The translations under genes and the position numbers were made by a program. From positions 1 to 64,000 of the forward strand of contig JARSSH010000021.1 of the NCBI GenBank assembly GCA_029624815.1: DNA of 64,000 bases, given 5' to 3'. The notes under the pieces were generated by a model, which did no database searches, had not been told where the DNA came from, and saw only the letters and a program-made list of their open reading frames with translations. Shown piece after piece: positions 1 through 64,000 of this stretch. How positions within the stretch are numbered: position 1 is the stretch's first letter; the number at the start of each line of letters is the position of its first letter. The stretch comes from Candidatus Competibacter sp. (lineage in GTDB: Bacteria > Pseudomonadota > Gammaproteobacteria > Competibacterales > Competibacteraceae).

Positions 1-49
1 CATGGAAAGCCTTTGAAGCAATAACTGCTTAACAGATCGTAAACAGGCT

Positions 50-478
50 CTAAGGTTCAACCCGAAAGTCACGAGCCGGATCGGGCTCAAAGTGGTGATC
101 CAAGTACTCCTTAATCATGTCCTCCGTCATATCCCCCACCGTCACACAAAAATAGCCTCGTGCCCAAAAATGCCGCCCCCAGTAACGCTTCTTCAATTCC
201 GGAAATTCCTCAAACAACTTGCTCGCCGATCGCCCCTTGATATGACGCATCATGTCACTGACCGATAACTCCGGGGGTGCCGACACCAGAACATGCACAT
301 GATCCTTGCTCACGACTCCTTTGATAATCCGAACCTCAAAGGCTTCGCAGGTCTGCCGAACGAGTTCTCGAACCCGCTGACCGACATCCCCGCTCAACAC
401 CTTGTAACGATACTTGGTCACCCATACAAGATGGTACTCGATCTTGTAAACCGTGTGGCTCCCGTACCGATAGTCCAT
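50..478 (-). CDS. tnpA: IS200-type Y1 transposase TnpA
   Basis: This is a single-strand DNA transposase of about 142 residues, the usual size for TnpA of IS200/IS605 elements. The metal-binding HUH motif is visible as HVHVL in the segment GVVSKDHVHVLVS. The candidate catalytic tyrosine lies in ARGYFCVT on the C-terminal helix region. I chose the ATG at 478 (MDYRYGSH) because it has an agggggcgag ribosome-binding sequence just upstream; a longer in-frame version would start at 502. The reading frame is intact, so the enzyme may still be active. It acts on the hairpin ends of its own element. Confidence 0.9.
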   Translation of the reverse strand: MDYRYGSHTVYKIEYHLVWVTKYRYKVLSGDVGQRVRELVRQTCEAFEVRIIKGVVSKDHVHVLVSAPPELSVSDMMRHIKGRSASKLFEEFPELKKRYWGRHFWARGYFCVTVGDMTEDMIKEYLDHHFEPDPARDFRVEP

Positions 479-545
479 CTCGCCCCCTGTGGCTTGTTGC
501 AAACGTGTTCAGCAACTCTACCAGTCAGGGCTGGAGATGAAATCT

Positions 546-563
546 CCCCGCCTAAAGGCGGGG
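546..563. repeat. Subterminal hairpin of the IS200-type element
   Basis: A perfect 7-bp stem, ccccgcc/ggcgggg, with a taaa loop. In the transposase orientation it lies upstream of tnpA, where the left-end recognition hairpin of IS200/IS605 elements is expected. Confidence 0.7.
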
Positions 564-582
564 GTTTTAACCTTGGATATTG

Positions 583-741
583 AAATAAAATGTTCCGGAT
601 GTATTGAACTTCTCTGACATTTTCAAACCAAGCGTCAATCTTTTCGGCATCGAATAAACGCTCCAATAAGCCTCGAACCATAACAGTCACTGGGCTTTTT
701 TCCGCAAATTTTTGCAAAAGTGGGGTAAAAATAACGAATTC
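583..741 (-). pseudogene. IS4-type transposase, N-terminal fragment
   Basis: Minus-strand translation gives about 52 residues containing EKSPVTVMVRGLLERLF and FENVREVQYIRNILF. This resembles the conserved N-terminal segment of IS4-family DDE transposases. The reading ends where the IS200-type left end begins, so the rest of the gene is missing here. An aggagg sequence sits just upstream of the fragment, inside the 107-bp repeat, but no clear ATG follows it. It is a remnant, not a working gene. The family assignment is from remembered similarity and needs a search. Confidence 0.6.
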
Positions 742-943
742 CTCCTGTTGTAGGGCGATTTGAAATTTAAAATATATTATTTTACAATAAGTTATAATAC
801 CTTTACAGGGCTGCTGTCCGGAATCCATATTGAGCGAATAACGAATTCCTCCTGTTGTGGGGCGATTTTAAATTTAAAATATACTATTTTACAATAAGTT
901 ATAACAACTTTACAGGGCTGCTGTCCGGAATCCATATTGAGCG
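730..943. repeat. 107-bp tandem direct duplication
   Basis: Two adjacent copies (730-836 and 837-943) start with aataacgaattcctcctgtt and end with ccatattgagcg. By eye I count about five mismatches over 107 positions. The unit contains the AT-rich region and the ggaggaattcgtt sequence upstream of the IS4-type fragment. The second copy ends at the first base of the IS66 left inverted repeat. The block is not coding on either strand. Confidence 0.9.
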
Positions 944-2569
944 TAGTCGTTCAGACCCCCTACTGGGGCAAAGCGGCCAGAGGCTGGCCGGCGCGCCGGC
1001 CAGCGATGGCGCATTCGAGATAGCGCCACGGGGACTGGCCGCGCTGGCGGCAGGTATCGACAACGCTGGCGAGCAGGGCCACCACCCGCGATCCGACCCC
1101 GGTGCGGGTTCCCAAACTGAGCTTGCGTAGAATCACCCAATGCCGCAAGGCACACTCAGCTTCATTGTTGGTGAGCGGGAATTCGGGGTGTTGCATCACT
1201 TGGAAGATGGCGTCCCAGTCGTTGAGTAACTCCACGGCCAAGGCATGAGTTTTGTCATGCGTGCTCCCTTGCCGCTCGGTGCAGGCGGCACGCAACCCGG
1301 CCAATTCCGAGGCATGGCGAGTCGGGAGATCGACCGGCGGCGGGCCTTCACGGGCGGCGTACACCGCTGCCATCAGGGCCTCCAAGGTGCTCAGGACAAG
1401 AGCGCCAAAGAGGCGAGCCTCGCGGTCGCAACTCTGGGCTAACCCCCGAGCCTTGCGGATCAGATGCGCCCAGCACCGTAGCCGGCGCAGGACGTGGCGA
1501 TAAGCGACCCAACCATCGGTCATTAGCCAGCCATTGAAGCCGTCCAGCACGTTCTCGACGAGTTCCTTGCCCCGCCCGGCGATGTGGTACAGGGTCACCG
1601 TCAGCGACCGGAACACCCATAACCACAAGGGGCAGCCCTGTTCCGGCCAGGACGTTTCGTCCGCGTGCGGCAGGTTGCTATCCAAGACCGCCTGGACGAG
1701 CTCCTCTTCCGCTGGCGCCACCGCCGCACTCGCTTCGTAAATCGTCTGATGGATCGTGCCGATACTCAGTTCCAGTCCCAGCCACTCGCCCAAGAATTCG
1801 CGGATCCGCGCCCGCGATAACCGAAACCGCAGGGTCAGCGCCACGATCAGCGCCGCCAACCCTGGCCCACGAGGCGCCATTCGCTCAGTTCGATCCCCGC
1901 CAGCAGCGGGTCAACGACCCCCTGACCGGCCACTGCACGGGTTCGGTGCCCGCAGGTACAGGAGATTTCGTAATAACGATGGTCGACCACCCACCGGGTC
2001 AGCCCCGGCTGCGCCGGATCCCCCCAGTGCGGATCCACGGCCTGAAAGCCGGTATAGGCGACCGCGCCCGCTGACTCCAAGGGCCGACCACACCCGGCGC
2101 AGACCTCCGGGTAGTGCGAGCATTCCTCATGTGCGTGGAGTACTTGGGTCCGACCCCTCCCCGGCGCCCCGGGTTGTTTGCCGGCTTTACGGGCCGATTG
2201 CGCTTCCGCGGGTGGTGTCTTCGCCGGTGGCGCCTCCGCCGGCTCTGGCTCAAATCCGCTATCCGCCACGTCCTCATCGGTCTGCCCACCGCCGCTCTTC
2301 CGCTCCCACGGCACCCGACTGCTGGGCGGACGTGAACTGTTCTCCGGCCCCTGGTTCAACCGATCCCGCGCTTCCTTCAAGTCATCCAACAGCTTGACCG
2401 ACAGTGCACGCAACGCCTTCTCCTCCAGGGAATCCAGGTAGGTTTCGTCAAGTTGGCGCAGGCTGTGTTCGCTCAGGTGCATCGGCAGAGATCGGCTGGA
2501 GGGTGGACTTGGTTTCCCATGCTGAACGCACGGAGAAAAGCTCAACAGCTACGGGGTGTGAACGACTAC
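943..2569 (-). mobile_element. IS66-type insertion sequence (single-transposase form)
   Basis: The ends are inverted repeats: 943-959 gtagtcgttcagacccc and 2553-2569 ggggtgtgaacgactac, which pair at 16 of 17 positions. Inside is one IS66-like transposase gene on the minus strand, split by a frameshift. There is no tnpA/tnpB accessory gene, so it resembles the tnpC-only subgroup. The flanking 8-mers (tattgagc and accacacc) do not match, so no target duplication is visible. This suggests that rearrangement followed insertion. Confidence 0.85.
960..2482 (-). pseudogene. IS66 family transposase, split by a frameshift
   Basis: The N-terminal part (from the ATG at 2482, MHLSEHSLRQL, to a stop at 1847) has the Asn/Pro-rich segment NSSRPPSSR and a zinc-ribbon-like pattern CAGCGRP...CTCGH. 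The C-terminal part (about 1880 to 960) carries the DDE triad: LPHADETSW, LMTDGWVAYRH and TNNEAECALRH. The two parts lie in different frames and overlap around 1847-1880, near ELSEW. One added or lost base there would join them into a product of about 500 residues, the usual family size. I treat it as inactivated, but programmed frameshifting cannot be excluded. Confidence 0.85.
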
Positions 2570-2574
2570 ACCAC

Positions 2575-2907
2575 ACCTTTACAGGGCTGGTCCTTTACCT
2601 AATCATCGCTTGGCGGATCCTGCACTGGGTAACCTGGGGCCGGGACTGCCCGAATTTGCCGTGCGAGGTGGTGTTTGATCCCGAGGAATGGCGGGCCGCA
2701 TGGATCGTCGCTCACCGCCGCCCGCCCCCCGAAACGCCCCCACCCTTGGGCCAGATGGTACGATTGATCGCCGGTTTTGGTGGGTTTCTCGGCCGCAAGC
2801 ACGACGGTCATCCCGGCCCCAAAGCCCTCTGGGAAGGCCTGCAGAAGGTCAGAGCTTTTGCTATCGCGTTGGAGGCCAGCCGTGCCGCGTATACCGGCGA
2901 TGGGTGA
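2575..2907 (+). pseudogene. IS4-type transposase, C-terminal fragment
   Basis: About 110 residues in one plus frame, from TFTGLVLYLIIAWRIL through LPCEVVFDPEEWRAAW and GGFLGRKHDGHPGPK to a stop at 2907. This matches the C-terminal region of IS4/IS50-like transposases as I know them: the hydrophobic YLIIAWRI helix, then an EEW segment, then GGFLGRK..GxPGxKxLW. Nothing upstream completes it, because it starts just inside the right end of the IS66 element. It is opposite in orientation to the N-terminal fragment at 583-741, so the two are not simply the halves of one interrupted gene. Confidence 0.75.
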
Positions 2908-3126
2908 ATTTATGGGTAATCGGGTGCTTTCAGCCCCAGCACGAACAGTGGCTCAGTGATGCTGGGTACTCGCGAGACGAGGTGGGCGTTGGACCGCGGG
3001 TGAGTGGTGAACGCCGAGGACATCGGTCAGACTCTCCAGACTCATCTCTTTCTCGCGTTTTGCCGCCCTGTTATCCGGTTAGCTTGAGTGTCCATCTGAG
3101 CGGCAAGGCCGTCCAGAATTTGAAAA

Positions 3127-4167
3127 TCACGACACAAAACGCCGACCCTTTTCCCGAATGGATTCGGGCGTCACGCCTGTCCAGTGCTTAAATGCGCGGG
3201 AAAAGCTCTTTTCGTTGAGAAATCCCACGGCCAGCGCGATTTGCTTGATGGGCCGAGACGTTCTGTTGAGCAGATCGACCGCGCGCTCCCGCCGAATTTC
3301 GTTCTTTAAAGTTTGTAACGATGCGCCTTCCTCCCGTAATTGTCGATGCAGCGTCCTGGACGATACATGCAGTTCCTTGGCCAGCGATTCGCCGGTATGC
3401 GGGTTGGCGGGTTGCATTCTCAAAACCTCGCGAACGCGCTGAACCAGCAGCCGATCCCGCCGATAGGGAAACATCGTCAGCGGAAGCGCTTGCTGGAGCA
3501 TTTTATTTAGTGCCCGGTCATCCCGGCGGATGGACAAGGCCGCGTATTGCGGATCGAAGCCAAGCGTGGCCGCTTGGGCGTGAAAACGCAGCGGGCCAGG
3601 AAAAAGCACCCGGTAAACCTCGATGTGCCCTGGGGTGGCGAAAGGAAAACTGGCTTCCAGTAAAGGGATCCGCGAATTGATCGCCCAGCAGGCGAATCCA
3701 AGAATATACCGAAAGAGCGTGGCGAAGCAGAACTCCTCCATTTCGCCCAAATCCCTATTGACCTGAACGACGATGGAGGCCGCTGCTTTGGTGACGCCAA
3801 AGCGCAACGTGATGTCATCGCTTAACAAGCGATGATGGCGGCACCAGCGCTTCAAGGCAATTTCCAAGGTGGGCGAGCTTAGGGAGGCCCTGCACAGCAT
3901 TCCATAGGAACCCAAGGGCAGCTTGCGTGAAAACCACCCCAGCGCCTCGTCGTCAAGCTCCCGTATGGCGATGCCGAACAGAGTCTCCATTTGCGACCCC
4001 GTGACTCGGTTGGTGGAGTCCAACAGAAATGCTGGCGTGATGCGCGCGCGCCGAAGGGCATGGCCGGGGTCTTGGCCGTGACGCTGGTAGGCGGCAACGA
4101 TCGCGCGCACGAACGCCACCGGCGTTATCGCGACTTCGGCCATGGCGCGCATGTCGGTTTGGATCAT
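3127..4167 (-). CDS. AraC-family transcriptional regulator (arabinose-binding-like N-domain)
   Basis: About 346 residues. The N-terminal two thirds resembles the AraC-type ligand domain of the OruR/ArgR-like subgroup (LGFACWAINSRIPLLEASF). The C-terminus carries the double helix-turn-helix (ESLAKELHVSSRTLHRQL, then IKQIALAVGFLNEKSFSRAF, then HWTGVTPESIR). The frame is open up to 4245, but the stretch 4168-4245 is built from a DNA direct repeat (MVAILA read twice), so I prefer the start near 4167 (MIQTDMRAM). No strong ribosome-binding site decides this. The gene is divergent from icmF and could regulate it, by analogy with other divergent AraC pairs. The ligand is unknown. Confidence 0.85.
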   Translation of the reverse strand: MIQTDMRAMAEVAITPVAFVRAIVAAYQRHGQDPGHALRRARITPAFLLDSTNRVTGSQMETLFGIAIRELDDEALGWFSRKLPLGSYGMLCRASLSSPTLEIALKRWCRHHRLLSDDITLRFGVTKAAASIVVQVNRDLGEMEEFCFATLFRYILGFACWAINSRIPLLEASFPFATPGHIEVYRVLFPGPLRFHAQAATLGFDPQYAALSIRRDDRALNKMLQQALPLTMFPYRRDRLLVQRVREVLRMQPANPHTGESLAKELHVSSRTLHRQLREEGASLQTLKNEIRRERAVDLLNRTSRPIKQIALAVGFLNEKSFSRAFKHWTGVTPESIREKGRRFVS

Positions 4168-4193
4168 CATTGAAGTGTCAATGCTATTCGACG

Positions 4194-4245
4194 TGGCAAG
4201 AATCGCAACCATATTAGCGCTGTCGCTGGCAAGAATTGCAACCAT
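4194..4245. promoter_or_regulatory. Direct repeats in the araC-icmF intergenic region, candidate operator
   Basis: tggcaagaatcgcaaccat at 4194-4212 recurs as tggcaagaattgcaaccat at 4227-4245. The two copies differ at one of 19 positions and lie exactly 33 bp apart, about three helical turns. A weaker partial copy, tggcaaacctcgc, starts at 4248. Tandem direct half-sites on one face of the helix are typical of AraC-family operators. The assignment to this regulator is inference. Confidence 0.5.
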
Positions 4246-4438
4246 GTTGGCAAACCTCGCTGGCCGGTTCTTTTTATCATGGCCATCGTCATCAGCGGCG
4301 GGTTCGCCGACATCGTGCCGGTCGCCCCGGACGACCGGCCAACATCGCGATGTGACGCGGCGACCCGCCGCAAGAAGCGCCGTAAGGGCGTATCATTTCC
4401 CGCATAAAGCACATAACCTTGCTTAAGGAGAACTCCCT

Positions 4439-7400
4439 ATGTCCGCGGTCATCAGCTCGTTCAGGCCCCCCCTGCCCGGCGTCGATCAGGTCCGGCCCCG
4501 ACACAAGGTTCGCTTCGTGACCGCCGCCAGCCTGTTCGACGGCCACGACGCCTCCATCAACATCATGCGCCGCATCCTGCAAGCCAGTGGCGCGGAAGTC
4601 ATTCATCTTGGCCACAACCGCTCGGTCGATGACATTGTCACCGCTGCCTTGCAGGAAGACGCCCAAGGCATTGCGATCAGCTCTTATCAGGGCGGCCACG
4701 TCGAATTCTTCAAGTACATGATTGACCTGCTGCGCGAGCGCGGTGGCGCCAATATCAAGGTCTTTGGCGGCGGGGGCGGCGTTATCGTGCCCGAGGAGAT
4801 CCACAACCTGCACGAGTACGGCGTCGCCCGCATTTTCTCGCCGGAGGACGGCCAGGCCATGGGCTTGCAGGGCATGATCGACCATATGATCACGGTCTGC
4901 GATATCGATCCCGCCCAGTACGCGCCCCAGACGCTCGATGGCGTCCAGGCCGGTGACTGGCGGGCGCTGTCCCGGTTGATCAGCGCGCTGGAGAATCGGG
5001 CGCTCGCTCCGGCGCTGCGTCAGCAAGTTCTCGATCAGGCCCAGGCCCGCGCCGTTCCCGTGCTCGGCATTACTGGCACCGGCGGTTCCGGCAAGTCCTC
5101 GCTGACCGACGAACTGGTGCGGCGCTTCCGGCTGGATCAGGACGACCGGCTGAAAATCGCGGTCATCGCCGCCGACCCGTCGCGGCGCAAGACCGGCGGC
5201 GCGCTGCTGGGCGATCGCATCCGCATGAACGCCGTGGCCGGTCCCCACCTGTACATGCGTTCGCTGGCCACCCGCGCCGCCGGCAGCGAAGTCCCCGAAA
5301 CCCTGGGTGATATCCTCGCCGCCTGCAAGCTGGCCGGCTTCGACCTGCTGATCGTCGAAACCTCCGGCATCGGTCAGGGCGACGCCGCCATCGTGCCGCT
5401 GGTGGATCGTTCGCTGTACGTGATGACCCCGGAATTCGGCGCCGCCTCGCAACTGGAAAAGATCGACATGCTGGATTTCGCCGACGCGGTGGCGATCAAC
5501 AAGTTCGACCGCAAGGGCGCGGAAGACGCATTGCGCGATGTGCGCAAGCAGGTGCAGCGCAACCGCAAGGCGTTCGGCCAGCCGCCGGAGGAAATGCCGG
5601 TCTACGGCACCATCGCCGCCCGTTTCAACGACAACGGAATCACCGCGCTTTATCAGGGCCTGGTCGAATTGCTGCGCGACAAGGGTCTGGCCTTACAGCC
5701 GGGCCGCCTGCCGCCAGTGGAAGGCCGGGCCGCCACCGTCCAGACCGTCATCGTACCCGCCGCCCGCGCCCGTTATCTGGCCGAAATCGCCGATACCGTG
5801 CGCGGCTATCACCAGCAGGTGGACGAACAGGTCAGCCTGATTCGCCAGCGTCAGCAGTTGCGCGCGGTCAAGACCCTGCTGGAGACCGCCGACAAGCCGA
5901 CCGCCGATCTGGAACCGTTGCTGGAACAGATCGAATCGCGGGTGGATCCGCACGCCCGCAAGCTGGTGGACATGTGGCCGCGGGTGAAGGAGAGCTACAG
6001 CGGCGACGAGTATGTGGTCAAAATCCGCGACAAGGAAATCCGCACCCAGCTGACCAGCCGCTCGCTGTCCGGCAGCCGGATTCCCAAGGTGGCGCTGCCG
6101 CGCTTCGACGAGCACGGCGAGTTGCTGCGCTGGATGATGCTGGAGAACCTGCCGGGCAGTTTCCCGTACACCGCCGGCGTGTTCGCCTTCAAGCGCGAGA
6201 ACGAGGATCCGACCCGGATGTTCGCCGGCGAGGGCGACCCGTTCCGCACCAACCGCCGTTTCAAGAAGCTGTCGGAACATGCGGAAGCAACCCGCCTGTC
6301 CACCGCCTTCGACTCGGTCACGCTATATGGTTGCGATCCCGACGAGCGCCCGGACATTTACGGCAAGGTCGGCAACTCCGGTGTGTCCATCGCCACGCTG
6401 GACGATTTGAAGGTGCTGTATTCCGGCTTCGACGTGTGTTGTCCCACCACCTCGATTTCGATGACCATCAACGGCCCGGCGCCGATCATCCTGGCGATGT
6501 TCTTCAACACCGCCTTCGACCAACAGATCGAGAAATTCGAACGCGACAATCATCGCCCGCCGACCGACAACGAGATCGAGAAGATCAGGGAATGGGTGTT
6601 GGAGAACGTGCGCGGCACGGTGCAGGCGGACATCCTCAAGGAAGACCAGGGGCAAAACACCTGCATCTTCTCCACCGAATTCGCGCTGAAGATGATGGGC
6701 GACATTCAGGAGTACTTTGTCCATCACAAGGTCAAGAATTTCTATTCGGTATCGATTTCCGGCTATCACATCGCCGAGGCTGGGGCCAATCCGATCTCGC
6801 AACTGGCCTTTACCCTGGCCAACGGGTTTACCTACGTCGAAGCCTATCTGGCGCGGGGGATGCACATCGACGATTTCGCCCCGAATCTGTCGTTCTTCTT
6901 CAGCAACGGCATGGACCCGGAATATTCGGTGATGGGCCGGGTGGCGCGGCGGATTTGGGCCACGGCGATGCGCTACAAGTACGGCGCCAACGAGCGCAGC
7001 CAGAAGCTGAAGTACCACATCCAGACCTCGGGCCGCTCCCTGCACGCCCAGGAAATGGATTTCAACGACATCCGCACCACCTTGCAGGCGCTCATCGCCA
7101 TTTACGACAACTGCAATTCGCTGCACACCAACGCCTACGACGAGGCGATCACCACCCCGACCGAGGAATCGGTGCGGCGGGCGATGGCGGTGCAATTGAT
7201 CATCAACAAGGAGTGGGGTCTGGCGAAGAACGAAAACCCCAATCAGGGCGCGTTCGTCATCGACGAGCTGACCGATCTGGTGGAGGAAGCGGTGTTGCGG
7301 GAATTCGAGCGAATCAGCGAGCGCGGCGGGGTGCTGGGCGCGATGGAGACCGGTTATCAGCGCGGCAAGATCCAGGAGGAATCCCTGTATTACGAAACCC

Positions 7401-7711
7401 TCAAGCATGACGGCTCGCTACCGATCATCGGTGTCAACACCTTTCGCAACCCGCACGCCAAGCCGGATCAAATCAAGATCGAACTGGCCCGCTCCACCGA
7501 GGAGGAGAAGCAGAGCCAGTTGCGGCGCTTGCGGGAATTTCAGGAGCGAAATCGCCCGGACGGCGATCGGATGCTGGATCGGCTGAAACAGGCCGCGATC
7601 AATAACGAGAACCTGTTCGCGGTATTGGTGGACGCGGTGCGCTACTGTTCGCTGGGACAGATCACCCATGCCCTGTTCGAAGTTGGCGGGCAGTATCGAC
7701 GAAATATGTAA
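4439..7711 (+). CDS. icmF: Fused isobutyryl-CoA mutase IcmF (B12-binding, G-protein chaperone and mutase)
   Basis: This coenzyme-B12 enzyme interconverts isobutyryl-CoA and n-butyryl-CoA and carries its own reactivating GTPase. The 1090 residues match the usual IcmF length and domain order. A cobalamin-binding domain comes first ([15 protein letters not shown] near residue 35, with a serine where the classical DxHxxG motif has glycine). A MeaB-like P-loop GTPase follows ([13 protein letters not shown] near 210, with NKFD later). The acyl-CoA mutase barrel makes up the second half ([34 protein letters not shown]). The start ATG follows an aaggagaa ribosome-binding site. Acyl preference (isobutyryl, isovaleryl/pivalyl or other) cannot be settled from sequence by eye. 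The B12 uptake operon at 41.4-47.2 kb would supply its cofactor. Confidence 0.93.
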
Positions 7712-7724
7712 GGCCAGACGTGGA

Positions 7725-7772
7725 GCCCAGCCGCCGGGACGGTCGATAACCGGAGGGGTCCGTCGGCTGGGC
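7725..7772. repeat. Hairpin downstream of icmF
   Basis: Arms gcccagccg (7725-7733) and cggctgggc (7764-7772) are perfectly complementary over 9 bp around a 30-nt loop. There is no T-run, so it is not a clear intrinsic terminator. It may protect the icmF transcript end. The rest of the 208-bp gap to opgG holds no gene; tacaat at 7852-7857 is a possible -10 for opgG with a poor -35. Confidence 0.4.
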
Positions 7773-7919
7773 GGCCAAGAGGACGGGAAGCGCTTGTGGC
7801 CTCCAATGGCGACGAAGATTCCGGGACATGGTCGGAACGACCGAATAACCATACAATACGATGTTTGGAAGCCGCTGTTAAACTCCACCGAATTACACCG
7901 CTTGGGGGGCCGTAACACC

Positions 7920-9485
7920 GTGAAATTTCGCACGCTACTGAGTCTGGTTCTGCTGGCCGGCGTCTGGCTCTGTCCGGTGACGGGCTTCGGCGCGCCCAAT
8001 GTGCCCGAGTCCACCCAGGCCACGACGCCTCCCCCCAAACGCTTCAATTTCGCCGACGTCCGCCGTCGCGCCGAAGTGCTGGCGACCCAGCCGTTTCAGG
8101 CACAAGGCAACACCCTGCCCGATTTTCTCAAGAATCTGGATTACGACCAGTACCGCGACATCCGCTTCCGGGCGGAGAAGAGCTTGTGGCGCGATCAGGC
8201 GCTGCCGTTCGAGATTCAATTCGCGCCGCTGGGGTTCCTGTTCTTCCAGCGGGTCGCCATCAACGTGGTCGACGAGGGCGAGAGCCGGCCCCTGGAGTAT
8301 GCCAACGATCTGTTCGATTACGGCAAGAACAAGGTGCCGGCGGAACTGCCCAGGGATTTGGGATTCGCCGGCTTCAAGGTGTTGTATCCGCTGCATACCG
8401 ATAGCCACTACGACGAGGTGGCGGTGTTTCTGGGCGCCAGCTACTTCCGCGCCGTCGGCCAGAATCAGAACTACGGCCTCTCGGCGCGCGGCCTGGCCAT
8501 CGACACCGGCCTGCCCAAGCCCGAGGAATTTCCCTATTTCCGCGAGTTCTGGCTGGAGAAGCCCAATAAGGACGCCACCGAGTTGACCGTGTACGCGCTG
8601 CTGGACAGCCAGAGTCTGACCGGCGCCTACCGCTTCATCATCAAACCGGGCGTCAACACCCAGATCGAAGTCAAGGCCAACCTCTTTATCCGCGACGGCG
8701 TGCAAAAACTCGGCGTGGCGCCGATAACCAGCATGTTCTACCACGGCACGTTGAACGAGCGGTTCTTCGACGATTTCCGCCCGCGGGTGCACGATACCGA
8801 TGGTTTGCTGATGGCCACCGGCAACGGCGAATGGATTTGGCGCCCGCTCAACAACCCGGCCCGGCTGCGCATCAGCGCCTTTCAGGACAATAATCCGCGC
8901 GGCTTCGGTTTATTGCAGCGCGATCGCGATTTCGACAACTACCAGGATCTGGAGGCGCATTACCACACACGACCAAGCATTTGGGTCGAGCCGGAGAGCG
9001 AATGGGGCAAAGGCTCGGTGCATTTGATCGAAATTCCCAGCACCGCCGAGCGTTACGACAACATCGCCGTGTTCTGGAATCCGAAAAAACCGCTCGAAGC
9101 CGGTCAGCAACTGGAATTCAACTACCGCCTGTATTTCTTCCTCGACTTACCGAGCCTGTCGCCGGGTGGCCATGTGTTGAGCAGCCGGGTGGGCGCCGGC
9201 GGTGCGGGCGATCTGGATTCCTCGCGGCGGCGGTTCGTGATCGATTTCGGCGGCGAAGCCCTAAGCAAATTGCCGGAAAATGCTCCGGTGAAGGCGACGA
9301 TCAGCGCATCCGCCGGCCAGATTCAGAACGTCGTGGCCCAGAAAAACACCTATACCCAGGGTTGGCGCGTATCCTTCGAGCTGCTGCCGCAGGGGAACGA
9401 TTCGGCCGAACTGCGCTGCTTTCTAAAGCTTGGCGACGATGTGCTGACCGAAACCTGGAGCTATCAGTGGACCGGACCCAAGTGA
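7920..9485 (+). CDS. opgG: Periplasmic glucan biosynthesis protein OpgG
   Basis: This periplasmic protein takes part in making osmoregulated periplasmic glucans, probably in branching or release of the beta-glucan backbone. I chose the GTG at 7920 because it opens a typical signal peptide (KFRTLLSLVLLAGVWLCPVTGFGA, cleaved near the alanine). The frame stays open further upstream, but without a signal sequence. The mature part has the OpgG fold landmarks RDIRFRAEKSLWR, QFAPLGFLF, VFLGASYFRAVG and ARGLAIDTG. At about 522 residues it has the family's normal length. Its stop overlaps the start of the next small gene by GTGA, so translation is probably coupled through to opgH. Confidence 0.93.
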   Translation: MKFRTLLSLVLLAGVWLCPVTGFGAPNVPESTQATTPPPKRFNFADVRRRAEVLATQPFQAQGNTLPDFLKNLDYDQYRDIRFRAEKSLWRDQALPFEIQFAPLGFLFFQRVAINVVDEGESRPLEYANDLFDYGKNKVPAELPRDLGFAGFKVLYPLHTDSHYDEVAVFLGASYFRAVGQNQNYGLSARGLAIDTGLPKPEEFPYFREFWLEKPNKDATELTVYALLDSQSLTGAYRFIIKPGVNTQIEVKANLFIRDGVQKLGVAPITSMFYHGTLNERFFDDFRPRVHDTDGLLMATGNGEWIWRPLNNPARLRISAFQDNNPRGFGLLQRDRDFDNYQDLEAHYHTRPSIWVEPESEWGKGSVHLIEIPSTAERYDNIAVFWNPKKPLEAGQQLEFNYRLYFFLDLPSLSPGGHVLSSRVGAGGAGDLDSSRRRFVIDFGGEALSKLPENAPVKATISASAGQIQNVVAQKNTYTQGWRVSFELLPQGNDSAELRCFLKLGDDVLTETWSYQWTGPK

Positions 9486-9985
9486 GCGCGGCGACACTGT
9501 ATTTGGCGGCGCCGACCGCGACCCCGTCCGACGATCGGTTGCTCGGCCGCTTGGGCGCCTACTGGCGGGCGCTGGGGGTGACCGACCCCGATCAGGTCGC
9601 GGCGCTGAGCGAGCAGGCGCTACGCCGCATGTCCGATCCGCCCGAATTCCCGGATCCGTTGACAGGAGCGCTGGTGGCGGCACGGGAGCTGCTGGATGAC
9701 TGGCTGGCGCGAACGCTCGATTTGCCCCAGCGGTCGCGGGCGCTGGCGGCGGCCCGAGCAGCGCTGCTGAGCGGCGTGGCGCCGGATTGGCCGGCGGTGT
9801 TGTTCGCGCCGCCCGGTACCGCTCGGGACGTAGTCGATGTCCTGCGCGCGGCTGTCGCCGAACCCGCGCCCGAATCCGCGCCCGGCGTCATGCCGGCCCA
9901 GCGGATCGAACTGCTCTCGCTGTTGGACCCGCTATGCCGGCGGCGGCGGGGCGTTTCCCCTTCTTCCGGAATGAGCCATTCATGA
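9482..9985 (+). CDS. Small hypothetical protein coupled between opgG and opgH
   Basis: The 167-residue frame starts at a GTG overlapping the opgG stop (GTGA) and ends overlapping the opgH start (ATGA), so all three genes are in tight translational coupling. The product is rich in Ala, Leu, Pro and Arg, has no signal peptide or membrane span, and begins SAATLYLAAPTATPSDDRLL. I do not recognise a domain. Escherichia coli OpgH has a cytoplasmic N-terminal extension of about 140 residues that is missing from the OpgH here. This protein is of similar size and lies exactly where that extension would be encoded. It may be a detached functional counterpart, but no sequence similarity is evident by eye. 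Confidence 0.75.
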   Translation: MSAATLYLAAPTATPSDDRLLGRLGAYWRALGVTDPDQVAALSEQALRRMSDPPEFPDPLTGALVAARELLDDWLARTLDLPQRSRALAAARAALLSGVAPDWPAVLFAPPGTARDVVDVLRAAVAEPAPESAPGVMPAQRIELLSLLDPLCRRRRGVSPSSGMSHS

Positions 9986-12057
9986 CCCCATCCGTTCGAG
10001 CGCCGGCGAAGGGGTATGCCCTCCGGCGACTGAGCTTCTTTCTGCTGGCGAACCTGACCACGCTGATCGCCCTGGGACTGCTGGTCAGCGTGTTCCAAAG
10101 CAACGGCTTCAGCCCGATGGAACTGCTGCTGCTGTTGCTGTACGCGATCCTGATCGGCTGGATCTGCATGTCGTTCTGGACGGCGCTGATGGGTTTTTTC
10201 ACGATCCTGTTCGGTCGCGACCGCTGGGCGATTTCCCGCCAGCCGGCCACGCCGCCCGATCCCGCCGCGCCGCCGCCGCGCACCGCGATCCTGATGCCGA
10301 TCTACAACGAGGATTCGGAGCGGGTGTTCGCCGGTCTGCGCGCCATCCATCGATCGCTGGCGGAAACCGGCCAGTTGACGGGTTTCGATTTCTTCATCCT
10401 CAGTGACACCCGCGATCCCGACGTGTGGGTCGAGGAGGAACTGCGCTGGCAGGACATGGTGCGGGCCCTGGACGGCAAGGGACGGATTTTCTACCGCAAC
10501 CGGCCGGAGAACACCGATCGCAAGAGCGGCAATCTGGAGGATTTCTGCATCCGCTGGGGCGGCCGGTACCGCTACATGATCGTGCTGGACGCCGACAGCA
10601 TCATGAAAGGGTCCACGCTGGTGGACATGGTGCGTTTGATGGAGCGCCATCCGGACGTGGCGCTGATCCAAACGCCGCCGGTGCCGGTCAACCGCGAATC
10701 GTTGTTCGCCCGCATCCTGCAATTCGCCGGCAGCATCTACGGACGGATGTTCACCGCCGGCCTGAATTACTGGCAGCTTGGCGAAAGCAACTACTGGGGT
10801 CACAACGCCATCATCCGGGTTCGGCCGTTCCTGGAGCACTGCGGCCTGCCGAAGCTACCGGGCCGGGAGCCGTTCGGCGGGGCGATCCTCAGTCACGACT
10901 TCGTCGAGGCGGCGCTGTTGCGGCGGGCCGGCTGGGAGGTTTGGCTGGCCTACGATCTCGAAGGCAGCTACGAGGAAATCCCGCCGACCCTGATTGACTA
11001 CGCCAAACGCGACCGTCGCTGGTGCCAGGGTAACCTGCAACATCTGCGGCTGGCGCTGGCCCACGGTTTCAATGCGCTGAGCCGGCTGCATTTTTCGATG
11101 GGCGTCATGTCGTATCTGGCCTCGCCGCTGTGGCTGCTATTCCTGCTCGCCACCGGCGTGGAGGCGTTCATCCAGACCCGGCAGGAGACGATCTATTTTT
11201 TCGGCGAGAACTGGATACCGGTGTGGCCGGTGTCGTTCGCGGTGGAAATGACCACCGTGCTGCTGGTGACGCTGACCATGCTGTTTTTGCCCAAGCTGCT
11301 GGCGCTGCTACTGCTGTTGAAGGATCGTCGGTTGCGTCGCGACTACGGCGGGATGTTCGCGGCGACCTTGAGCGTGGTGCTGGAGACGGTGTTTTCGGTG
11401 CTGACGGCGCCGGTGCTGATGCTGTTCCAGACCAAGTTCGTGCTGGCGATCCTGTTGCGTCGCGCCGTCGGCTGGCCGACGCAGCAGCGCGGCGATCACA
11501 TGACCAGTTTCAAGGAAGCGGCGCTGGCGCACGGCGGCCATACCCTGACCGGCCTTATCGTCGGCGTGCTGAGTTATCGATATGTGCCGGCGTTCTTCTG
11601 GTGGTTCACGCCGGTACTGCTGGGTTTGCTGCTGTCGATTCCGGTTTCGATGCTGTCCAGCAGCATCGCTTTGGGCCGCAAGGCGCGCGAAATGGGTCTG
11701 TTCCTGACGCCCGAGGAAACCGAGCCACCGCCGGTGCTGCGCTACCTGGATGAGAATCTGCGGGAGAGCGAGCCGGTGCTGCCGGTGTTGTGGGATCGAC
11801 CGGCCAGCCGCTTCGTCCAGGCGCTGACCGATCCCTACGTCAACGCGCTGCACCTGTCGTTGTTGCCGGAGAGCGAACCGCCCGGCAAGCGCCGGCGGCA
11901 TTATCTGGAAGGTTTGGTTCATCAGTTGGAGGAAGAAGGGCCCGACAGCCTGAGCGCGGCGCAGAAGCGCGATCTGATTTCGGATCCGGACACGCTGCTC
12001 TGGTTGCACGCGCTGTTCTGGAGCCGGTCGCCGGCCAATGCCGGGATGCTGCCGTAG
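9982..12057 (+). CDS. opgH: Glucans biosynthesis glucosyltransferase OpgH
   Basis: This inner-membrane family-2 glycosyltransferase polymerises UDP-glucose into the backbone of periplasmic glucans and exports it. The 691 residues include two N-terminal membrane spans, a cytosolic GT2 domain and further spans from about residue 375. The catalytic domain shows PIYNEDSERVFAGLRA, LSDTRDPDVW, the metal-binding VLDADSIM, YWGHNAIIRVRPF, SHDFVEAAL and the QxxRW-type motif RDRRWCQGN. The ATG at 9982 overlaps the previous stop (ATGA). The enzyme starts almost directly with the first membrane span, so it is shorter than E. coli OpgH (847 residues) by the N-terminal cytoplasmic region. Confidence 0.95.
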   Translation: MTPSVRAPAKGYALRRLSFFLLANLTTLIALGLLVSVFQSNGFSPMELLLLLLYAILIGWICMSFWTALMGFFTILFGRDRWAISRQPATPPDPAAPPPRTAILMPIYNEDSERVFAGLRAIHRSLAETGQLTGFDFFILSDTRDPDVWVEEELRWQDMVRALDGKGRIFYRNRPENTDRKSGNLEDFCIRWGGRYRYMIVLDADSIMKGSTLVDMVRLMERHPDVALIQTPPVPVNRESLFARILQFAGSIYGRMFTAGLNYWQLGESNYWGHNAIIRVRPFLEHCGLPKLPGREPFGGAILSHDFVEAALLRRAGWEVWLAYDLEGSYEEIPPTLIDYAKRDRRWCQGNLQHLRLALAHGFNALSRLHFSMGVMSYLASPLWLLFLLATGVEAFIQTRQETIYFFGENWIPVWPVSFAVEMTTVLLVTLTMLFLPKLLALLLLLKDRRLRRDYGGMFAATLSVVLETVFSVLTAPVLMLFQTKFVLAILLRRAVGWPTQQRGDHMTSFKEAALAHGGHTLTGLIVGVLSYRYVPAFFWWFTPVLLGLLLSIPVSMLSSSIALGRKAREMGLFLTPEETEPPPVLRYLDENLRESEPVLPVLWDRPASRFVQALTDPYVNALHLSLLPESEPPGKRRRHYLEGLVHQLEEEGPDSLSAAQKRDLISDPDTLLWLHALFWSRSPANAGMLP

Positions 12058-12258
12058 CGGACCGGCAAGCCTGCGTGACGGGTAAAAATGATGGGGTTGA
12101 ACCGAATTCCACTCGATCTTTAGCGGCGTGGCAGGACCAATGAAGGCCCGGCGTCGTCAAACGTTTAACAAGAATTCACCGGGTTGTTGCTAAATTTTCA
12201 TATCGCCAAGGCAAATTCCGCTGACTACCGTCATTCATGATCGACGCGAGGCGGATTC

Positions 12259-13068
12259 ATGCAGCCATACCGATACCGGGCCGTTTGGCTCTCCGATGTC
12301 CATTTGGGATTCAAAGACTGCAAGGCACAGTTTTTGCTGGATTTTCTGGAGGCCGTCGAGTGCGAACGGCTCTATCTGGTCGGCGATTTGATCGACTTCT
12401 GGAGCCTGCGCAAGGGTGGGCGCTGGCCGGCGGGACACGGTCGCGTGCTGAAGTCCCTGCTGGCCAAGGCTAGGGAGGGCGTGCGGGTGATCTACATTCC
12501 CGGCAACCACGACGAGGTGGCGCGCGATTACCTGGGTCTGCTGGTGGGCGGGATCGAGATCGTATCGGAATGCGAGCACCGCACCGCCGATGACCGGTGT
12601 TTTCTGGTGACTCACGGCGACGAACTCGATAGCGCGGTCAAGTGTGGCGGTTGGCTGACCGGCGTGTTCGGCGACTGGATGTACGATGTGTTGCTGTTCG
12701 CCAACCGCTGGACCAACCGCTTGCGCCGCCGATTGAATTATCCATACTGGTCGCTGGCGAGCTTTCTCAAGCCACGAATCGGGCAGGCCGCCGCCTACAT
12801 CGCCCGTTTCGAAACCGCCGCCGCGCGCGAGGCGCGGCATCGGGGTTTCGATGGCGTGATCTGCGGCCACATCCACAAGGCGGAGCTGCGGGATATCGGT
12901 GGGGTGTGCTACGCCAACGACGGCGATTGGATCGAAAGCTGCACCGCCCTGGTCGAGCACCGCGACGGCCGGCTGGAAATCCTGCGCTGGGTCGAGGAGG
13001 CAGCGCGCCGTCGGGTGTGGACGGCGCCGGCGCGGGAGGCAAGCGAGCCGGAACCGGAAGCGGCGTAG
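12259..13068 (+). CDS. Metallophosphoesterase, UDP-2,3-diacylglucosamine diphosphatase-like (COG2908)
   Basis: A calcineurin-type phosphoesterase of 269 residues. It has the full metal-ligand set in order: SDVHLG (about residue 12), GDLIDFW (41), GNHDE (81), THGDE (118) and GHIHKAE (202). The family removes UMP from UDP-2,3-diacylglucosamine in lipid A synthesis (LpxH/LpxH2) or acts on related lipid head groups. The C-terminal tail is charged and low in complexity. The gene is preceded by a 201-bp gap without an ORF and lies convergent to btaB. LpxH2-type function is likely but not proven, because paralogues in this COG act on other substrates. Confidence 0.8.
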   Translation: MQPYRYRAVWLSDVHLGFKDCKAQFLLDFLEAVECERLYLVGDLIDFWSLRKGGRWPAGHGRVLKSLLAKAREGVRVIYIPGNHDEVARDYLGLLVGGIEIVSECEHRTADDRCFLVTHGDELDSAVKCGGWLTGVFGDWMYDVLLFANRWTNRLRRRLNYPYWSLASFLKPRIGQAAAYIARFETAAAREARHRGFDGVICGHIHKAELRDIGGVCYANDGDWIESCTALVEHRDGRLEILRWVEEAARRRVWTAPAREASEPEPEAA

Positions 13069-13118
13069 GATCGACGTATTTCGATCCGCCATCCAGCCCG
13101 GCGTCGGGCGGGGAAAAC

Positions 13119-13742
13119 TCAGCCGGGTGTGCCGATGAAGTGGAAGTAGCGCCAGAGGCCGCCGTAAGCGGGGTGAATCCCGCTGTCCAGCGCCCGGAAG
13201 CAGGCGTGCAGTTCCGGCGGCAACTGGCCCGTCATCCGCACATGGTTGACGCGCATCCAGCGCCGGAACGCCGGCCGGTCCGAATCGTGGAAATCCACCA
13301 CCGCGATCAATCCATCCGTGACCAGATCCTGACGGGTGCTGGCGATGACCGCCTCCCAGCCCGGATCGATCATGCTCAGGCAGTAGGACAGCACGATCAG
13401 ATCGAAGCCGGGCCGGCGCTCCAGCGGTCCGGCGTAGGGCTGGTGCAGCAGAGTGACCCGGCCGACGTGCGGCGCCAGACGGCAGCGCGCGCGCGCCAGC
13501 ATGTCGGCCGAGAGATCCAGCCCGGTGAGTTGTGCTTGGGGGAAGCGCCGCGCCATCCGTTCCAGGTTGCGGCCAGTGCCACAGCCGATTTCCAGGATGC
13601 GATTCGGTATACGCCGGGCGGCGACCCGTTCGATCAGATCGGTCCGGCCGAACAGGAAACTCCAGCGGGTGGCGTCGTAAATGCGGGCGTGGAACCGATA
13701 ATAGCCTTCGAGCGCGCGGTCCGGCGCCGTGGTCGCGGTCAC
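13119..13742 (-). CDS. btaB: Methyltransferase BtaB (betaine lipid synthesis)
   Basis: A class I SAM-dependent methyltransferase of 207 residues. Motif I is visible as ILEIGCGTGRNLERMA and the post-motif acidic segment as LTGLDLSADML. Its role follows from its partner: it would N-trimethylate diacylglyceryl-homoserine to give the betaine lipid DGTS, on the membrane surface. The start is the GTG at 13742, which overlaps the btaA stop (GTGA) and implies translational coupling. The N-terminus (EGYYRFHARIYDATRWSFLFG) is typical of BtaB-like enzymes. Without btaA alongside, I would only call it a generic methyltransferase. Confidence 0.82.
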   Translation of the reverse strand: MTATTAPDRALEGYYRFHARIYDATRWSFLFGRTDLIERVAARRIPNRILEIGCGTGRNLERMARRFPQAQLTGLDLSADMLARARCRLAPHVGRVTLLHQPYAGPLERRPGFDLIVLSYCLSMIDPGWEAVIASTRQDLVTDGLIAVVDFHDSDRPAFRRWMRVNHVRMTGQLPPELHACFRALDSGIHPAYGGLWRYFHFIGTPG

Positions 13743-14914
13743 GGCACTTCCGCCAGATGCAGGCTGCCGTAGGTGCCGACCCGGTCTTGCGGGTGCAGGG
13801 CGGCGGTCAGTTCCGGGAAGAAGCGCACAGCGGATTTCACCCACTCCGGCAGGAAATTCAATTCCGGGCTGGCCGAGCGCAGCATGATTTTGCTGCCGGG
13901 TCGGCTATTGGCCAGAATCAGCTCCCACTCCTCGCGCAGCGCTTCGGGTTTGTGCCAAGCCAGCCAGTCCTGGTGATCCAGCAGCACGAAATGGCTGTAG
14001 GCGCCGGGATGTTCCTGGAGAAAATGGCTCACGGTGGCGTTGTGGGTGCGCACGCGACCGACGTTGGCGTGCAACTGTTCGAAGTTTTCCGGCTTGAGGT
14101 AGTTCGGGCAACAGTCCGGCGTGTAGGAGCCGGTCAGGTACACTCGCCAGAAGTAGTTGTCGTGGATCAGCACCTCGGTGAGCACATGCCGCAGCTTGGC
14201 GCTGACGTAGCCCACCATCCCGCCGGGATGCTGGGTGTTGATCAGCCGGATCTGCGGCCGGGGCACGCCCAGCATGGCCATGGTCATCGGCTGCTTGACC
14301 AGCCAGGAAGTGAAGCGGCCCCACAGCGCCGACTCGATCCGTTGGTAGATGTCCCGCTGTTCCTCCAAAGTCCGGGCGTCCAGCAGGTCGAGCAGTCGCG
14401 AGCGCAGGTTGCGGTCGGCGCTCAACAGATAGCGGCTCAGAATCCAGGCGACGACTCCGGACGTACCATAGTAATAGAACGACTTTTTGCGGCTGGCGCT
14501 ATCGAAGTAGTCGATTTTTTCGTCCCAGAAGGCTTGCGCGTAGGCCGGAAGATTCTGCCTGGCCGCACGGTAAATCTTGCGGAACGCCCGGTGCGAGCCG
14601 TTCCCGAACAAATTGAACAGATCGGCGAAATCGCCCCGTTCGATCAGCGCCAGCTTGAGATGCAGCAGGGCGTTCTGGCGCGGGTTGACATCGACCGCGT
14701 GAATTTCCGCCGGAGAATCGAGCAGATAGTCCAGGGTGTTGCAGCCGGCACTGGTGAGCACCACGACCCGGCTGTGGTCGTCCAGATTGAGAATCCGCCG
14801 GTCGATGCGCGGATCTTCCCAGCAGACGTTGTAGATCAGGCAGCGGTTATGCACCGCCTTGAATACCAGATCGTGCGCGCCGTTGACCAGTTTCGTGCCG
14901 ATTTTCTTGACCAT
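13739..14914 (-). CDS. btaA: S-adenosylmethionine:diacylglycerol 3-amino-3-carboxypropyl transferase BtaA
   Basis: This DUF3419-family enzyme transfers the 3-amino-3-carboxypropyl group of SAM to diacylglycerol, the first step of DGTS betaine lipid synthesis. At 391 residues it matches the family length. Recognisable segments are IYNVCWEDPRIDRRIL near the N-terminus, VVVLTSAGCNTLDYLL (SAM-binding loop), IHAVDVNPRQNALL, and FVLLDHQDWLAW toward the C-terminus. The gene is first in a two-gene operon with btaB. The best-known bacterial BtaA enzymes come from alphaproteobacteria and phosphate-starved cells, and regulation by phosphate is possible. I did not find a clear pho box upstream. Confidence 0.9.
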   Translation of the reverse strand: MVKKIGTKLVNGAHDLVFKAVHNRCLIYNVCWEDPRIDRRILNLDDHSRVVVLTSAGCNTLDYLLDSPAEIHAVDVNPRQNALLHLKLALIERGDFADLFNLFGNGSHRAFRKIYRAARQNLPAYAQAFWDEKIDYFDSASRKKSFYYYGTSGVVAWILSRYLLSADRNLRSRLLDLLDARTLEEQRDIYQRIESALWGRFTSWLVKQPMTMAMLGVPRPQIRLINTQHPGGMVGYVSAKLRHVLTEVLIHDNYFWRVYLTGSYTPDCCPNYLKPENFEQLHANVGRVRTHNATVSHFLQEHPGAYSHFVLLDHQDWLAWHKPEALREEWELILANSRPGSKIMLRSASPELNFLPEWVKSAVRFFPELTAALHPQDRVGTYGSLHLAEVP

Positions 14915-15319
14915 GCCATCAACCGCCGTGGGGAATCTGAACGCCTTGCTTCCGAACGAACGATGATTGGCGAACGCGGTGACAGCCGGATGGCGGGTCC
15001 GTTAAATTTTGGCGACAGCAGCCGGTCCCGGCGGATTTCGGCAACCGGTCGAACGTCGGATTGGGTCTTTGCAAGGATCGCAACCGCGCCCCTAGGGCAA
15101 TCGCGCTATATCAGAATAATAAATTGATTTTAATTAATATTATTATTCGGACACGCCATGCCTTCGTTTGGCGGCCCATTGATGAACATTCGGAAAAACA
15201 TATAGCGCGATTGCCCTGCTTCGCCGCGCGTCCACCCCTGTAATGGCCGACCGGCATGTTACAATACGCCGCTAACTTCAAATGGGCAGGCATGAGGACA
15301 GCGGCGGCAGCGGCGGCTA
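14915..15319. other. 405-bp intergenic region between btaA and rsmG
   Basis: There is no convincing gene on either strand. From the btaA side it holds a GC-rich stretch; gcaaggatcgcaacc at 15071-15085, which differs at one position from the repeat near araC; the 17-bp inverted repeat pair at 15095-15216 with an AT-rich core; and tgttacaat at 15258-15265, an extended -10-like sequence that could serve rsmG. I looked for DnaA boxes (TTATCCACA-like) because rsmG often lies near oriC, and saw none. Confidence 0.6.
15095..15216. repeat. 17-bp perfect inverted repeat with an AT-rich nested hairpin
   Basis: gggcaatcgcgctatat (15095-15111) is the exact reverse complement of atatagcgcgattgccc (15200-15216). 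The 88-bp interior has a second foldback, gaataataa/ttattattc, around an AT-only loop. The structure could be a small non-autonomous mobile element, a protein-binding site or a structured leader. No flanking target duplication is evident. Confidence 0.7.
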
Positions 15320-15958
15320 ATGAACATCGAACGATCCATCATCGAGGGGTGCGCACGGTTGGATGTGCGGTTGCTGGCGGGCACCGGTACGCGGCTGGCT
15401 CGTTTTCTGAGTCTGCTGGAGCGTTGGAACCACGCCTATAACCTTACCGCCGTGCGCGATCCGGAGGCGATGGTGGTCCGGCATGTGCTGGACAGCCTGT
15501 CGATTTTGCCTTGGCTGGAAGGACCGCGGGTGCTGGATGTAGGCAGCGGCGCCGGCCTGCCGGGCATTCCACTGGCGATCGTCCGGCCGGATTGTGAATT
15601 TGTCCTGTTGGACAGCAACGGCAAGCGTACCCGATTCATGAACCAGGTCGTCGCCGAACTGAGGTTGGCGAACGTCAGCGTGGTGCGCAGCCGGATCGGG
15701 GACTATCAGCCGGCAATATTGATGAACAGTGTGGTGTCCCGCGCCTTCGCCACCCTGGCGGAAATGGTGGCGGAGGCCGGACGGTTGTGCGCGCCCGAGG
15801 GCCGGTTGCTGGCGATGAAAGGTGTTTTCCCCGACGACGAGCTGGCTCGCCTGCCGCCCGGTTATTGTGTGGTCGGCGTCTACCCGCTGCGGGTTCCGGA
15901 CCTGGATGCCGAACGCCATCTGGTTCATTTGGTTCCCGTTCTCGCCCGCCGAGATTGA
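15320..15958 (+). CDS. rsmG: 16S rRNA (guanine-527-N7)-methyltransferase RsmG
   Basis: RsmG (GidB) methylates N7 of G527 in the 530 loop of 16S rRNA, using SAM. The 212 residues are normal for the family. The N-terminal helix segment RWNHAYNLTAVRDPEAMVVRH, the SAM-binding loop VLDVGSGAGLPGIPLAI and VVSRAFATL are all recognisable. The gene sits 13 bp upstream of parA, the common gammaproteobacterial arrangement, although mnmG (gidA), its frequent neighbour, is not upstream here. Confidence 0.95.
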   Translation: MNIERSIIEGCARLDVRLLAGTGTRLARFLSLLERWNHAYNLTAVRDPEAMVVRHVLDSLSILPWLEGPRVLDVGSGAGLPGIPLAIVRPDCEFVLLDSNGKRTRFMNQVVAELRLANVSVVRSRIGDYQPAILMNSVVSRAFATLAEMVAEAGRLCAPEGRLLAMKGVFPDDELARLPPGYCVVGVYPLRVPDLDAERHLVHLVPVLARRD

Positions 15959-15971
15959 GTTCGCTGTATTC

Positions 15972-16772
15972 ATGGCCACCATCATCGCTATCACCAATCA
16001 AAAGGGCGGCGTCGGCAAAACGACCACCGCCGTCAATCTGGCCGCCTGTCTGGCCGCGCTGCGGCAGAATGTGCTGCTGGTCGATCTCGACCCGCAGGGC
16101 AACGCCACCATGGGCTGCGGGGTGGATAAGCACGCCGTCGCCGCCACCAGCTACGACGTGCTGTTGGGCGAAGCCACCCTGACCAGCGCCCTGCAGTGGA
16201 TCGAAAAAGCCCAGATGCAATTGCTGCCGGCCAACGGCGACCTGACCGCCGCCGAGATCAACCTGCTGAAAACGGATAACGCCCCGAATCGCCTGCGCGA
16301 CGCTCTCGCCCCGGTGGCCTGGAACTTCGATGTCATTCTGATCGACTGTCCGCCGTCGCTGAACATGCTGACCGTCAACGCCCTGACCGCCGCCCAGTCG
16401 GTCATTATCCCCGTTCAATGCGAGTATTACGCCCTGGAGGGATTGTCGGCGCTGCTCGATACCATTGAAAAGGTGCGTCGCTCCACCAACCCTGGCTTGC
16501 GCATCGAGGGATTGGTGCGGACCATGTTCGATCCACGCAACCGGCTGGCCAACGATGTTTCCGCCCAGATCGTCGAGCATTTCGGCGAGGCGGTGTTCGA
16601 GACGCCGGTTCCCCGCAACGTGCGCTTGGCCGAAGCGCCCAGCTACGGCCTGCCGATCATCCATTACGATGACAGTTCGCGCGGCGCGCGGAGCTACCGG
16701 GATCTGGCTCGGGAATTGCGAAAACGGTTGCGGCGCTCCATCGCTCCCGCAATGAAGGAGGCGGGCGCATGA
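15972..16772 (+). CDS. parA: Chromosome partitioning ATPase ParA (Soj)
   Basis: A deviant-Walker ATPase that binds DNA non-specifically and moves ParB-parS complexes during chromosome segregation. The start ATG at 15972 gives the canonical N-terminus MATIIAITNQKGGVGKTTTA. The signature lysine of the deviant Walker A is in KGGVGKTT, followed by LLVDLDPQGNAT and the Walker B-like VILIDCPPSL. At 266 residues it lacks the N-terminal HTH of plasmid ParA proteins, so it is the chromosomal type. Its stop overlaps the parB start (ATGA). Confidence 0.96.
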   Translation: MATIIAITNQKGGVGKTTTAVNLAACLAALRQNVLLVDLDPQGNATMGCGVDKHAVAATSYDVLLGEATLTSALQWIEKAQMQLLPANGDLTAAEINLLKTDNAPNRLRDALAPVAWNFDVILIDCPPSLNMLTVNALTAAQSVIIPVQCEYYALEGLSALLDTIEKVRRSTNPGLRIEGLVRTMFDPRNRLANDVSAQIVEHFGEAVFETPVPRNVRLAEAPSYGLPIIHYDDSSRGARSYRDLARELRKRLRRSIAPAMKEAGA

Positions 16773-17638
16773 TCAAGCGGAAAGGCGGCCTGGGCCGGGG
16801 TTTGGACGTCTTGCTGGGCGCGGCGGCGCGCGGCGAGGCGGCGCCCGACCCGTCACCGGTCGAAACTTTGCGGCAACTGCCGGTCGAGCGGATCTGTCGA
16901 GGCCGCTACCAGCCGCGGCTGGATCTGCGTGAGGACACCCTGCGCGATCTGGCCGAATCCATCCGTGCCCAAGGGGTGGTGCAGCCGGTGCTGGTGCGGC
17001 CGCTGGGGGAGGATCGCTACGAACTGATCGCCGGCGAGCGGCGCTGGCGGGCGGCGCAACTGGCCGGCTTGCGCGAGGTGCCGGCCATCATCCGGGAAGT
17101 GCCGGATCGAGCGGCCATTGCCGTGGCCCTGATCGAGAATATCCAGCGCGAGGATCTCAATCCGCTGGAGGAGGCCACGGCCCTCCAGCGCTTGGTCGCG
17201 GAATTCGCGCTGACTCACCAGCAGGTCGCCGAGGCGGTGGGGCGATCGCGGGCGACGGTCAGCAACCTGCTGCGGCTGCTGGAATTAACCGAGGAAGTGC
17301 GGCAGTTGGTGCGGGATCGCAAGCTGGACATGGGACATGCCCGCGCGCTGTTGCCGCTGCCGCCCCACCTGCAGCGGGAGGCCGCCCATCAAGTGTTGCT
17401 GCGCGGGTTGTCGGCGCGGGAAACCGAGGATCTGGCCCGTCGCCTGCAGCAACCCGTTGCCGCGCCGTCTCCGCCGGCCAAGCCGTCCGACCCCGACCTT
17501 CGTCGGCTGCAGGACAGTTTGTCGGAGCGGTTGGGGGCACGGGTGCAGGTGCGGCACGGCGCCTCTGGCAAGGGGCGCGTGGTGATCCACTACAACTCGC
17601 TGGACGAGTTGGATGGCATCATTACCCGCGTCAAATAA
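16769..17638 (+). CDS. parB: Chromosome partitioning protein ParB (Spo0J)
   Basis: A parS-binding CTPase clamp of 289 residues that works with ParA. It begins with KRKGGLGRGLDVLLG, typical of chromosomal ParB. The CTP-binding boxes follow (ESIRAQGVVQPVLVRP and GERRWRAAQLAG, then ALIENIQREDLNPLEEA). The HTH is LTHQQVAEAVGRSRATVSNLLRL, and the C-terminal dimerisation part ends HYNSLDELDGIITRVK. I looked for a parS palindrome of the tgtttcacgtgaaaca type and did not see one in this window. Confidence 0.95.
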   Translation: MIKRKGGLGRGLDVLLGAAARGEAAPDPSPVETLRQLPVERICRGRYQPRLDLREDTLRDLAESIRAQGVVQPVLVRPLGEDRYELIAGERRWRAAQLAGLREVPAIIREVPDRAAIAVALIENIQREDLNPLEEATALQRLVAEFALTHQQVAEAVGRSRATVSNLLRLLELTEEVRQLVRDRKLDMGHARALLPLPPHLQREAAHQVLLRGLSARETEDLARRLQQPVAAPSPPAKPSDPDLRRLQDSLSERLGARVQVRHGASGKGRVVIHYNSLDELDGIITRVK

Positions 17639-17652
17639 TGTGGTAATTTTCG

Positions 17653-17682
17653 TTGACCCCGATACGGCAAATTCCCTATAAT
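17653..17682 (+). promoter_or_regulatory. Sigma-70 promoter of the atp operon
   Basis: ttgacc (17653-17658) and a perfect tataat (17677-17682) are separated by 18 bp, 155 bp upstream of atpI and just after parB. The long untranslated leader up to 17837 contains no gene. This is the best promoter match I saw in the window. Confidence 0.75.
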
Positions 17683-17836
17683 TCGCGCCACTCTACGCTG
17701 CCGGGGAAAGAGCGGGGCAGTGGACGCCGGGAGGGTTCCGGTGTTGTGTGCGGAAAAGAATTCCATAATTAAAACAGACGAATAACTAAATTACTAAAGA
17801 TGCCCGGCGCACTGCGGTATCTAGGCAATTAGAGCC

Positions 17837-19369
<1,533 letters not shown>

Positions 19370-19422
19370 TCTTCCAGGCTTTTCGAACCCACGCCAATCC
19401 GTATAGCTGAGGAGGTAACCGC

Positions 19423-19893
19423 GTGAACTTCAATGCCACGCTTATTGGGCAGATGATCACGTTCGGCCTTCTGGTGCTGTTTACCATGAAGTATGTATGG
19501 CCGCCGATCATTCAGGCCATGCAGGAGCGCCAGAAGCGCATCGCCGATGGCTTGGCCTCCGCCGAGCGCGGGGTCCACGAGCAGGAACTGGCTCAGGCCA
19601 AGGCCGCGCAGACGCTTAAGGAAGCCAAGCAGCAAGCCGCCGACATCGTCGCCCAGGCTAACAAGCGCGCCAACGAAATCATCGAGCAATCGAAACTGGA
19701 TGCCCGCGCCGAGGGCAATCGCCAGCTTGTCGCCGCCCAGGCGGAGATCGAGCAGGAGGTCAACCGCGCCCGCGAGCAGCTCCGCGGTCAAGTCGTCAAT
19801 CTCGCCGTCGCCGGCGCCGGCAAGATTCTCAAGCGCGAGGTTGACGAAGCGGCTAACGCCGCCATGCTGGATGACCTGGTCGCGCAGCTCTAA
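19423..19893 (+). CDS. atpF: F-type ATP synthase subunit b
   Basis: The peripheral stalk subunit: one N-terminal membrane helix (LIGQMITFGLLVLFTMKYVW) followed by a long Ala/Glu/Lys-rich coiled coil, 156 residues in all. The start is the GTG at 19423 behind gaggaggtaacc, one of the strongest ribosome-binding sequences in the window. A single b gene is present, so the stalk would be a b2 homodimer. Confidence 0.96.
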   Translation: MNFNATLIGQMITFGLLVLFTMKYVWPPIIQAMQERQKRIADGLASAERGVHEQELAQAKAAQTLKEAKQQAADIVAQANKRANEIIEQSKLDARAEGNRQLVAAQAEIEQEVNRAREQLRGQVVNLAVAGAGKILKREVDEAANAAMLDDLVAQL

Positions 19894-19910
19894 CCACACG
19901 GACCACGCCA

Positions 19911-20483
19911 ATGGCTGAAACGACACCCGTCGTCCGACCCACCACCGCCGCTCGGCCTTACGCCCGAGCCGCGTTCGAGGACGCTCAAGCGGCGCAAGAA
20001 CTGCCTCTTTGGTCCGAGCTTTTACAGGTGACCGCCGCCATCGCGGCCGATCCCGCGCTGTACCGTCTGCTGGGGCCCTGGAACCCCGCGCTACGCGGCG
20101 AGCAGAAAGCCGATTTGGTCGGGGGGCTATGCCGCGACATCCGCGGAGCGGAGGCGCCGGACGCATTTATCACTTTCCTTAAGGTGCTGGCAGAGAATCA
20201 TCGCCTGCACCAACTTCCCAGTATCGCCGTCCTGTTCGAGCGACTGCGCGCGGAGGCGGAAAGCACCGTTCACGCCGAACTCGTCAGCGCCGCCGCCGTG
20301 ACCGCCGCCCAGCGCAAGATCGTGATCAAGGCGCTCAAGGCGAGATTCAAGCGCGACATTGTGCTGAACTGCAAGCAGGACGAGTCGCTGATCGCGGGCG
20401 CGGTGATTCGGGTCGGCGATCTGGTGATCGACGGTTCGGCGCGCGGCCGGCTGGACAAACTCGCCACGGCCTTAAGCCAGTAG
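19911..20483 (+). CDS. atpH: F-type ATP synthase subunit delta
   Basis: This subunit connects the F1 head to the b dimer. The 190 residues start with TAARPYARAAFEDAQA, the helix that binds the alpha N-terminus. They end with the conserved VIRVGDLVIDGSARGRLDKLATAL. It lies between atpF and atpA in the standard order. The first dozen residues form an extra tail before the conserved start. Confidence 0.95.
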   Translation: MAETTPVVRPTTAARPYARAAFEDAQAAQELPLWSELLQVTAAIAADPALYRLLGPWNPALRGEQKADLVGGLCRDIRGAEAPDAFITFLKVLAENHRLHQLPSIAVLFERLRAEAESTVHAELVSAAAVTAAQRKIVIKALKARFKRDIVLNCKQDESLIAGAVIRVGDLVIDGSARGRLDKLATALSQ

Positions 20484-20498
20484 GGGGAAAACCGTTTT

Positions 20499-22055
<1,557 letters not shown>

Positions 22056-22067
22056 ACGGGGTGCAGC

Positions 22068-24381
<2,314 letters not shown>

Positions 24382-24453
24382 TGGGGTGGCGGTCCGGAGC
24401 GGCGTATCGTCTCCGGAACCGCGCTCCATTCGCAATCGACAAGAGGACGCACC

Positions 24454-24882
24454 ATGGCCATGACACTGCACGTCGATATCGTCAGCGCGGAGAAAGAGTT
24501 GTTCTCCGGACCCGTCGAGATGGTGACCGCGCCGGGTGAATTGGGCGAGTTGGGCATTTTGCCGCGCCACAGTCAGTTGCTGACGCGGCTGAAACCCGGC
24601 CAGGTTCGAGTTCGTCTGCAGGGCGGCGACGAGCAACTGTTCTATGTTTCGGGCGGGCTGCTGGAAGTGCAACCGAACTTGGTGACCATTCTGTCCGATA
24701 CGGCCGAACGGGCCAAGGATCTGGATGAAGCCGCCGCGCTATCCGCCAAGCAGCGCGCCGAGCAGGTGATCGCCGATAGCCGGAGTGAGTTCGAGTTTGC
24801 CAGGGCCAAGGTCGAACTGGCCGAAGCAATCGCTCAACTGCAGACTATCGCGAAGATGCGCAAGCAGCGCAAATCGAGTTAA
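24454..24882 (+). CDS. atpC: F-type ATP synthase subunit epsilon
   Basis: The epsilon subunit regulates ATP hydrolysis and links gamma to the c-ring. Its 142 residues begin with [20 protein letters not shown], include [19 protein letters not shown] and [11 protein letters not shown], and end in a basic helical tail. It is the last gene of the operon and is followed by an intrinsic terminator. Confidence 0.96.
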
Positions 24883-24917
24883 TTCCGGCTAACAATAACA
24901 ATAAGTTTGACCCCCTG

Positions 24918-24949
24918 GGCCGTGACGCTGTCACGGCCTTTTTGTTTTT
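24918..24949 (+). terminator. Intrinsic terminator of the atp operon
   Basis: A perfect 9-bp stem, ggccgtgac/gtcacggcc, with a gct loop, followed by tttttgttttt. It sits 36 bp past the atpC stop and ends the operon before glmU. Confidence 0.92.
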
Positions 24950-25057
24950 GGTTCGCCAATGGGTGGCTCCACCGCCGACGCGGCAGCCGGAACTGGCGAT
25001 CTTGGGGGCGACCTTCGCTACAATAGCCAGCACCAAGTTCATCAGAGGCTACCCGTC

Positions 25058-26434
25058 ATGCAGCAGCTTTCGGTCGTGATCCTTGCCGCCGGCAAGGGTA
25101 AGCGCATGGTTTCGGATTTACCCAAGGTGTTGCACACGGTGGGCGGCAAACCCTTGCTGGGCCATGTATTGGCCACGGCGAGCGGCTTGGAGGCGGCTAC
25201 CCGGATCGTGGTGTACGGCCATGGCGGCGAGGCCGTCAAGACCGCCTGCGCGGGTGAAGCGGGAGTGATCTGGGTGGAGCAAGCCGAACAACTGGGCACG
25301 GGACATGCAATGGCGCAAGCGTTGCCGCTACTGGACGATGCCGGCGTGGTGCTGGTGCTGTACGGCGATGTTCCCCTGACCCGCCCCGAAACCCTGCGAC
25401 CGCTGGTGGACGCGGCCCGGCGCGGCCGGTTGGCGCTGCTGACGGTCGAATTGACCGACCCCGCCGGTTATGGTCGCATCGTTCGCGATGACACGGGACA
25501 GGTGCGGCGCATCGTCGAGGAAAAGGATGCCACTCCGGCGGAGCGCGCCCTGAGCGAGGTCAACACCGGGATTTTGGCGGCGCCCGCGGCGAAGTTGCGC
25601 GGCTGGGTGGCCGGTCTGGGTAACGATAATGCCCAGGGCGAGTATTATCTAACCGATGCGGTGGCTCTGGCGGTGCGCGACGACGTGCCGGTCGAGCCGT
25701 TCGCGGTGGCCGACCTGGCGGAGGTGCGGGGGGTCAACGATCGCCGGCAACTGGCGGAGTTGGAACGCTGCTATCAGGGGCGACAGGCCGAGGCTTTAAT
25801 GCGCGGTGGCGCGACCCTGCTGGACCCGGCGCGCGTGGATGTGCGCGGCGCGGTTGCCACCGGCCGGGATGTGGTGATCGACGCCAATGTCGTGTTCGAA
25901 GGCGCGGTGCGCCTGGGCGACCGGGTTCGGATCGGGCCGTTCTGCGTGTTGCGGGACGCGATCATCGGCGATGATGTCGAAGTCCTGTCGCATTGCTGGA
26001 TCGAGGGGGCGGAAGTGGGCGCCGGGGCGCAGATCGGACCTTTCGCGCGTTTGCGGCCCGAGACCCAACTGGCGGCGGGTGTGCATATCGGTAATTTCGT
26101 CGAAACCAAAAAGACCCGCATCGGTCCGGGTTCCAAGGTCAACCACCTGACCTACCTGGGCGATGCCGAGATCGGCACGCGGGTTAATGTCGGCGCGGGC
26201 ACCATCACCTGCAACTACGATGGGGCCAACAAGCACAAGACCCTGATCGGCGACGACGCGTTCATCGGCTCCAACAGCTCGCTGGTGGCGCCGGTGCGGA
26301 TCGGCCAGGGCGCCACCGTGGGCGCGGGGTCTTCGGTCAGCCGCGACGTGCCGGACGGTAGCCTGTGCCTAACTCGGGCCCCCCGCAAGGATGTGGCCAA
26401 CTGGCGGCGGCCGGTCAAGCCGAAAAAAGGCTAA
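25058..26434 (+). CDS. glmU: Bifunctional N-acetylglucosamine-1-phosphate uridyltransferase / glucosamine-1-phosphate acetyltransferase
   Basis: GlmU makes UDP-GlcNAc for peptidoglycan and lipopolysaccharide. Its C-terminal domain acetylates GlcN-1-P and its N-terminal domain uridylates the product. The start ATG at 25058 gives QQLSVVILAAGKGKRM, the nucleotide-binding loop. LGTGHAM, YGDVPL and EVNTGI follow. From about residue 250 come left-handed beta-helix hexapeptide repeats, with the catalytic histidine in SKVNHLTYLGDAEIG and the motif NVGAGTITCNYDG. The length is 458 residues. ctacaatag just upstream may be its -10, with no good -35. Confidence 0.96.
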   Translation: MQQLSVVILAAGKGKRMVSDLPKVLHTVGGKPLLGHVLATASGLEAATRIVVYGHGGEAVKTACAGEAGVIWVEQAEQLGTGHAMAQALPLLDDAGVVLVLYGDVPLTRPETLRPLVDAARRGRLALLTVELTDPAGYGRIVRDDTGQVRRIVEEKDATPAERALSEVNTGILAAPAAKLRGWVAGLGNDNAQGEYYLTDAVALAVRDDVPVEPFAVADLAEVRGVNDRRQLAELERCYQGRQAEALMRGGATLLDPARVDVRGAVATGRDVVIDANVVFEGAVRLGDRVRIGPFCVLRDAIIGDDVEVLSHCWIEGAEVGAGAQIGPFARLRPETQLAAGVHIGNFVETKKTRIGPGSKVNHLTYLGDAEIGTRVNVGAGTITCNYDGANKHKTLIGDDAFIGSNSSLVAPVRIGQGATVGAGSSVSRDVPDGSLCLTRAPRKDVANWRRPVKPKKG

Positions 26435-26476
26435 ACTACCCTCTTCCCTTCGATTTCGCACCCTGGACGAGCCGCC

Positions 26477-27874
26477 ATGGTCAAGACCCGCTTCGCTCCC
26501 AGTCCCACCGGCTACCTGCATATCGGCGGCGCCCGCACCGCCCTGTTTTCCTGGCTGTACGCCCGCCGGCATGGCGGTCCCTTCGTGCTACGCATCGAGG
26601 ATACCGACCTGGAACGCTCGACCCCGGAGGCGGTGAACGCCATTCTTGAGGGCATGAGCTGGTTGGGGCTGGATTACGACGAGGGGCCGTTCTACCAGAC
26701 CCAGCGTTTCGATCGCTACCGGGAGGTGTTGCGACAGTTGCTGCGCGAGGGCAAAGCCTACTATTGCTATTGTACCCGGGAGGAATTGGAGGCGCTGCGC
26801 ACCGAGCAGATGGCGCACAAGGCCAAACCACGCTACGACGGTCGTCACCGCGACTATCGGGGGGCGCCGCGCGAGGGTGTGGAACCGGTGGTGCGATTCA
26901 AGAACCCGCTTGACGGTGAGGTGGTGGTCGAGGATCTGATCCGCGGCAATATCGTGTTCCAGAACGCCGAACTCGACGATCTGATCATCGCCCGCGCCGA
27001 CGGTACGCCGACCTACAACTTCTGCGTGGTGGTGGACGATATGGACATGGGCATCACTCATGTCATTCGCGGCGACGACCACATCAACAACTCGCCCCGG
27101 CAAATCAACATCCTCAAAGCCTTGGGCGCCACGGCGCCGCGATACGGCCATGTGCCAATGATTCTCGGGCCGGATGGTCAGAAGCTGTCCAAGCGCCACG
27201 GCGCCGCCAGCGTGATGGAGTACCGCGACATGGGCTATCTGCCGGAAGCGGTGCTGAACTATCTGGTGCGGCTGGGCTGGTCGCACGGCGATCAGGAAAT
27301 TTTCTCGCTGGACGAGATGAGCGAACTTTTCGATCTCGATGGCTGCAACAAGGCGCCTTCGGCGATCAACCCTTCCAAGCTGATCTGGCTCAACAAGCAT
27401 TATCTGAAGACCTTGGATCCGATCCATGTCGCCCGTCATTTAAGCTGGCATATGGGCCAGTTGGGCATCGATCCCAGCGAGGGACCGCAACTGGCCGACG
27501 TGGTTCAGGCATTCGCCGAGCGCTCCGACACCTTGCACGACATGGCCCAGGCCGCGATTTTTCTCTACCGGGAGTTCGACCGGTACGACGTCAAGGCGGC
27601 GGGCAAGCATCTGACCGCCGCCGCCGGGGAGCCATTGCGGTGCTTGCGCGAGGCGTTGTCGGCGCTGTCGGAGTGGCGGGCTGGACCGATCCACGAGGCG
27701 GTGAAAGCGGTGGCCGAGGCAGGTGGATTGGCGTTGGGCAAAGTGGCGCAGCCGCTGCGAGTGGCGGTATCGGGTATGGCGGTTTCGCCGCCGATCGACG
27801 TGACGCTGGAGTTGCTGGGCCGGCGCCGGAGTCTGACTCGCATCGAGCGGGCGCTGGCGTTTATCGAGGGTTGA
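26477..27874 (+). CDS. gltX: Glutamyl-tRNA synthetase
   Basis: A class I aminoacyl-tRNA synthetase of 465 residues that charges tRNA-Glu. The HIGH-type motif is [15 protein letters not shown] at the N-terminus, and the KMSKS-type motif is [10 protein letters not shown] near residue 237. CYCTREEL and the anticodon-binding helical domain in the C-terminal third are also present. Its stop codon lies inside the -35 box of the promoter for the two tRNA genes, one of which is its own substrate. Confidence 0.96.
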
Positions 27875-27899
27875 CAGGGTAAGGGAAGTGCTTTAAAGT
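27871..27899 (+). promoter_or_regulatory. Promoter of the tRNA-Ala/tRNA-Glu genes
   Basis: A perfect ttgaca (27871-27876) is followed after 17 bp by taaagt (27894-27899), 18 bp upstream of tRNA-Ala. The gltX stop codon tga is part of the -35 box. Confidence 0.7.
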
Positions 27900-27917
27900 T
27901 CGCGACCTTAGCCGATT

Positions 27918-27993
27918 GGGGCCATAGCTCAGCTGGGAGAGCGCCTGCATGGCATGCAGGAGGTCGGCGGTTCGATCCCGCCTGGCTCCACCA
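27918..27993 (+). tRNA. tRNA-Ala (GGC)
   Basis: A complete 76-nt cloverleaf. The acceptor arm ggggcca pairs with tggctcc, the anticodon stem cctgc/gcagg encloses the loop atggcat, and the T arm carries ggttcgatccc. The encoded 3' end is acca. The anticodon is ggc, reading GCC/GCU alanine codons. Confidence 0.97.
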
Positions 27994-28035
27994 TCATTAT
28001 CCGCCACATCTTTCATCGGCGGCTGCTTTTTATCT

Positions 28036-28111
28036 GTCCCCATCGTCTAGAGGCCAAGGACACCGCCCTTTCACGGCGGTAACAGGGGTTCGAATCCCCT
28101 TGGGGACGCCA
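28036..28111 (+). tRNA. tRNA-Glu (TTC)
   Basis: A complete 76-nt cloverleaf. The acceptor gtcccca pairs with tggggac, the anticodon stem ccgcc/ggcgg encloses ctttcac, and the T arm is ggggttcgaatcccc. The encoded 3' end is gcca. The anticodon ttc reads GAA/GAG. It lies 43 bp after tRNA-Ala and is probably cotranscribed with it. Confidence 0.97.
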
Positions 28112-28321
28112 GATCTCATCCAGTAGACATCGCGCCGATCCGGAATCGATTCTGAATGCATTTGCCGGTTCGCCGCCGCTTTGACTTCGAACCGGCGTTC
28201 TTGCGGTTGCGCGAGTTCGCCTGATCGAGATCGTTGGGGCAAACTCGGCTCTATTGAGGCACACCCTCTCGCATCCCATTCCCGCCCCTCAGTCGCCGTG
28301 TCATGAGTCCAGTTCTATAAA

Positions 28322-28708
28322 TCAGACCAGGATAATGGCATCGCTGTAGGATGCGACCCGTTCATCATGAGTGAGCAAGCGCATGGGCTCGGTCAGCGCC
28401 TGCGCCACCAGAAGGCGGTCAAAGGGGTCTTGGTGATGCGGGGCGAGCTGTTCGACCGCCACCGCATGCTCGGCCTCGATCGGAAGGATGCCGTAGCCGG
28501 CTTGTCGAAAATAGCCCAGCGCATCTTCTCCCGAAACAGGCATGGCGCCTCGTCCCAGGCTGTGCTTGATGGCGATTTCCCAGAGACTAGCCGTGCTTAC
28601 CCAGAGGCGCGAACGCGCGCCCAGCAGTATGTCCCGGGCCTTGAGGGAAAGTCGTGGGCTGTCCGTGATGGCCCACAATGCGACGTGGGTATCGAGGAGC
28701 ACGTTCAA
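28322..28708 (-). CDS. PIN-domain toxin, VapC-like
   Basis: A predicted ribonuclease toxin of 128 residues. The acidic metal ligands of the PIN fold are visible: Asp in VLLDTHVALW, Glu in ASLWEIAIK and Asp in QDPFDRLLVAQAL, with LLTHDE near the end. The start is a TTG at 28708 that overlaps the antitoxin stop (TTGA). The antitoxin is therefore translated first and the toxin is coupled to it at a weak start, a common way to limit toxin yield. The RNA target is unknown. Confidence 0.88.
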   Translation of the reverse strand: MNVLLDTHVALWAITDSPRLSLKARDILLGARSRLWVSTASLWEIAIKHSLGRGAMPVSGEDALGYFRQAGYGILPIEAEHAVAVEQLAPHHQDPFDRLLVAQALTEPMRLLTHDERVASYSDAIILV

Positions 28709-28953
28709 CGGCTTGGTTCCCCAAGAAACAGACGGGCGACTTGCTCGCTGTCGGCGTCGATGTCGTCCGGCACGACGAAAGCGCCTTTAGCGACGCCAAG
28801 GCGTGGCCCAGCCGGGGATGTGGATATCGGCACGAGCCTGGCGGCGGGTTTGCCGTTTCGGGCGATGATGATTTCTCGCTCTTCGCCGTGCTCGACGGCT
28901 TCGACCAAGCGGGACAAGTTGGATTTCGCCTGAAGCATGTTCACGGTGTGCAT
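28705..28953 (-). CDS. Antitoxin, Phd/YefM family
   Basis: A small DNA-binding antitoxin of about 82 residues from the ATG at 28953 (MHTVNMLQAKSNLSRLVEAV). The N-terminal Phd/YefM fold is visible through EREIIIARNGKPAARLVPI, and the C-terminal tail that wraps the toxin ends in EQVARLFLGEPSR. An upstream in-frame TTG at 28998 would add 15 residues; neither start has a strong ribosome-binding site. It should neutralise the downstream PIN toxin and repress the operon. Confidence 0.85.
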   Translation of the reverse strand: MHTVNMLQAKSNLSRLVEAVEHGEEREIIIARNGKPAARLVPISTSPAGPRLGVAKGAFVVPDDIDADSEQVARLFLGEPSR

Positions 28954-29129
28954 GTGATTTGCTTGGTCTGGTCTGGCTAAGTGCTTAACATACTCCAAGG
29001 TTGAATGGCTTGCAACTGTCTATACCGGTTACCGTTCGTCGCGAAAATCGAACCGCTCGTCCCGACGCTCCATACGGTTGATCACAACTAAACTTATAAG
29101 TAAACAATGCTAAAAGGGTCATGTAGGCC

Positions 29130-29675
29130 ATGAACAGAAGATCAGGGTTTACCCTCGTTGAATTGATCATCACAGTTGCCTTGGCGGCGATCATCGTGAC
29201 GATCGGCATACCTTCGTTTCGGACAGCCATTCTTAACAACTCCCGCACCGCTCAAGTGAACGAGTTTATTGGTGTTCTCAATTTTGTACGTTCCGAGGCG
29301 ACCAAGCGTGGTATGAGAGTTACAATCTGTCGTAGATTGAATGACACTACCTGTGCTATCGATACCACAAGTATCTGGGAAAATGGATGGATTGTTTTTG
29401 TCGATCAAAATGAGGATAGCGTAATCGGTGCTGGCGAGGAAATTCTCAAGGTTTATGGCGCTATCCCCAATAATTTTACCCTGCGTACTGGTGGATCATT
29501 CACACAGTCTGTAGCCTATCTACCTAGTGGTGTTAGTAGTAGTAACACTAATTTCGGTACAGATACTTTCAAGCTTTGTGATAGTCGGGGTGTTGATCAA
29601 GCTCGTTTTATTGCTATTAGTATAACCGGGCGGGCCAGAGTTAGGGAAAAAGTAACAGGGGATACTTGTCCATGA
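29130..29675 (+). CDS. fimT: Type IV minor pilin FimT/FimU (GspH-like)
   Basis: A prepilin of 181 residues. The class III leader MNRRSG is cut before FTLVELIITVALAAIIVTIG, leaving the conserved Glu5. The C-terminal half has the GspH/FimT pattern with the cysteine pair TICRR and TTCAID. It is the first gene of the minor pilin operon in the order known from Pseudomonas fimU-pilVWXY1-E. It is visibly richer in A and T than the neighbouring housekeeping genes. Its stop overlaps the pilV start (ATGA). Confidence 0.9.
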   Translation: MNRRSGFTLVELIITVALAAIIVTIGIPSFRTAILNNSRTAQVNEFIGVLNFVRSEATKRGMRVTICRRLNDTTCAIDTTSIWENGWIVFVDQNEDSVIGAGEEILKVYGAIPNNFTLRTGGSFTQSVAYLPSGVSSSNTNFGTDTFKLCDSRGVDQARFIAISITGRARVREKVTGDTCP

Positions 29676-30220
29676 ATAAGCTTGTCGGTAATTTTCAGCG
29701 GCGATTCTGCCTTGACGATGGATTTACCCTGCTCGAAGTTATGGTCGCGATGGTGGTGTTATCGGTAGGGTTGCTCAGTTTGGCGGGATTGCAGGTGGTC
29801 GGATTACGCACAGGCCACAGCTCCTACCTACGCACACAAGCAACAATCCAGTCTTACGACATTATTGACCGCATGCGTGCCAATGAATTTGGGGTAACGG
29901 GTGGTGATTATAACCAGCCTACCCAAACTGGATCAGCAGGTACTGAAGATACAAATTGCGAAACAGTGAACGGTTGTAGCACGGCATCCATGGCGGCACA
30001 TGATCTGTTTAGATGGAATCAGGCTATTGCTGATGTATTGCCGGGAGGGGTAGGTATAGTCTGTGTCGATAGCACTCCAGAGGATGGCGACCCCGCTGCT
30101 TCTGCCTGTAATATAGGCGCAGTAAACTCGGCAACGGCAACCTATGCGATCAAGATTTGGTGGACCGATGATCAAGCAGCCGGTACACAGCAACTCTTTG
30201 CGACGAGTTTCCGCCCATGA
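29672..30220 (+). CDS. pilV: Type IV minor pilin PilV
   Basis: A prepilin-type protein of 182 residues. The leader ends at DDG, and the mature helix begins FTLLEVMVAMVVLSVGLLSL with Glu5. LRTQATIQSYDIIDRMRAN is the typical PilV segment after the helix. The ATG at 29672 overlaps the fimT stop; a TTG at 29666 is possible but less likely. Minor pilins prime pilus assembly and place PilY1 at the tip. Confidence 0.9.
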   Translation: MNKLVGNFQRRFCLDDGFTLLEVMVAMVVLSVGLLSLAGLQVVGLRTGHSSYLRTQATIQSYDIIDRMRANEFGVTGGDYNQPTQTGSAGTEDTNCETVNGCSTASMAAHDLFRWNQAIADVLPGGVGIVCVDSTPEDGDPAASACNIGAVNSATATYAIKIWWTDDQAAGTQQLFATSFRP

Positions 30221-30972
30221 ATACCTCGATTCTAAAGCATCGCCAACATGGTATGACCTTGATTGAAATTATGGTCTCATTGGTTATTAGCCTGTTTTTA
30301 TTGACAGGATTATTGCAGATGTTTATCGCCACCCGGCAATCATCCAGAATTCAAGAAAATTTATCTCGTATTCAGGAAAATGGTCGATTTGGGATCGAGT
30401 ATATCAATCGCGTTGTTCGACAAGCAGGCTATCGTTCTAGAGCTACTATTTTAAACGGTGAGGCTTTTAAACATAAATTTAATGTCGACAGGGTTGAGGG
30501 TAGCAATGACAATGGAGTTAATAATAGCGATAATATTGTCGTTCGTTTCGAAGGTGAGAATCCAGGTCAAGGTGAAGTGAGGAATTGCCTGAACCAAGTG
30601 ATCACTTCACCTGCGATTTCAATTGATACCTTGAGCGTCAATACAGATGCTCAAGGCATTCTTAATCTCTACTGTCAAGTTATTACTCCGGCGGGGACAG
30701 CAGCGCAGCCCTCTCAGCCAGTCTTGGAAAACGTGGAGGATATGCAGATTCTTTATGGTGAAAGGAAAGGCGGTAATCTCGCTTATGTACCAGCGACGAA
30801 TGTACAAAATTGGGATAATGTTTTTAGTGCGCGAATTAGTCTCTTGTTAAGAACTGCTGAAAATAATTTAGTTGAGGCTCCTCAATCCTATACGATCAAT
30901 GGGATGACAATCACCCCGACTGATCGACGTTTGCGTCGCGTATTCACAACCACTGTTGCGCTGCGCAACTGA
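30217..30972 (+). CDS. pilW: Type IV minor pilin PilW
   Basis: A prepilin-type protein of 251 residues with HGMTLIEIMVSLVISLFLLTG at the N-terminus. In place of Phe1 it has Met, which occurs in PilW proteins. The body shows NGRFGIEYINRVVRQAGY, characteristic of PilW. It overlaps pilV by ATGA. Base composition is AT-rich as in the rest of the cluster. Confidence 0.9.
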   Translation: MNTSILKHRQHGMTLIEIMVSLVISLFLLTGLLQMFIATRQSSRIQENLSRIQENGRFGIEYINRVVRQAGYRSRATILNGEAFKHKFNVDRVEGSNDNGVNNSDNIVVRFEGENPGQGEVRNCLNQVITSPAISIDTLSVNTDAQGILNLYCQVITPAGTAAQPSQPVLENVEDMQILYGERKGGNLAYVPATNVQNWDNVFSARISLLLRTAENNLVEAPQSYTINGMTITPTDRRLRRVFTTTVALRN

Positions 30973-30989
30973 ACTGGCAGGATATTCAC

Positions 30990-31667
30990 ATGACTAATAA
31001 GCGATTTATGCTTAGAAAACACCAGACTGGGAGTGCCTTGATTATCGGGTTGACCATCTTGTTGTTGATGTTGATTCTCGGCACAGCCGGTATGCGGACT
31101 ACTCTCATGGAAGAAAGGATGACCGGTAATGCGCGCGACTATAACAATGCTTTTCAAGCAGGAGAGGTTGGTTTGATCGATGGAGAGCAGGATGTCATTA
31201 ACAAGGATCCCGTGACGAATCAAAAACTTTCCAAACAAGATTATTCGAAAAATGATTTTGCCACTGATTGCAATATTGGTAATACGAGTAGAGGGTTAGA
31301 TGGTTTGTGTTTGCCATCGACAGTATTGAATAAGCCAAGATGGTTATATGTCGATGATATTAATGGTGTTAAATTTGACTGGAATGCTGTGGCCAATAGT
31401 ATAAATGATCCATTGCCATACCGTGTATACGGCAAGCATACAAAAATTAATAATAGTGACCCTCTACCTTTGCCATCAGTTTCCAGGCAGCCCCGTTACA
31501 TTATCGAGTATCTGGGTGGCCTTGGTTCATTAGTCATTGGTAGAAATCCAACTGCGTTGACAAACTATTTTAGAGTGACGACCCAAGGCTATGGAATTGC
31601 AACGACTGACGATACAACTCCGTTACCCATCGCTCGGGTGATGTTGCAATCAATTTACGGAAAATGA
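30990..31667 (+). CDS. pilX: Type IV pilus assembly protein PilX
   Basis: A membrane-anchored minor pilin-like protein of 225 residues. It begins HQTGSALIIGLTILLLMLIL, the PilX N-terminal domain, followed by MRTTLMEERMTGNARDYNNAFQAGE, also typical. It lacks the classical Glu5 context, as other PilX proteins do. It lies between pilW and pilY1 in the expected order. Confidence 0.88.
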   Translation: MTNKRFMLRKHQTGSALIIGLTILLLMLILGTAGMRTTLMEERMTGNARDYNNAFQAGEVGLIDGEQDVINKDPVTNQKLSKQDYSKNDFATDCNIGNTSRGLDGLCLPSTVLNKPRWLYVDDINGVKFDWNAVANSINDPLPYRVYGKHTKINNSDPLPLPSVSRQPRYIIEYLGGLGSLVIGRNPTALTNYFRVTTQGYGIATTDDTTPLPIARVMLQSIYGK

Positions 31668-31705
31668 ATCCTTACGTGGATTCACTGAATTGAGGAGAAT
31701 GCTTC

Positions 31706-34700
31706 ATGAACATCAAACGATTCACTCAAGCCAGGCACTTGTGTGGAAGCCTGCTATCCGGTTTGTTACTCACTTTACCGCTGCCGCAAGCACAAGCTAT
31801 AACCGATATTTCCAATTTACCGCTTTTTCTTGGCGGTAACGGTACGCCACTCGCCATGCTGGTGATGGGTCGTGACCACAAGCTTTATTATGAAGCCTAT
31901 AATGATGCTTCCGACCTGAATCAGGACGGTGAAATCGATGTGGGTTACAAACCAAATCTGACCCAGGACAACCAACCGCTCAATTATTTTGGTTATTTTG
32001 ATTCATATAAATGTTATAGCTATGGTGGTGGTGTATTTACCCCAATTTCGGTTACGGCCAATAAAAAATGTTCTGGGGCTTGGAGCGGTGATTTTCTAAA
32101 CTATTTAACCACCGCCCGCGTAGATGCCCTACGACGGGTGCTCTATGGCGGTTATCGATCCACTGATAGCGCGACGGAAACTATTCTCGAGCGCTCGCGT
32201 ATTCCCCAAGATGCTCATAGTTGGGGTAAGGAATATAAGGATATCGCTACTGATGGCTATAATATTAGTGATTACACCCCTCTTTCATTACCATCGGTAG
32301 GTACACGCCATTTATTTGCCAATACTACCCTGCAGAATGATACAACTCAGACCCCTCTGTTGCGAGTCCTCACAGACAGTAACTACCGAATTTGGGAATG
32401 GGTAGCGATCGAACGACCTGTGGCAGGTGATAAATGCCTGCATGGAGGTAGTGGGCCGAATTGTACGACTAGTGCAGCTACAATATGGGAAATTGTGCCA
32501 AGCGCATTTCTCACGCTAACCCAGACTGTACATAAAATCACTACTAGAAATAGTAGCACCGGGACCAGTCATCCAGGTAATAGCAGTCAATTTGATAGTC
32601 TGGTGCTCACTAATGCCATTACTGGCAATCTGTGCGGCTCACGGTCAATTTCTACCATTAATGATAGTGGTAATCCTTTCAACGGCATTAATGGCTGTAC
32701 CAATGACAATTACCTTAATGTATTTACAGGACAAATCAATATTACTACGGCAGGGACATATACTTTTTCGGTGGATGGGGACGATGCCGTTGATCTGAAA
32801 ATCGATGGGACTGCGGTAGCTTCCTGGTATGGTGGTCATGGCAATTGCAACTGCAACACTTACTCCGGTTCAATTTTCCTATCTGCCGGTGTGCATACTC
32901 TACAGTTCCGACATGAAGAAGCCACCGGGGGCGACAATTACTATTTAAGATGGCAGCGCATCATTCCCGCTTCGACAAGAACTGACTACACTGTCCGAGT
33001 CAAAGCTTGCGTCGCGGGCCTCCTTGAAAATGAATGTAAAGGTTATCCGGAAAGCAGTCCAACTGTCTATAAGCCGACTGGCCTGCTGCATGAGTATGGT
33101 GAAACGGATCGCATGGCTTTTGGTTTATTGACGGGTTCTTTCAAGAAACACTTGTCGGGTGGCGCCCTGCGCAAGAATATTTCATCCTTTAAGAATGAAA
33201 TTAATGCTAACACGGGTCAATTTGTAGTGCCGTCCAGTACGGGTAGCATCGTGGATACGATCAGTAAAATCCGGATTGTCGGTTTTCAGGGTAACTACGC
33301 CTACGATGATGGGGGTTGTGGGGTGCCCATGGTAACCGCCATGCAAGAAAACCGATGCGCCATGTGGGGTAACCCCGTTGCGGAAATGATGTATGAAGGA
33401 CTGCGTTACTTCGGCGGCAAGTCGGGACCAGCTTCGGCTTATGATTTTACAAATGAATTTAGTAGCTTTGTTAGCGGTGATAATCTGAATCTACCCAAGC
33501 CAGGCTGGAGCGATCCTTATCGTCCAGAGGCCCAAGGTGGTTATCCTTATTGTTCCAAACCATTTGAGCTGGTGATTGCCGATGCCCCTTCCTTTGACAC
33601 CGATCAACTGCCTGGAGTGGATGTAAACTTTGGCAGCGGCATCAGTAGCGATATCGGTAGCTTGAATGTCGCCAGTATCGGTCAATTGATCTGGAACAAT
33701 GAAGATGGTCCAGGTGCCAAAAACATCTTTATCGGCCAATCTGGCAACGTTTACGATACAGCGCCAACTCCAAAAAGTGTCAATAGTTTTGGCAATATTC
33801 GTGGATTGGCTCCAGAGGAGCCAACTCGCCAAGGAGGCTACTACGCCGCCAGCGTTGCCTATTTCGGTAAAACCACCGGGGTTCGACAGATCAATACGGG
33901 TACCACCAATCATACTGTGAAAACCGATACCTTTGGTGTTGCTTTGTCATCGCCATTGCCGACCATCATCATCCCGATGACGGGCGGCAAAAAAATCACC
34001 GTTGTGCCGTTTGCGAAGTCTGTGGGTGGAAGCGGTATTAGCGCCACCCAAGGGCAGTTTCAGCCGACCAATACGATTGTTGACTTTTTTGTCGAAACCA
34101 TCGCCAATACGGGGGCAGGTAATAACAATTTATCGATTAATGGAGGTCGGCCTTATATAAAATTCCGAATCAACTACGAAGACTCGGAATACGGCTCCGA
34201 TCATGATATGGACGCCATTGTTACTTACATTTTAACTGTTAATTCTAGCAATCAATTGGTGATTAACCTCAGTTCGGATTATGCTGCGGGCGGTGTGATT
34301 CAGCACATGGGGTATGTAATTTCAGGAACCACCGCAGATGGTGTTTACTTGGAAGTACGAGATGTGGATACTGCTGCGGGTAGCGATCCAGACTATTTCC
34401 TCGATACGCCACCTGCCTTTATTGGTGTCCCACCAGCGCCGAATACTGGAGGAGCAGGTGCTTGGAACGATAATGTAGCGCTCCCATTAAATGCGACTCG
34501 AACGTTCACACCCAGCACCACAACCACAGCGGCCACGGCTGCTTTCATCAAGCATGATCCATTGTGGTATGCCGCTAAATGGGGTGGTTTTATAGAAGAT
34601 AAAGACGATTCCAATAACCTTCCTGATAAGGTAAGCGAATGGGATCAAAATAATGATGGAAATCCTGATAATTATTTCTTGGTGACCAATGCAGGCAAAC

Positions 34701-36826
34701 TCAAACAGCAATTGAGTCAGACCTTTCAAGAGATCGTTAGACGCACCAGCTCTGCGGCGGCGGTATCCGTCAATTCCAGTTCGCTGATTGCTGGTGGTCG
34801 ACTCTATCAGGCCCGCTTCAATAGCGGTGACTGGACAGGCGAACTGAGAGCCTTGTCGGTCAATCCGAATACGGGTGCCTTGGAGCAGGTAGTGTGGTTG
34901 GCTCAGGATCAATTGAGCGCGCAGAGCTTTAATACCGGAAGGCAGATTTTGACCACCAAGCCATCGACGGGTGGCGGCATTCCGTTTCGCTGGCCGACGA
35001 CTATTCCCAGCAGCGGGGAAACCGGACCAACGGCGATTGATAAGGTGCAAATCGCCGCCTTGAATGGCAGCGATGCCCAAGGTGAGGCAAGGCTTAACTT
35101 TCTGCGCGGCGACGCCAGTAACGAAGACCCACAGGGTAACAAATATCGTAAGCGGACGATTGGTTCCAATCGCAACGTACTTGGCGATATCGTCAACTCC
35201 AATCCATTCTATGTGGGGCCTCCAAGTGCGGGATATCCGTTTGGTGACTATCGGACTTTTTCCAACTCTAATCAGGCTCGCTCCCCGATGATCTATATCG
35301 GAGCCAACGACGGCATGCTGCACGGCTTCAATGCCGAGACTGGCACGGAGGTTTTCGCCTATATACCAAGCACGGTGTTTGCCAACCTGAATGCCTTGAC
35401 CCAGCTAACCTATACCAGCCAACACCAGTTTTATGTGGATGCCTCGCCGACCGTGTTGGACGTGCAGTTCAGTGATGGGAGTTGGCATACAGTGCTGGTT
35501 AGTGGCCTGCGTGCCGGGGGCGCCAGCTATTTTGCCCTGGATGTGACGGACCCTACAGCATTGACCGAAGCTAATGCTGCCAGCAAGGTGTTATGGGAGT
35601 TTAAAGATGTCGATTTGGGTTTGACCTTCAACCAGCCTTCTCTGGTACGGCGAAAGGACAGCGACACCAATGCCGATAATAACCCTTGGGTAGCAGTGTT
35701 CGGCAATGGCTACAACAGCAATAATTCGGGGAAAACACCAACCACTACCGCTGTTCTCTATGTTGTGAATGTCCAGAACGGGCAGATCATTCGAAAGATC
35801 GATTTAGGCCAAGGACAGGGGCTATCCACGCCTAGTGTTGTGGATGTCGATGCCGATGATATTGCCGATTTCATCTACGCAGGCGACTTGGAGGGAAATC
35901 TCTGGCGGTTTGATATCAGGAGCGCCGATCCCAATAGTTGGACTTTCACCAAGCTGATTATCTCCAGAGATGCTAACGGCAATCCGCAGCCGATCACCGC
36001 CGCGCCGCAAGTGACCCGGCAACCGATTTCGGCCACGAATGCAAAAACGTCTTTGATGGTGTTGTTCGGTACGGGCCGTTACCTAGGTGCGACCGATGTG
36101 ATCAATACCGCTCAACAGACCTTTTATGGGATATGGGACGATGTGGACGGCACTGTTTGTCCTGTGGTAAATATCACTGCATCCCCTCCTACCACGGCCT
36201 GTTTTACTCGCACCGACCTACAAGAGCAGATCTACTGCCCCGGCAATCCGATCGATCCTACCTGTCAAATACAGGTTAATGCGACGACGGTAACTTCTAC
36301 GGGTAGTATTACCAGTGGTGGTAACAGCTTCAGGATCACCAGCGAAAGGTGTGTGGAATACGGTACTACCAATGCCAAATTGTGCGGTGATCCGGCAAGG
36401 ACTCAACAGCGTGGTTGGTATCTCGATCTGAAGCTGGCTGGCGAGCGAGTAGTCGGAGATCCACTGATTGTCGGTAGCCGTGTAGCATTTACCAGCATCC
36501 TTCCAGATAAAGATCCCTGTGCGTTCGGTGGAAATAGCTGGCTGAACGTATTAAGCGCCGTGGATGGGAGACGTCTGCCTGCAACCTTCTTGGCTGGAAA
36601 TAGCACCCCTGGCCAGCCCACCACTAAAGTGACGGAAGCGAGCACTGGATTTGCTCCCAGCAGCGTAGCCATAACGGGTATTGCTTCGGCGCCAAACGTG
36701 ATGCGGGGAGCCGACCAGCAAAAATCGGTACTCTATGTAAGTACTTCGGGAGGTACGGTGGAGAATTACGCGATTGTGGACACCGAGATTGGCCGGCAAT
36801 CCTGGCGACAATTGGAGTTCCAATAA
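31706..36826 (+). CDS. pilY1: Type IV pilus tip adhesin PilY1 with a PA14-like domain
   Basis: A secreted pilus-tip protein of 1706 residues. It has a signal peptide (LLSGLLLTLPLPQAQA), then a variable N-terminal half, then the conserved C-terminal beta-propeller. In the N-terminal half, a calcium-type loop NQDGEIDVG lies near residue 73. A PA14-like carbohydrate-binding module lies near residues 340-420 (TAGTYTFSVDGDDAVDLKID, then LQFRHEEATGGDNYYLRWQ). The propeller carries GANDGMLHGFNA and the calcium loop DVDADDIADFIYAGD near residue 1380, equivalent to the site that controls pilus extension in Pseudomonas. PA14 inserts are not part of the best-studied PilY1 proteins. The gene is intact and less GC-rich than its surroundings. 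Confidence 0.92.
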   Translation: MNIKRFTQARHLCGSLLSGLLLTLPLPQAQAITDISNLPLFLGGNGTPLAMLVMGRDHKLYYEAYNDASDLNQDGEIDVGYKPNLTQDNQPLNYFGYFDSYKCYSYGGGVFTPISVTANKKCSGAWSGDFLNYLTTARVDALRRVLYGGYRSTDSATETILERSRIPQDAHSWGKEYKDIATDGYNISDYTPLSLPSVGTRHLFANTTLQNDTTQTPLLRVLTDSNYRIWEWVAIERPVAGDKCLHGGSGPNCTTSAATIWEIVPSAFLTLTQTVHKITTRNSSTGTSHPGNSSQFDSLVLTNAITGNLCGSRSISTINDSGNPFNGINGCTNDNYLNVFTGQINITTAGTYTFSVDGDDAVDLKIDGTAVASWYGGHGNCNCNTYSGSIFLSAGVHTLQFRHEEATGGDNYYLRWQRIIPASTRTDYTVRVKACVAGLLENECKGYPESSPTVYKPTGLLHEYGETDRMAFGLLTGSFKKHLSGGALRKNISSFKNEINANTGQFVVPSSTGSIVDTISKIRIVGFQGNYAYDDGGCGVPMVTAMQENRCAMWGNPVAEMMYEGLRYFGGKSGPASAYDFTNEFSSFVSGDNLNLPKPGWSDPYRPEAQGGYPYCSKPFELVIADAPSFDTDQLPGVDVNFGSGISSDIGSLNVASIGQLIWNNEDGPGAKNIFIGQSGNVYDTAPTPKSVNSFGNIRGLAPEEPTRQGGYYAASVAYFGKTTGVRQINTGTTNHTVKTDTFGVALSSPLPTIIIPMTGGKKITVVPFAKSVGGSGISATQGQFQPTNTIVDFFVETIANTGAGNNNLSINGGRPYIKFRINYEDSEYGSDHDMDAIVTYILTVNSSNQLVINLSSDYAAGGVIQHMGYVISGTTADGVYLEVRDVDTAAGSDPDYFLDTPPAFIGVPPAPNTGGAGAWNDNVALPLNATRTFTPSTTTTAATAAFIKHDPLWYAAKWGGFIEDKDDSNNLPDKVSEWDQNNDGNPDNYFLVTNAGKLKQQLSQTFQEIVRRTSSAAAVSVNSSSLIAGGRLYQARFNSGDWTGELRALSVNPNTGALEQVVWLAQDQLSAQSFNTGRQILTTKPSTGGGIPFRWPTTIPSSGETGPTAIDKVQIAALNGSDAQGEARLNFLRGDASNEDPQGNKYRKRTIGSNRNVLGDIVNSNPFYVGPPSAGYPFGDYRTFSNSNQARSPMIYIGANDGMLHGFNAETGTEVFAYIPSTVFANLNALTQLTYTSQHQFYVDASPTVLDVQFSDGSWHTVLVSGLRAGGASYFALDVTDPTALTEANAASKVLWEFKDVDLGLTFNQPSLVRRKDSDTNADNNPWVAVFGNGYNSNNSGKTPTTTAVLYVVNVQNGQIIRKIDLGQGQGLSTPSVVDVDADDIADFIYAGDLEGNLWRFDIRSADPNSWTFTKLIISRDANGNPQPITAAPQVTRQPISATNAKTSLMVLFGTGRYLGATDVINTAQQTFYGIWDDVDGTVCPVVNITASPPTTACFTRTDLQEQIYCPGNPIDPTCQIQVNATTVTSTGSITSGGNSFRITSERCVEYGTTNAKLCGDPARTQQRGWYLDLKLAGERVVGDPLIVGSRVAFTSILPDKDPCAFGGNSWLNVLSAVDGRRLPATFLAGNSTPGQPTTKVTEASTGFAPSSVAITGIASAPNVMRGADQQKSVLYVSTSGGTVENYAIVDTEIGRQSWRQLEFQ

Positions 36827-37314
36827 TGAATGTTGGCGAACGGTGGACAAATGTGGTGTGGCAACAAGTTGGGCGGGAGCGTGGCTTTACCCTGATCGAA
36901 TTGATGATTGTGGTGGCGGTGGTCGCCATTCTGGCTGCCATCGCCTATCCCTCCTATCAGGACAGTGTGCAGAAGTCTCGGCGGGCGGATGCCAAAGCCG
37001 TGCTATTGGAAGGGGCTCAGTGGATGGAGCGGTTTTACACGGAAAATAACCGCTACGATCAGAATCGGGCGGGTACCGCTGTGACTGATGCCACGCAATT
37101 TCCTGGTTCCGGCTTGGCCGAATCCCCCAAGGAAGGGGGAACGAAGTACTACGACATCACCATTTTCGCCGTAGCACGAAACTCTTATACCCTCCAAGCC
37201 GCTCCTAAAGGTGCGCAGAGCAGTGATGCTTGTAAAACGCTCACTTTGGCTAACACGGGCGCTCGTGGCGTCGCAGGCGGCGCCACGAAAACAGCGGATG
37301 AATGCTGGCGTTAA
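36826..37314 (+). CDS. pilE: Type IV minor pilin PilE
   Basis: A prepilin of 162 residues. An unusually long leader of about 20 residues ends RERG, and cleavage gives FTLIELMIVVAVVAILAAIA with Glu5. SYQDSVQKSRRADAKAVLLE follows, the PilE/PilA-type segment. A C-terminal disulfide is likely between Cys of DACKTL and DECWR. Start and pilY1 stop share one base (TAATG). The gene ends the operon and is followed by a hairpin terminator. Confidence 0.92.
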   Translation: MNVGERWTNVVWQQVGRERGFTLIELMIVVAVVAILAAIAYPSYQDSVQKSRRADAKAVLLEGAQWMERFYTENNRYDQNRAGTAVTDATQFPGSGLAESPKEGGTKYYDITIFAVARNSYTLQAAPKGAQSSDACKTLTLANTGARGVAGGATKTADECWR

Positions 37315-37326
37315 ACTACAAAGCCC

Positions 37327-37356
37327 AAAAAGGCCGGCATTAGCTGGCCTTTTTGC
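37327..37356 (+). terminator. Intrinsic terminator of the minor pilin operon
   Basis: A stem aaaaaggcc/ggccttttt with loop ggcattagct, 13 bp past the pilE stop. It may work in both directions because the A-run provides a T-run on the other strand. The remaining gap to 37563 holds no gene. Confidence 0.88.
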
Positions 37357-37563
37357 TTAAAGCACACATCGGCCAAAGAGGAATAAAGCACAAGCAGCAA
37401 TGTTAAGCGAGTCACCAAAGAAGCCAAGTCTTTGGAAAGGCTGCTTATTTCAGCACAGCGGGTACGGCGCGCTCGACCGTACTGCGCGGCTTTCGTGCAC
37501 TACGTGTTCAGGATCGCGCTGGGCGAACTCACCGGGGGCTTCAAAATCCTATTGAAAAAAGGG

Positions 37564-38841
37564 TCAGGGGCTCGCATCGACGCCGCTTTCGTCCCCGCTC
37601 ACCCGGTCGCGGCCTTGGCGCTTGCTGGCGTACATCCGCTCATCCACCCGCTTCAACCATCGATCCAGCGTCTCCTTCGGCCGGTAGGCGGCCACCCCGA
37701 AACTGGCGGTGACCGGCCCGCCGTCAGAGCCGGGCAGCTCGCGCAGGGCGGCGCGCAGCGTTTCGGCCAGCGCCACGGCGTCCGCTCCAGTCGTCTCCGG
37801 GGCCAGGATCAGAAACTCCTCGCCACCCCAGCGGGTGAACACGTCGCTGCGGCGTAGCCGTCCCCGAACCTGAGCCGCGACCGCTTGCAGCACCCGATCG
37901 CCCTGGTCGTGGCCGCGGGTGTCGTTGATCTGCTTGAAGTGGTCGAGATCGAACAGAATCAGCGCCAGTGACCGGCCATGGCGGCGGGCGCGTTCGATCT
38001 CCGATTCCAGCACCGTCAGCAGGTGGCGGCGGTTGAACGCGCCGGTGAGCGGGTCGGTGGTGGCCAAGCGGCGCAGTTCGGCTTCCATCGCCCGCTGTTC
38101 GGTCACGTCGCGGCCGACCGATTGAATTTCCATCAGGCCGTTAGTGGTGTCGAGAATCGTCTGGTTGCGCCATTGCACCCAGCGAAGCTCGCCGTCGGCG
38201 CGCACCACCGGATGCTCCTGAGAGTCGAGAGGGTGCGCGGTGTCGCGGCCCAGCACCCGGGCCATTGCGTCGGCCCGGTCGGTTTCGGGGATCAGGGAAG
38301 CGAAGTTGGCGCCCAGCAGCTTGTCCGGGCTGCTGCCGAAATAGCGGCAGTAGGCGGGGTTGACGAAGGTAAGCGTGCCGTCCGGCAGGCAGCGGCACAC
38401 CAGGTCGGTTTGCCCTTCGACGATGGCCCGGTAGCGCGCTTCGCTGAGCCTGAGCCGCTCCTCGGCCTGTTTGCGCTCGGTGATGTCGAGCGCGGTGAAG
38501 GTGATGCCCTGGGCCGGGTTTGCGGCATCCAAGAGGGTGGAACTGAGAATCACGACGATGGCGGCGCCGTCCCGACGGCGCCAGCGGACTTCGACGGTGC
38601 CGGTGCCGCGTTCGGCGATCTGCCGGTATTTCTCCCGGCCGACCCACTCGTAATCCTCGTCGCTGAAGTAGAGCAGGCGGGCGTTGCGGCCGATCAAGTC
38701 CTCGCGAGGATACCCGGTGAGGCGGCACAGGGTGTCGTTGACTTCCAGCACGACACGGTTGCGGGTCACGCCGATACCGACCGGCGCGACGCGCAGAATG
38801 CTTTGCAGCCAGGCTTCGCTTGCGTGCAAGGCGGCCTCCAT
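37564..38841 (-). CDS. Diguanylate cyclase with two PAS domains
   Basis: A predicted c-di-GMP synthase of 425 residues. Two PAS/PAC units come first (SEAWLQSILRVAPVGIGVTR to FTALDITERKQAEERL, then SEARYRAIVEGQTDLVC to SVGRDVTEQRAMEAEL). The GGDEF domain follows, with the active-site variant GGEEF at residues 339-343 and an inhibitory RxxD site (RRSD) five residues before it. There is no EAL domain. Upstream of the ATG at 38841 the same frame reads AATDITAHHE, which looks like the end of another PAC motif, until a stop near 38940. The gene may therefore have lost an N-terminal sensory part. It is convergent with the pilus operon, which c-di-GMP often controls. Confidence 0.88.
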   Translation of the reverse strand: MEAALHASEAWLQSILRVAPVGIGVTRNRVVLEVNDTLCRLTGYPREDLIGRNARLLYFSDEDYEWVGREKYRQIAERGTGTVEVRWRRRDGAAIVVILSSTLLDAANPAQGITFTALDITERKQAEERLRLSEARYRAIVEGQTDLVCRCLPDGTLTFVNPAYCRYFGSSPDKLLGANFASLIPETDRADAMARVLGRDTAHPLDSQEHPVVRADGELRWVQWRNQTILDTTNGLMEIQSVGRDVTEQRAMEAELRRLATTDPLTGAFNRRHLLTVLESEIERARRHGRSLALILFDLDHFKQINDTRGHDQGDRVLQAVAAQVRGRLRRSDVFTRWGGEEFLILAPETTGADAVALAETLRAALRELPGSDGGPVTASFGVAAYRPKETLDRWLKRVDERMYASKRQGRDRVSGDESGVDASP

Positions 38842-39105
38842 TTCGTGATGTGCGGTGATGTCCGTGGCCGCGACGCGGCATTGCCGCCCGCCGTCGCCGA
38901 CCAGACCCGCGCCGGCCAGGGACAGGCGGCGGGGCGGTCATGTCGGGAGTGCCTTGTGTCACCAATCCGATTTTTATAATTTTAAACCCGATCCGTGGTT
39001 TTTTATCAGCACTTGCTGGGTTAGGCGCGACATCCACCGTTCGTCCCCGTACAATTCCCAATTTCTTTTCTCGGTTATTCGGCGGCCCGCGCCGCCCGGA
39101 CTGCG

Positions 39106-41337
<2,232 letters not shown>

Positions 41338-41392
41338 CGGTGGCGGAGACCGCGATTTGCCGCCATTCCCTCGCAACGTTAAGCTATATGCA

Positions 41393-41573
41393 GGACGGTT
41401 CCCCCTCGGGGGATTAATAGGGAACGCGGACGCACCGGCGCAGCCGGGCGCAGCCGCGGCTGTTCCCGCAACTGTGAGCGGCAAGCCGACGTTCGAACAA
41501 GGCCACTGGGCAACTGGGAAGGCCGAACGCCCGGCGACGACCCGCCAGCCAGGAGACCTGCCGTCTCAGTATC
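41393..41573 (+). ncRNA. Cobalamin riboswitch
   Basis: The conserved elements occur in order: ggacggttcc with ggattaatagggaa at the start, cgcggctgttcccgcaactg (41455-41474), the gccactgggcaactgggaag segment near 41502, and the 3' box agccaggagacctgcc near 41547-41562. This matches the B12-sensing aptamer as known upstream of btuB. It should repress the downstream uptake operon when adenosylcobalamin is plentiful. A further hairpin, ccgccgaa/ttcggcgg at 41580-41603, lies just downstream and may belong to the expression platform. Confidence 0.95.
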
Positions 41574-41579
41574 GCCTGG

Positions 41580-41603
41580 CCGCCGAACGGGTTTTTTCGG
41601 CGG
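41580..41603 (+). promoter_or_regulatory. Hairpin after the cobalamin riboswitch
   Basis: A perfect 8-bp stem, ccgccgaa/ttcggcgg, encloses cgggtttt. It is 7 bp beyond the aptamer and about 200 nt before btuB. It has no T-run after it, so it is not a standard terminator. Its role in the riboswitch response is a guess. Confidence 0.4.
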
Positions 41604-41802
41604 GACGGTCCACCGTTTGGCGATGCGGGAAACCGAGCGCTCGCCGCGACGGCAGACCCGGCGCCCTCGCCCGGCGGGGACGCCAGCATCTTCATTCTCG
41701 CCTTCTGGTCTCGCCAGGCGGCGAACGCGCGCTTTCCAAGGGACGACGAACCGGCACACGGTCGGTTCGATCACAACCACAACCAGGAAACGCGTTCGCC
41801 TC

Positions 41803-43710
41803 ATGCATCATCACGACAACCACAGTAGTCGCATTACTCGCCGCCGTCTGGTTCCGCCGGCTGCAACGTTTACCCTGTTGGCCGCCACAGCCGCGATGGC
41901 TCAGCAGGAACTGCCGGAGATGGTGGTCACCGCCACCCGGGTGCCGATTCCCGCCGAGCAATCCGGCAGCGCCATCACCGTCCTTACCGGAGAAGAACTG
42001 GAGCAGCGGCAGATCCGCGTGGTCGCCGACGCCCTGCGCGACGTGCCCGGCGTCACGGTCAGCCGCAGCGGCGGAGCCGGCGGCATCACCCAGGTCTACC
42101 TGCGCGGCGCCGAGTCCAACCAGACCCTGGTGCTGATCGACGGCGTCGAGGTCAATAATCCCGACGGCGGCGCTTTCGACTTCAACAGCCTGCTCGACGT
42201 GGCGGTGGAGCGCATCGAGGTGCTGCGCGGCCCGCAAAGCGTGCTGTGGGGCAACTCGGCCATCGGCGGCGTCGTCAACATCGTCACCCGCCGCGCCGAC
42301 CAGCCCGTCCAGGCCAGCGCCCGGCTCGAAGGCGGCAGCTTCTCGACCGTCCAGGCCAGCGCCAGCCTGGGCGCCAGCGGCGACAACTACGACGCCCTGC
42401 TTAGCGGTAGTTGGCTGAACACCGATGGCTGGTCCTCCGGCAGCGTCTGGCGCGGCAACAGCGAGGACGACGGCCTCGGCGTCGGCACGGTGATGTTCAA
42501 GGGCAACCTGCGCCCGCATGAGGATGTGGAACTCAGCCTGGTCGAGCGCTATACCGACAGTCGCAACGACTTCGACGCCTTCCTTGGCGGGGACGTTCGT
42601 CCGGTGGCGGACAGCGACGAGCGCGCCGACAACCGGCAGAACCTGCTGCGCCTGCAAGGCAAGTTCAGTCTGCTCGGCGGCGCTTGGGAGCACCTGATCG
42701 GCGCTGGCCGCTACGATCTGGACGGCAAGACCACCAGCGCCGGGGTCGAGACCTTCGATGGCAAGACCCATTCGAACCAGTTCGACTATCAGAGCAACTA
42801 CTTTTTCGCGACTCCCGACGCCGAGCACACCCTGACCTTCCTGGTCAAGGACAAGGAAGACGTGGCCAGCAACACCTACTTCGCCAGCAACTCGATCCGC
42901 AACACCGGGGTCGGCCTGCACTACGGCGTCGGCCTGAGCGAGCGGCTGTTCCTGACCGCCGGCGCCCGCCGCGACTTCAACGACCGCTTCGACGACGCCA
43001 ACACCTACCGGCTGACCGGCGCCTATCTGTGGCCGGACATTGGCGGACGGTTGCACGCCAGCTACGGCACCGCGGTCAAGAACCCGACCCTGATCGAATT
43101 GTTTGGCTTCTCCGGCGACTTTCACGGCAACCCCGACTTGCAGCCGGAAACGAGCCGCGGCTACGACCTCGGCTGGGAGCAGGCGCTGTTCGGCCGGCGG
43201 CTGCGGTTGGATCTGACCGGCTTCGACAACCGCATCGACAACATCATCGTTGGCGCCGGACGGTCGGTGATCAACCTGCCGGGCGAAAGCACCAGCCGCG
43301 GCGTCGAACTCAGCGCCAGCGCCGACCTGACCGCCGATTTCAGCGCCACCCTGGCCTACACCTACACCGACGCCGAAGACCCGCAGGGCCAGGAGCTGCC
43401 GCGCCGCCCGCGCAATCAGGCCAGCCTCAACCTGAACTACCGGGCTTTCGACAACCGCGCCGATTTCAATCTGGCCATCCGCTACAGCGGCTCTGCCATC
43501 GATCTGGCCTACGACCCGGAGACTTTCGCCAGCTTCCCGGTGACGCTGCCCAGTTTCACCGTGGTCAACCTGGCGGCGCGCTATCGGGTGGACGACCGCT
43601 GGCAGGTGTTCGGACGGATCGACAATTTATTCAACGAGCAATACGAGGAAGTGTTCGGCTACGCCGGGATCGAGCGTGGGGTCTATGTCGGCGCGCGTTA
43701 CCAGTTCTGA
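41803..43710 (+). CDS. btuB: TonB-dependent vitamin B12 receptor BtuB
   Basis: An outer-membrane receptor of 635 residues for cobalamins. I chose the ATG at 41803 because it gives a signal peptide ending in ATAAMAQQ. A TonB box EMVVTA follows directly. The plug domain shows GVTVSRSGGAGGITQVYLRG, LVLIDGVEVNN and ERIEVLRGPQSVLWG. The beta-barrel ends in the aromatic GARYQF, as expected for outer-membrane insertion. The cobalamin riboswitch upstream and the btuFCD genes downstream support the substrate. The reading frame extends upstream but overlaps the leader RNA. Confidence 0.95.
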   Translation: MHHHDNHSSRITRRRLVPPAATFTLLAATAAMAQQELPEMVVTATRVPIPAEQSGSAITVLTGEELEQRQIRVVADALRDVPGVTVSRSGGAGGITQVYLRGAESNQTLVLIDGVEVNNPDGGAFDFNSLLDVAVERIEVLRGPQSVLWGNSAIGGVVNIVTRRADQPVQASARLEGGSFSTVQASASLGASGDNYDALLSGSWLNTDGWSSGSVWRGNSEDDGLGVGTVMFKGNLRPHEDVELSLVERYTDSRNDFDAFLGGDVRPVADSDERADNRQNLLRLQGKFSLLGGAWEHLIGAGRYDLDGKTTSAGVETFDGKTHSNQFDYQSNYFFATPDAEHTLTFLVKDKEDVASNTYFASNSIRNTGVGLHYGVGLSERLFLTAGARRDFNDRFDDANTYRLTGAYLWPDIGGRLHASYGTAVKNPTLIELFGFSGDFHGNPDLQPETSRGYDLGWEQALFGRRLRLDLTGFDNRIDNIIVGAGRSVINLPGESTSRGVELSASADLTADFSATLAYTYTDAEDPQGQELPRRPRNQASLNLNYRAFDNRADFNLAIRYSGSAIDLAYDPETFASFPVTLPSFTVVNLAARYRVDDRWQVFGRIDNLFNEQYEEVFGYAGIERGVYVGARYQF

Positions 43711-44563
43711 GGCGCCGAGGGTGCGCGGACGTTCGATGCTGGCGGCGTTGATCCTAACGCTGACGGTCCCGGCGGCGCTGGCCGCCCCGCCGCGCGCCGC
43801 CTCGCTGACCTTGTGCGCCGACCAATATCTGCTGGGGCTGGCCGCCCCGGAACAGATCGTCGCCGTTTCCGCTTCCGCCGCCGATCCCGACCAATCGCTG
43901 TTCGCCGCCGAGGGCGCCCGCCACCCGGTCCATCGCGGCAGCAGCGAGGAGCTGATCGCCCTGCGCGCCGAAGTGGTGCTGACCGACCGCTGGATGCCGC
44001 TGCAAACCGCCGCCCGGCTGGACCGGTTCGGGGTACGGGTGATTTCGATCCCGCTGCCGAACAGTTGGGAAGAGATCGCCGACACCACCCGCGCCATCGC
44101 CGCCGCGCTCGGTCGTCCCGAACAGGGCGAGGCGCGCGTGGCCGAGATGCGGGCGCGGCTGGAAGGACTGGAACGCCAAACAGCCCGCCGCCACGCCACG
44201 CCGCCGCTGGCGGCCTACTTCCTGCCCGATGGCGGCAGCGCCGGCGCCGGCACCTTCATCGACGCGGTGTTGCGCGCCGCCGGCGCCCGCAACCTGGCCA
44301 CGGCGGTGGGGTTGCGCGGCTGGGGTTCCTTCAACCTGGAGCAATTGACGGAAACCCAGCCGGATCTGGCGGTGCTGGGCTTCTTCGATCAAGGCGGCGA
44401 CAGCCGGCGGATGGCTTTCGCCCACCATCCGGTGTTCCGCCGGCTGCTGGCGGGGCGACCGGTCATCGCCGTGCCGGACCGTTATTGGGCGTGCAGCGGC
44501 TGGTTCCTGACCGAAGCCGCCGCCTACATCGCCGGGCGCTTGCCGGCGGAATCCGCGCCATGA
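43685..44563 (+). CDS. btuF: Cobalamin ABC transporter, periplasmic binding protein BtuF-like
   Basis: A periplasmic substrate-binding protein of about 292 residues of the BtuF/FecB-like class. It has a signal peptide around MLAALILTLTVPAALAAPP, then AASLTLCADQYLLGLAAPEQIVAVS and a lobe-connecting helix. The start is uncertain: 43685 overlaps btuB by 26 bases, while 43736 begins directly at the signal peptide. The product hands cobalamin from BtuB to BtuCD. The next gene overlaps by ATGA. Confidence 0.88.
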   Translation: MSARVTSSEAPRVRGRSMLAALILTLTVPAALAAPPRAASLTLCADQYLLGLAAPEQIVAVSASAADPDQSLFAAEGARHPVHRGSSEELIALRAEVVLTDRWMPLQTAARLDRFGVRVISIPLPNSWEEIADTTRAIAAALGRPEQGEARVAEMRARLEGLERQTARRHATPPLAAYFLPDGGSAGAGTFIDAVLRAAGARNLATAVGLRGWGSFNLEQLTETQPDLAVLGFFDQGGDSRRMAFAHHPVFRRLLAGRPVIAVPDRYWACSGWFLTEAAAYIAGRLPAESAP

Positions 44564-45573
44564 GCCGCGCCCCGGACGCCGATCTTCGCCGAGGCCGCCG
44601 GGTGGTGGCGGTACTGGCGGTGCTGGCGGCGGGTCTGGCGCTGGCCGGGCTGTTGCTGGGACCGTTGCCGCTGTCGCCGTGGCAGGTCTTGACCGGACTG
44701 ATTGGCGGCGACGAGCGGCTGGCCCTGATCGTGTGGGAAATCCGGCTGCCGCGGGTGCTGCTGGGGCTGATGGTCGGCGCGTCGCTGGGGCTGAGCGGCG
44801 CGGCGTTGCAGGGGCTGCTGCGCAACCCGCTGGCCGAACCCGGCATCCTCGGCGTGACGGCCAGCGCCGGCTTGGGCGCGGTGCTGGCGCTGTATTTTGG
44901 TTTGGCGCAGATTTCGGCCTGGGCACTGCCGGTCTGCGCGCTGGGCGGCGCGCTGCTGGCCACCACAGGTCTGGCGCTGCTGGCGATCCGCGATCCCAAC
45001 CCGCTGGGCCTGATCCTGGCCGGGCTGGCGGTATCGAGCCTGGCGGTGGCGCTGACCTCGCTGGCCCTGAACTTGGCCCCCAACCCGCTGGCGCTGAGCG
45101 AGATGGTGCTGTGGCTGCTCGGCTCGCTGCGCGATCGCGGGCTGGACGATGCGGCGTTGGCGGCGCCGTTCATGGTCGTTGGCTGGGCGCTGCTGCTCAG
45201 CGCCGGGCGTGGACTGGACGCGCTGACGCTGGGCGAGGAAGCCGCCCGCAGTCTCGGCATCGGGCTGGGCGCGCTGCGCGCCCAGATCATCGGCGGCACC
45301 GCGCTGGCGGTGGGCGCGGCCACGGCGGCGACCGGCGCCATCGGCTTCGTCGGGCTGATCGCGCCGCACCTGCTCCGGCCCTGGCTCGGCCACCAGCCCG
45401 GCCGGCTGCTGCTGCCCAGCGCGCTGGCCGGCGCGGCCTTGCTGGCGGCGGCCGATCTGCTGGTGCGGCTGGTCCCGACCCGGCAGGAATTGATGCTGGG
45501 CGTGGTCACCGCCCTGCTCGGCGCGCCGTTTTTTCTCCATCTGCTGCTGCGCGGCCGGCGGACGCTGTCATGA
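44560..45573 (+). CDS. btuC: Cobalamin ABC transporter permease BtuC
   Basis: A FecCD-family permease of 337 residues with about ten membrane spans. Landmarks are WEIRLPRVLLGLMVGASLGLSG, LQGLLRNPLAEPGILGVTASA, the segment RSLGIGLGALR that contacts the ATPase, and GFVGLIAPHLLR. The ATG at 44560 overlaps the btuF stop, and the btuD start overlaps its own stop. The B12 substrate follows from the riboswitch and btuB rather than from this sequence alone. Confidence 0.93.
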   Translation: MSRAPDADLRRGRRVVAVLAVLAAGLALAGLLLGPLPLSPWQVLTGLIGGDERLALIVWEIRLPRVLLGLMVGASLGLSGAALQGLLRNPLAEPGILGVTASAGLGAVLALYFGLAQISAWALPVCALGGALLATTGLALLAIRDPNPLGLILAGLAVSSLAVALTSLALNLAPNPLALSEMVLWLLGSLRDRGLDDAALAAPFMVVGWALLLSAGRGLDALTLGEEAARSLGIGLGALRAQIIGGTALAVGAATAATGAIGFVGLIAPHLLRPWLGHQPGRLLLPSALAGAALLAAADLLVRLVPTRQELMLGVVTALLGAPFFLHLLLRGRRTLS

Positions 45574-46364
45574 CGCTGCTGGACGCGGAGCGGATCAGCG
45601 TCGATCTGGGCGGACGGACGGTGGTGAAGCAGGTCTCGCTGCGCGTCGCCGCCGGTCAATTGCTGGCGCTGATCGGTCCCAACGGCGCGGGCAAGACCAC
45701 GTTGCTGGCGGCGCTGGCCGGGTTGCGGCGCTTTCGCGGGACGGTACGGTTACAGGGCCGAGCGCTGGCGGCGCTGGGCCGGCGCGAACGGGCCCGCGCC
45801 CTCGCCTACCTGCCGCAGGGGCATACCGCCCACTGGCCGCTGACCGTGCGCCGCCTGGTCGAACTGGGACGACTGCCGCATTTGGCGCCGTGGCGCTCGC
45901 CCGCCGCCGCCGACCGACTGGCGGTGGAGGAAGCGATGCAGCGCACCGATATCGCCGAACTGGCCGAGCGGTCGTTCGATACGCTGTCCGGCGGGGAACG
46001 GGCGCGGGTGATGCTGGCGCGGGTGCTGGCGGTGGAAGCGCCGCTGGTGCTGGCCGACGAACCGGTGGCGTCCCTGGACCCGTATCACCAGTTGCGAGTG
46101 ATGGAGCTGTTGCGCGACTACGCCGACAGCGGCGCGGCGCTGGTGGTGGTGCTGCACGATCTGACGCTGGCGGCGCGGTTCTGCGACGAGTTGTTGCTGT
46201 TGCGCGAGGGGTCGCTGGTGGCGCGCGGATCGGCGGACGAGGTGCTGTCGGCCGCGCACCTGGCCGAGGCGTACCGGGTGACGGCGCTGCGCGGCGCGCA
46301 TGAAGACCAGCGTTATGTGCTGCCGTGGCGGCGGCTGGTGGCGGGGGAGAGCGGTGAAACCTAG
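45570..46364 (+). CDS. btuD: Cobalamin ABC transporter ATPase BtuD
   Basis: An ABC ATPase of 264 residues that energises BtuC. It has Walker A GPNGAGKTTLL, the Q-loop LAYLPQGH, the signature LSGGERARVMLAR, Walker B LVLADEPVASLDP and the switch histidine in VVLHDLTLAARF. The ATG at 45570 overlaps the btuC stop. The gene overlaps the following tonB start by 11 bases, which suggests one transcript. Confidence 0.94.
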   Translation: MTLLDAERISVDLGGRTVVKQVSLRVAAGQLLALIGPNGAGKTTLLAALAGLRRFRGTVRLQGRALAALGRRERARALAYLPQGHTAHWPLTVRRLVELGRLPHLAPWRSPAAADRLAVEEAMQRTDIAELAERSFDTLSGGERARVMLARVLAVEAPLVLADEPVASLDPYHQLRVMELLRDYADSGAALVVVLHDLTLAARFCDELLLLREGSLVARGSADEVLSAAHLAEAYRVTALRGAHEDQRYVLPWRRLVAGESGET

Positions 46365-47172
46365 CGCGCCGCGCGGCCGGGCGGATTCGGCGCGGCTGGC
46401 GGTCGCCGCGCTGCTGGCGGCGCTGCTGCATCTGGCCCTGGCCCAGGTTCCGATCATCTGGCGTGCGCCGACCGTGCCGCCGGCTTCGCCGATCCGGATC
46501 GAGCTGCTGCCGCCACCGGCCGCGCCACCCGCCGCCATGCCGGAACCCCTTGCGCCCAGCCCCGTCGCGCCCGCGCCAGAAGCCGCCCCGGTCGCCGAAA
46601 CCGCGCCGGTCAAACCGGAATCCAAGCCGGAGCCACCGGAGCCACGCCGTCCGGTAGTCACGGCGAAGGTCTCCAAACCCCGCGAACCCGTCCGGCCGCC
46701 AGCCAGATCGAAGCCGCTCAAGCCGAAACCGGCCAAGCTAAAACCACTCGAATCCAAACCGGTTGAACCACCGCCGGAGCCGCCGGTTCGTCTCGCCGCC
46801 ACGCAGCCAGCGCCGGCGTCCTCTTCACCCGTTGCCGGCGGTGGCGGGTCGAGAGATGGGCCGACGGGTGGCGCATCCGCATCCACGGGAACATCGAGTG
46901 CGGCGGGCGAGGCCAGGCTGCGACCGCTGCCGGGCAATCCGCCGCCGCGTTATCCTTCGCTGGCCCGCCGGCGCGGCGAGGAAGGCCAAGTGTTGCTGCG
47001 GCTGACGGTGAATGCCACCGGCCGGGTCGAAGCGGCGAGCGTCGCGCGTAGCAGCGGATACGCGTTGTTGGATCAGGAGGCGCAACGGACGGTGGCGCGC
47101 TGGCGGTTCCAGCCACCGCAAGCGGAGCGGATGGTGGCGCAGGTTCCGATCACCTTCCGCTTGCGGGATTGA
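46354..47172 (+). CDS. tonB: TonB energy transducer
   Basis: A protein of 272 residues that couples the proton-motive force to TonB-dependent receptors. It has one N-terminal membrane helix (LAVAALLAALLHLALAQVPI), a long periplasmic Pro/Lys/Glu linker (repeated KPEPPEP and KPLKPKP patterns) and a C-terminal TonB domain (PPPRYPSLARRRGEEGQVLL, then VARWRFQPP). The GTG at 46354 overlaps btuD. A TonB encoded with its own receptor is probably dedicated to BtuB. ExbB and ExbD are not in the window. Confidence 0.9.
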   Translation: MKPSAPRGRADSARLAVAALLAALLHLALAQVPIIWRAPTVPPASPIRIELLPPPAAPPAAMPEPLAPSPVAPAPEAAPVAETAPVKPESKPEPPEPRRPVVTAKVSKPREPVRPPARSKPLKPKPAKLKPLESKPVEPPPEPPVRLAATQPAPASSSPVAGGGGSRDGPTGGASASTGTSSAAGEARLRPLPGNPPPRYPSLARRRGEEGQVLLRLTVNATGRVEAASVARSSGYALLDQEAQRTVARWRFQPPQAERMVAQVPITFRLRD

Positions 47173-47239
47173 GACCGGCCGCTTGCCCGGATCCACGATG
47201 GCGGGTAGGGTAAGCGTAAATCAGCGGCGAGAGCGAGCA

Positions 47240-48037
47240 ATGCGCGAATTGGAACAGTTACTCAAGATCATGGTCCGGCTGCGCGACCCGGAACAGGGTT
47301 GTCCCTGGGACCGCGAGCAGACCTACGCCAGCATCGTTCCCCACACCATCGAGGAAGCCTACGAAGTCGCCGACGCCATCGCCCGCGAGGACTGGGCGGA
47401 ACTGCGCGACGAACTGGGCGACCTGCTGTTTCAGGTGGTGTTCTACGCCCAGATCGCCCGCGAGGAAGGGCGATTCGATTTCCGCGACGTGGCGCGCAAT
47501 ATCGCCGACAAGATGACCCGCCGTCACCCGCATGTCTTTGGTAACGCACAATACGCCAACGCCGCCGAGCAGACCGCCGCCTGGGAGCGGATCAAGGCGG
47601 AGGAAAAAGCCGTGTCGCCGACTGGGGCGTTGGACGGCGTTCCACTGGCGCTGCCGGCCCTGACCCGAGCGGTCAAGCTGCAAAAGAAAGCCGCGAAGGT
47701 CGGCTTCGATTGGGGCGCGCTGGAACCGGTGCTGGCCAAGATCGCGGAGGAAATCGGCGAAATCCGCCACGAAATCGTCAGCGGCGCCGCGCCGGAACGG
47801 CTGGCCGACGAGCTGGGCGACGTATTGTTCGCGGTCGCCAATCTGGCTCGCCACCTCCATCTCGACCCGGAGGCGGCATTGAGAGGCACGAACGCCAAGT
47901 TCGAGCGCCGATTTCGGCAAATCGAACGCCGGCTGGCGGACACCGGCCGGACCCCGGCGGAATCGACCCTGACGGAGATGGATGGGTTGTGGGAAAAGAT
48001 CAAATCCGAGGAAAAACAAGACTTGCAGCCGGGTTAG
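47240..48037 (+). CDS. mazG: Nucleoside triphosphate pyrophosphohydrolase MazG
   Basis: MazG hydrolyses NTPs and dNTPs to monophosphates and limits damaged nucleotides. The 265 residues contain two MazG domains. The first has CPWDREQTYASIVPHTIEEAYEVADAI and DELGDLLFQVVFYAQ; the second has EEIGEIRHEIV and DELGDVLFAVANLARHL. The acidic metal-binding residues are intact. I chose the ATG at 47240 from the family start RELEQLLKIMVRLRDP. It follows tonB by 67 bp and may be cotranscribed. Confidence 0.94.
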   Translation: MRELEQLLKIMVRLRDPEQGCPWDREQTYASIVPHTIEEAYEVADAIAREDWAELRDELGDLLFQVVFYAQIAREEGRFDFRDVARNIADKMTRRHPHVFGNAQYANAAEQTAAWERIKAEEKAVSPTGALDGVPLALPALTRAVKLQKKAAKVGFDWGALEPVLAKIAEEIGEIRHEIVSGAAPERLADELGDVLFAVANLARHLHLDPEAALRGTNAKFERRFRQIERRLADTGRTPAESTLTEMDGLWEKIKSEEKQDLQPG

Positions 48038-48090
48038 GGCGGTCCGTCGCCGCGTTGTCCCCTTGTGAAGATATTATTCGGAGCCTGTAG

Positions 48091-48130
48091 CCCCTCTCCT
48101 TGTGGGAGAGAGGTCGGAGGCGAGGGGCGT
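48091..48130. repeat. Palindromic intergenic repeat (copy 2)
   Basis: cccctctccttgtgggagag followed by aggtcggaggcgaggggcgt, between the convergent genes mazG and acuI. It is the same family as the in-frame copy inside ygiQ at 39852. The hairpin followed by ttttt at 48131 may also act as a terminator for mazG. Confidence 0.75.
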
Positions 48131-48145
48131 TTTTCGAAATGTTGC

Positions 48146-49147
48146 TCAAACCGCGTTGGGATCAACCACAACCCGGCCTCGTACCTGACCGGCGATGATG
48201 TCCGCGGCCAGTTGAGGCACTTCCTCCAGCGAGGCGACATGGGCGATGCTTTGCATGGCATTGTCGGGGAGATCCCGAACCAGACGTTCCCAGGCTTGCT
48301 GGCGTCGGGCAAAAGGACACATCACCGAATCCACGCCGAGCAGTTTGACGCCACGCAGGATGAAGGGCATGACGGTGGTCGGTAGATCCGCCCCGCCCGC
48401 CAAGCCGCAGGCCGCTACCGCGCCACCGTAATCGACTTCAGCCAGAACCCGCGCCAGCAGGGTGCTGCCCACCGTGTCCACCGCCCCGGCCCAGCGCTGC
48501 GCTTCCAGCGGCTTGGGGGGTTGGCTCATCTCTTCCCGACTCACGAAACCGGCGGCGCCCAGTTCGCGCAAATACTCCTCGGCTTCCGGGCGACCGCTGA
48601 CCGCATGCACCGTGTAACCGAGTTTGGCCAGCAGCGCCACCGCCACGCTGCCGACCCCGCCGCTGGCGCCGGTCACCAGCACCGGTTTGTCGCCACCGGG
48701 GAGGACGCCCGCTTCTTCCAGCGCCATGACGCACAGCATGGCGGTGAAACCGGCGGTGCCGATGGCCATGGCGGTTTGAGTATCCATTCCCGTGGGCAGC
48801 GGCACCAGCCAGCGGGATTGCAGCCGGGCTTTCTGGGCGTAACCGCCCCAGTAGCGTTCACCCACGCTCCAACCCGTCAACACCACCTTATCGCCGGCTT
48901 GATAGTGGGGAGATCTGGATTCCAGCACCGTACCGGCCAGATCGACGCCCGGCACCATCGGAAACTGGCGCACGATCTTGCCCTTGCCGGTCACCGCCAG
49001 ACCATCCTTGTAGTTGAGCGAGGAGTATTCCACCGCCACCAGCACGTCGCCCTCGGGCAGATCGTCGAGCGTGAGTCGTTGGATGGTGGCGACGGTTTTC
49101 TTGCCGTCCTGGGTCAGAACCAACGCTTTAAAAGTGTTTTGAGTCAT
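48146..49147 (-). CDS. acuI: Acrylyl-CoA reductase AcuI / YhdH-family oxidoreductase
   Basis: A zinc-free medium-chain reductase of 333 residues. The family reduces acrylyl-CoA to propionyl-CoA with NADPH. Landmarks are SSLNYKDGLAVTGKG, the glycine-rich cofactor loop VTGASGGVGSVAVAL, and SRWLVPLPTGMDTQTAMAIG. I chose the ATG at 49147 behind aaaggtg; an in-frame GTG at 49156 is possible. It is divergent from a FadR-type regulator that probably controls it. Acrylyl-CoA detoxification or propionate metabolism fits with the IcmF mutase elsewhere in the window. Confidence 0.9.
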   Translation of the reverse strand: MTQNTFKALVLTQDGKKTVATIQRLTLDDLPEGDVLVAVEYSSLNYKDGLAVTGKGKIVRQFPMVPGVDLAGTVLESRSPHYQAGDKVVLTGWSVGERYWGGYAQKARLQSRWLVPLPTGMDTQTAMAIGTAGFTAMLCVMALEEAGVLPGGDKPVLVTGASGGVGSVAVALLAKLGYTVHAVSGRPEAEEYLRELGAAGFVSREEMSQPPKPLEAQRWAGAVDTVGSTLLARVLAEVDYGGAVAACGLAGGADLPTTVMPFILRGVKLLGVDSVMCPFARRQQAWERLVRDLPDNAMQSIAHVASLEEVPQLAADIIAGQVRGRVVVDPNAV

Positions 49148-49283
49148 GGCGCGCACCTTTGGCTAACAGTTTGGGAGGGTGTGAGTTTCGTACTTCGGCA
49201 TTGCTTGGGGTTGGGGTTGTTGCCGGGATAGAGTAACGGCGCTGTGTTTGGACCGACGAAGCAATATTATTTAAATATATATG

Positions 49284-49300
49284 TATTTGTCAAACAAATA
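49284..49300. promoter_or_regulatory. Candidate FadR/GntR operator
   Basis: The palindrome tatttgtcaaacaaata contains ttgtcaaacaa, which fits the FadR-subfamily half-site pattern TNGTnnnACNA exactly. It lies in the AT-rich gap between acuI and the GntR-type gene, where an autoregulator would bind. Confidence 0.6.
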
Positions 49301-49334
49301 GACGAATAATAAATCAACAAATTGTTCCGAATCT

Positions 49335-49342
49335 GGTATGCT
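49335..49342 (+). promoter_or_regulatory. Possible extended -10 promoter of the gntR gene
   Basis: ggtatgct, preceded by t (tggtatgct), fits an extended -10 (TGnTATnnT) oriented toward the regulator gene. The matching -35 position reads tcaaca, a poor box. It lies downstream of the palindrome at 49284. Confidence 0.35.
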
Positions 49343-49424
49343 GAACATTAAGCAAATAAAGACAAATAGTTATGAAAATTCATGGTCAATACTGTTGCAG
49401 CGGACCCAGTGCAGGTAACGATAG

Positions 49425-50171
49425 ATGGCGATCAAATTCGAGCCGCTGGTCACGGAAAGCCTAGCCAAGCAAATTGCGGAAAATATCCGCGAGGCGATCA
49501 TCAAGGGTAGTCTCAAGGTAGACGAGCGTTTGCCGACCGAGGAAGAGCTGGCGACTCGGTTCGAGGTGTCGCGCCCCACTATCCGCGAGGCGCTCAAGCG
49601 GTTGGCGGCCCAGCATCTGATCCGTTCCCGCCGTGGCCCGACCGGAGGCACCTTCGTTAATCGTCCCAGTCAGGACGAGGTGCGTCTCAACCTGACCAAT
49701 GCCATGACCCTGCTGGTGGGGATGGGAGAATTTGATCTGGCCGATATCGCCGAAACCCGCCAAGGGCTCGAAACCTTGTGCTGTCGCTTGGCGGCGCAGC
49801 GGCGGACGGACGCTCATTTGGCCGCACTGGCGGTGGAACTGGATATCCAGCGCGATCCCGAGCTGAGCGGCGTGGATTTCTGCGCCTCCGATGTGCGCTT
49901 CCATCGCGTTCTGGCGGACGCCACGGATAACGCCCTACTGAAATTCATCGTATTGACCGTGATCGACGCTTTGCAGCCAGTCGCCAATATGGTGGTGTAC
50001 CCGTTCCGGGAACGGCAGCGCCTGGTCTCCCAACACGAAAGCATTCTGGCCGCGCTCCAGGCACGCGACGCCGACTCCGCCATCGCCGCGTTGAACGAGC
50101 AGATCGTCGATCTGGGCGAAAAGTACGCTCAAGCCCGTACATCGAGAGCCCGGCACAACCAATCGCGCTGA
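49425..50171 (+). CDS. GntR-family regulator, FadR subfamily
   Basis: A regulator of 248 residues. The winged HTH is at the N-terminus (ESLAKQIAENIREAIIKGSL, then EEELATRFEVSRPTIREALKRL). The C-terminal FCD domain is all-helical, with metal-ligand positions in ETRQGLETLCCRL, DVRFHRVLADA and QHESILAAL. The gene is divergent from acuI and faces the operator-like palindrome, so control of acuI is the simplest reading. The effector is probably a small organic acid or an acyl derivative. Confidence 0.9.
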   Translation: MAIKFEPLVTESLAKQIAENIREAIIKGSLKVDERLPTEEELATRFEVSRPTIREALKRLAAQHLIRSRRGPTGGTFVNRPSQDEVRLNLTNAMTLLVGMGEFDLADIAETRQGLETLCCRLAAQRRTDAHLAALAVELDIQRDPELSGVDFCASDVRFHRVLADATDNALLKFIVLTVIDALQPVANMVVYPFRERQRLVSQHESILAALQARDADSAIAALNEQIVDLGEKYAQARTSRARHNQSR

Positions 50172-50226
50172 CCGTCGCATAGCGGCCGGGGCGCGGCGCG
50201 GTCGTTGCAAGCCCGGCAAGGGGTGG

Positions 50227-51201
50227 TTACCCGTCGAAGTGGTCGTAGCCCAGCCGTTGCAGATCGAAGGCGGAACCGTCGGCGCGGGTCAGCCGCAGGC
50301 CCGGTTCCGTCGTGACGACGCCGATGCGGGTGCAGCGGCAGATCCATCGCGCCACGCTGCTTTCCAGTTGTAAAGTCCGTTCCGGCGGCACGGTGAAGCA
50401 CAGTTCGTAATCGTCGCCGCCGGTCAGGGCGGTCGCGACGGCGGCCTCCCGGTCCAGGCTGGCCGCCAGCGCCGGCGACAGCGGCAAGCGCTCCACCTCC
50501 AGCCGCGCCCCGACCCGGCTACGTTCCAGGATATGACCCAGATCCTGCGCCAGCCCGTCGGAAACGTCGATAGCGGCGCTGGCGATTCCACGCAGCGTCA
50601 GGCTCTCGGCGATTCGTGGTTCCGGCCGCTCCAGCCGCGCCCGGATATAGCCCTCATGACCGGCGGCGACGGTCGCCTTGCCGAACGCCGCCGCCAGCGC
50701 CAGGCCGGCGTCGCCCGGCGTACCGGTGACGTAGAGACCGTCGCCCGGTTTCGCGCCGTCGCGACGCAGCGCCTGGCCCAGCGGCACGAACCCATGCACT
50801 TGAATGGTGATGATCGTTGTTGGTCCATGGGTGGTGTCGCCGCCGATCAATTGCACCCCGTGCCGATCCGCCAGCGTGAACAGCCCTTGGCAAAACGCCG
50901 CCAACCACTCTTCGCGGGCTTGGGGCAAGGTCAGCGCCAGCATGGCCCAGGCCGGGGTCGCGCCCATCGCCGCCAGATCGCTGAGATTGACCGCCAGCGC
51001 CTTGTGGCCGACGCCTTGCGGATCGGCGTCGGCGAAGAAATGCACCCCGGCCACCAGGGTGTCCGCGGTCACCGCCAACTGCTGGTCAGCCGGAGGAAGC
51101 AGCAGCGCGCAGTCGTCGCCGATGCCCAGCGCCACATCGGGACGCCGGAAGCGGTGCGCGGCGAAGTAACGTTCGATCAGGGAAAATTCGGAGATGGACA
51201 T
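50227..51201 (-). CDS. thiL: Thiamine-monophosphate kinase
   Basis: ThiL phosphorylates thiamine monophosphate to thiamine diphosphate. The 324 residues start SEFSLIERYFAAH. VALGIGDDCALLLPP, VTADTLVAGVHF, GHKALAVNLSDLAAMGA and IDVSDGLAQDLGHIL are the family's nucleotide and metal segments. The start ATG is at 51201. The gene follows the small membrane protein on the same strand. Other thiamine genes and nusB/ribE, which often flank thiL, are not present here. Confidence 0.95.
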   Translation of the reverse strand: MSISEFSLIERYFAAHRFRRPDVALGIGDDCALLLPPADQQLAVTADTLVAGVHFFADADPQGVGHKALAVNLSDLAAMGATPAWAMLALTLPQAREEWLAAFCQGLFTLADRHGVQLIGGDTTHGPTTIITIQVHGFVPLGQALRRDGAKPGDGLYVTGTPGDAGLALAAAFGKATVAAGHEGYIRARLERPEPRIAESLTLRGIASAAIDVSDGLAQDLGHILERSRVGARLEVERLPLSPALAASLDREAAVATALTGGDDYELCFTVPPERTLQLESSVARWICRCTRIGVVTTEPGLRLTRADGSAFDLQRLGYDHFDG

Positions 51202-51246
51202 GGGCGAAACGGACTCCGGTGGATTCGACCGGAGTCGAACGGGAAA

Positions 51247-51636
51247 TCAGGACGGACGCTGAATATCCCGCCGGGCGGTCGAGATGGTGACGGTGAAGCC
51301 GGCAATCACATCGCTCAGAGTCATCAGCACGATCAGAAAGAAAGTCATGTTGGCCATGCGCGGCATCACGAGCAGTTCGATCAGGGCGATGACGAACACC
51401 ACCAGTGACAGTACATGGTTGAGAATGGCGGCGGTCGAACTGCTGGTGGCGCGATACACCTCGACGCACAGCAGCAACAGACCGACCACCAGCAGCAGAT
51501 CGCCGCCCCGGAACGGCAGCATCGATTCGGACAGCAGGGGCAGCACGAACAACACGCCGTCCAGCCAGCCCGGCGCGACCAGCGCCAGGGCGGTGTAGGC
51601 GGCAACGATAATCGCAAGCAACGGAAAACTGGCCAT
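51247..51636 (-). CDS. Small integral membrane protein of unknown function
   Basis: About 129 residues with four hydrophobic segments (FPLLAIIVAAYTALALVAP, VLFVLPLLSESML, LLLVVGLLLLCVEVY, LSLVVFVIALIELLVMP), followed by a short polar tail. I chose the ATG at 51636 because gggaggataaacg lies just upstream; a start at 51663 would remove that ribosome-binding site. I do not recognise a named family. It lies between fabB and thiL on the same strand, with a probable terminator separating it from fabB. Confidence 0.8.
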   Translation of the reverse strand: MASFPLLAIIVAAYTALALVAPGWLDGVLFVLPLLSESMLPFRGGDLLLVVGLLLLCVEVYRATSSSTAAILNHVLSLVVFVIALIELLVMPRMANMTFFLIVLMTLSDVIAGFTVTISTARRDIQRPS

Positions 51637-51651
51637 CGCGTTTATCCTCCC

Positions 51652-51686
51652 AAAAAGCGACAAGGCCGCCCCATGGACGGCCTTTT
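51652..51686 (-). terminator. Probable terminator after fabB
   Basis: On the minus strand a stem aaggccg/cggcctt around ccatgg is followed nearby by tcgcttttt. It begins about 20 bp past the fabB stop. Confidence 0.6.
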
Positions 51687-51703
51687 CAGATCATCCGGGC
51701 GGC

Positions 51704-52921
51704 TCAGGCCTCGAAGCGTCGCAACACCAGCGTGGCGTTGGTGCCGCCGAAGCCGAAGCTGTTGGACATCGCCACTTTTAGATCGGCGTTGTCCACCCGC
51801 TCGCGAACGATCGGCATTCCTTCGGCCGCCGGGTCGAGGGTTTCGATGTTGGCCGAAGCGGCGATGAAGCGGTTGTCCATCATCAGCAGCGTGTAGATGG
51901 CCTCATGCACGCCCGCCGCGCCCAGGGCATGGCCCGTCAGCGATTTGGTGGCGCTGATCGACGGAATGTGTTCGCCGAACGCCTCGCGGATCGCCTCCAG
52001 CTCGCGGATATCGCCGGCCGGCGTGCTGGTGCCGTGGGTGTTGATGTAATCCACCGGCTCGTTCACCCCTTCCAGCGCCAGCCGCATGCAGCGCAGCGCG
52101 CCCTCGCCGGACGGCTGCACCATGTCGTGACCGTCGGAGGTTGCCCCGTAGCCGATCAGTTCGGCGTAGATCCGCGCGCCGCGCCGCCGGGCGTGTTCCA
52201 ACTCCTCCAGCACCACGATGCCGCCGCCGCCGGAAATCACGAAGCCGTCGCGGCTGGCGTCGTAGGGCCGCGAGGCGGTGTGCGGCGTGGCGTTGTACTT
52301 GGTGGACAGCGCGCCCATGGCGTCGAACAGGTGGGTCAGGCTCCAGTGCAGCTCCTCGCCGCCGCCGGCGAACACCACATCCTGCTTGCCCCACTGGATC
52401 AGCTCGCCGCCGTGGCCGATGCAGTGCGCGCTGGTGGCGCAGGCCGAACCGAGGCTATAGTTCACGCCCTTGATCTTGAACGGCGTCGCCAGGCAGGCGG
52501 TGGTGGTGCTGCTCATGGTGCGCGGCACCATGTACGGCCCGACCCGCTTCAGGCCCTTGTTGCGCAGCAGGTCGGCGGCTTCGACAATGTTCTGCGGACT
52601 GCCGCCGCCGCTGCCGGTGATCAGGCCGGTGCGCGGGTTCGAGACGACATCGTCGCTCAGTTTGGCGTCGGCGATGGCTTCGCGCAGGGCCAAATAGTTG
52701 AAGGCGGCGGCATCGCCCATGAACCGCAACACCTTGCGGTCGATCTGGGCCGCCAGATCCACCCGCAACGGCCCGCGCACGTGCGAGCGCAGGCCCATTT
52801 CCCGGTAATCCGGTGCGAATTCCAGACCACCGCGGCCCTGCCGCAACGATTCCAGCACTTCCCAGCGATCGTTGCCGATGCTGGATACGATACCGATACC
52901 CGTGACAACCACTCGTCTCAT
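51704..52921 (-). CDS. fabB: 3-oxoacyl-ACP synthase I (FabB-type)
   Basis: A condensing enzyme of about 405 residues that elongates unsaturated acyl-ACP. The Cys-His-His triad is visible as [27 protein letters not shown] and [15 protein letters not shown]. The start [17 protein letters not shown] at 52921 is the family N-terminus; in-frame starts at 52930 and 52936 are also possible. The gene directly follows fabA, and this pair is the hallmark of anaerobic unsaturated fatty acid synthesis in gammaproteobacteria. Confidence 0.95.
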
Positions 52922-52932
52922 GGTCCTCATCC

Positions 52933-53448
52933 TCAAAAGCCGTCGGTCGAGGTGAAAAGTCCGACTCGCAGGTCTTTGCCGAAGTAAATGGTCCGGCCGT
53001 CGACGTCCAGGGTTGCGTCGGCGATGCCCATCACCAGTTTACGCAGGATGACCCGTCGCATGTGAATGTGATAAGTCAATTTCTTGGCTTCGGGACGTAC
53101 TTGGCCGGTGAATTTGACCTCACCGCAACCGAGCGCCCGCCCTCGTCCCTGGCCACCCATCCAGCCCAGGAAAAATCCCACCAGTTGCCACATGGCGTCC
53201 AGTCCCAGGCAGCCCGGCATCACCGGATCGCCGATAAAATGGCAGCCGAAAAACCACAGGTCGGGATGGATATCCAATTCCGCGACGATTTCGCCCTTGC
53301 CGTACCGACCGCCTTCGGAACCGATGTGGACGATGCGGTCGACCATCAACATGTTCGGCAGCGGCAGTTGGGCGTTGCCGGGGCCGAAAAGTTCGCCGCG
53401 GGCGCAGGCGAGCAATTTCTCGCGAGTGTAGCTGGATTCTTTGTTCAC
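52933..53448 (-). CDS. fabA: 3-hydroxydecanoyl-ACP dehydratase/isomerase FabA
   Basis: FabA introduces the cis double bond at the C10 stage. The 171 residues contain the active-site pair in [20 protein letters not shown] (His and Asp). [12 protein letters not shown] and [18 protein letters not shown] are also typical. It is the first gene of the fabA-fabB pair, with the fabB start next to its stop. The upstream 147 bp contains no ORF. Confidence 0.96.
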
Positions 53449-53595
53449 AACCGTGGGTACTCAGAGTAGCGCGGCAGGGGAAAGCCGAAATCGAGCAAAA
53501 TTGGAAATTCGAAATTTTATAGGATTTTTACCGGCAATGGGAAAATGAGTTGCCGACGAGCGGGGCGACGAGCCGATCGCCGCCGCCCGACACGT

Positions 53596-54192
53596 TCACG
53601 GCCGGTCGGTGCCGATCTTGTCCTCGGTGCCGGCCAGCAGATGGCGGATGTTGGAGCGGTGCCGCCAGACCAGCAGCGCCACCATGACCAGCACGGCGGC
53701 GAGATAGACGTCCGGCAGTCCGAACCCCCAGGCGAACAGAGGGGTCAGCGCGGCGGCGGTCAAGGCCGACAGCGAAGAGATGCGGACCACGAAGGCCATG
53801 AGCAGCCAGGCCGCCAACGCCGCCAGCGCCGTCAGATACGACAGGCCGAGTATCGCCCCGAACGCGGTCGCCACGCCCTTGCCACCCTCGAAGCCGAAAA
53901 AGACCGGATATAGATGCCCCAGAAACGCCGCCAGCGCGGTCAGGGCCAAACCCGTTTCCTCCACGCCCGCCAGCCGCGCCAGCAGCACCGGCAGCAATCC
54001 CTTGGCAAAGTCGCCGGCCAGGGTAATGGCGGCGGCCTTCTTTCCGCCGAAGCGCAGCACGTTGGTGGCGCCGGGGTTGCGCGACCCTTCGCTGCGCGGG
54101 TCGGGCAGTCCCATCGCCCGGCAGACCAGGATGGCGGTGGAAATCGAACCGGCCAGATAACCGAGAACGACAAACAACAGGTTCGTGAGCAT
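53596..54192 (-). CDS. plsY: Glycerol-3-phosphate acyltransferase PlsY
   Basis: An inner-membrane enzyme of 198 residues that transfers acyl from acyl-phosphate to glycerol-3-phosphate. Its three conserved motifs are present: GYLAGSISTAILVCR, RNPGATNVLRFGGKKAA and GHLYPVFFGFEGGKGVAT. It has five to six hydrophobic segments. It is divergent from folB, the common arrangement in gammaproteobacteria. Confidence 0.96.
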   Translation of the reverse strand: MLTNLLFVVLGYLAGSISTAILVCRAMGLPDPRSEGSRNPGATNVLRFGGKKAAAITLAGDFAKGLLPVLLARLAGVEETGLALTALAAFLGHLYPVFFGFEGGKGVATAFGAILGLSYLTALAALAAWLLMAFVVRISSLSALTAAALTPLFAWGFGLPDVYLAAVLVMVALLVWRHRSNIRHLLAGTEDKIGTDRP

Positions 54193-54350
54193 AGAATATC
54201 GTCGTCAAGCACTTTGGAAAGCCGGCGGGGACCGGGACGGGGCTGGAGCGATGCTTTTACGCCTGCTTGAAGCCGGATGCCGCGATCCGCTGCCCAGCCG
54301 TATCGGCCATTGATTACCCTTAAGATTAAGCCATCGCCGGGAGCCCCGTC

Positions 54351-54707
54351 ATGGATATTATCTTTATCCGCGAACTACGCATAGAAACACTCGTTGGCGT
54401 TTATCCCTGGGAACGCCAGGCCCGCCGGAACCTGTTGCTGGATCTGGATCTCGGCGCCGATATTCGCCCAGCGGCCGCCAGCGACCGGCTCGCCGATACG
54501 CTCGATTATCAGGCCGTCGCGCAACGGATCGCCGCGCTCGCCGCCGCCAGCGACTTCCAGTTGCTGGAAACCCTGGCCGAACGCATCGCGGAACTGTTGC
54601 TGCGGGAATTCGCCGCGCCCTGGCTGCGGCTGACCCTGCGCAAACCCGGCGTGCCGCCCGAAGCCCGCGAGGCCGGCATCGTCATCGAACGCGGCGACCG
54701 GGGTTAA
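54351..54707 (+). CDS. folB: Dihydroneopterin aldolase
   Basis: FolB cleaves 7,8-dihydroneopterin to 6-hydroxymethyl-dihydropterin in folate synthesis. The 118 residues begin MDIIFIRELRIETLVGVYPW. The substrate-binding glutamate region QLLETLAERIAELLL and the C-terminal LRKPGVPPEA are typical. It is four bases upstream of folK, which uses its product. Confidence 0.95.
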   Translation: MDIIFIRELRIETLVGVYPWERQARRNLLLDLDLGADIRPAAASDRLADTLDYQAVAQRIAALAAASDFQLLETLAERIAELLLREFAAPWLRLTLRKPGVPPEAREAGIVIERGDRG

Positions 54708-54711
54708 GGCG

Positions 54712-55209
54712 ATGGTTCGGGTTTACGTCGGCGTCGGCAGCAATATCGAACCGGAACGGCACATCCGCTCCGCTCTGGCCGCGCTGCGCCAGCGCTTCGG
54801 TTCGCTGACCTTGTCCACGATCTACGCCAGCGCGGCGGTCGGTTTCGTCGGCGACGATTTCCTCAACTTGGTGACCAGCTTCGAAACCAAACTGGCGGTA
54901 CACGCGGTTCTCGCCGGCCTGCGGGAAATCGAAGCGGCCCACCAGCAGCACGGCGGCGGCCCAAAACTCGCGCCGCGGGCGCTGGATCTGGATTTATTGC
55001 TCTACGGTGATTTGGTGTGGCGTGAGGCGGAAATCCATATTCCCCGCGACGAGATCGTCCGCCACGCCTTCGTGCTGCGACCGCTGGCCGAGGTGGCCGG
55101 CGATCGCCGTCATCCGCTGCTGGGGGCCACCTTCGCCGAGCTGTGGGCTGCCCACGACCAGTCGCGGGAAACGCTCACGCCGGTGATGCTGGCGCTGGAG
55201 GAGCGCTAG
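54712..55209 (+). CDS. folK: 6-hydroxymethyl-7,8-dihydropterin pyrophosphokinase
   Basis: FolK transfers pyrophosphate from ATP to hydroxymethyl-dihydropterin. The 165 residues begin VRVYVGVGSNIEPERHIRSA and include KLAPRALDLDLLLYGD, with the metal-binding aspartates, and HIPRDEIVRHAFVLRPLAEV. The gene forms an operon with folB. Confidence 0.95.
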   Translation: MVRVYVGVGSNIEPERHIRSALAALRQRFGSLTLSTIYASAAVGFVGDDFLNLVTSFETKLAVHAVLAGLREIEAAHQQHGGGPKLAPRALDLDLLLYGDLVWREAEIHIPRDEIVRHAFVLRPLAEVAGDRRHPLLGATFAELWAAHDQSRETLTPVMLALEER

Positions 55210-55273
55210 GCTTTATTCCAAGACGCGGCTTCCCGGCCAACCCGGTATCCGATGCGTCCCCGGGTTCCGCTTC

Positions 55274-55981
55274 TCACAAGCGGCTCCACTGTTCGCGCCG
55301 TTGCTCCCGGATACGCGGCATCATCACGGCCAGCAACAGGCCAGCGCCCAGCAGCACCGCGCCCATCAGAAACCGCAGGTTGTCGTTGTCGTCGCGCAGA
55401 GCCCGATTTTCCTGCTGGACCAGTTGCAGTTCCCGTTCCAGCGCCACAGTCTGTTCCTGCAACATCTTGTTGCGCTCGTCGATCGCCACCGTATCGGCCG
55501 ATACCTTGCGGTATTGCGCCAATTGCTGGCGCAACCGCAGCGCTTCTTCGTACAACCGCGGATAGCTGAGATCCTCTTCTCCCGGTTTGCCGACCACCTC
55601 GTCCAGATGTTGTTTGAGATCCGCATTCCGATTCTGCAATTGCTCCAGATTCCGACGGACATCGGCGAGTTGCTCCCGGCTGCTTGGGGTGTCGGCGATC
55701 TGGGCGCTAGGCAACCAGCCCTTGCCTCCGGTTGGCGTGCGAATTTGGGTGTAGCCCTTGACCGTATCCACCTTCAGCACTTCGACGGCGGTGCCGCTGC
55801 GCACCGCGCCGACGATTTTATAGCGATTGGAAGCGCCCGCGCGCAGCGGGACGTCCAGCAAGTCGCTGACATAGGCGGTGGACCGCGCCTGATCCGCCGT
55901 TTGTGTTTGAGCCAGCGCTGGCACATGGGTAGCAACGCTCAAAAGCACGGTCAACAGCAACGGAATCGTTGGGGTTTTCAT
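55274..55981 (-). CDS. SH3-domain envelope protein (YgiM/TIGR04211-like)
   Basis: A protein of 235 residues with a signal peptide (LLLTVLLSVATHVPALAQ). A bacterial SH3 domain spans about residues 35-95 (AYVSDLLDVPLRAGASNRYK, then PTGGKGWLPSAQI). A long coiled coil follows (about 100-200), then one C-terminal membrane span (LMGAVLLGAGLLLAVMMP) and a basic tail. This architecture matches the YgiM-type family; the function is not established, although the topology suggests an anchored periplasmic protein. It is convergent with folK. Confidence 0.88.
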   Translation of the reverse strand: MKTPTIPLLLTVLLSVATHVPALAQTQTADQARSTAYVSDLLDVPLRAGASNRYKIVGAVRSGTAVEVLKVDTVKGYTQIRTPTGGKGWLPSAQIADTPSSREQLADVRRNLEQLQNRNADLKQHLDEVVGKPGEEDLSYPRLYEEALRLRQQLAQYRKVSADTVAIDERNKMLQEQTVALERELQLVQQENRALRDDNDNLRFLMGAVLLGAGLLLAVMMPRIREQRREQWSRL

Positions 55982-56195
55982 TAGGAGTGGCCGCGGGTCG
56001 GGAAATTTGTCGGGAGGCTGGCATAATTTTCAGGCGATTGTAGCCTGTTCGCAGCGCTGGTTTATATCCAGGAAAACACTCATGCGATCCCCAAATCGGT
56101 AATCCGGCGGTGGATCCTCGCCCGAACCGGCGTCTGTGGTAAAAACATTCCAGCATGTCCTCCGAACCCATCCATCCATTCCGCCGGCAACGCTC

Positions 56196-57389
56196 ATGAT
56201 CCCATCCTCCTATCCGCACGATCGCCTGCCTGTCCCCGATCCCGCCGCCGCCGCGCACAGCGCCCGCTTGCTCAAGCGAGTCCGCGCCGAAATCGACGCG
56301 GCCGGCGGCGCGATCTCCTTTGCCCGGTTCATGGACCTGGCGCTGTATGCTCCCGGCCTGGGTTATTACCGCGCCGGCGCCCGCAAGTTCGGCCCGGACG
56401 GCGATTTCGTCACCGCGCCGGAATTGTCGCCGCTGTTCTCGCGCTGTCTGGCCCGCCAATGCCGGCAGATCCTGGAGGCGCTGGAGGACGGCATCCTGCT
56501 CGAACTCGGCGCCGGCACCGGCATCATGGCCGCCGACCTGCTGCGGGAACTGCGTGCCCTGGACACGCTGCCGGAACGGTACGCCATCCTGGAACCGAGC
56601 GGCGAGCTGCGCCAGCGCCAGCGCCAGACCCTGGCCGAGCGCGCGCCCGATCTGCTCGACCGCGTGGTCTGGCTGGACGCCTTGCCGGAGCCGGGCCTGC
56701 GCGGCGTGGTGCTGGGTAACGAAGTGCTGGACGCGCTGCCGGCCGAGCGCTTTCGCGTCACCGCGACGGGACCGCGCCGGCTGGCGGTCGCCTGGACCGA
56801 AACCGGGCTGAACTGGGTCGAGGGCGACGAAGATCCCACAGTGACCGCCGCCGTGGCCCGCATCGAAGGGGAACTGGGCCGGCGTCTCCCGCCGGGCTAC
56901 ACTTCCGAATACGTCCCTCACCTGGCCGCCTGGCTGCGCGCCATCGCCGAACCGTTGACGGCGGGCGCGCTGCTGTTCATCGACTATGGCCACCCGCGCC
57001 GGGATTACTACCATCCCGAGCGCGCGGTCGGCACCCTGCTCTGTCACTACCGCCACCGGGTTCACGACGATCCGCTGTTCCTGCCCGGCTTGCAGGACAT
57101 CACCGCCAGCGTGGACTTCAGCGCCGTGGCCGACGCCGCGCTCGCCGCCGGCCTGGACGTGGCCGGCTATACCCCCCAGAACTACTTTCTGTTCGGCTGT
57201 GGCCTGCTGGAACTGCTGGCCGAGGTGGACCCCGCCGACACGCTCCGCTATCTGGAGCAAAGCCGTCAAGTCAAACTGCTCACCTTGCCCGGCGAAATGG
57301 GCGAACGCTTCCAGGCCATCGCCCTGACGCGCGATCTTGACTTGCCGCTGCGCGGTTTCTCCGTCCGGGACGAGCGTGGGCGGCTATAG
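56196..57389 (+). CDS. SAM-dependent methyltransferase, MidA/NDUFAF7 family
   Basis: A DUF185-family protein of about 397 residues. The N-terminal signature is ISFARFMDLALYAPGLGYY, then FGPDGDFVTAPELSPLFSRC. The SAM-binding loop is LELGAGTGIMAADLL, with VVLGNEVLDALPAERF after it. The mitochondrial homologue dimethylates an arginine of complex I subunit NDUFS2; the bacterial role is uncertain. I chose the ATG at 56196; 56136 would add 20 residues of unconvincing sequence. Confidence 0.9.
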   Translation: MIPSSYPHDRLPVPDPAAAAHSARLLKRVRAEIDAAGGAISFARFMDLALYAPGLGYYRAGARKFGPDGDFVTAPELSPLFSRCLARQCRQILEALEDGILLELGAGTGIMAADLLRELRALDTLPERYAILEPSGELRQRQRQTLAERAPDLLDRVVWLDALPEPGLRGVVLGNEVLDALPAERFRVTATGPRRLAVAWTETGLNWVEGDEDPTVTAAVARIEGELGRRLPPGYTSEYVPHLAAWLRAIAEPLTAGALLFIDYGHPRRDYYHPERAVGTLLCHYRHRVHDDPLFLPGLQDITASVDFSAVADAALAAGLDVAGYTPQNYFLFGCGLLELLAEVDPADTLRYLEQSRQVKLLTLPGEMGERFQAIALTRDLDLPLRGFSVRDERGRL

Positions 57390-57421
57390 TTGGTTTAGAC
57401 ACAGTCCGGAGGGCGCCGCGC

Positions 57422-58858
57422 ATGGGTCAGGAGATCTCCCAATCCGAATTCACCCACCGGGATTTCGACCGGTTTGGAGAACGGCTGCGCCGGGAAACGG
57501 CGATCCTGGGCGACTGGTTCCGGGAGCGGCGTTTCGCCCCGGTCAGCGGCATCGCCGGTTTCGAGGTCGAGGCGTGGCTGGTGGACCGGGCGGGTCAGCC
57601 GGCGCCGCTCAATCAGGCCTTCCTGGAGCGGATGGCCGATCCGCTGGTGGTGCCGGAATTGAGCGTGTTCAACATCGAACTCAACGCGCCGCCCCTGGTG
57701 CTGGGCGGCGGCGCGCTGCGCCAGATGCACGGCCACCTCGAACATCTGTGGCGGCGCTGCCAGCGAGTCGCCGCCGGCCTGGACGCCGTCGTCGCGCTGA
57801 TCGGGATTCTGCCGACCCTGCGCGAAACCGATCTAACCGTGGAAAGCATGTCGGACCGGGAACGCTACCGGGCCATCAACGATCAGATCCTGCGGCGGCG
57901 GCGCGGCCGGCCGATGCAACTGGTCATTCACGGCGCGGAAAAGCTGCGGCTTTCCCATCCCGATGTGATGCTGGAAGCCGCCACCACTTCGTTTCAAGCG
58001 CACTTGCAAGTCGAACCCGAGCAGGCCGCCGCTTTCTTCAACGCCGCGCTGGCGCTGTCGGCGCCGCTGGTGGCCGCCACCGCCAATTCGCCGCTGCTGT
58101 TTGGCAAGCTTCTTTGGGAAGAAACCCGCATTCCGCTGTTCGAGCAGGGCGTGGATCTGCCGGGCGGAGACGATGCCGACAATCCGGCCTACCGCCGGGT
58201 GACGTTCGGCCACGATTACGTCCGGAATTCGCTGCTGGAATTGTTCGAGGAAAACCTGGCGCATTATCCGCCCCTGCTGCCGGTCGATCTCGGCGCGGAA
58301 CCGATCGGTCGCTTGCCGCACCTGCGCCTGCACAACGGTACGATCTGGCGCTGGAACCGGCCTTTGCTGGGCTTCGAGGCCGACGGAGCGCCGCATCTGC
58401 GCATCGAGCATCGGGTGATGCCGGCCGGCCCCAGCATTCCCGACCTGATCGCCAACGCGGCGCTGTATTACGGACTGGTGCACGCCCTGGCGCGGGCGAC
58501 GACACCGGTGCCGGCGGCGCTGCCGTTCGCCCTGAGCCGGGCGAATTTCTATGCGGCGGCGCGGGACGGGCTGCGGGCCGAAATCGTCTGGTTGAATGGC
58601 CGGCGCGCGTCGCTGCGGCAACTGCTGCTGGAGGAACTGCTGCCGTTGGCCCGGCGCGGACTGCGGGCGCTGGAGATCGACGCGGCGGACGCGGACGACT
58701 ATCTGGGCATCGTCGCGGCGCGGGTGGACAGCGGTCGCACCGGCTCGGACTGGCAGCGGCGCTTTCTGGCTCGCCACGGTCCGGATCCGAACGCACTGAC
58801 CTTGACGTATCTGGAGCGGCAGCGGAGCGGCAGACCGGTGCATGAGTGGGCGGATTAG
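57422..58858 (+). CDS. Carboxylate-amine ligase, GCS2-like (gamma-glutamylcysteine synthetase family 2)
   Basis: A protein of 478 residues with the GCS2-type catalytic segments IAGFEVEAWLVD and VVPELSVFNIELNAPPLVLG near the N-terminus and LRIEHRVMPAGPSIPDLIAN later, consistent with an ATP-grasp-like glutamate ligase. Family members ligate glutamate to cysteine or to other amines, so the substrate cannot be assigned from sequence. It follows the MidA-like gene by 32 bp and is probably cotranscribed. The C-terminus ends RSGRPVHEWAD, which is typical. Confidence 0.75.
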   Translation: MGQEISQSEFTHRDFDRFGERLRRETAILGDWFRERRFAPVSGIAGFEVEAWLVDRAGQPAPLNQAFLERMADPLVVPELSVFNIELNAPPLVLGGGALRQMHGHLEHLWRRCQRVAAGLDAVVALIGILPTLRETDLTVESMSDRERYRAINDQILRRRRGRPMQLVIHGAEKLRLSHPDVMLEAATTSFQAHLQVEPEQAAAFFNAALALSAPLVAATANSPLLFGKLLWEETRIPLFEQGVDLPGGDDADNPAYRRVTFGHDYVRNSLLELFEENLAHYPPLLPVDLGAEPIGRLPHLRLHNGTIWRWNRPLLGFEADGAPHLRIEHRVMPAGPSIPDLIANAALYYGLVHALARATTPVPAALPFALSRANFYAAARDGLRAEIVWLNGRRASLRQLLLEELLPLARRGLRALEIDAADADDYLGIVAARVDSGRTGSDWQRRFLARHGPDPNALTLTYLERQRSGRPVHEWAD

Positions 58859-58929
58859 GTCGTGCGATTGCCGCGCGCGCCTCGACCCAAGCCATTGTCC
58901 TGTCCGGTTCGGTGGAAGCCACCGCAACC

Positions 58930-59811
58930 TCAATCTGGCGCTGCGCGGGATCGACGCGACATTGGCCCGCCGCTGACGCTGGCTTGCCACTCGGCGGTGA
59001 GTTCGACGATTTCCTCGTTCTCGGCGCCGCCCTGAAACACATCGTTCCAGCCCACGTACAACAGCACGCCCAGATAAACCGGCAACGGCAGCGCCAACAC
59101 TTGGGCAAGGATGGAAAAAAAACCGAAAAACGGCAGTACCGCCAATACCAGGCCGGCCAGCCCCAGCACCGGAAACAGCCACGGATTGATCTGCATAGCC
59201 AACGCGCTATGTCGCCAGCAGGCCGACAGCGGCAGTTCGCGGAACAGCTTCAGTGGGATGGCAAACCAGGTGAGCAGTACCTGCAGAACCAATAGTACGC
59301 CGCCCAGCACGCTGAGCTGCGTCCCCAACACGGTGCTGGCCACGCCGAAGGTCGTTGGAGGGATTCCGGGCGAGCCGTCGGCCAGGGTGGCGAGATCCAC
59401 CGGCAGTAGTTGATCCTGTACCCAGTAGATCACCAGATAGCCCTGCAATAGCAGCACGAACAGAAACAGACCGGTCTTGCCCAGCGCCTTGAGAGCGGTT
59501 CGATTGAATAGTTGCCGGGGCGCCGGCGGCTGCTTGCGGTTGGCGGCGCGGGCCAGAGCGCAGGCCAGCGTCACCGTCAGGCTCAACGGCAAGCCGTAAC
59601 AGCATACGGTGGCGATCAGCGTGGCCCAGGCGCCCAGCGGCGGCAGCCACCATTGCCAGACCGGCAACGCCAGCAACAAGGCGCTGCCGGCCGGCGCGAA
59701 CAAGGCGATGGCCACAAACAGCCATGGCCGTCGCCGCATTAACTGCCAGGCTTGCGTCAGCCAGTCCCAACCATCGCGCGGCGCCAGCGCCCGCGGCCCG
59801 AAACCTCGCAT
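58930..59811 (-). CDS. Multispanning membrane protein (BPSS1780-like)
   Basis: About 293 residues with some six hydrophobic segments (PWLFVAIALFAPAGSALLLA, ATLIATVCCYGLPLSLTVTL, LFLFVLLLQGYLVIYWV, LGGVLLVLQVLLTWFAIPL and others). The N-terminal DGWDWLTQAWQLMRRRPWLF is typical of a family of uncharacterised proteobacterial inner-membrane proteins. I chose the ATG at 59811; a GTG lies at 59817. No catalytic residues are evident. Confidence 0.8.
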   Translation of the reverse strand: MRGFGPRALAPRDGWDWLTQAWQLMRRRPWLFVAIALFAPAGSALLLALPVWQWWLPPLGAWATLIATVCCYGLPLSLTVTLACALARAANRKQPPAPRQLFNRTALKALGKTGLFLFVLLLQGYLVIYWVQDQLLPVDLATLADGSPGIPPTTFGVASTVLGTQLSVLGGVLLVLQVLLTWFAIPLKLFRELPLSACWRHSALAMQINPWLFPVLGLAGLVLAVLPFFGFFSILAQVLALPLPVYLGVLLYVGWNDVFQGGAENEEIVELTAEWQASVSGGPMSRRSRAAPD

Positions 59812-59889
59812 ATCCACCGTCCCGTTGGAAAATCAGCACGGCTAGTTTAGCGTGGACGACCCCGGCATACAGCATTCACCGGGATTCTC

Positions 59890-60215
59890 CGCGAGAGCCC
59901 CCGGCGTGAACGCCGGGGAGGGCGTGCGGACGGCGCGGCGGTCCCCCTCGCGGGGACTGTTTAAGCACCGCTCTTTTCGGTAGCATCACGCCTGTCTCCT
60001 ATTAAGACCTACCGCCGGGCTGGCGGGATGTGAAGTCCGTGGAGAGGTGTCAGACCTGTGGGGGTATGCGGTTGAGTGCGGAACACTCGTAAAACCCCCT
60101 CCGGGGGGAATTGCGAAAACCAGGCTCGGTACTCCCATGGGCAACCTCGTCGAAGCAGAAAACCCTGATTGTGAAGTCAGGAATCCCCGTCCTTCAGGGC
60201 GGGGAGAATGTCAAC
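59890..60215 (+). mobile_element. tnpB-less IS200/IS605-like relic with an omega-RNA-like 3' end
   Basis: This gene-free stretch is dense in foldbacks: cccccggcg-tgaa-cgccgggg (near 59896), gtccccctcgcggggac (near 59942), gagtg/cactc (near 60074), accccctccggggggaatt (near 60094) and, last, ccccgtccttcagggcgggg followed by agaatgtcaa (60186-60215). The last hairpin and its tail resemble the right end of IS605-family elements, where TnpB guide RNAs (omega RNAs) end just before the guide. No transposase or full TnpB frame is present; residual tnpB 3' coding may be included. It ends about 100 bp before the gmk start. The assignment rests on pattern memory and RNA-like structure. Confidence 0.6.
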
Positions 60216-60317
60216 CCCAGGCACGCCAAGCAAGCGCCTGGTTCGCCCCGCTTGCGCCCCCGAGGCCGGCTCCGAACGATGCGCCAGTTTTTACGGTCCA
60301 AAGTTGACAAGCTTGAA

Positions 60318-60932
60318 ATGAACGCCGGAACCCTGTACATCGTCGCCGCCCCTTCCGGAGCGGGTAAAACCAGCTTGGTCAAGAGCCTGGTGGAAACCAC
60401 GCCGGATATCGCCGTCTCGGTTTCCCATACCACCCGGCCCCTCCGTCCCGGCGAGCGCGATGGCGCGCACTACCACTTCGTGTCTCCCGACGTCTTTGCG
60501 CGGATGAGCGCCGAGGACGCGTTTCTGGAACAAGCTCAGGTGTTTGGCCACCGCTACGGCACCAGCCGCGCCGCCGTATTGTCTCTACTGGAGACCGGGC
60601 GGGATATCGTTCTGGAAATCGACTGGCAGGGCGCCCGCCAAGTGCGGGCGCTGTTGCCGGACAGCGCGACGATTTTCATTCTGCCGCCTTCCCGGCAAGC
60701 CCTGCGCGAGCGTCTCGCGGGGCGCGGCCAGGATGGCCCCGAAGTCATCGAGCGACGCATGGCGGCGGCACTGAACGAACTGTCGCACTACGCCGAATTC
60801 GATTATCTAGTGGTTAACGACCAATTCGCGGTAGCGCTGGACGCGCTGCGCGCCATCGTGATCGCCAACCGCCAACGCCGGGCGGCGCAACTGGAGCGGC
60901 AGCGAGAACTGCTTCAGTCGCTATTGTCTTAA
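60318..60932 (+). CDS. gmk: Guanylate kinase
   Basis: Guanylate kinase phosphorylates GMP to GDP. The ATG at 60318 gives MNAGTLYIVAAPSGAGKTSL with the P-loop; the frame stays open upstream into the IS relic, but that part has no family similarity. SVSHTTRPLRPGERDGAHYHFV binds GMP, and IDWQGARQVRALLP follows. It has 204 residues. It heads the gmk-rpoZ-spoT group; its promoter may lie inside or next to the relic. Confidence 0.96.
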   Translation: MNAGTLYIVAAPSGAGKTSLVKSLVETTPDIAVSVSHTTRPLRPGERDGAHYHFVSPDVFARMSAEDAFLEQAQVFGHRYGTSRAAVLSLLETGRDIVLEIDWQGARQVRALLPDSATIFILPPSRQALRERLAGRGQDGPEVIERRMAAALNELSHYAEFDYLVVNDQFAVALDALRAIVIANRQRRAAQLERQRELLQSLLS

Positions 60933-60952
60933 TTAATTGTTTTAACTAGAAT
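60924..60952 (+). promoter_or_regulatory. Candidate promoter for rpoZ-spoT
   Basis: ttgtct (60924-60929) and tagaat (60947-60952) are separated by 17 bp in an AT-rich gap overlapping the gmk stop. It would start transcription about 40 bp before rpoZ. Confidence 0.5.
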
Positions 60953-60998
60953 ACTTCATTCTCACTTCTGACTATCGAACCCGGAGCAATTGCTTAAC

Positions 60999-61274
60999 AT
61001 GGCTCGAATCACCGTTGAAGACTGTTTGGATCGGGTGGATAACCGCTTCGAACTGGTGCTGATCGCCGCGCGCCGCGCCCGCGATCTGGCGTTGGGCCGG
61101 GAGGCGCTGGTTCCCTGGGAAAACGACAAACCCACCGTCGTTGCGTTGCGGGAATTGGCCGAAGGCAAGATCGATCACCTGATCCAGGAAAAATACCGCC
61201 TGATGCACGCTGCTCCCGAAGCCGCGTCGCCGCGGCCCGCCACCCGCAACGAAACTCCGCCCGATCCGGACTGA
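60999..61274 (+). CDS. rpoZ: RNA polymerase omega subunit
   Basis: Omega helps assemble RNA polymerase and forms part of a ppGpp site. The 91 residues begin [20 protein letters not shown] and include [14 protein letters not shown] and [14 protein letters not shown]. The C-terminus is a short Pro/Ala-rich tail. The ATG at 60999 matches the family start. It sits between gmk and spoT as in most gammaproteobacteria. Confidence 0.96.
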
Positions 61275-61308
61275 GCGCCGGCTTCCGACCTTTCAGGAGA
61301 ACCCGATT

Positions 61309-63510
61309 TTGCTGAGCGCGACGCTGTGGGAAGTCCGAGACAACAGCCAGCCGTTGCAAAAGCTGGCTGTCGACGATGAATGGCTGGACGATTTGCTGCT
61401 CCGCATCGACGACCTCTGCGCCATCGCCAGCGAATACCTTGAAGCGGATCAAGTCGAGCGCCTGCGCGACGCCTGCGGCTTCGCCGCCGAGGCGCATTCC
61501 GGCATTTACCGCAAGAGCGGCGAGCCGTACATCTTCCACCCCCTGGCGGTGGCCCGCATTCTCGCCAACGTCCGCTTCGACTACATCACCCTGCAAGCGG
61601 CCCTGCTGCACGATGTCATCGAGGACACCCATTACAGCAAGGAGCAGATCGGCGCCCGTTTCGGACCGGAAGTCGCCGATCTGGTGGACGGCGTCAGCAA
61701 GCTGACCCAGATCCAGTTCAACTCCAAGCTGGAGGCGCAGGCCGAAAATTTCCGCAAGATGTTCCTGGCCATGGCCAAGGATCTGCGGGTGATCATGATC
61801 AAGCTGGCCGACCGCTTGCACAACATGCGCACCCTCGGCGCCATGCGCCCGGAATCGCGCCGCCGCATCGCCCGTGAAACCCTGGAAATCTACGCGCCCA
61901 TCGCCGGTCGGCTGGGTATGAACCACCTGCGCCAGGAACTGGAAAATCTCGGTTTCAGCCACCTGTATCCGCTGCGCTTCCAGGTGTTGCGGGACGCGGT
62001 GCGCAAGCTGAGCGGCAACCGCCGCGAGATTGTCGGCCAGCTCGAAAGCCGCATTCAAACCCGTCTTGAAGAAGAGGGCATTCAGGCCCGGGTCATGGGT
62101 CGTGGCAAACATCTGTGGGGCATCTACCGAAAGATGCAGGGCAAGCGCCTGCCCTTCAAGGATGTCTACGACGTCTATGCGGTGCGCATCGTGGTCGACG
62201 TCGTGGATACCTGCTATCGCGTGCTGGGGGTGATGCACAATCTGTACAAGCCGTACATGAATCGGTTCAAGGACTACATCGCCATCCCCAAGGCCAACGG
62301 CTACCAGTCGTTGCACACGGTGCTGTTCGGCCCCAACAGCGTCCCGATCGAAGTGCAAATCCGCACCGAGGAAATGCATGTCATGGCCGAGGTCGGCGTC
62401 GCCGCGCACTGGCGCTACAAGTCCGGCGACGGCCAGGGCAACCAAACCCAGCAGCGCGCCCGCGAGTGGCTGCAAAAGTTGCTGGACATGCAGCGCCGCG
62501 CCGGCAACCCGGTGGAATTTCTGGAAAGCGTCAAGGTGGATTTGTTCCCGGACGAGATCTACGTATTCACCCCGCGCGGCGAGATCGTCGAACTGCCGCG
62601 CGGCGCCACCGCGGTGGACTTCGCCTACGCCATCCACTCCGATGTCGGCAATACCTGCGTGGGCGTCAAGGTGGATCGACGGCTGGCGCCGCTGCGCACG
62701 CCGCTGGCCACCGGCCAGACTGTCGAGGTCATCATCACGCCCACCGCCCGTCCTAATCCCGCTTGGCTGAATTTCGTGGTCACCGCCAAGGCCCGCTCCA
62801 GCATCCGCCACTATCTCAAGCACTTGCAGCGCGAGGAAGCGATTCTGCTGGGCAAGCGGCTGCTGGAAAAGGCGCTGGCCGGGCGCGTTGGCGGACTGGG
62901 CGAGCTGCCGGCGGCGCGGGTCCAGACCCTCCTGCGGGAATTCGGCCTGAGCCATTTCAACGATCTGCTGGCCGATATCGGGCTGGGCAACCGCTTCGCG
63001 GCGCTGATCGCCAAGCGGCTGGCGCCGGAGGACGGCGAAGACGAAACCCATCCGCCCGATGTCGATACCCAGCCGTTGTTGATCAAGGGCACCGAGGGCA
63101 CGGTGGTCGGCTTCGGCAAGTGCTGCCGACCGCTACCGGGGGACGCCATCATCGGTTATCTCAATACCGGGCGCGGGATCGTCATCCACCGCGACAATTG
63201 CAGGAATGTGGCCAGCTACAAGAAAAGCCCCGAGAAGTGGATCGAGGTGGAATGGGAGCAGTATCTCGGCGCCGATTTCAGCGCCGAGCTGCGGCTCGAG
63301 GTGGCCAATAAGCGCGGGGTGCTGGCCACCATCGCCGCCGCCATTTCCGCCGCCGACACCAACATCGAAACCATCAACACCACGGAGCGGGACGGCACCA
63401 CCACCACCGTGCATCTGCTGCTCAACGTCCGCGACCGGGCGCATTTGGCCCGAGTGATGCGCCAGTTGCGTACCTTGCCGGAAACGCTGAAGCTGGCCCG
63501 GCGCGGCTGA
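61309..63510 (+). CDS. spoT: Bifunctional (p)ppGpp synthetase/hydrolase SpoT
   Basis: SpoT both makes and degrades the stringent-response alarmone. The 733 residues hold an N-terminal HD hydrolase domain (YIFHPLAVARIL, LLHDVIEDTHYSKEQIG, VSKLTQIQF), a synthetase domain (GRGKHLWGIYRKMQGKRLPF, DVYAVRIVV), a TGS domain (IYVFTPRGEIVELPRGATAV) and a C-terminal ACT domain (EVANKRGVLATIAAAISAAD). The hydrolase residues are intact, so it is SpoT and not RelA. Translation seems to start at the TTG at 61309, eight bases after aggaga. The weak start codon may limit its amount. Confidence 0.95.
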   Translation: MLSATLWEVRDNSQPLQKLAVDDEWLDDLLLRIDDLCAIASEYLEADQVERLRDACGFAAEAHSGIYRKSGEPYIFHPLAVARILANVRFDYITLQAALLHDVIEDTHYSKEQIGARFGPEVADLVDGVSKLTQIQFNSKLEAQAENFRKMFLAMAKDLRVIMIKLADRLHNMRTLGAMRPESRRRIARETLEIYAPIAGRLGMNHLRQELENLGFSHLYPLRFQVLRDAVRKLSGNRREIVGQLESRIQTRLEEEGIQARVMGRGKHLWGIYRKMQGKRLPFKDVYDVYAVRIVVDVVDTCYRVLGVMHNLYKPYMNRFKDYIAIPKANGYQSLHTVLFGPNSVPIEVQIRTEEMHVMAEVGVAAHWRYKSGDGQGNQTQQRAREWLQKLLDMQRRAGNPVEFLESVKVDLFPDEIYVFTPRGEIVELPRGATAVDFAYAIHSDVGNTCVGVKVDRRLAPLRTPLATGQTVEVIITPTARPNPAWLNFVVTAKARSSIRHYLKHLQREEAILLGKRLLEKALAGRVGGLGELPAARVQTLLREFGLSHFNDLLADIGLGNRFAALIAKRLAPEDGEDETHPPDVDTQPLLIKGTEGTVVGFGKCCRPLPGDAIIGYLNTGRGIVIHRDNCRNVASYKKSPEKWIEVEWEQYLGADFSAELRLEVANKRGVLATIAAAISAADTNIETINTTERDGTTTTVHLLLNVRDRAHLARVMRQLRTLPETLKLARRG

Positions 63511-63576
63511 GCGCCTCGCCTCGGCCCTCCTTCGCGAACCTTGCCCCGAAGAGCCCATCGCAAGAGACCTTCCATC

Positions 63577-63963
63577 ATGCCCCGTGAAATCATCAAGACC
63601 GATCAGGCCCCCGCCGCCATCGGCACCTATTCCCAGGCGGTCAAGGTCGGCCGCGCCGTTTACCTGTCCGGTCAGATTCCGCTGGACCCCGCCACCATGC
63701 AGTTGGTCGATGGCGGCATGGAGGCGCGGATTCGCCGGGTGTTCGACAATTTGGCGGCGGTGGCCCGCGCCGCCGGCGGCGAACTGGCCGACACGGTCAA
63801 GTTGAACGTGTTCCTGACCGATCTCGGCCAATTCGCCCTGGTCAACCAAATCATGGCCGAGTATTTCCAGGAACCCTATCCGGCCCGGGCGGCGATCGGC
63901 GTCGCGGCCCTGCCGCGCGGCGCCGAGGTGGAAATGGACGCGGTGTTGATGCTGGACGAGTAA
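63577..63963 (+). CDS. ridA: RidA-family reactive imine deaminase
   Basis: RidA hydrolyses reactive enamine/imine intermediates from amino-acid enzymes. The 128 residues contain the signature [20 protein letters not shown], the catalytic arginine in [20 protein letters not shown] and the glutamate after it. I chose the ATG at 63577 ([20 protein letters not shown]). It follows spoT, as in many gammaproteobacteria. The last 37 bp of the window hold no complete gene. Confidence 0.95.
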
Positions 63964-64000
63964 CCGGTTCGAAATTGGGCGCCTCGACATGCCTGCCGGC

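Follow-up and report, generated by a model that had tools for sequence, protein, structure and literature searches.

Does the run of foldbacks directly upstream of gmk in a Candidatus Competibacter genome represent the stray end of an insertion sequence, or a mobile element in its own right that carries a guide RNA? The locus lies in what we call the window, a stretch of 64,000 nucleotides (assembly GCA_029624815.1, contig JARSSH010000021.1, positions 1 to 64,000 of the forward strand). An initial annotation, made from the letters of this stretch, had described foldbacks closed by a 9-bp stem with one wobble pair plus agaatgtcaa, about 100 bp before the gmk ATG, and had read them as an orphan IS605-like right end with an omega-RNA-like fold. 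Our analysis suggests that the locus is probably a guide-RNA element—a left end, a long-form omega-RNA and a right end—that is moved and used in trans by the TnpA and TnpB of other elements.

A whole element with copies in the genome

The foldbacks are present as they had been described: the terminal hairpin comprises 8-9 bp with one wobble (approximately 60184-60205) and is followed by agaatgtcaa (60205-60214), with 103 bp to the gmk ATG. The right end is thus real, but it is no orphan; both ends are there, the left-end hairpin falling inside the very interval that had been singled out, whose start at 59890 is 10 bp within the element (true left border, 59880). We found no recognisable gene in the element (Table 1).

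Table 1. Features of the element and its surroundings, in window coordinates
Feature	Position	Strand	Basis or remark
Left target site and expected TnpB TAM, TTCAC	59875..59879	+	TTCAT in three empty relatives; TAM role predicted
Complete ORF-less IS200/IS605-type element, 335 bp (putative)	59880..60214	+	5 near-full genomic copies, relatives in six other genomes
Left guide tetranucleotide GAGC	59895..59898	+	The four remaining near-full own copies read GAGA; IS608-like pairing rule
Left-end hairpin (CCCCGGCGT / ACGCCGGGG)	59899..59918	+	Sequence inspection
Putative omega-RNA scaffold core, long form, 153 nt	60006..60158	+	R1 match of 131 bits, not independent, as the window copy belongs to A1, the training alignment of R1; compensatory changes across relatives
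Hairpin CCTGA..TCAGG, 3' part of the RNA	60163..60181	+	RNA fold; seen in most related copies
Right guide tetranucleotide GAAT	60181..60184	+	Identical to IS608 GR
Right-end hairpin, one wobble pair	60185..60204	+	Sequence and fold
Right cleavage site TCAA, last bases of the element, where the scaffold is expected to end	60211..60214	+	Identical to IS608 CR
Flanking DNA in guide-segment position (gmk leader)	60215..60234	+	Position only; inferred from known TnpB omega-RNAs
gmk, guanylate kinase	60318..60932	+	Protein match

The initial annotation had proposed looking for copies in the same genome and its relatives, in particular next to tnpB, and copies do exist in both. Searching the window genome (3.6 Mb in 70 contigs) returned 12 matches, corresponding to the window copy, four near-full copies (92-98% identity), one split copy (2 matches), and five end fragments. 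All five near-full copies, the window copy included (92-100% identity), have sharp borders in common and unrelated flanks. Full-length relatives, 71-85% identical, occur in six other genomes (G030, G038, G035, G013, G012, and G025), and 20 of the 39 family genomes have some match to the element, many of them to an end only. Because the same unit recurs five times nearly full length, with sharp borders in unrelated flanks, and is found again in relatives, we regard it as a real mobile unit, and by its sequence as a whole ORF-less, non-autonomous element of IS200/IS605 type (PATE/MITE). Another own copy (L006, on contig C33 of the window genome, G000) is interrupted by approximately 150 bp of a different palindromic sequence.

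End signals and the proteins that could act on them

At the right end, GAAT stands directly before the hairpin and the element closes with TCAA; both the guide and the cleavage sequence are those given for IS608 in PMC5934647. These IS608-type signals, together with the genomic copies, bear out the IS605-like character assigned to this end. The left border reads TCAT in 17 of the 22 copies that could be read by our pattern (four further rows were unreadable by it), and TTCAT in 12 of the 22. For the left guide, GANA is expected from the IS608 pairing rule, two pairs of which are set out in PMC5934647. Four of the five near-full own copies carry GAGA, and the window copy departs with GAGC.

Autonomous relatives with the same ends were recovered in two genomes, one encoding divergent tnpA and tnpB genes (G010, L127) and the other tnpB only (G030, L128). 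In the window genome, Y1 transposase genes occur at three loci and are split at one of these; their products share 32-43% identity with the TnpA of G010 across the portions that align. Window-type elements are probably mobilised in trans by a Y1 TnpA that reads TTCAT/TCAA ends. A Y1 transposase frame lies in the window itself, near the contig start (50-502, minus strand; 34% identical to the G010 TnpA), and no similarity to the window element was seen nearby. Among related copies, seven in G012 and G030 (L146-L152) have a larger right-end hairpin, into which a further, GC-rich hairpin has been inserted. In plasmids and phages, BLAST gave partial matches only, mostly to the common right-end hairpin, with 21% of the query covered at the best plasmid place and 11% in one phage record.

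The nuclease noted as missing from the window is indeed absent there, and beyond it the window genome assembly yielded tnpB debris and no intact tnpB in searches with PF07282 and with the G030 TnpB. The only PF07282 match is a remnant on contig C30; two more pieces came from the G030 TnpB search, an N-terminal stub that contains a stop (C16) and the final 32 codons (C10). Two contigs, C13 and C29, start within right ends, so that an assembly gap may conceal an intact tnpB.

A TnpB omega-RNA scaffold in short and long forms

A covariance model of the element RNA (R1), built from 17 sequences that match it by construction and with E-values that are rough, also finds tnpB 3' ends outside its training set: 16 matches lie on the tnpB strand at 0-65 bp from the PF07282 domain, and at least one more tnpB-end match (L161) exists beyond these. 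The omega-RNA-like fold proposed at the outset is thereby strengthened, and we identify the central 153-nt RNA, on the grounds of this homology, as a TnpB omega-RNA scaffold. In several copies one can still read a frame whose sequence approximates GLAGCEVCGEDVRPGG and resembles the TnpB C-terminus.

Two forms of this RNA can be told apart—a short form of 84-95 nt at tnpB genes, and a long form, found in the window element and its relatives, in which the stretch between GAGAGG and CCTC is approximately 60 nt longer. We defined the long form as a match of at least 125 nt, a rule that admits a few decayed matches (for example, L207 in G017, and L217), and scored up to 75 candidates per genome in Competibacteraceae and up to 150 in a second family, f116. 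None of the 80 long-form matches (54 in Competibacteraceae and 26 in f116) lies within 500 bp of a PF07282 domain; the short form does so in 16 of 45 cases in Competibacteraceae, and neither the nine shorter fragments nor the sole short f116 match does. Likewise, a TnpB HMM detected no frame at any of 60 long-form loci, which represent 56 distinct places and include one 101-nt match, versus 28 of 29 control loci (12 of them in the training set), with flanks of approximately 1.5 kb, less at contig ends. At the level of whole genomes, PF07282 is present in 11 of the 12 family genomes with the long form, the exception being G017, versus 12 of the 27 without it (39 genomes, Fisher p 0.006), several of the matches, including that of the window genome, being remnants. 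In f116, PF07282 matches occur in all three genomes with the long form and not in the one without. An exact long-form pattern was found in 0 of 398 genomes of the phylum; the window genome's own copies also miss this pattern, so that it is no gauge of absence.

Structural constraint on the long form

We assessed constraint on an alignment of 29 long-form sequences (A2), from which we omitted weak or cut matches, copies nearly identical to others, and L148, L150, and L152, which contain a 25-nt insertion. An earlier alignment (A1) was judged to misplace one hairpin, and A2 was used instead. We also considered that the first GGGG strand might pair with ACUCCCC, but set this aside for the pairing with the later strand, which RNAalifold favors on A2 as well and to which the counts below refer.

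On A2, 95.8% of cells form standard pairs, a percentage biased upward because A2 itself served to derive the structure and one helix was placed manually, and 17 of the 35 pairs have changed on both sides. No shuffle out of 500 reached either value, and slid versions of the structure gave 37-53% pairs and 3-9 double-changed pairs. The double changes are the stronger point for RNA constraint than the pair percentage. In eight representative IS605-type copies, identity is 80.6% in the RNA core, 74.1% in the left-internal part, 77.1% at the left end, and 87.0% at the right end; the core is thus only moderately more conserved than the left-internal part and less so than the right end, so that the case for selection on the RNA rests mainly on the compensatory changes. 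These could partly predate the loss of tnpB.

The long form in other vehicles, families, and viruses

With R1 at a threshold of 1e-8 and stricter filters, eight of 369 genomes of the class gave a match: three Competibacteraceae, one of them the window genome; three members of f116, which have long forms; and G058 and G303, with matches of 67-89 nt.

The same long RNA is carried by a 266-bp ORF-less element with other ends (GGGTTGACAGC...GCAACGG), which has ten equal-scoring matches in G012, four of them with inspected borders, and is also found in G013, G026, and G028. One element of the 266-bp kind in G028 (L243) contains the short form. The right end of the 266-bp element closely resembles the one at which tnpB elements of G026, G013, and G012 terminate, and GG occurs at both borders in the four inspected G012 copies. 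IS607 elements recombine at GG, according to PMC10711439, and by their GG borders we classify the 266-bp elements as IS607-like. In G012, the element occupies L188:2940-3207 and nine more places. Three copies are 99.6-100% identical to L188, and the G012 element has therefore probably been active recently. In the G012 element, the RNA is immediately preceded by a promoter-consensus match (TTGACT-17-AAGAAT); a promoter scan of L224 gave no site.

In G268 (L224-L262), a member of the second bacterial family, f116, we found 18 long-form matches, and the four that were inspected differ again in their ends (TAATCGAC...GGAGAACGG, the first bases showing one variation). Three of the 18 are spaced 795 bp apart on contig C11. 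Long-form RNA also occurs in two viral contigs (L285 and L286), one of which measures 113,978 bp. In both, the RNA (at 5400-5830 in L285) lies between KilA-N-like and portal-like frames (named from the L285 translations), and the TnpB HMM detected nothing in the 7.1 and 5.7 kb around the viral copies. Pattern scans of viral sequences returned the same two contigs in two scans and none in a third. These copies raise the question of whether phages use the TnpB of their hosts.

All of these elements might instead be inert deletion relics—ordinary PATEs whose RNA part is a functionless leftover of the tnpB 3' end, conserved through recent origin from tnpB elements. We consider this the most serious competitor, if an unlikely one: formation of PATEs by core deletion is known (PMC3119063 and PMC7290912), a tnpB-like frame is visible in many copies, and sequence identity is just slightly higher in the RNA core than elsewhere. 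On the other hand, no parent of the long form was found, as none of its 80 matches was beside tnpB, it is common to elements with unrelated ends, and the compensatory changes run through the part specific to it (helices 5-7).

Probable consequences of the insertion at gmk

The gmk proteins of the window genome and of Candidatus Competibacter phosphatis share 90% identity, and we take the host to be related to that species. Three genomes of the same genus (G002, G004, and G005) have both flanks before gmk with no element between them; the C. phosphatis record gives the same matches as G002 at identical coordinates, and G003 matched the left flank only. At the left border, the three empty relatives read TTCAT where the window genome reads TTCAC, which fits the expected target. 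The right flank carries a deletion, and the site is accordingly not precise: beside the right end, the window genome is without some 50-60 bp found in the relatives, including a block (CTTTGATCC...TTCATGACAT.ATCCC) kept in all three even where G005 has otherwise diverged. Given this lost sequence, the left site TTCAC, and a genome with tnpB debris only, the window copy is probably stranded in this strain.

The block was likely the old gmk promoter. If so, the insertion with its deletion would have removed a conserved promoter-like block, and because of this removal the start of gmk transcription probably lies inside the element or farther upstream. A promoter scan gave no full sigma-70 match in a relative's gmk region, conserved block included, and no match to the sigma-70 promoter consensus within the window element. 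The earlier proposal that the element supplied or replaced the gmk promoter therefore stands only in part, with the absence of the conserved block in its favor and the scan against it. A stronger version, in which the element has been domesticated and kept as promoter or 5' leader of gmk, strikes us as rather improbable; an element does sit where the block is missing, but other copies lie elsewhere in the genome, the element contains no promoter consensus, and an insertion known from one genome shows no selection. What the gmk case does present is a mobile guide-RNA element in place of the probable promoter of an essential gene.

Folding and comparison with RNA families

The RNA fold of 60000-60215 is better than all of 200 dinucleotide shuffles (z -3.30). 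The single-stranded DNA fold of 59880-60230 is ordinary (z -0.39; equalled by 34 of 100 shuffles), and foldback density alone is for this reason no argument. The two values bear on the idea that the fold serves only as single-stranded DNA for recognition by TnpA, although the RNA value refers to the shorter interval. IS200/IS605 TnpA does read terminal hairpins in single-stranded DNA (PMC5934647), but the constrained core is internal and matches tnpB omega-RNAs, and it recurs in the IS607-like elements, whereas IS607 transposases use double-stranded DNA (PMC10711439); we judge this explanation very unlikely.

At the Rfam gathering score, neither the window element nor eight related loci gave a match. 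Relaxed cut-offs brought up sot0042 (E 0.0005) and HgcC (E 0.004), both far under their gathering scores and useful as leads only; we take them to be archaeal RNAs linked to IS605-type elements. HEARO was absent among the Rfam matches to the window element listed up to E 10. The covariance-model comparison suggested by the initial annotation thus yielded sub-threshold relatives and no HEARO from Rfam, and our own model was the one to reach tnpB ends. That the RNA belongs to IscB/IsrB (HEARO) rather than TnpB is scarcely credible: the kind of element is reportedly similar, but HEARO is missing from the matches listed and R1 matches tnpB 3' ends on the tnpB strand. Elsewhere in the window are a cobalamin riboswitch (41380-41579, plus strand; 101 bits, Rfam) and adjoining tRNA-Ala(ggc) and tRNA-Glu(ttc) genes (27918-28111, plus strand).

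A possible life cycle in trans

In the current view, TnpB cleaves donor sites left empty and so promotes the survival of its transposon. For a guide-RNA element that depends on the proteins of others, the following cycle can be envisaged: a Y1 transposase that recognises TTCAT/TCAA ends would move the element; the element RNA, read out into the right flank, would load in trans into a TnpB; and the loaded TnpB would cut the empty donor site, helping the element to be copied back. We regard such trans use as the most likely purpose of the conserved RNA. More tentatively, and with somewhat less than even confidence, we suggest that the long-form RNA, shaped for action in trans and traveling in IS605-type, IS607-like, and viral vehicles, defines a protein-free class of mobile guide RNAs, which would either live as hyperparasites on the transposases and TnpB of other elements or redirect TnpB to their own flanks. 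Guide-RNA-only elements would exploit TnpB without paying for the protein, which makes the use of omega-RNA in trans directly testable; if the long form is better suited to such use, it also offers a natural set of variants for TnpB tools.

Relation to known systems

We searched the literature at the level of listed titles and the opening lines of abstracts, subscription papers and preprints lying outside the scope, and did not find guide RNAs kept by tnpB-free elements, or a long tnpB-free form, described. The portions consulted of PMC7290912, PMC5934647, PMC10711439, PMC3119063, and PMC5896051 describe no guide RNAs kept by tnpB-free elements, and a term search of PMC12558985 gave nothing on the subject.

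The scaffold shares with the TnpB omega-RNAs (reRNAs) of IS200/IS605 and IS607 elements its homology to the tnpB 3' ends of the same family, its end at the element border, and a flank in guide position; it differs in that the long form lies away from tnpB and has an inner part approximately 60 nt larger than the tnpB-linked form. In Ktedonobacter, standalone IscB omega-RNAs are said to be guide RNA loci without a nuclease gene that presumably act in trans. They would have the missing nuclease gene in common with the window element, and would differ in belonging to IscB rather than TnpB and reportedly in carrying the guide at the other end of the RNA. QMITE of Coxiella, a bacterial MITE that gives rise to small RNAs (PMC5896051), is likewise a protein-free mobile repeat; it yields transcripts, and the accessible part of its description mentions no omega-RNA.

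A further parallel is with the PATEs of Haloquadratum and Halanaerobium, which, like the window element, are ORF-less, of IS605 type, and equipped with near-terminal palindromes; the Halanaerobium PATE retains, besides a right end of 160 nt, the final 58 nt of tnpB and 28 nt from the left end (PMC7290912 and PMC3119063). Unlike these, the window element has a structured long-form omega-RNA that is kept across genera and end types, and the portions of the PATE accounts available to us are without guide RNAs. PATEs as such are already known; the window element is best described, as far as its sequence can tell, as a PATE that carries a TnpB omega-RNA scaffold and would work like a guide-RNA-only TnpB transposon.
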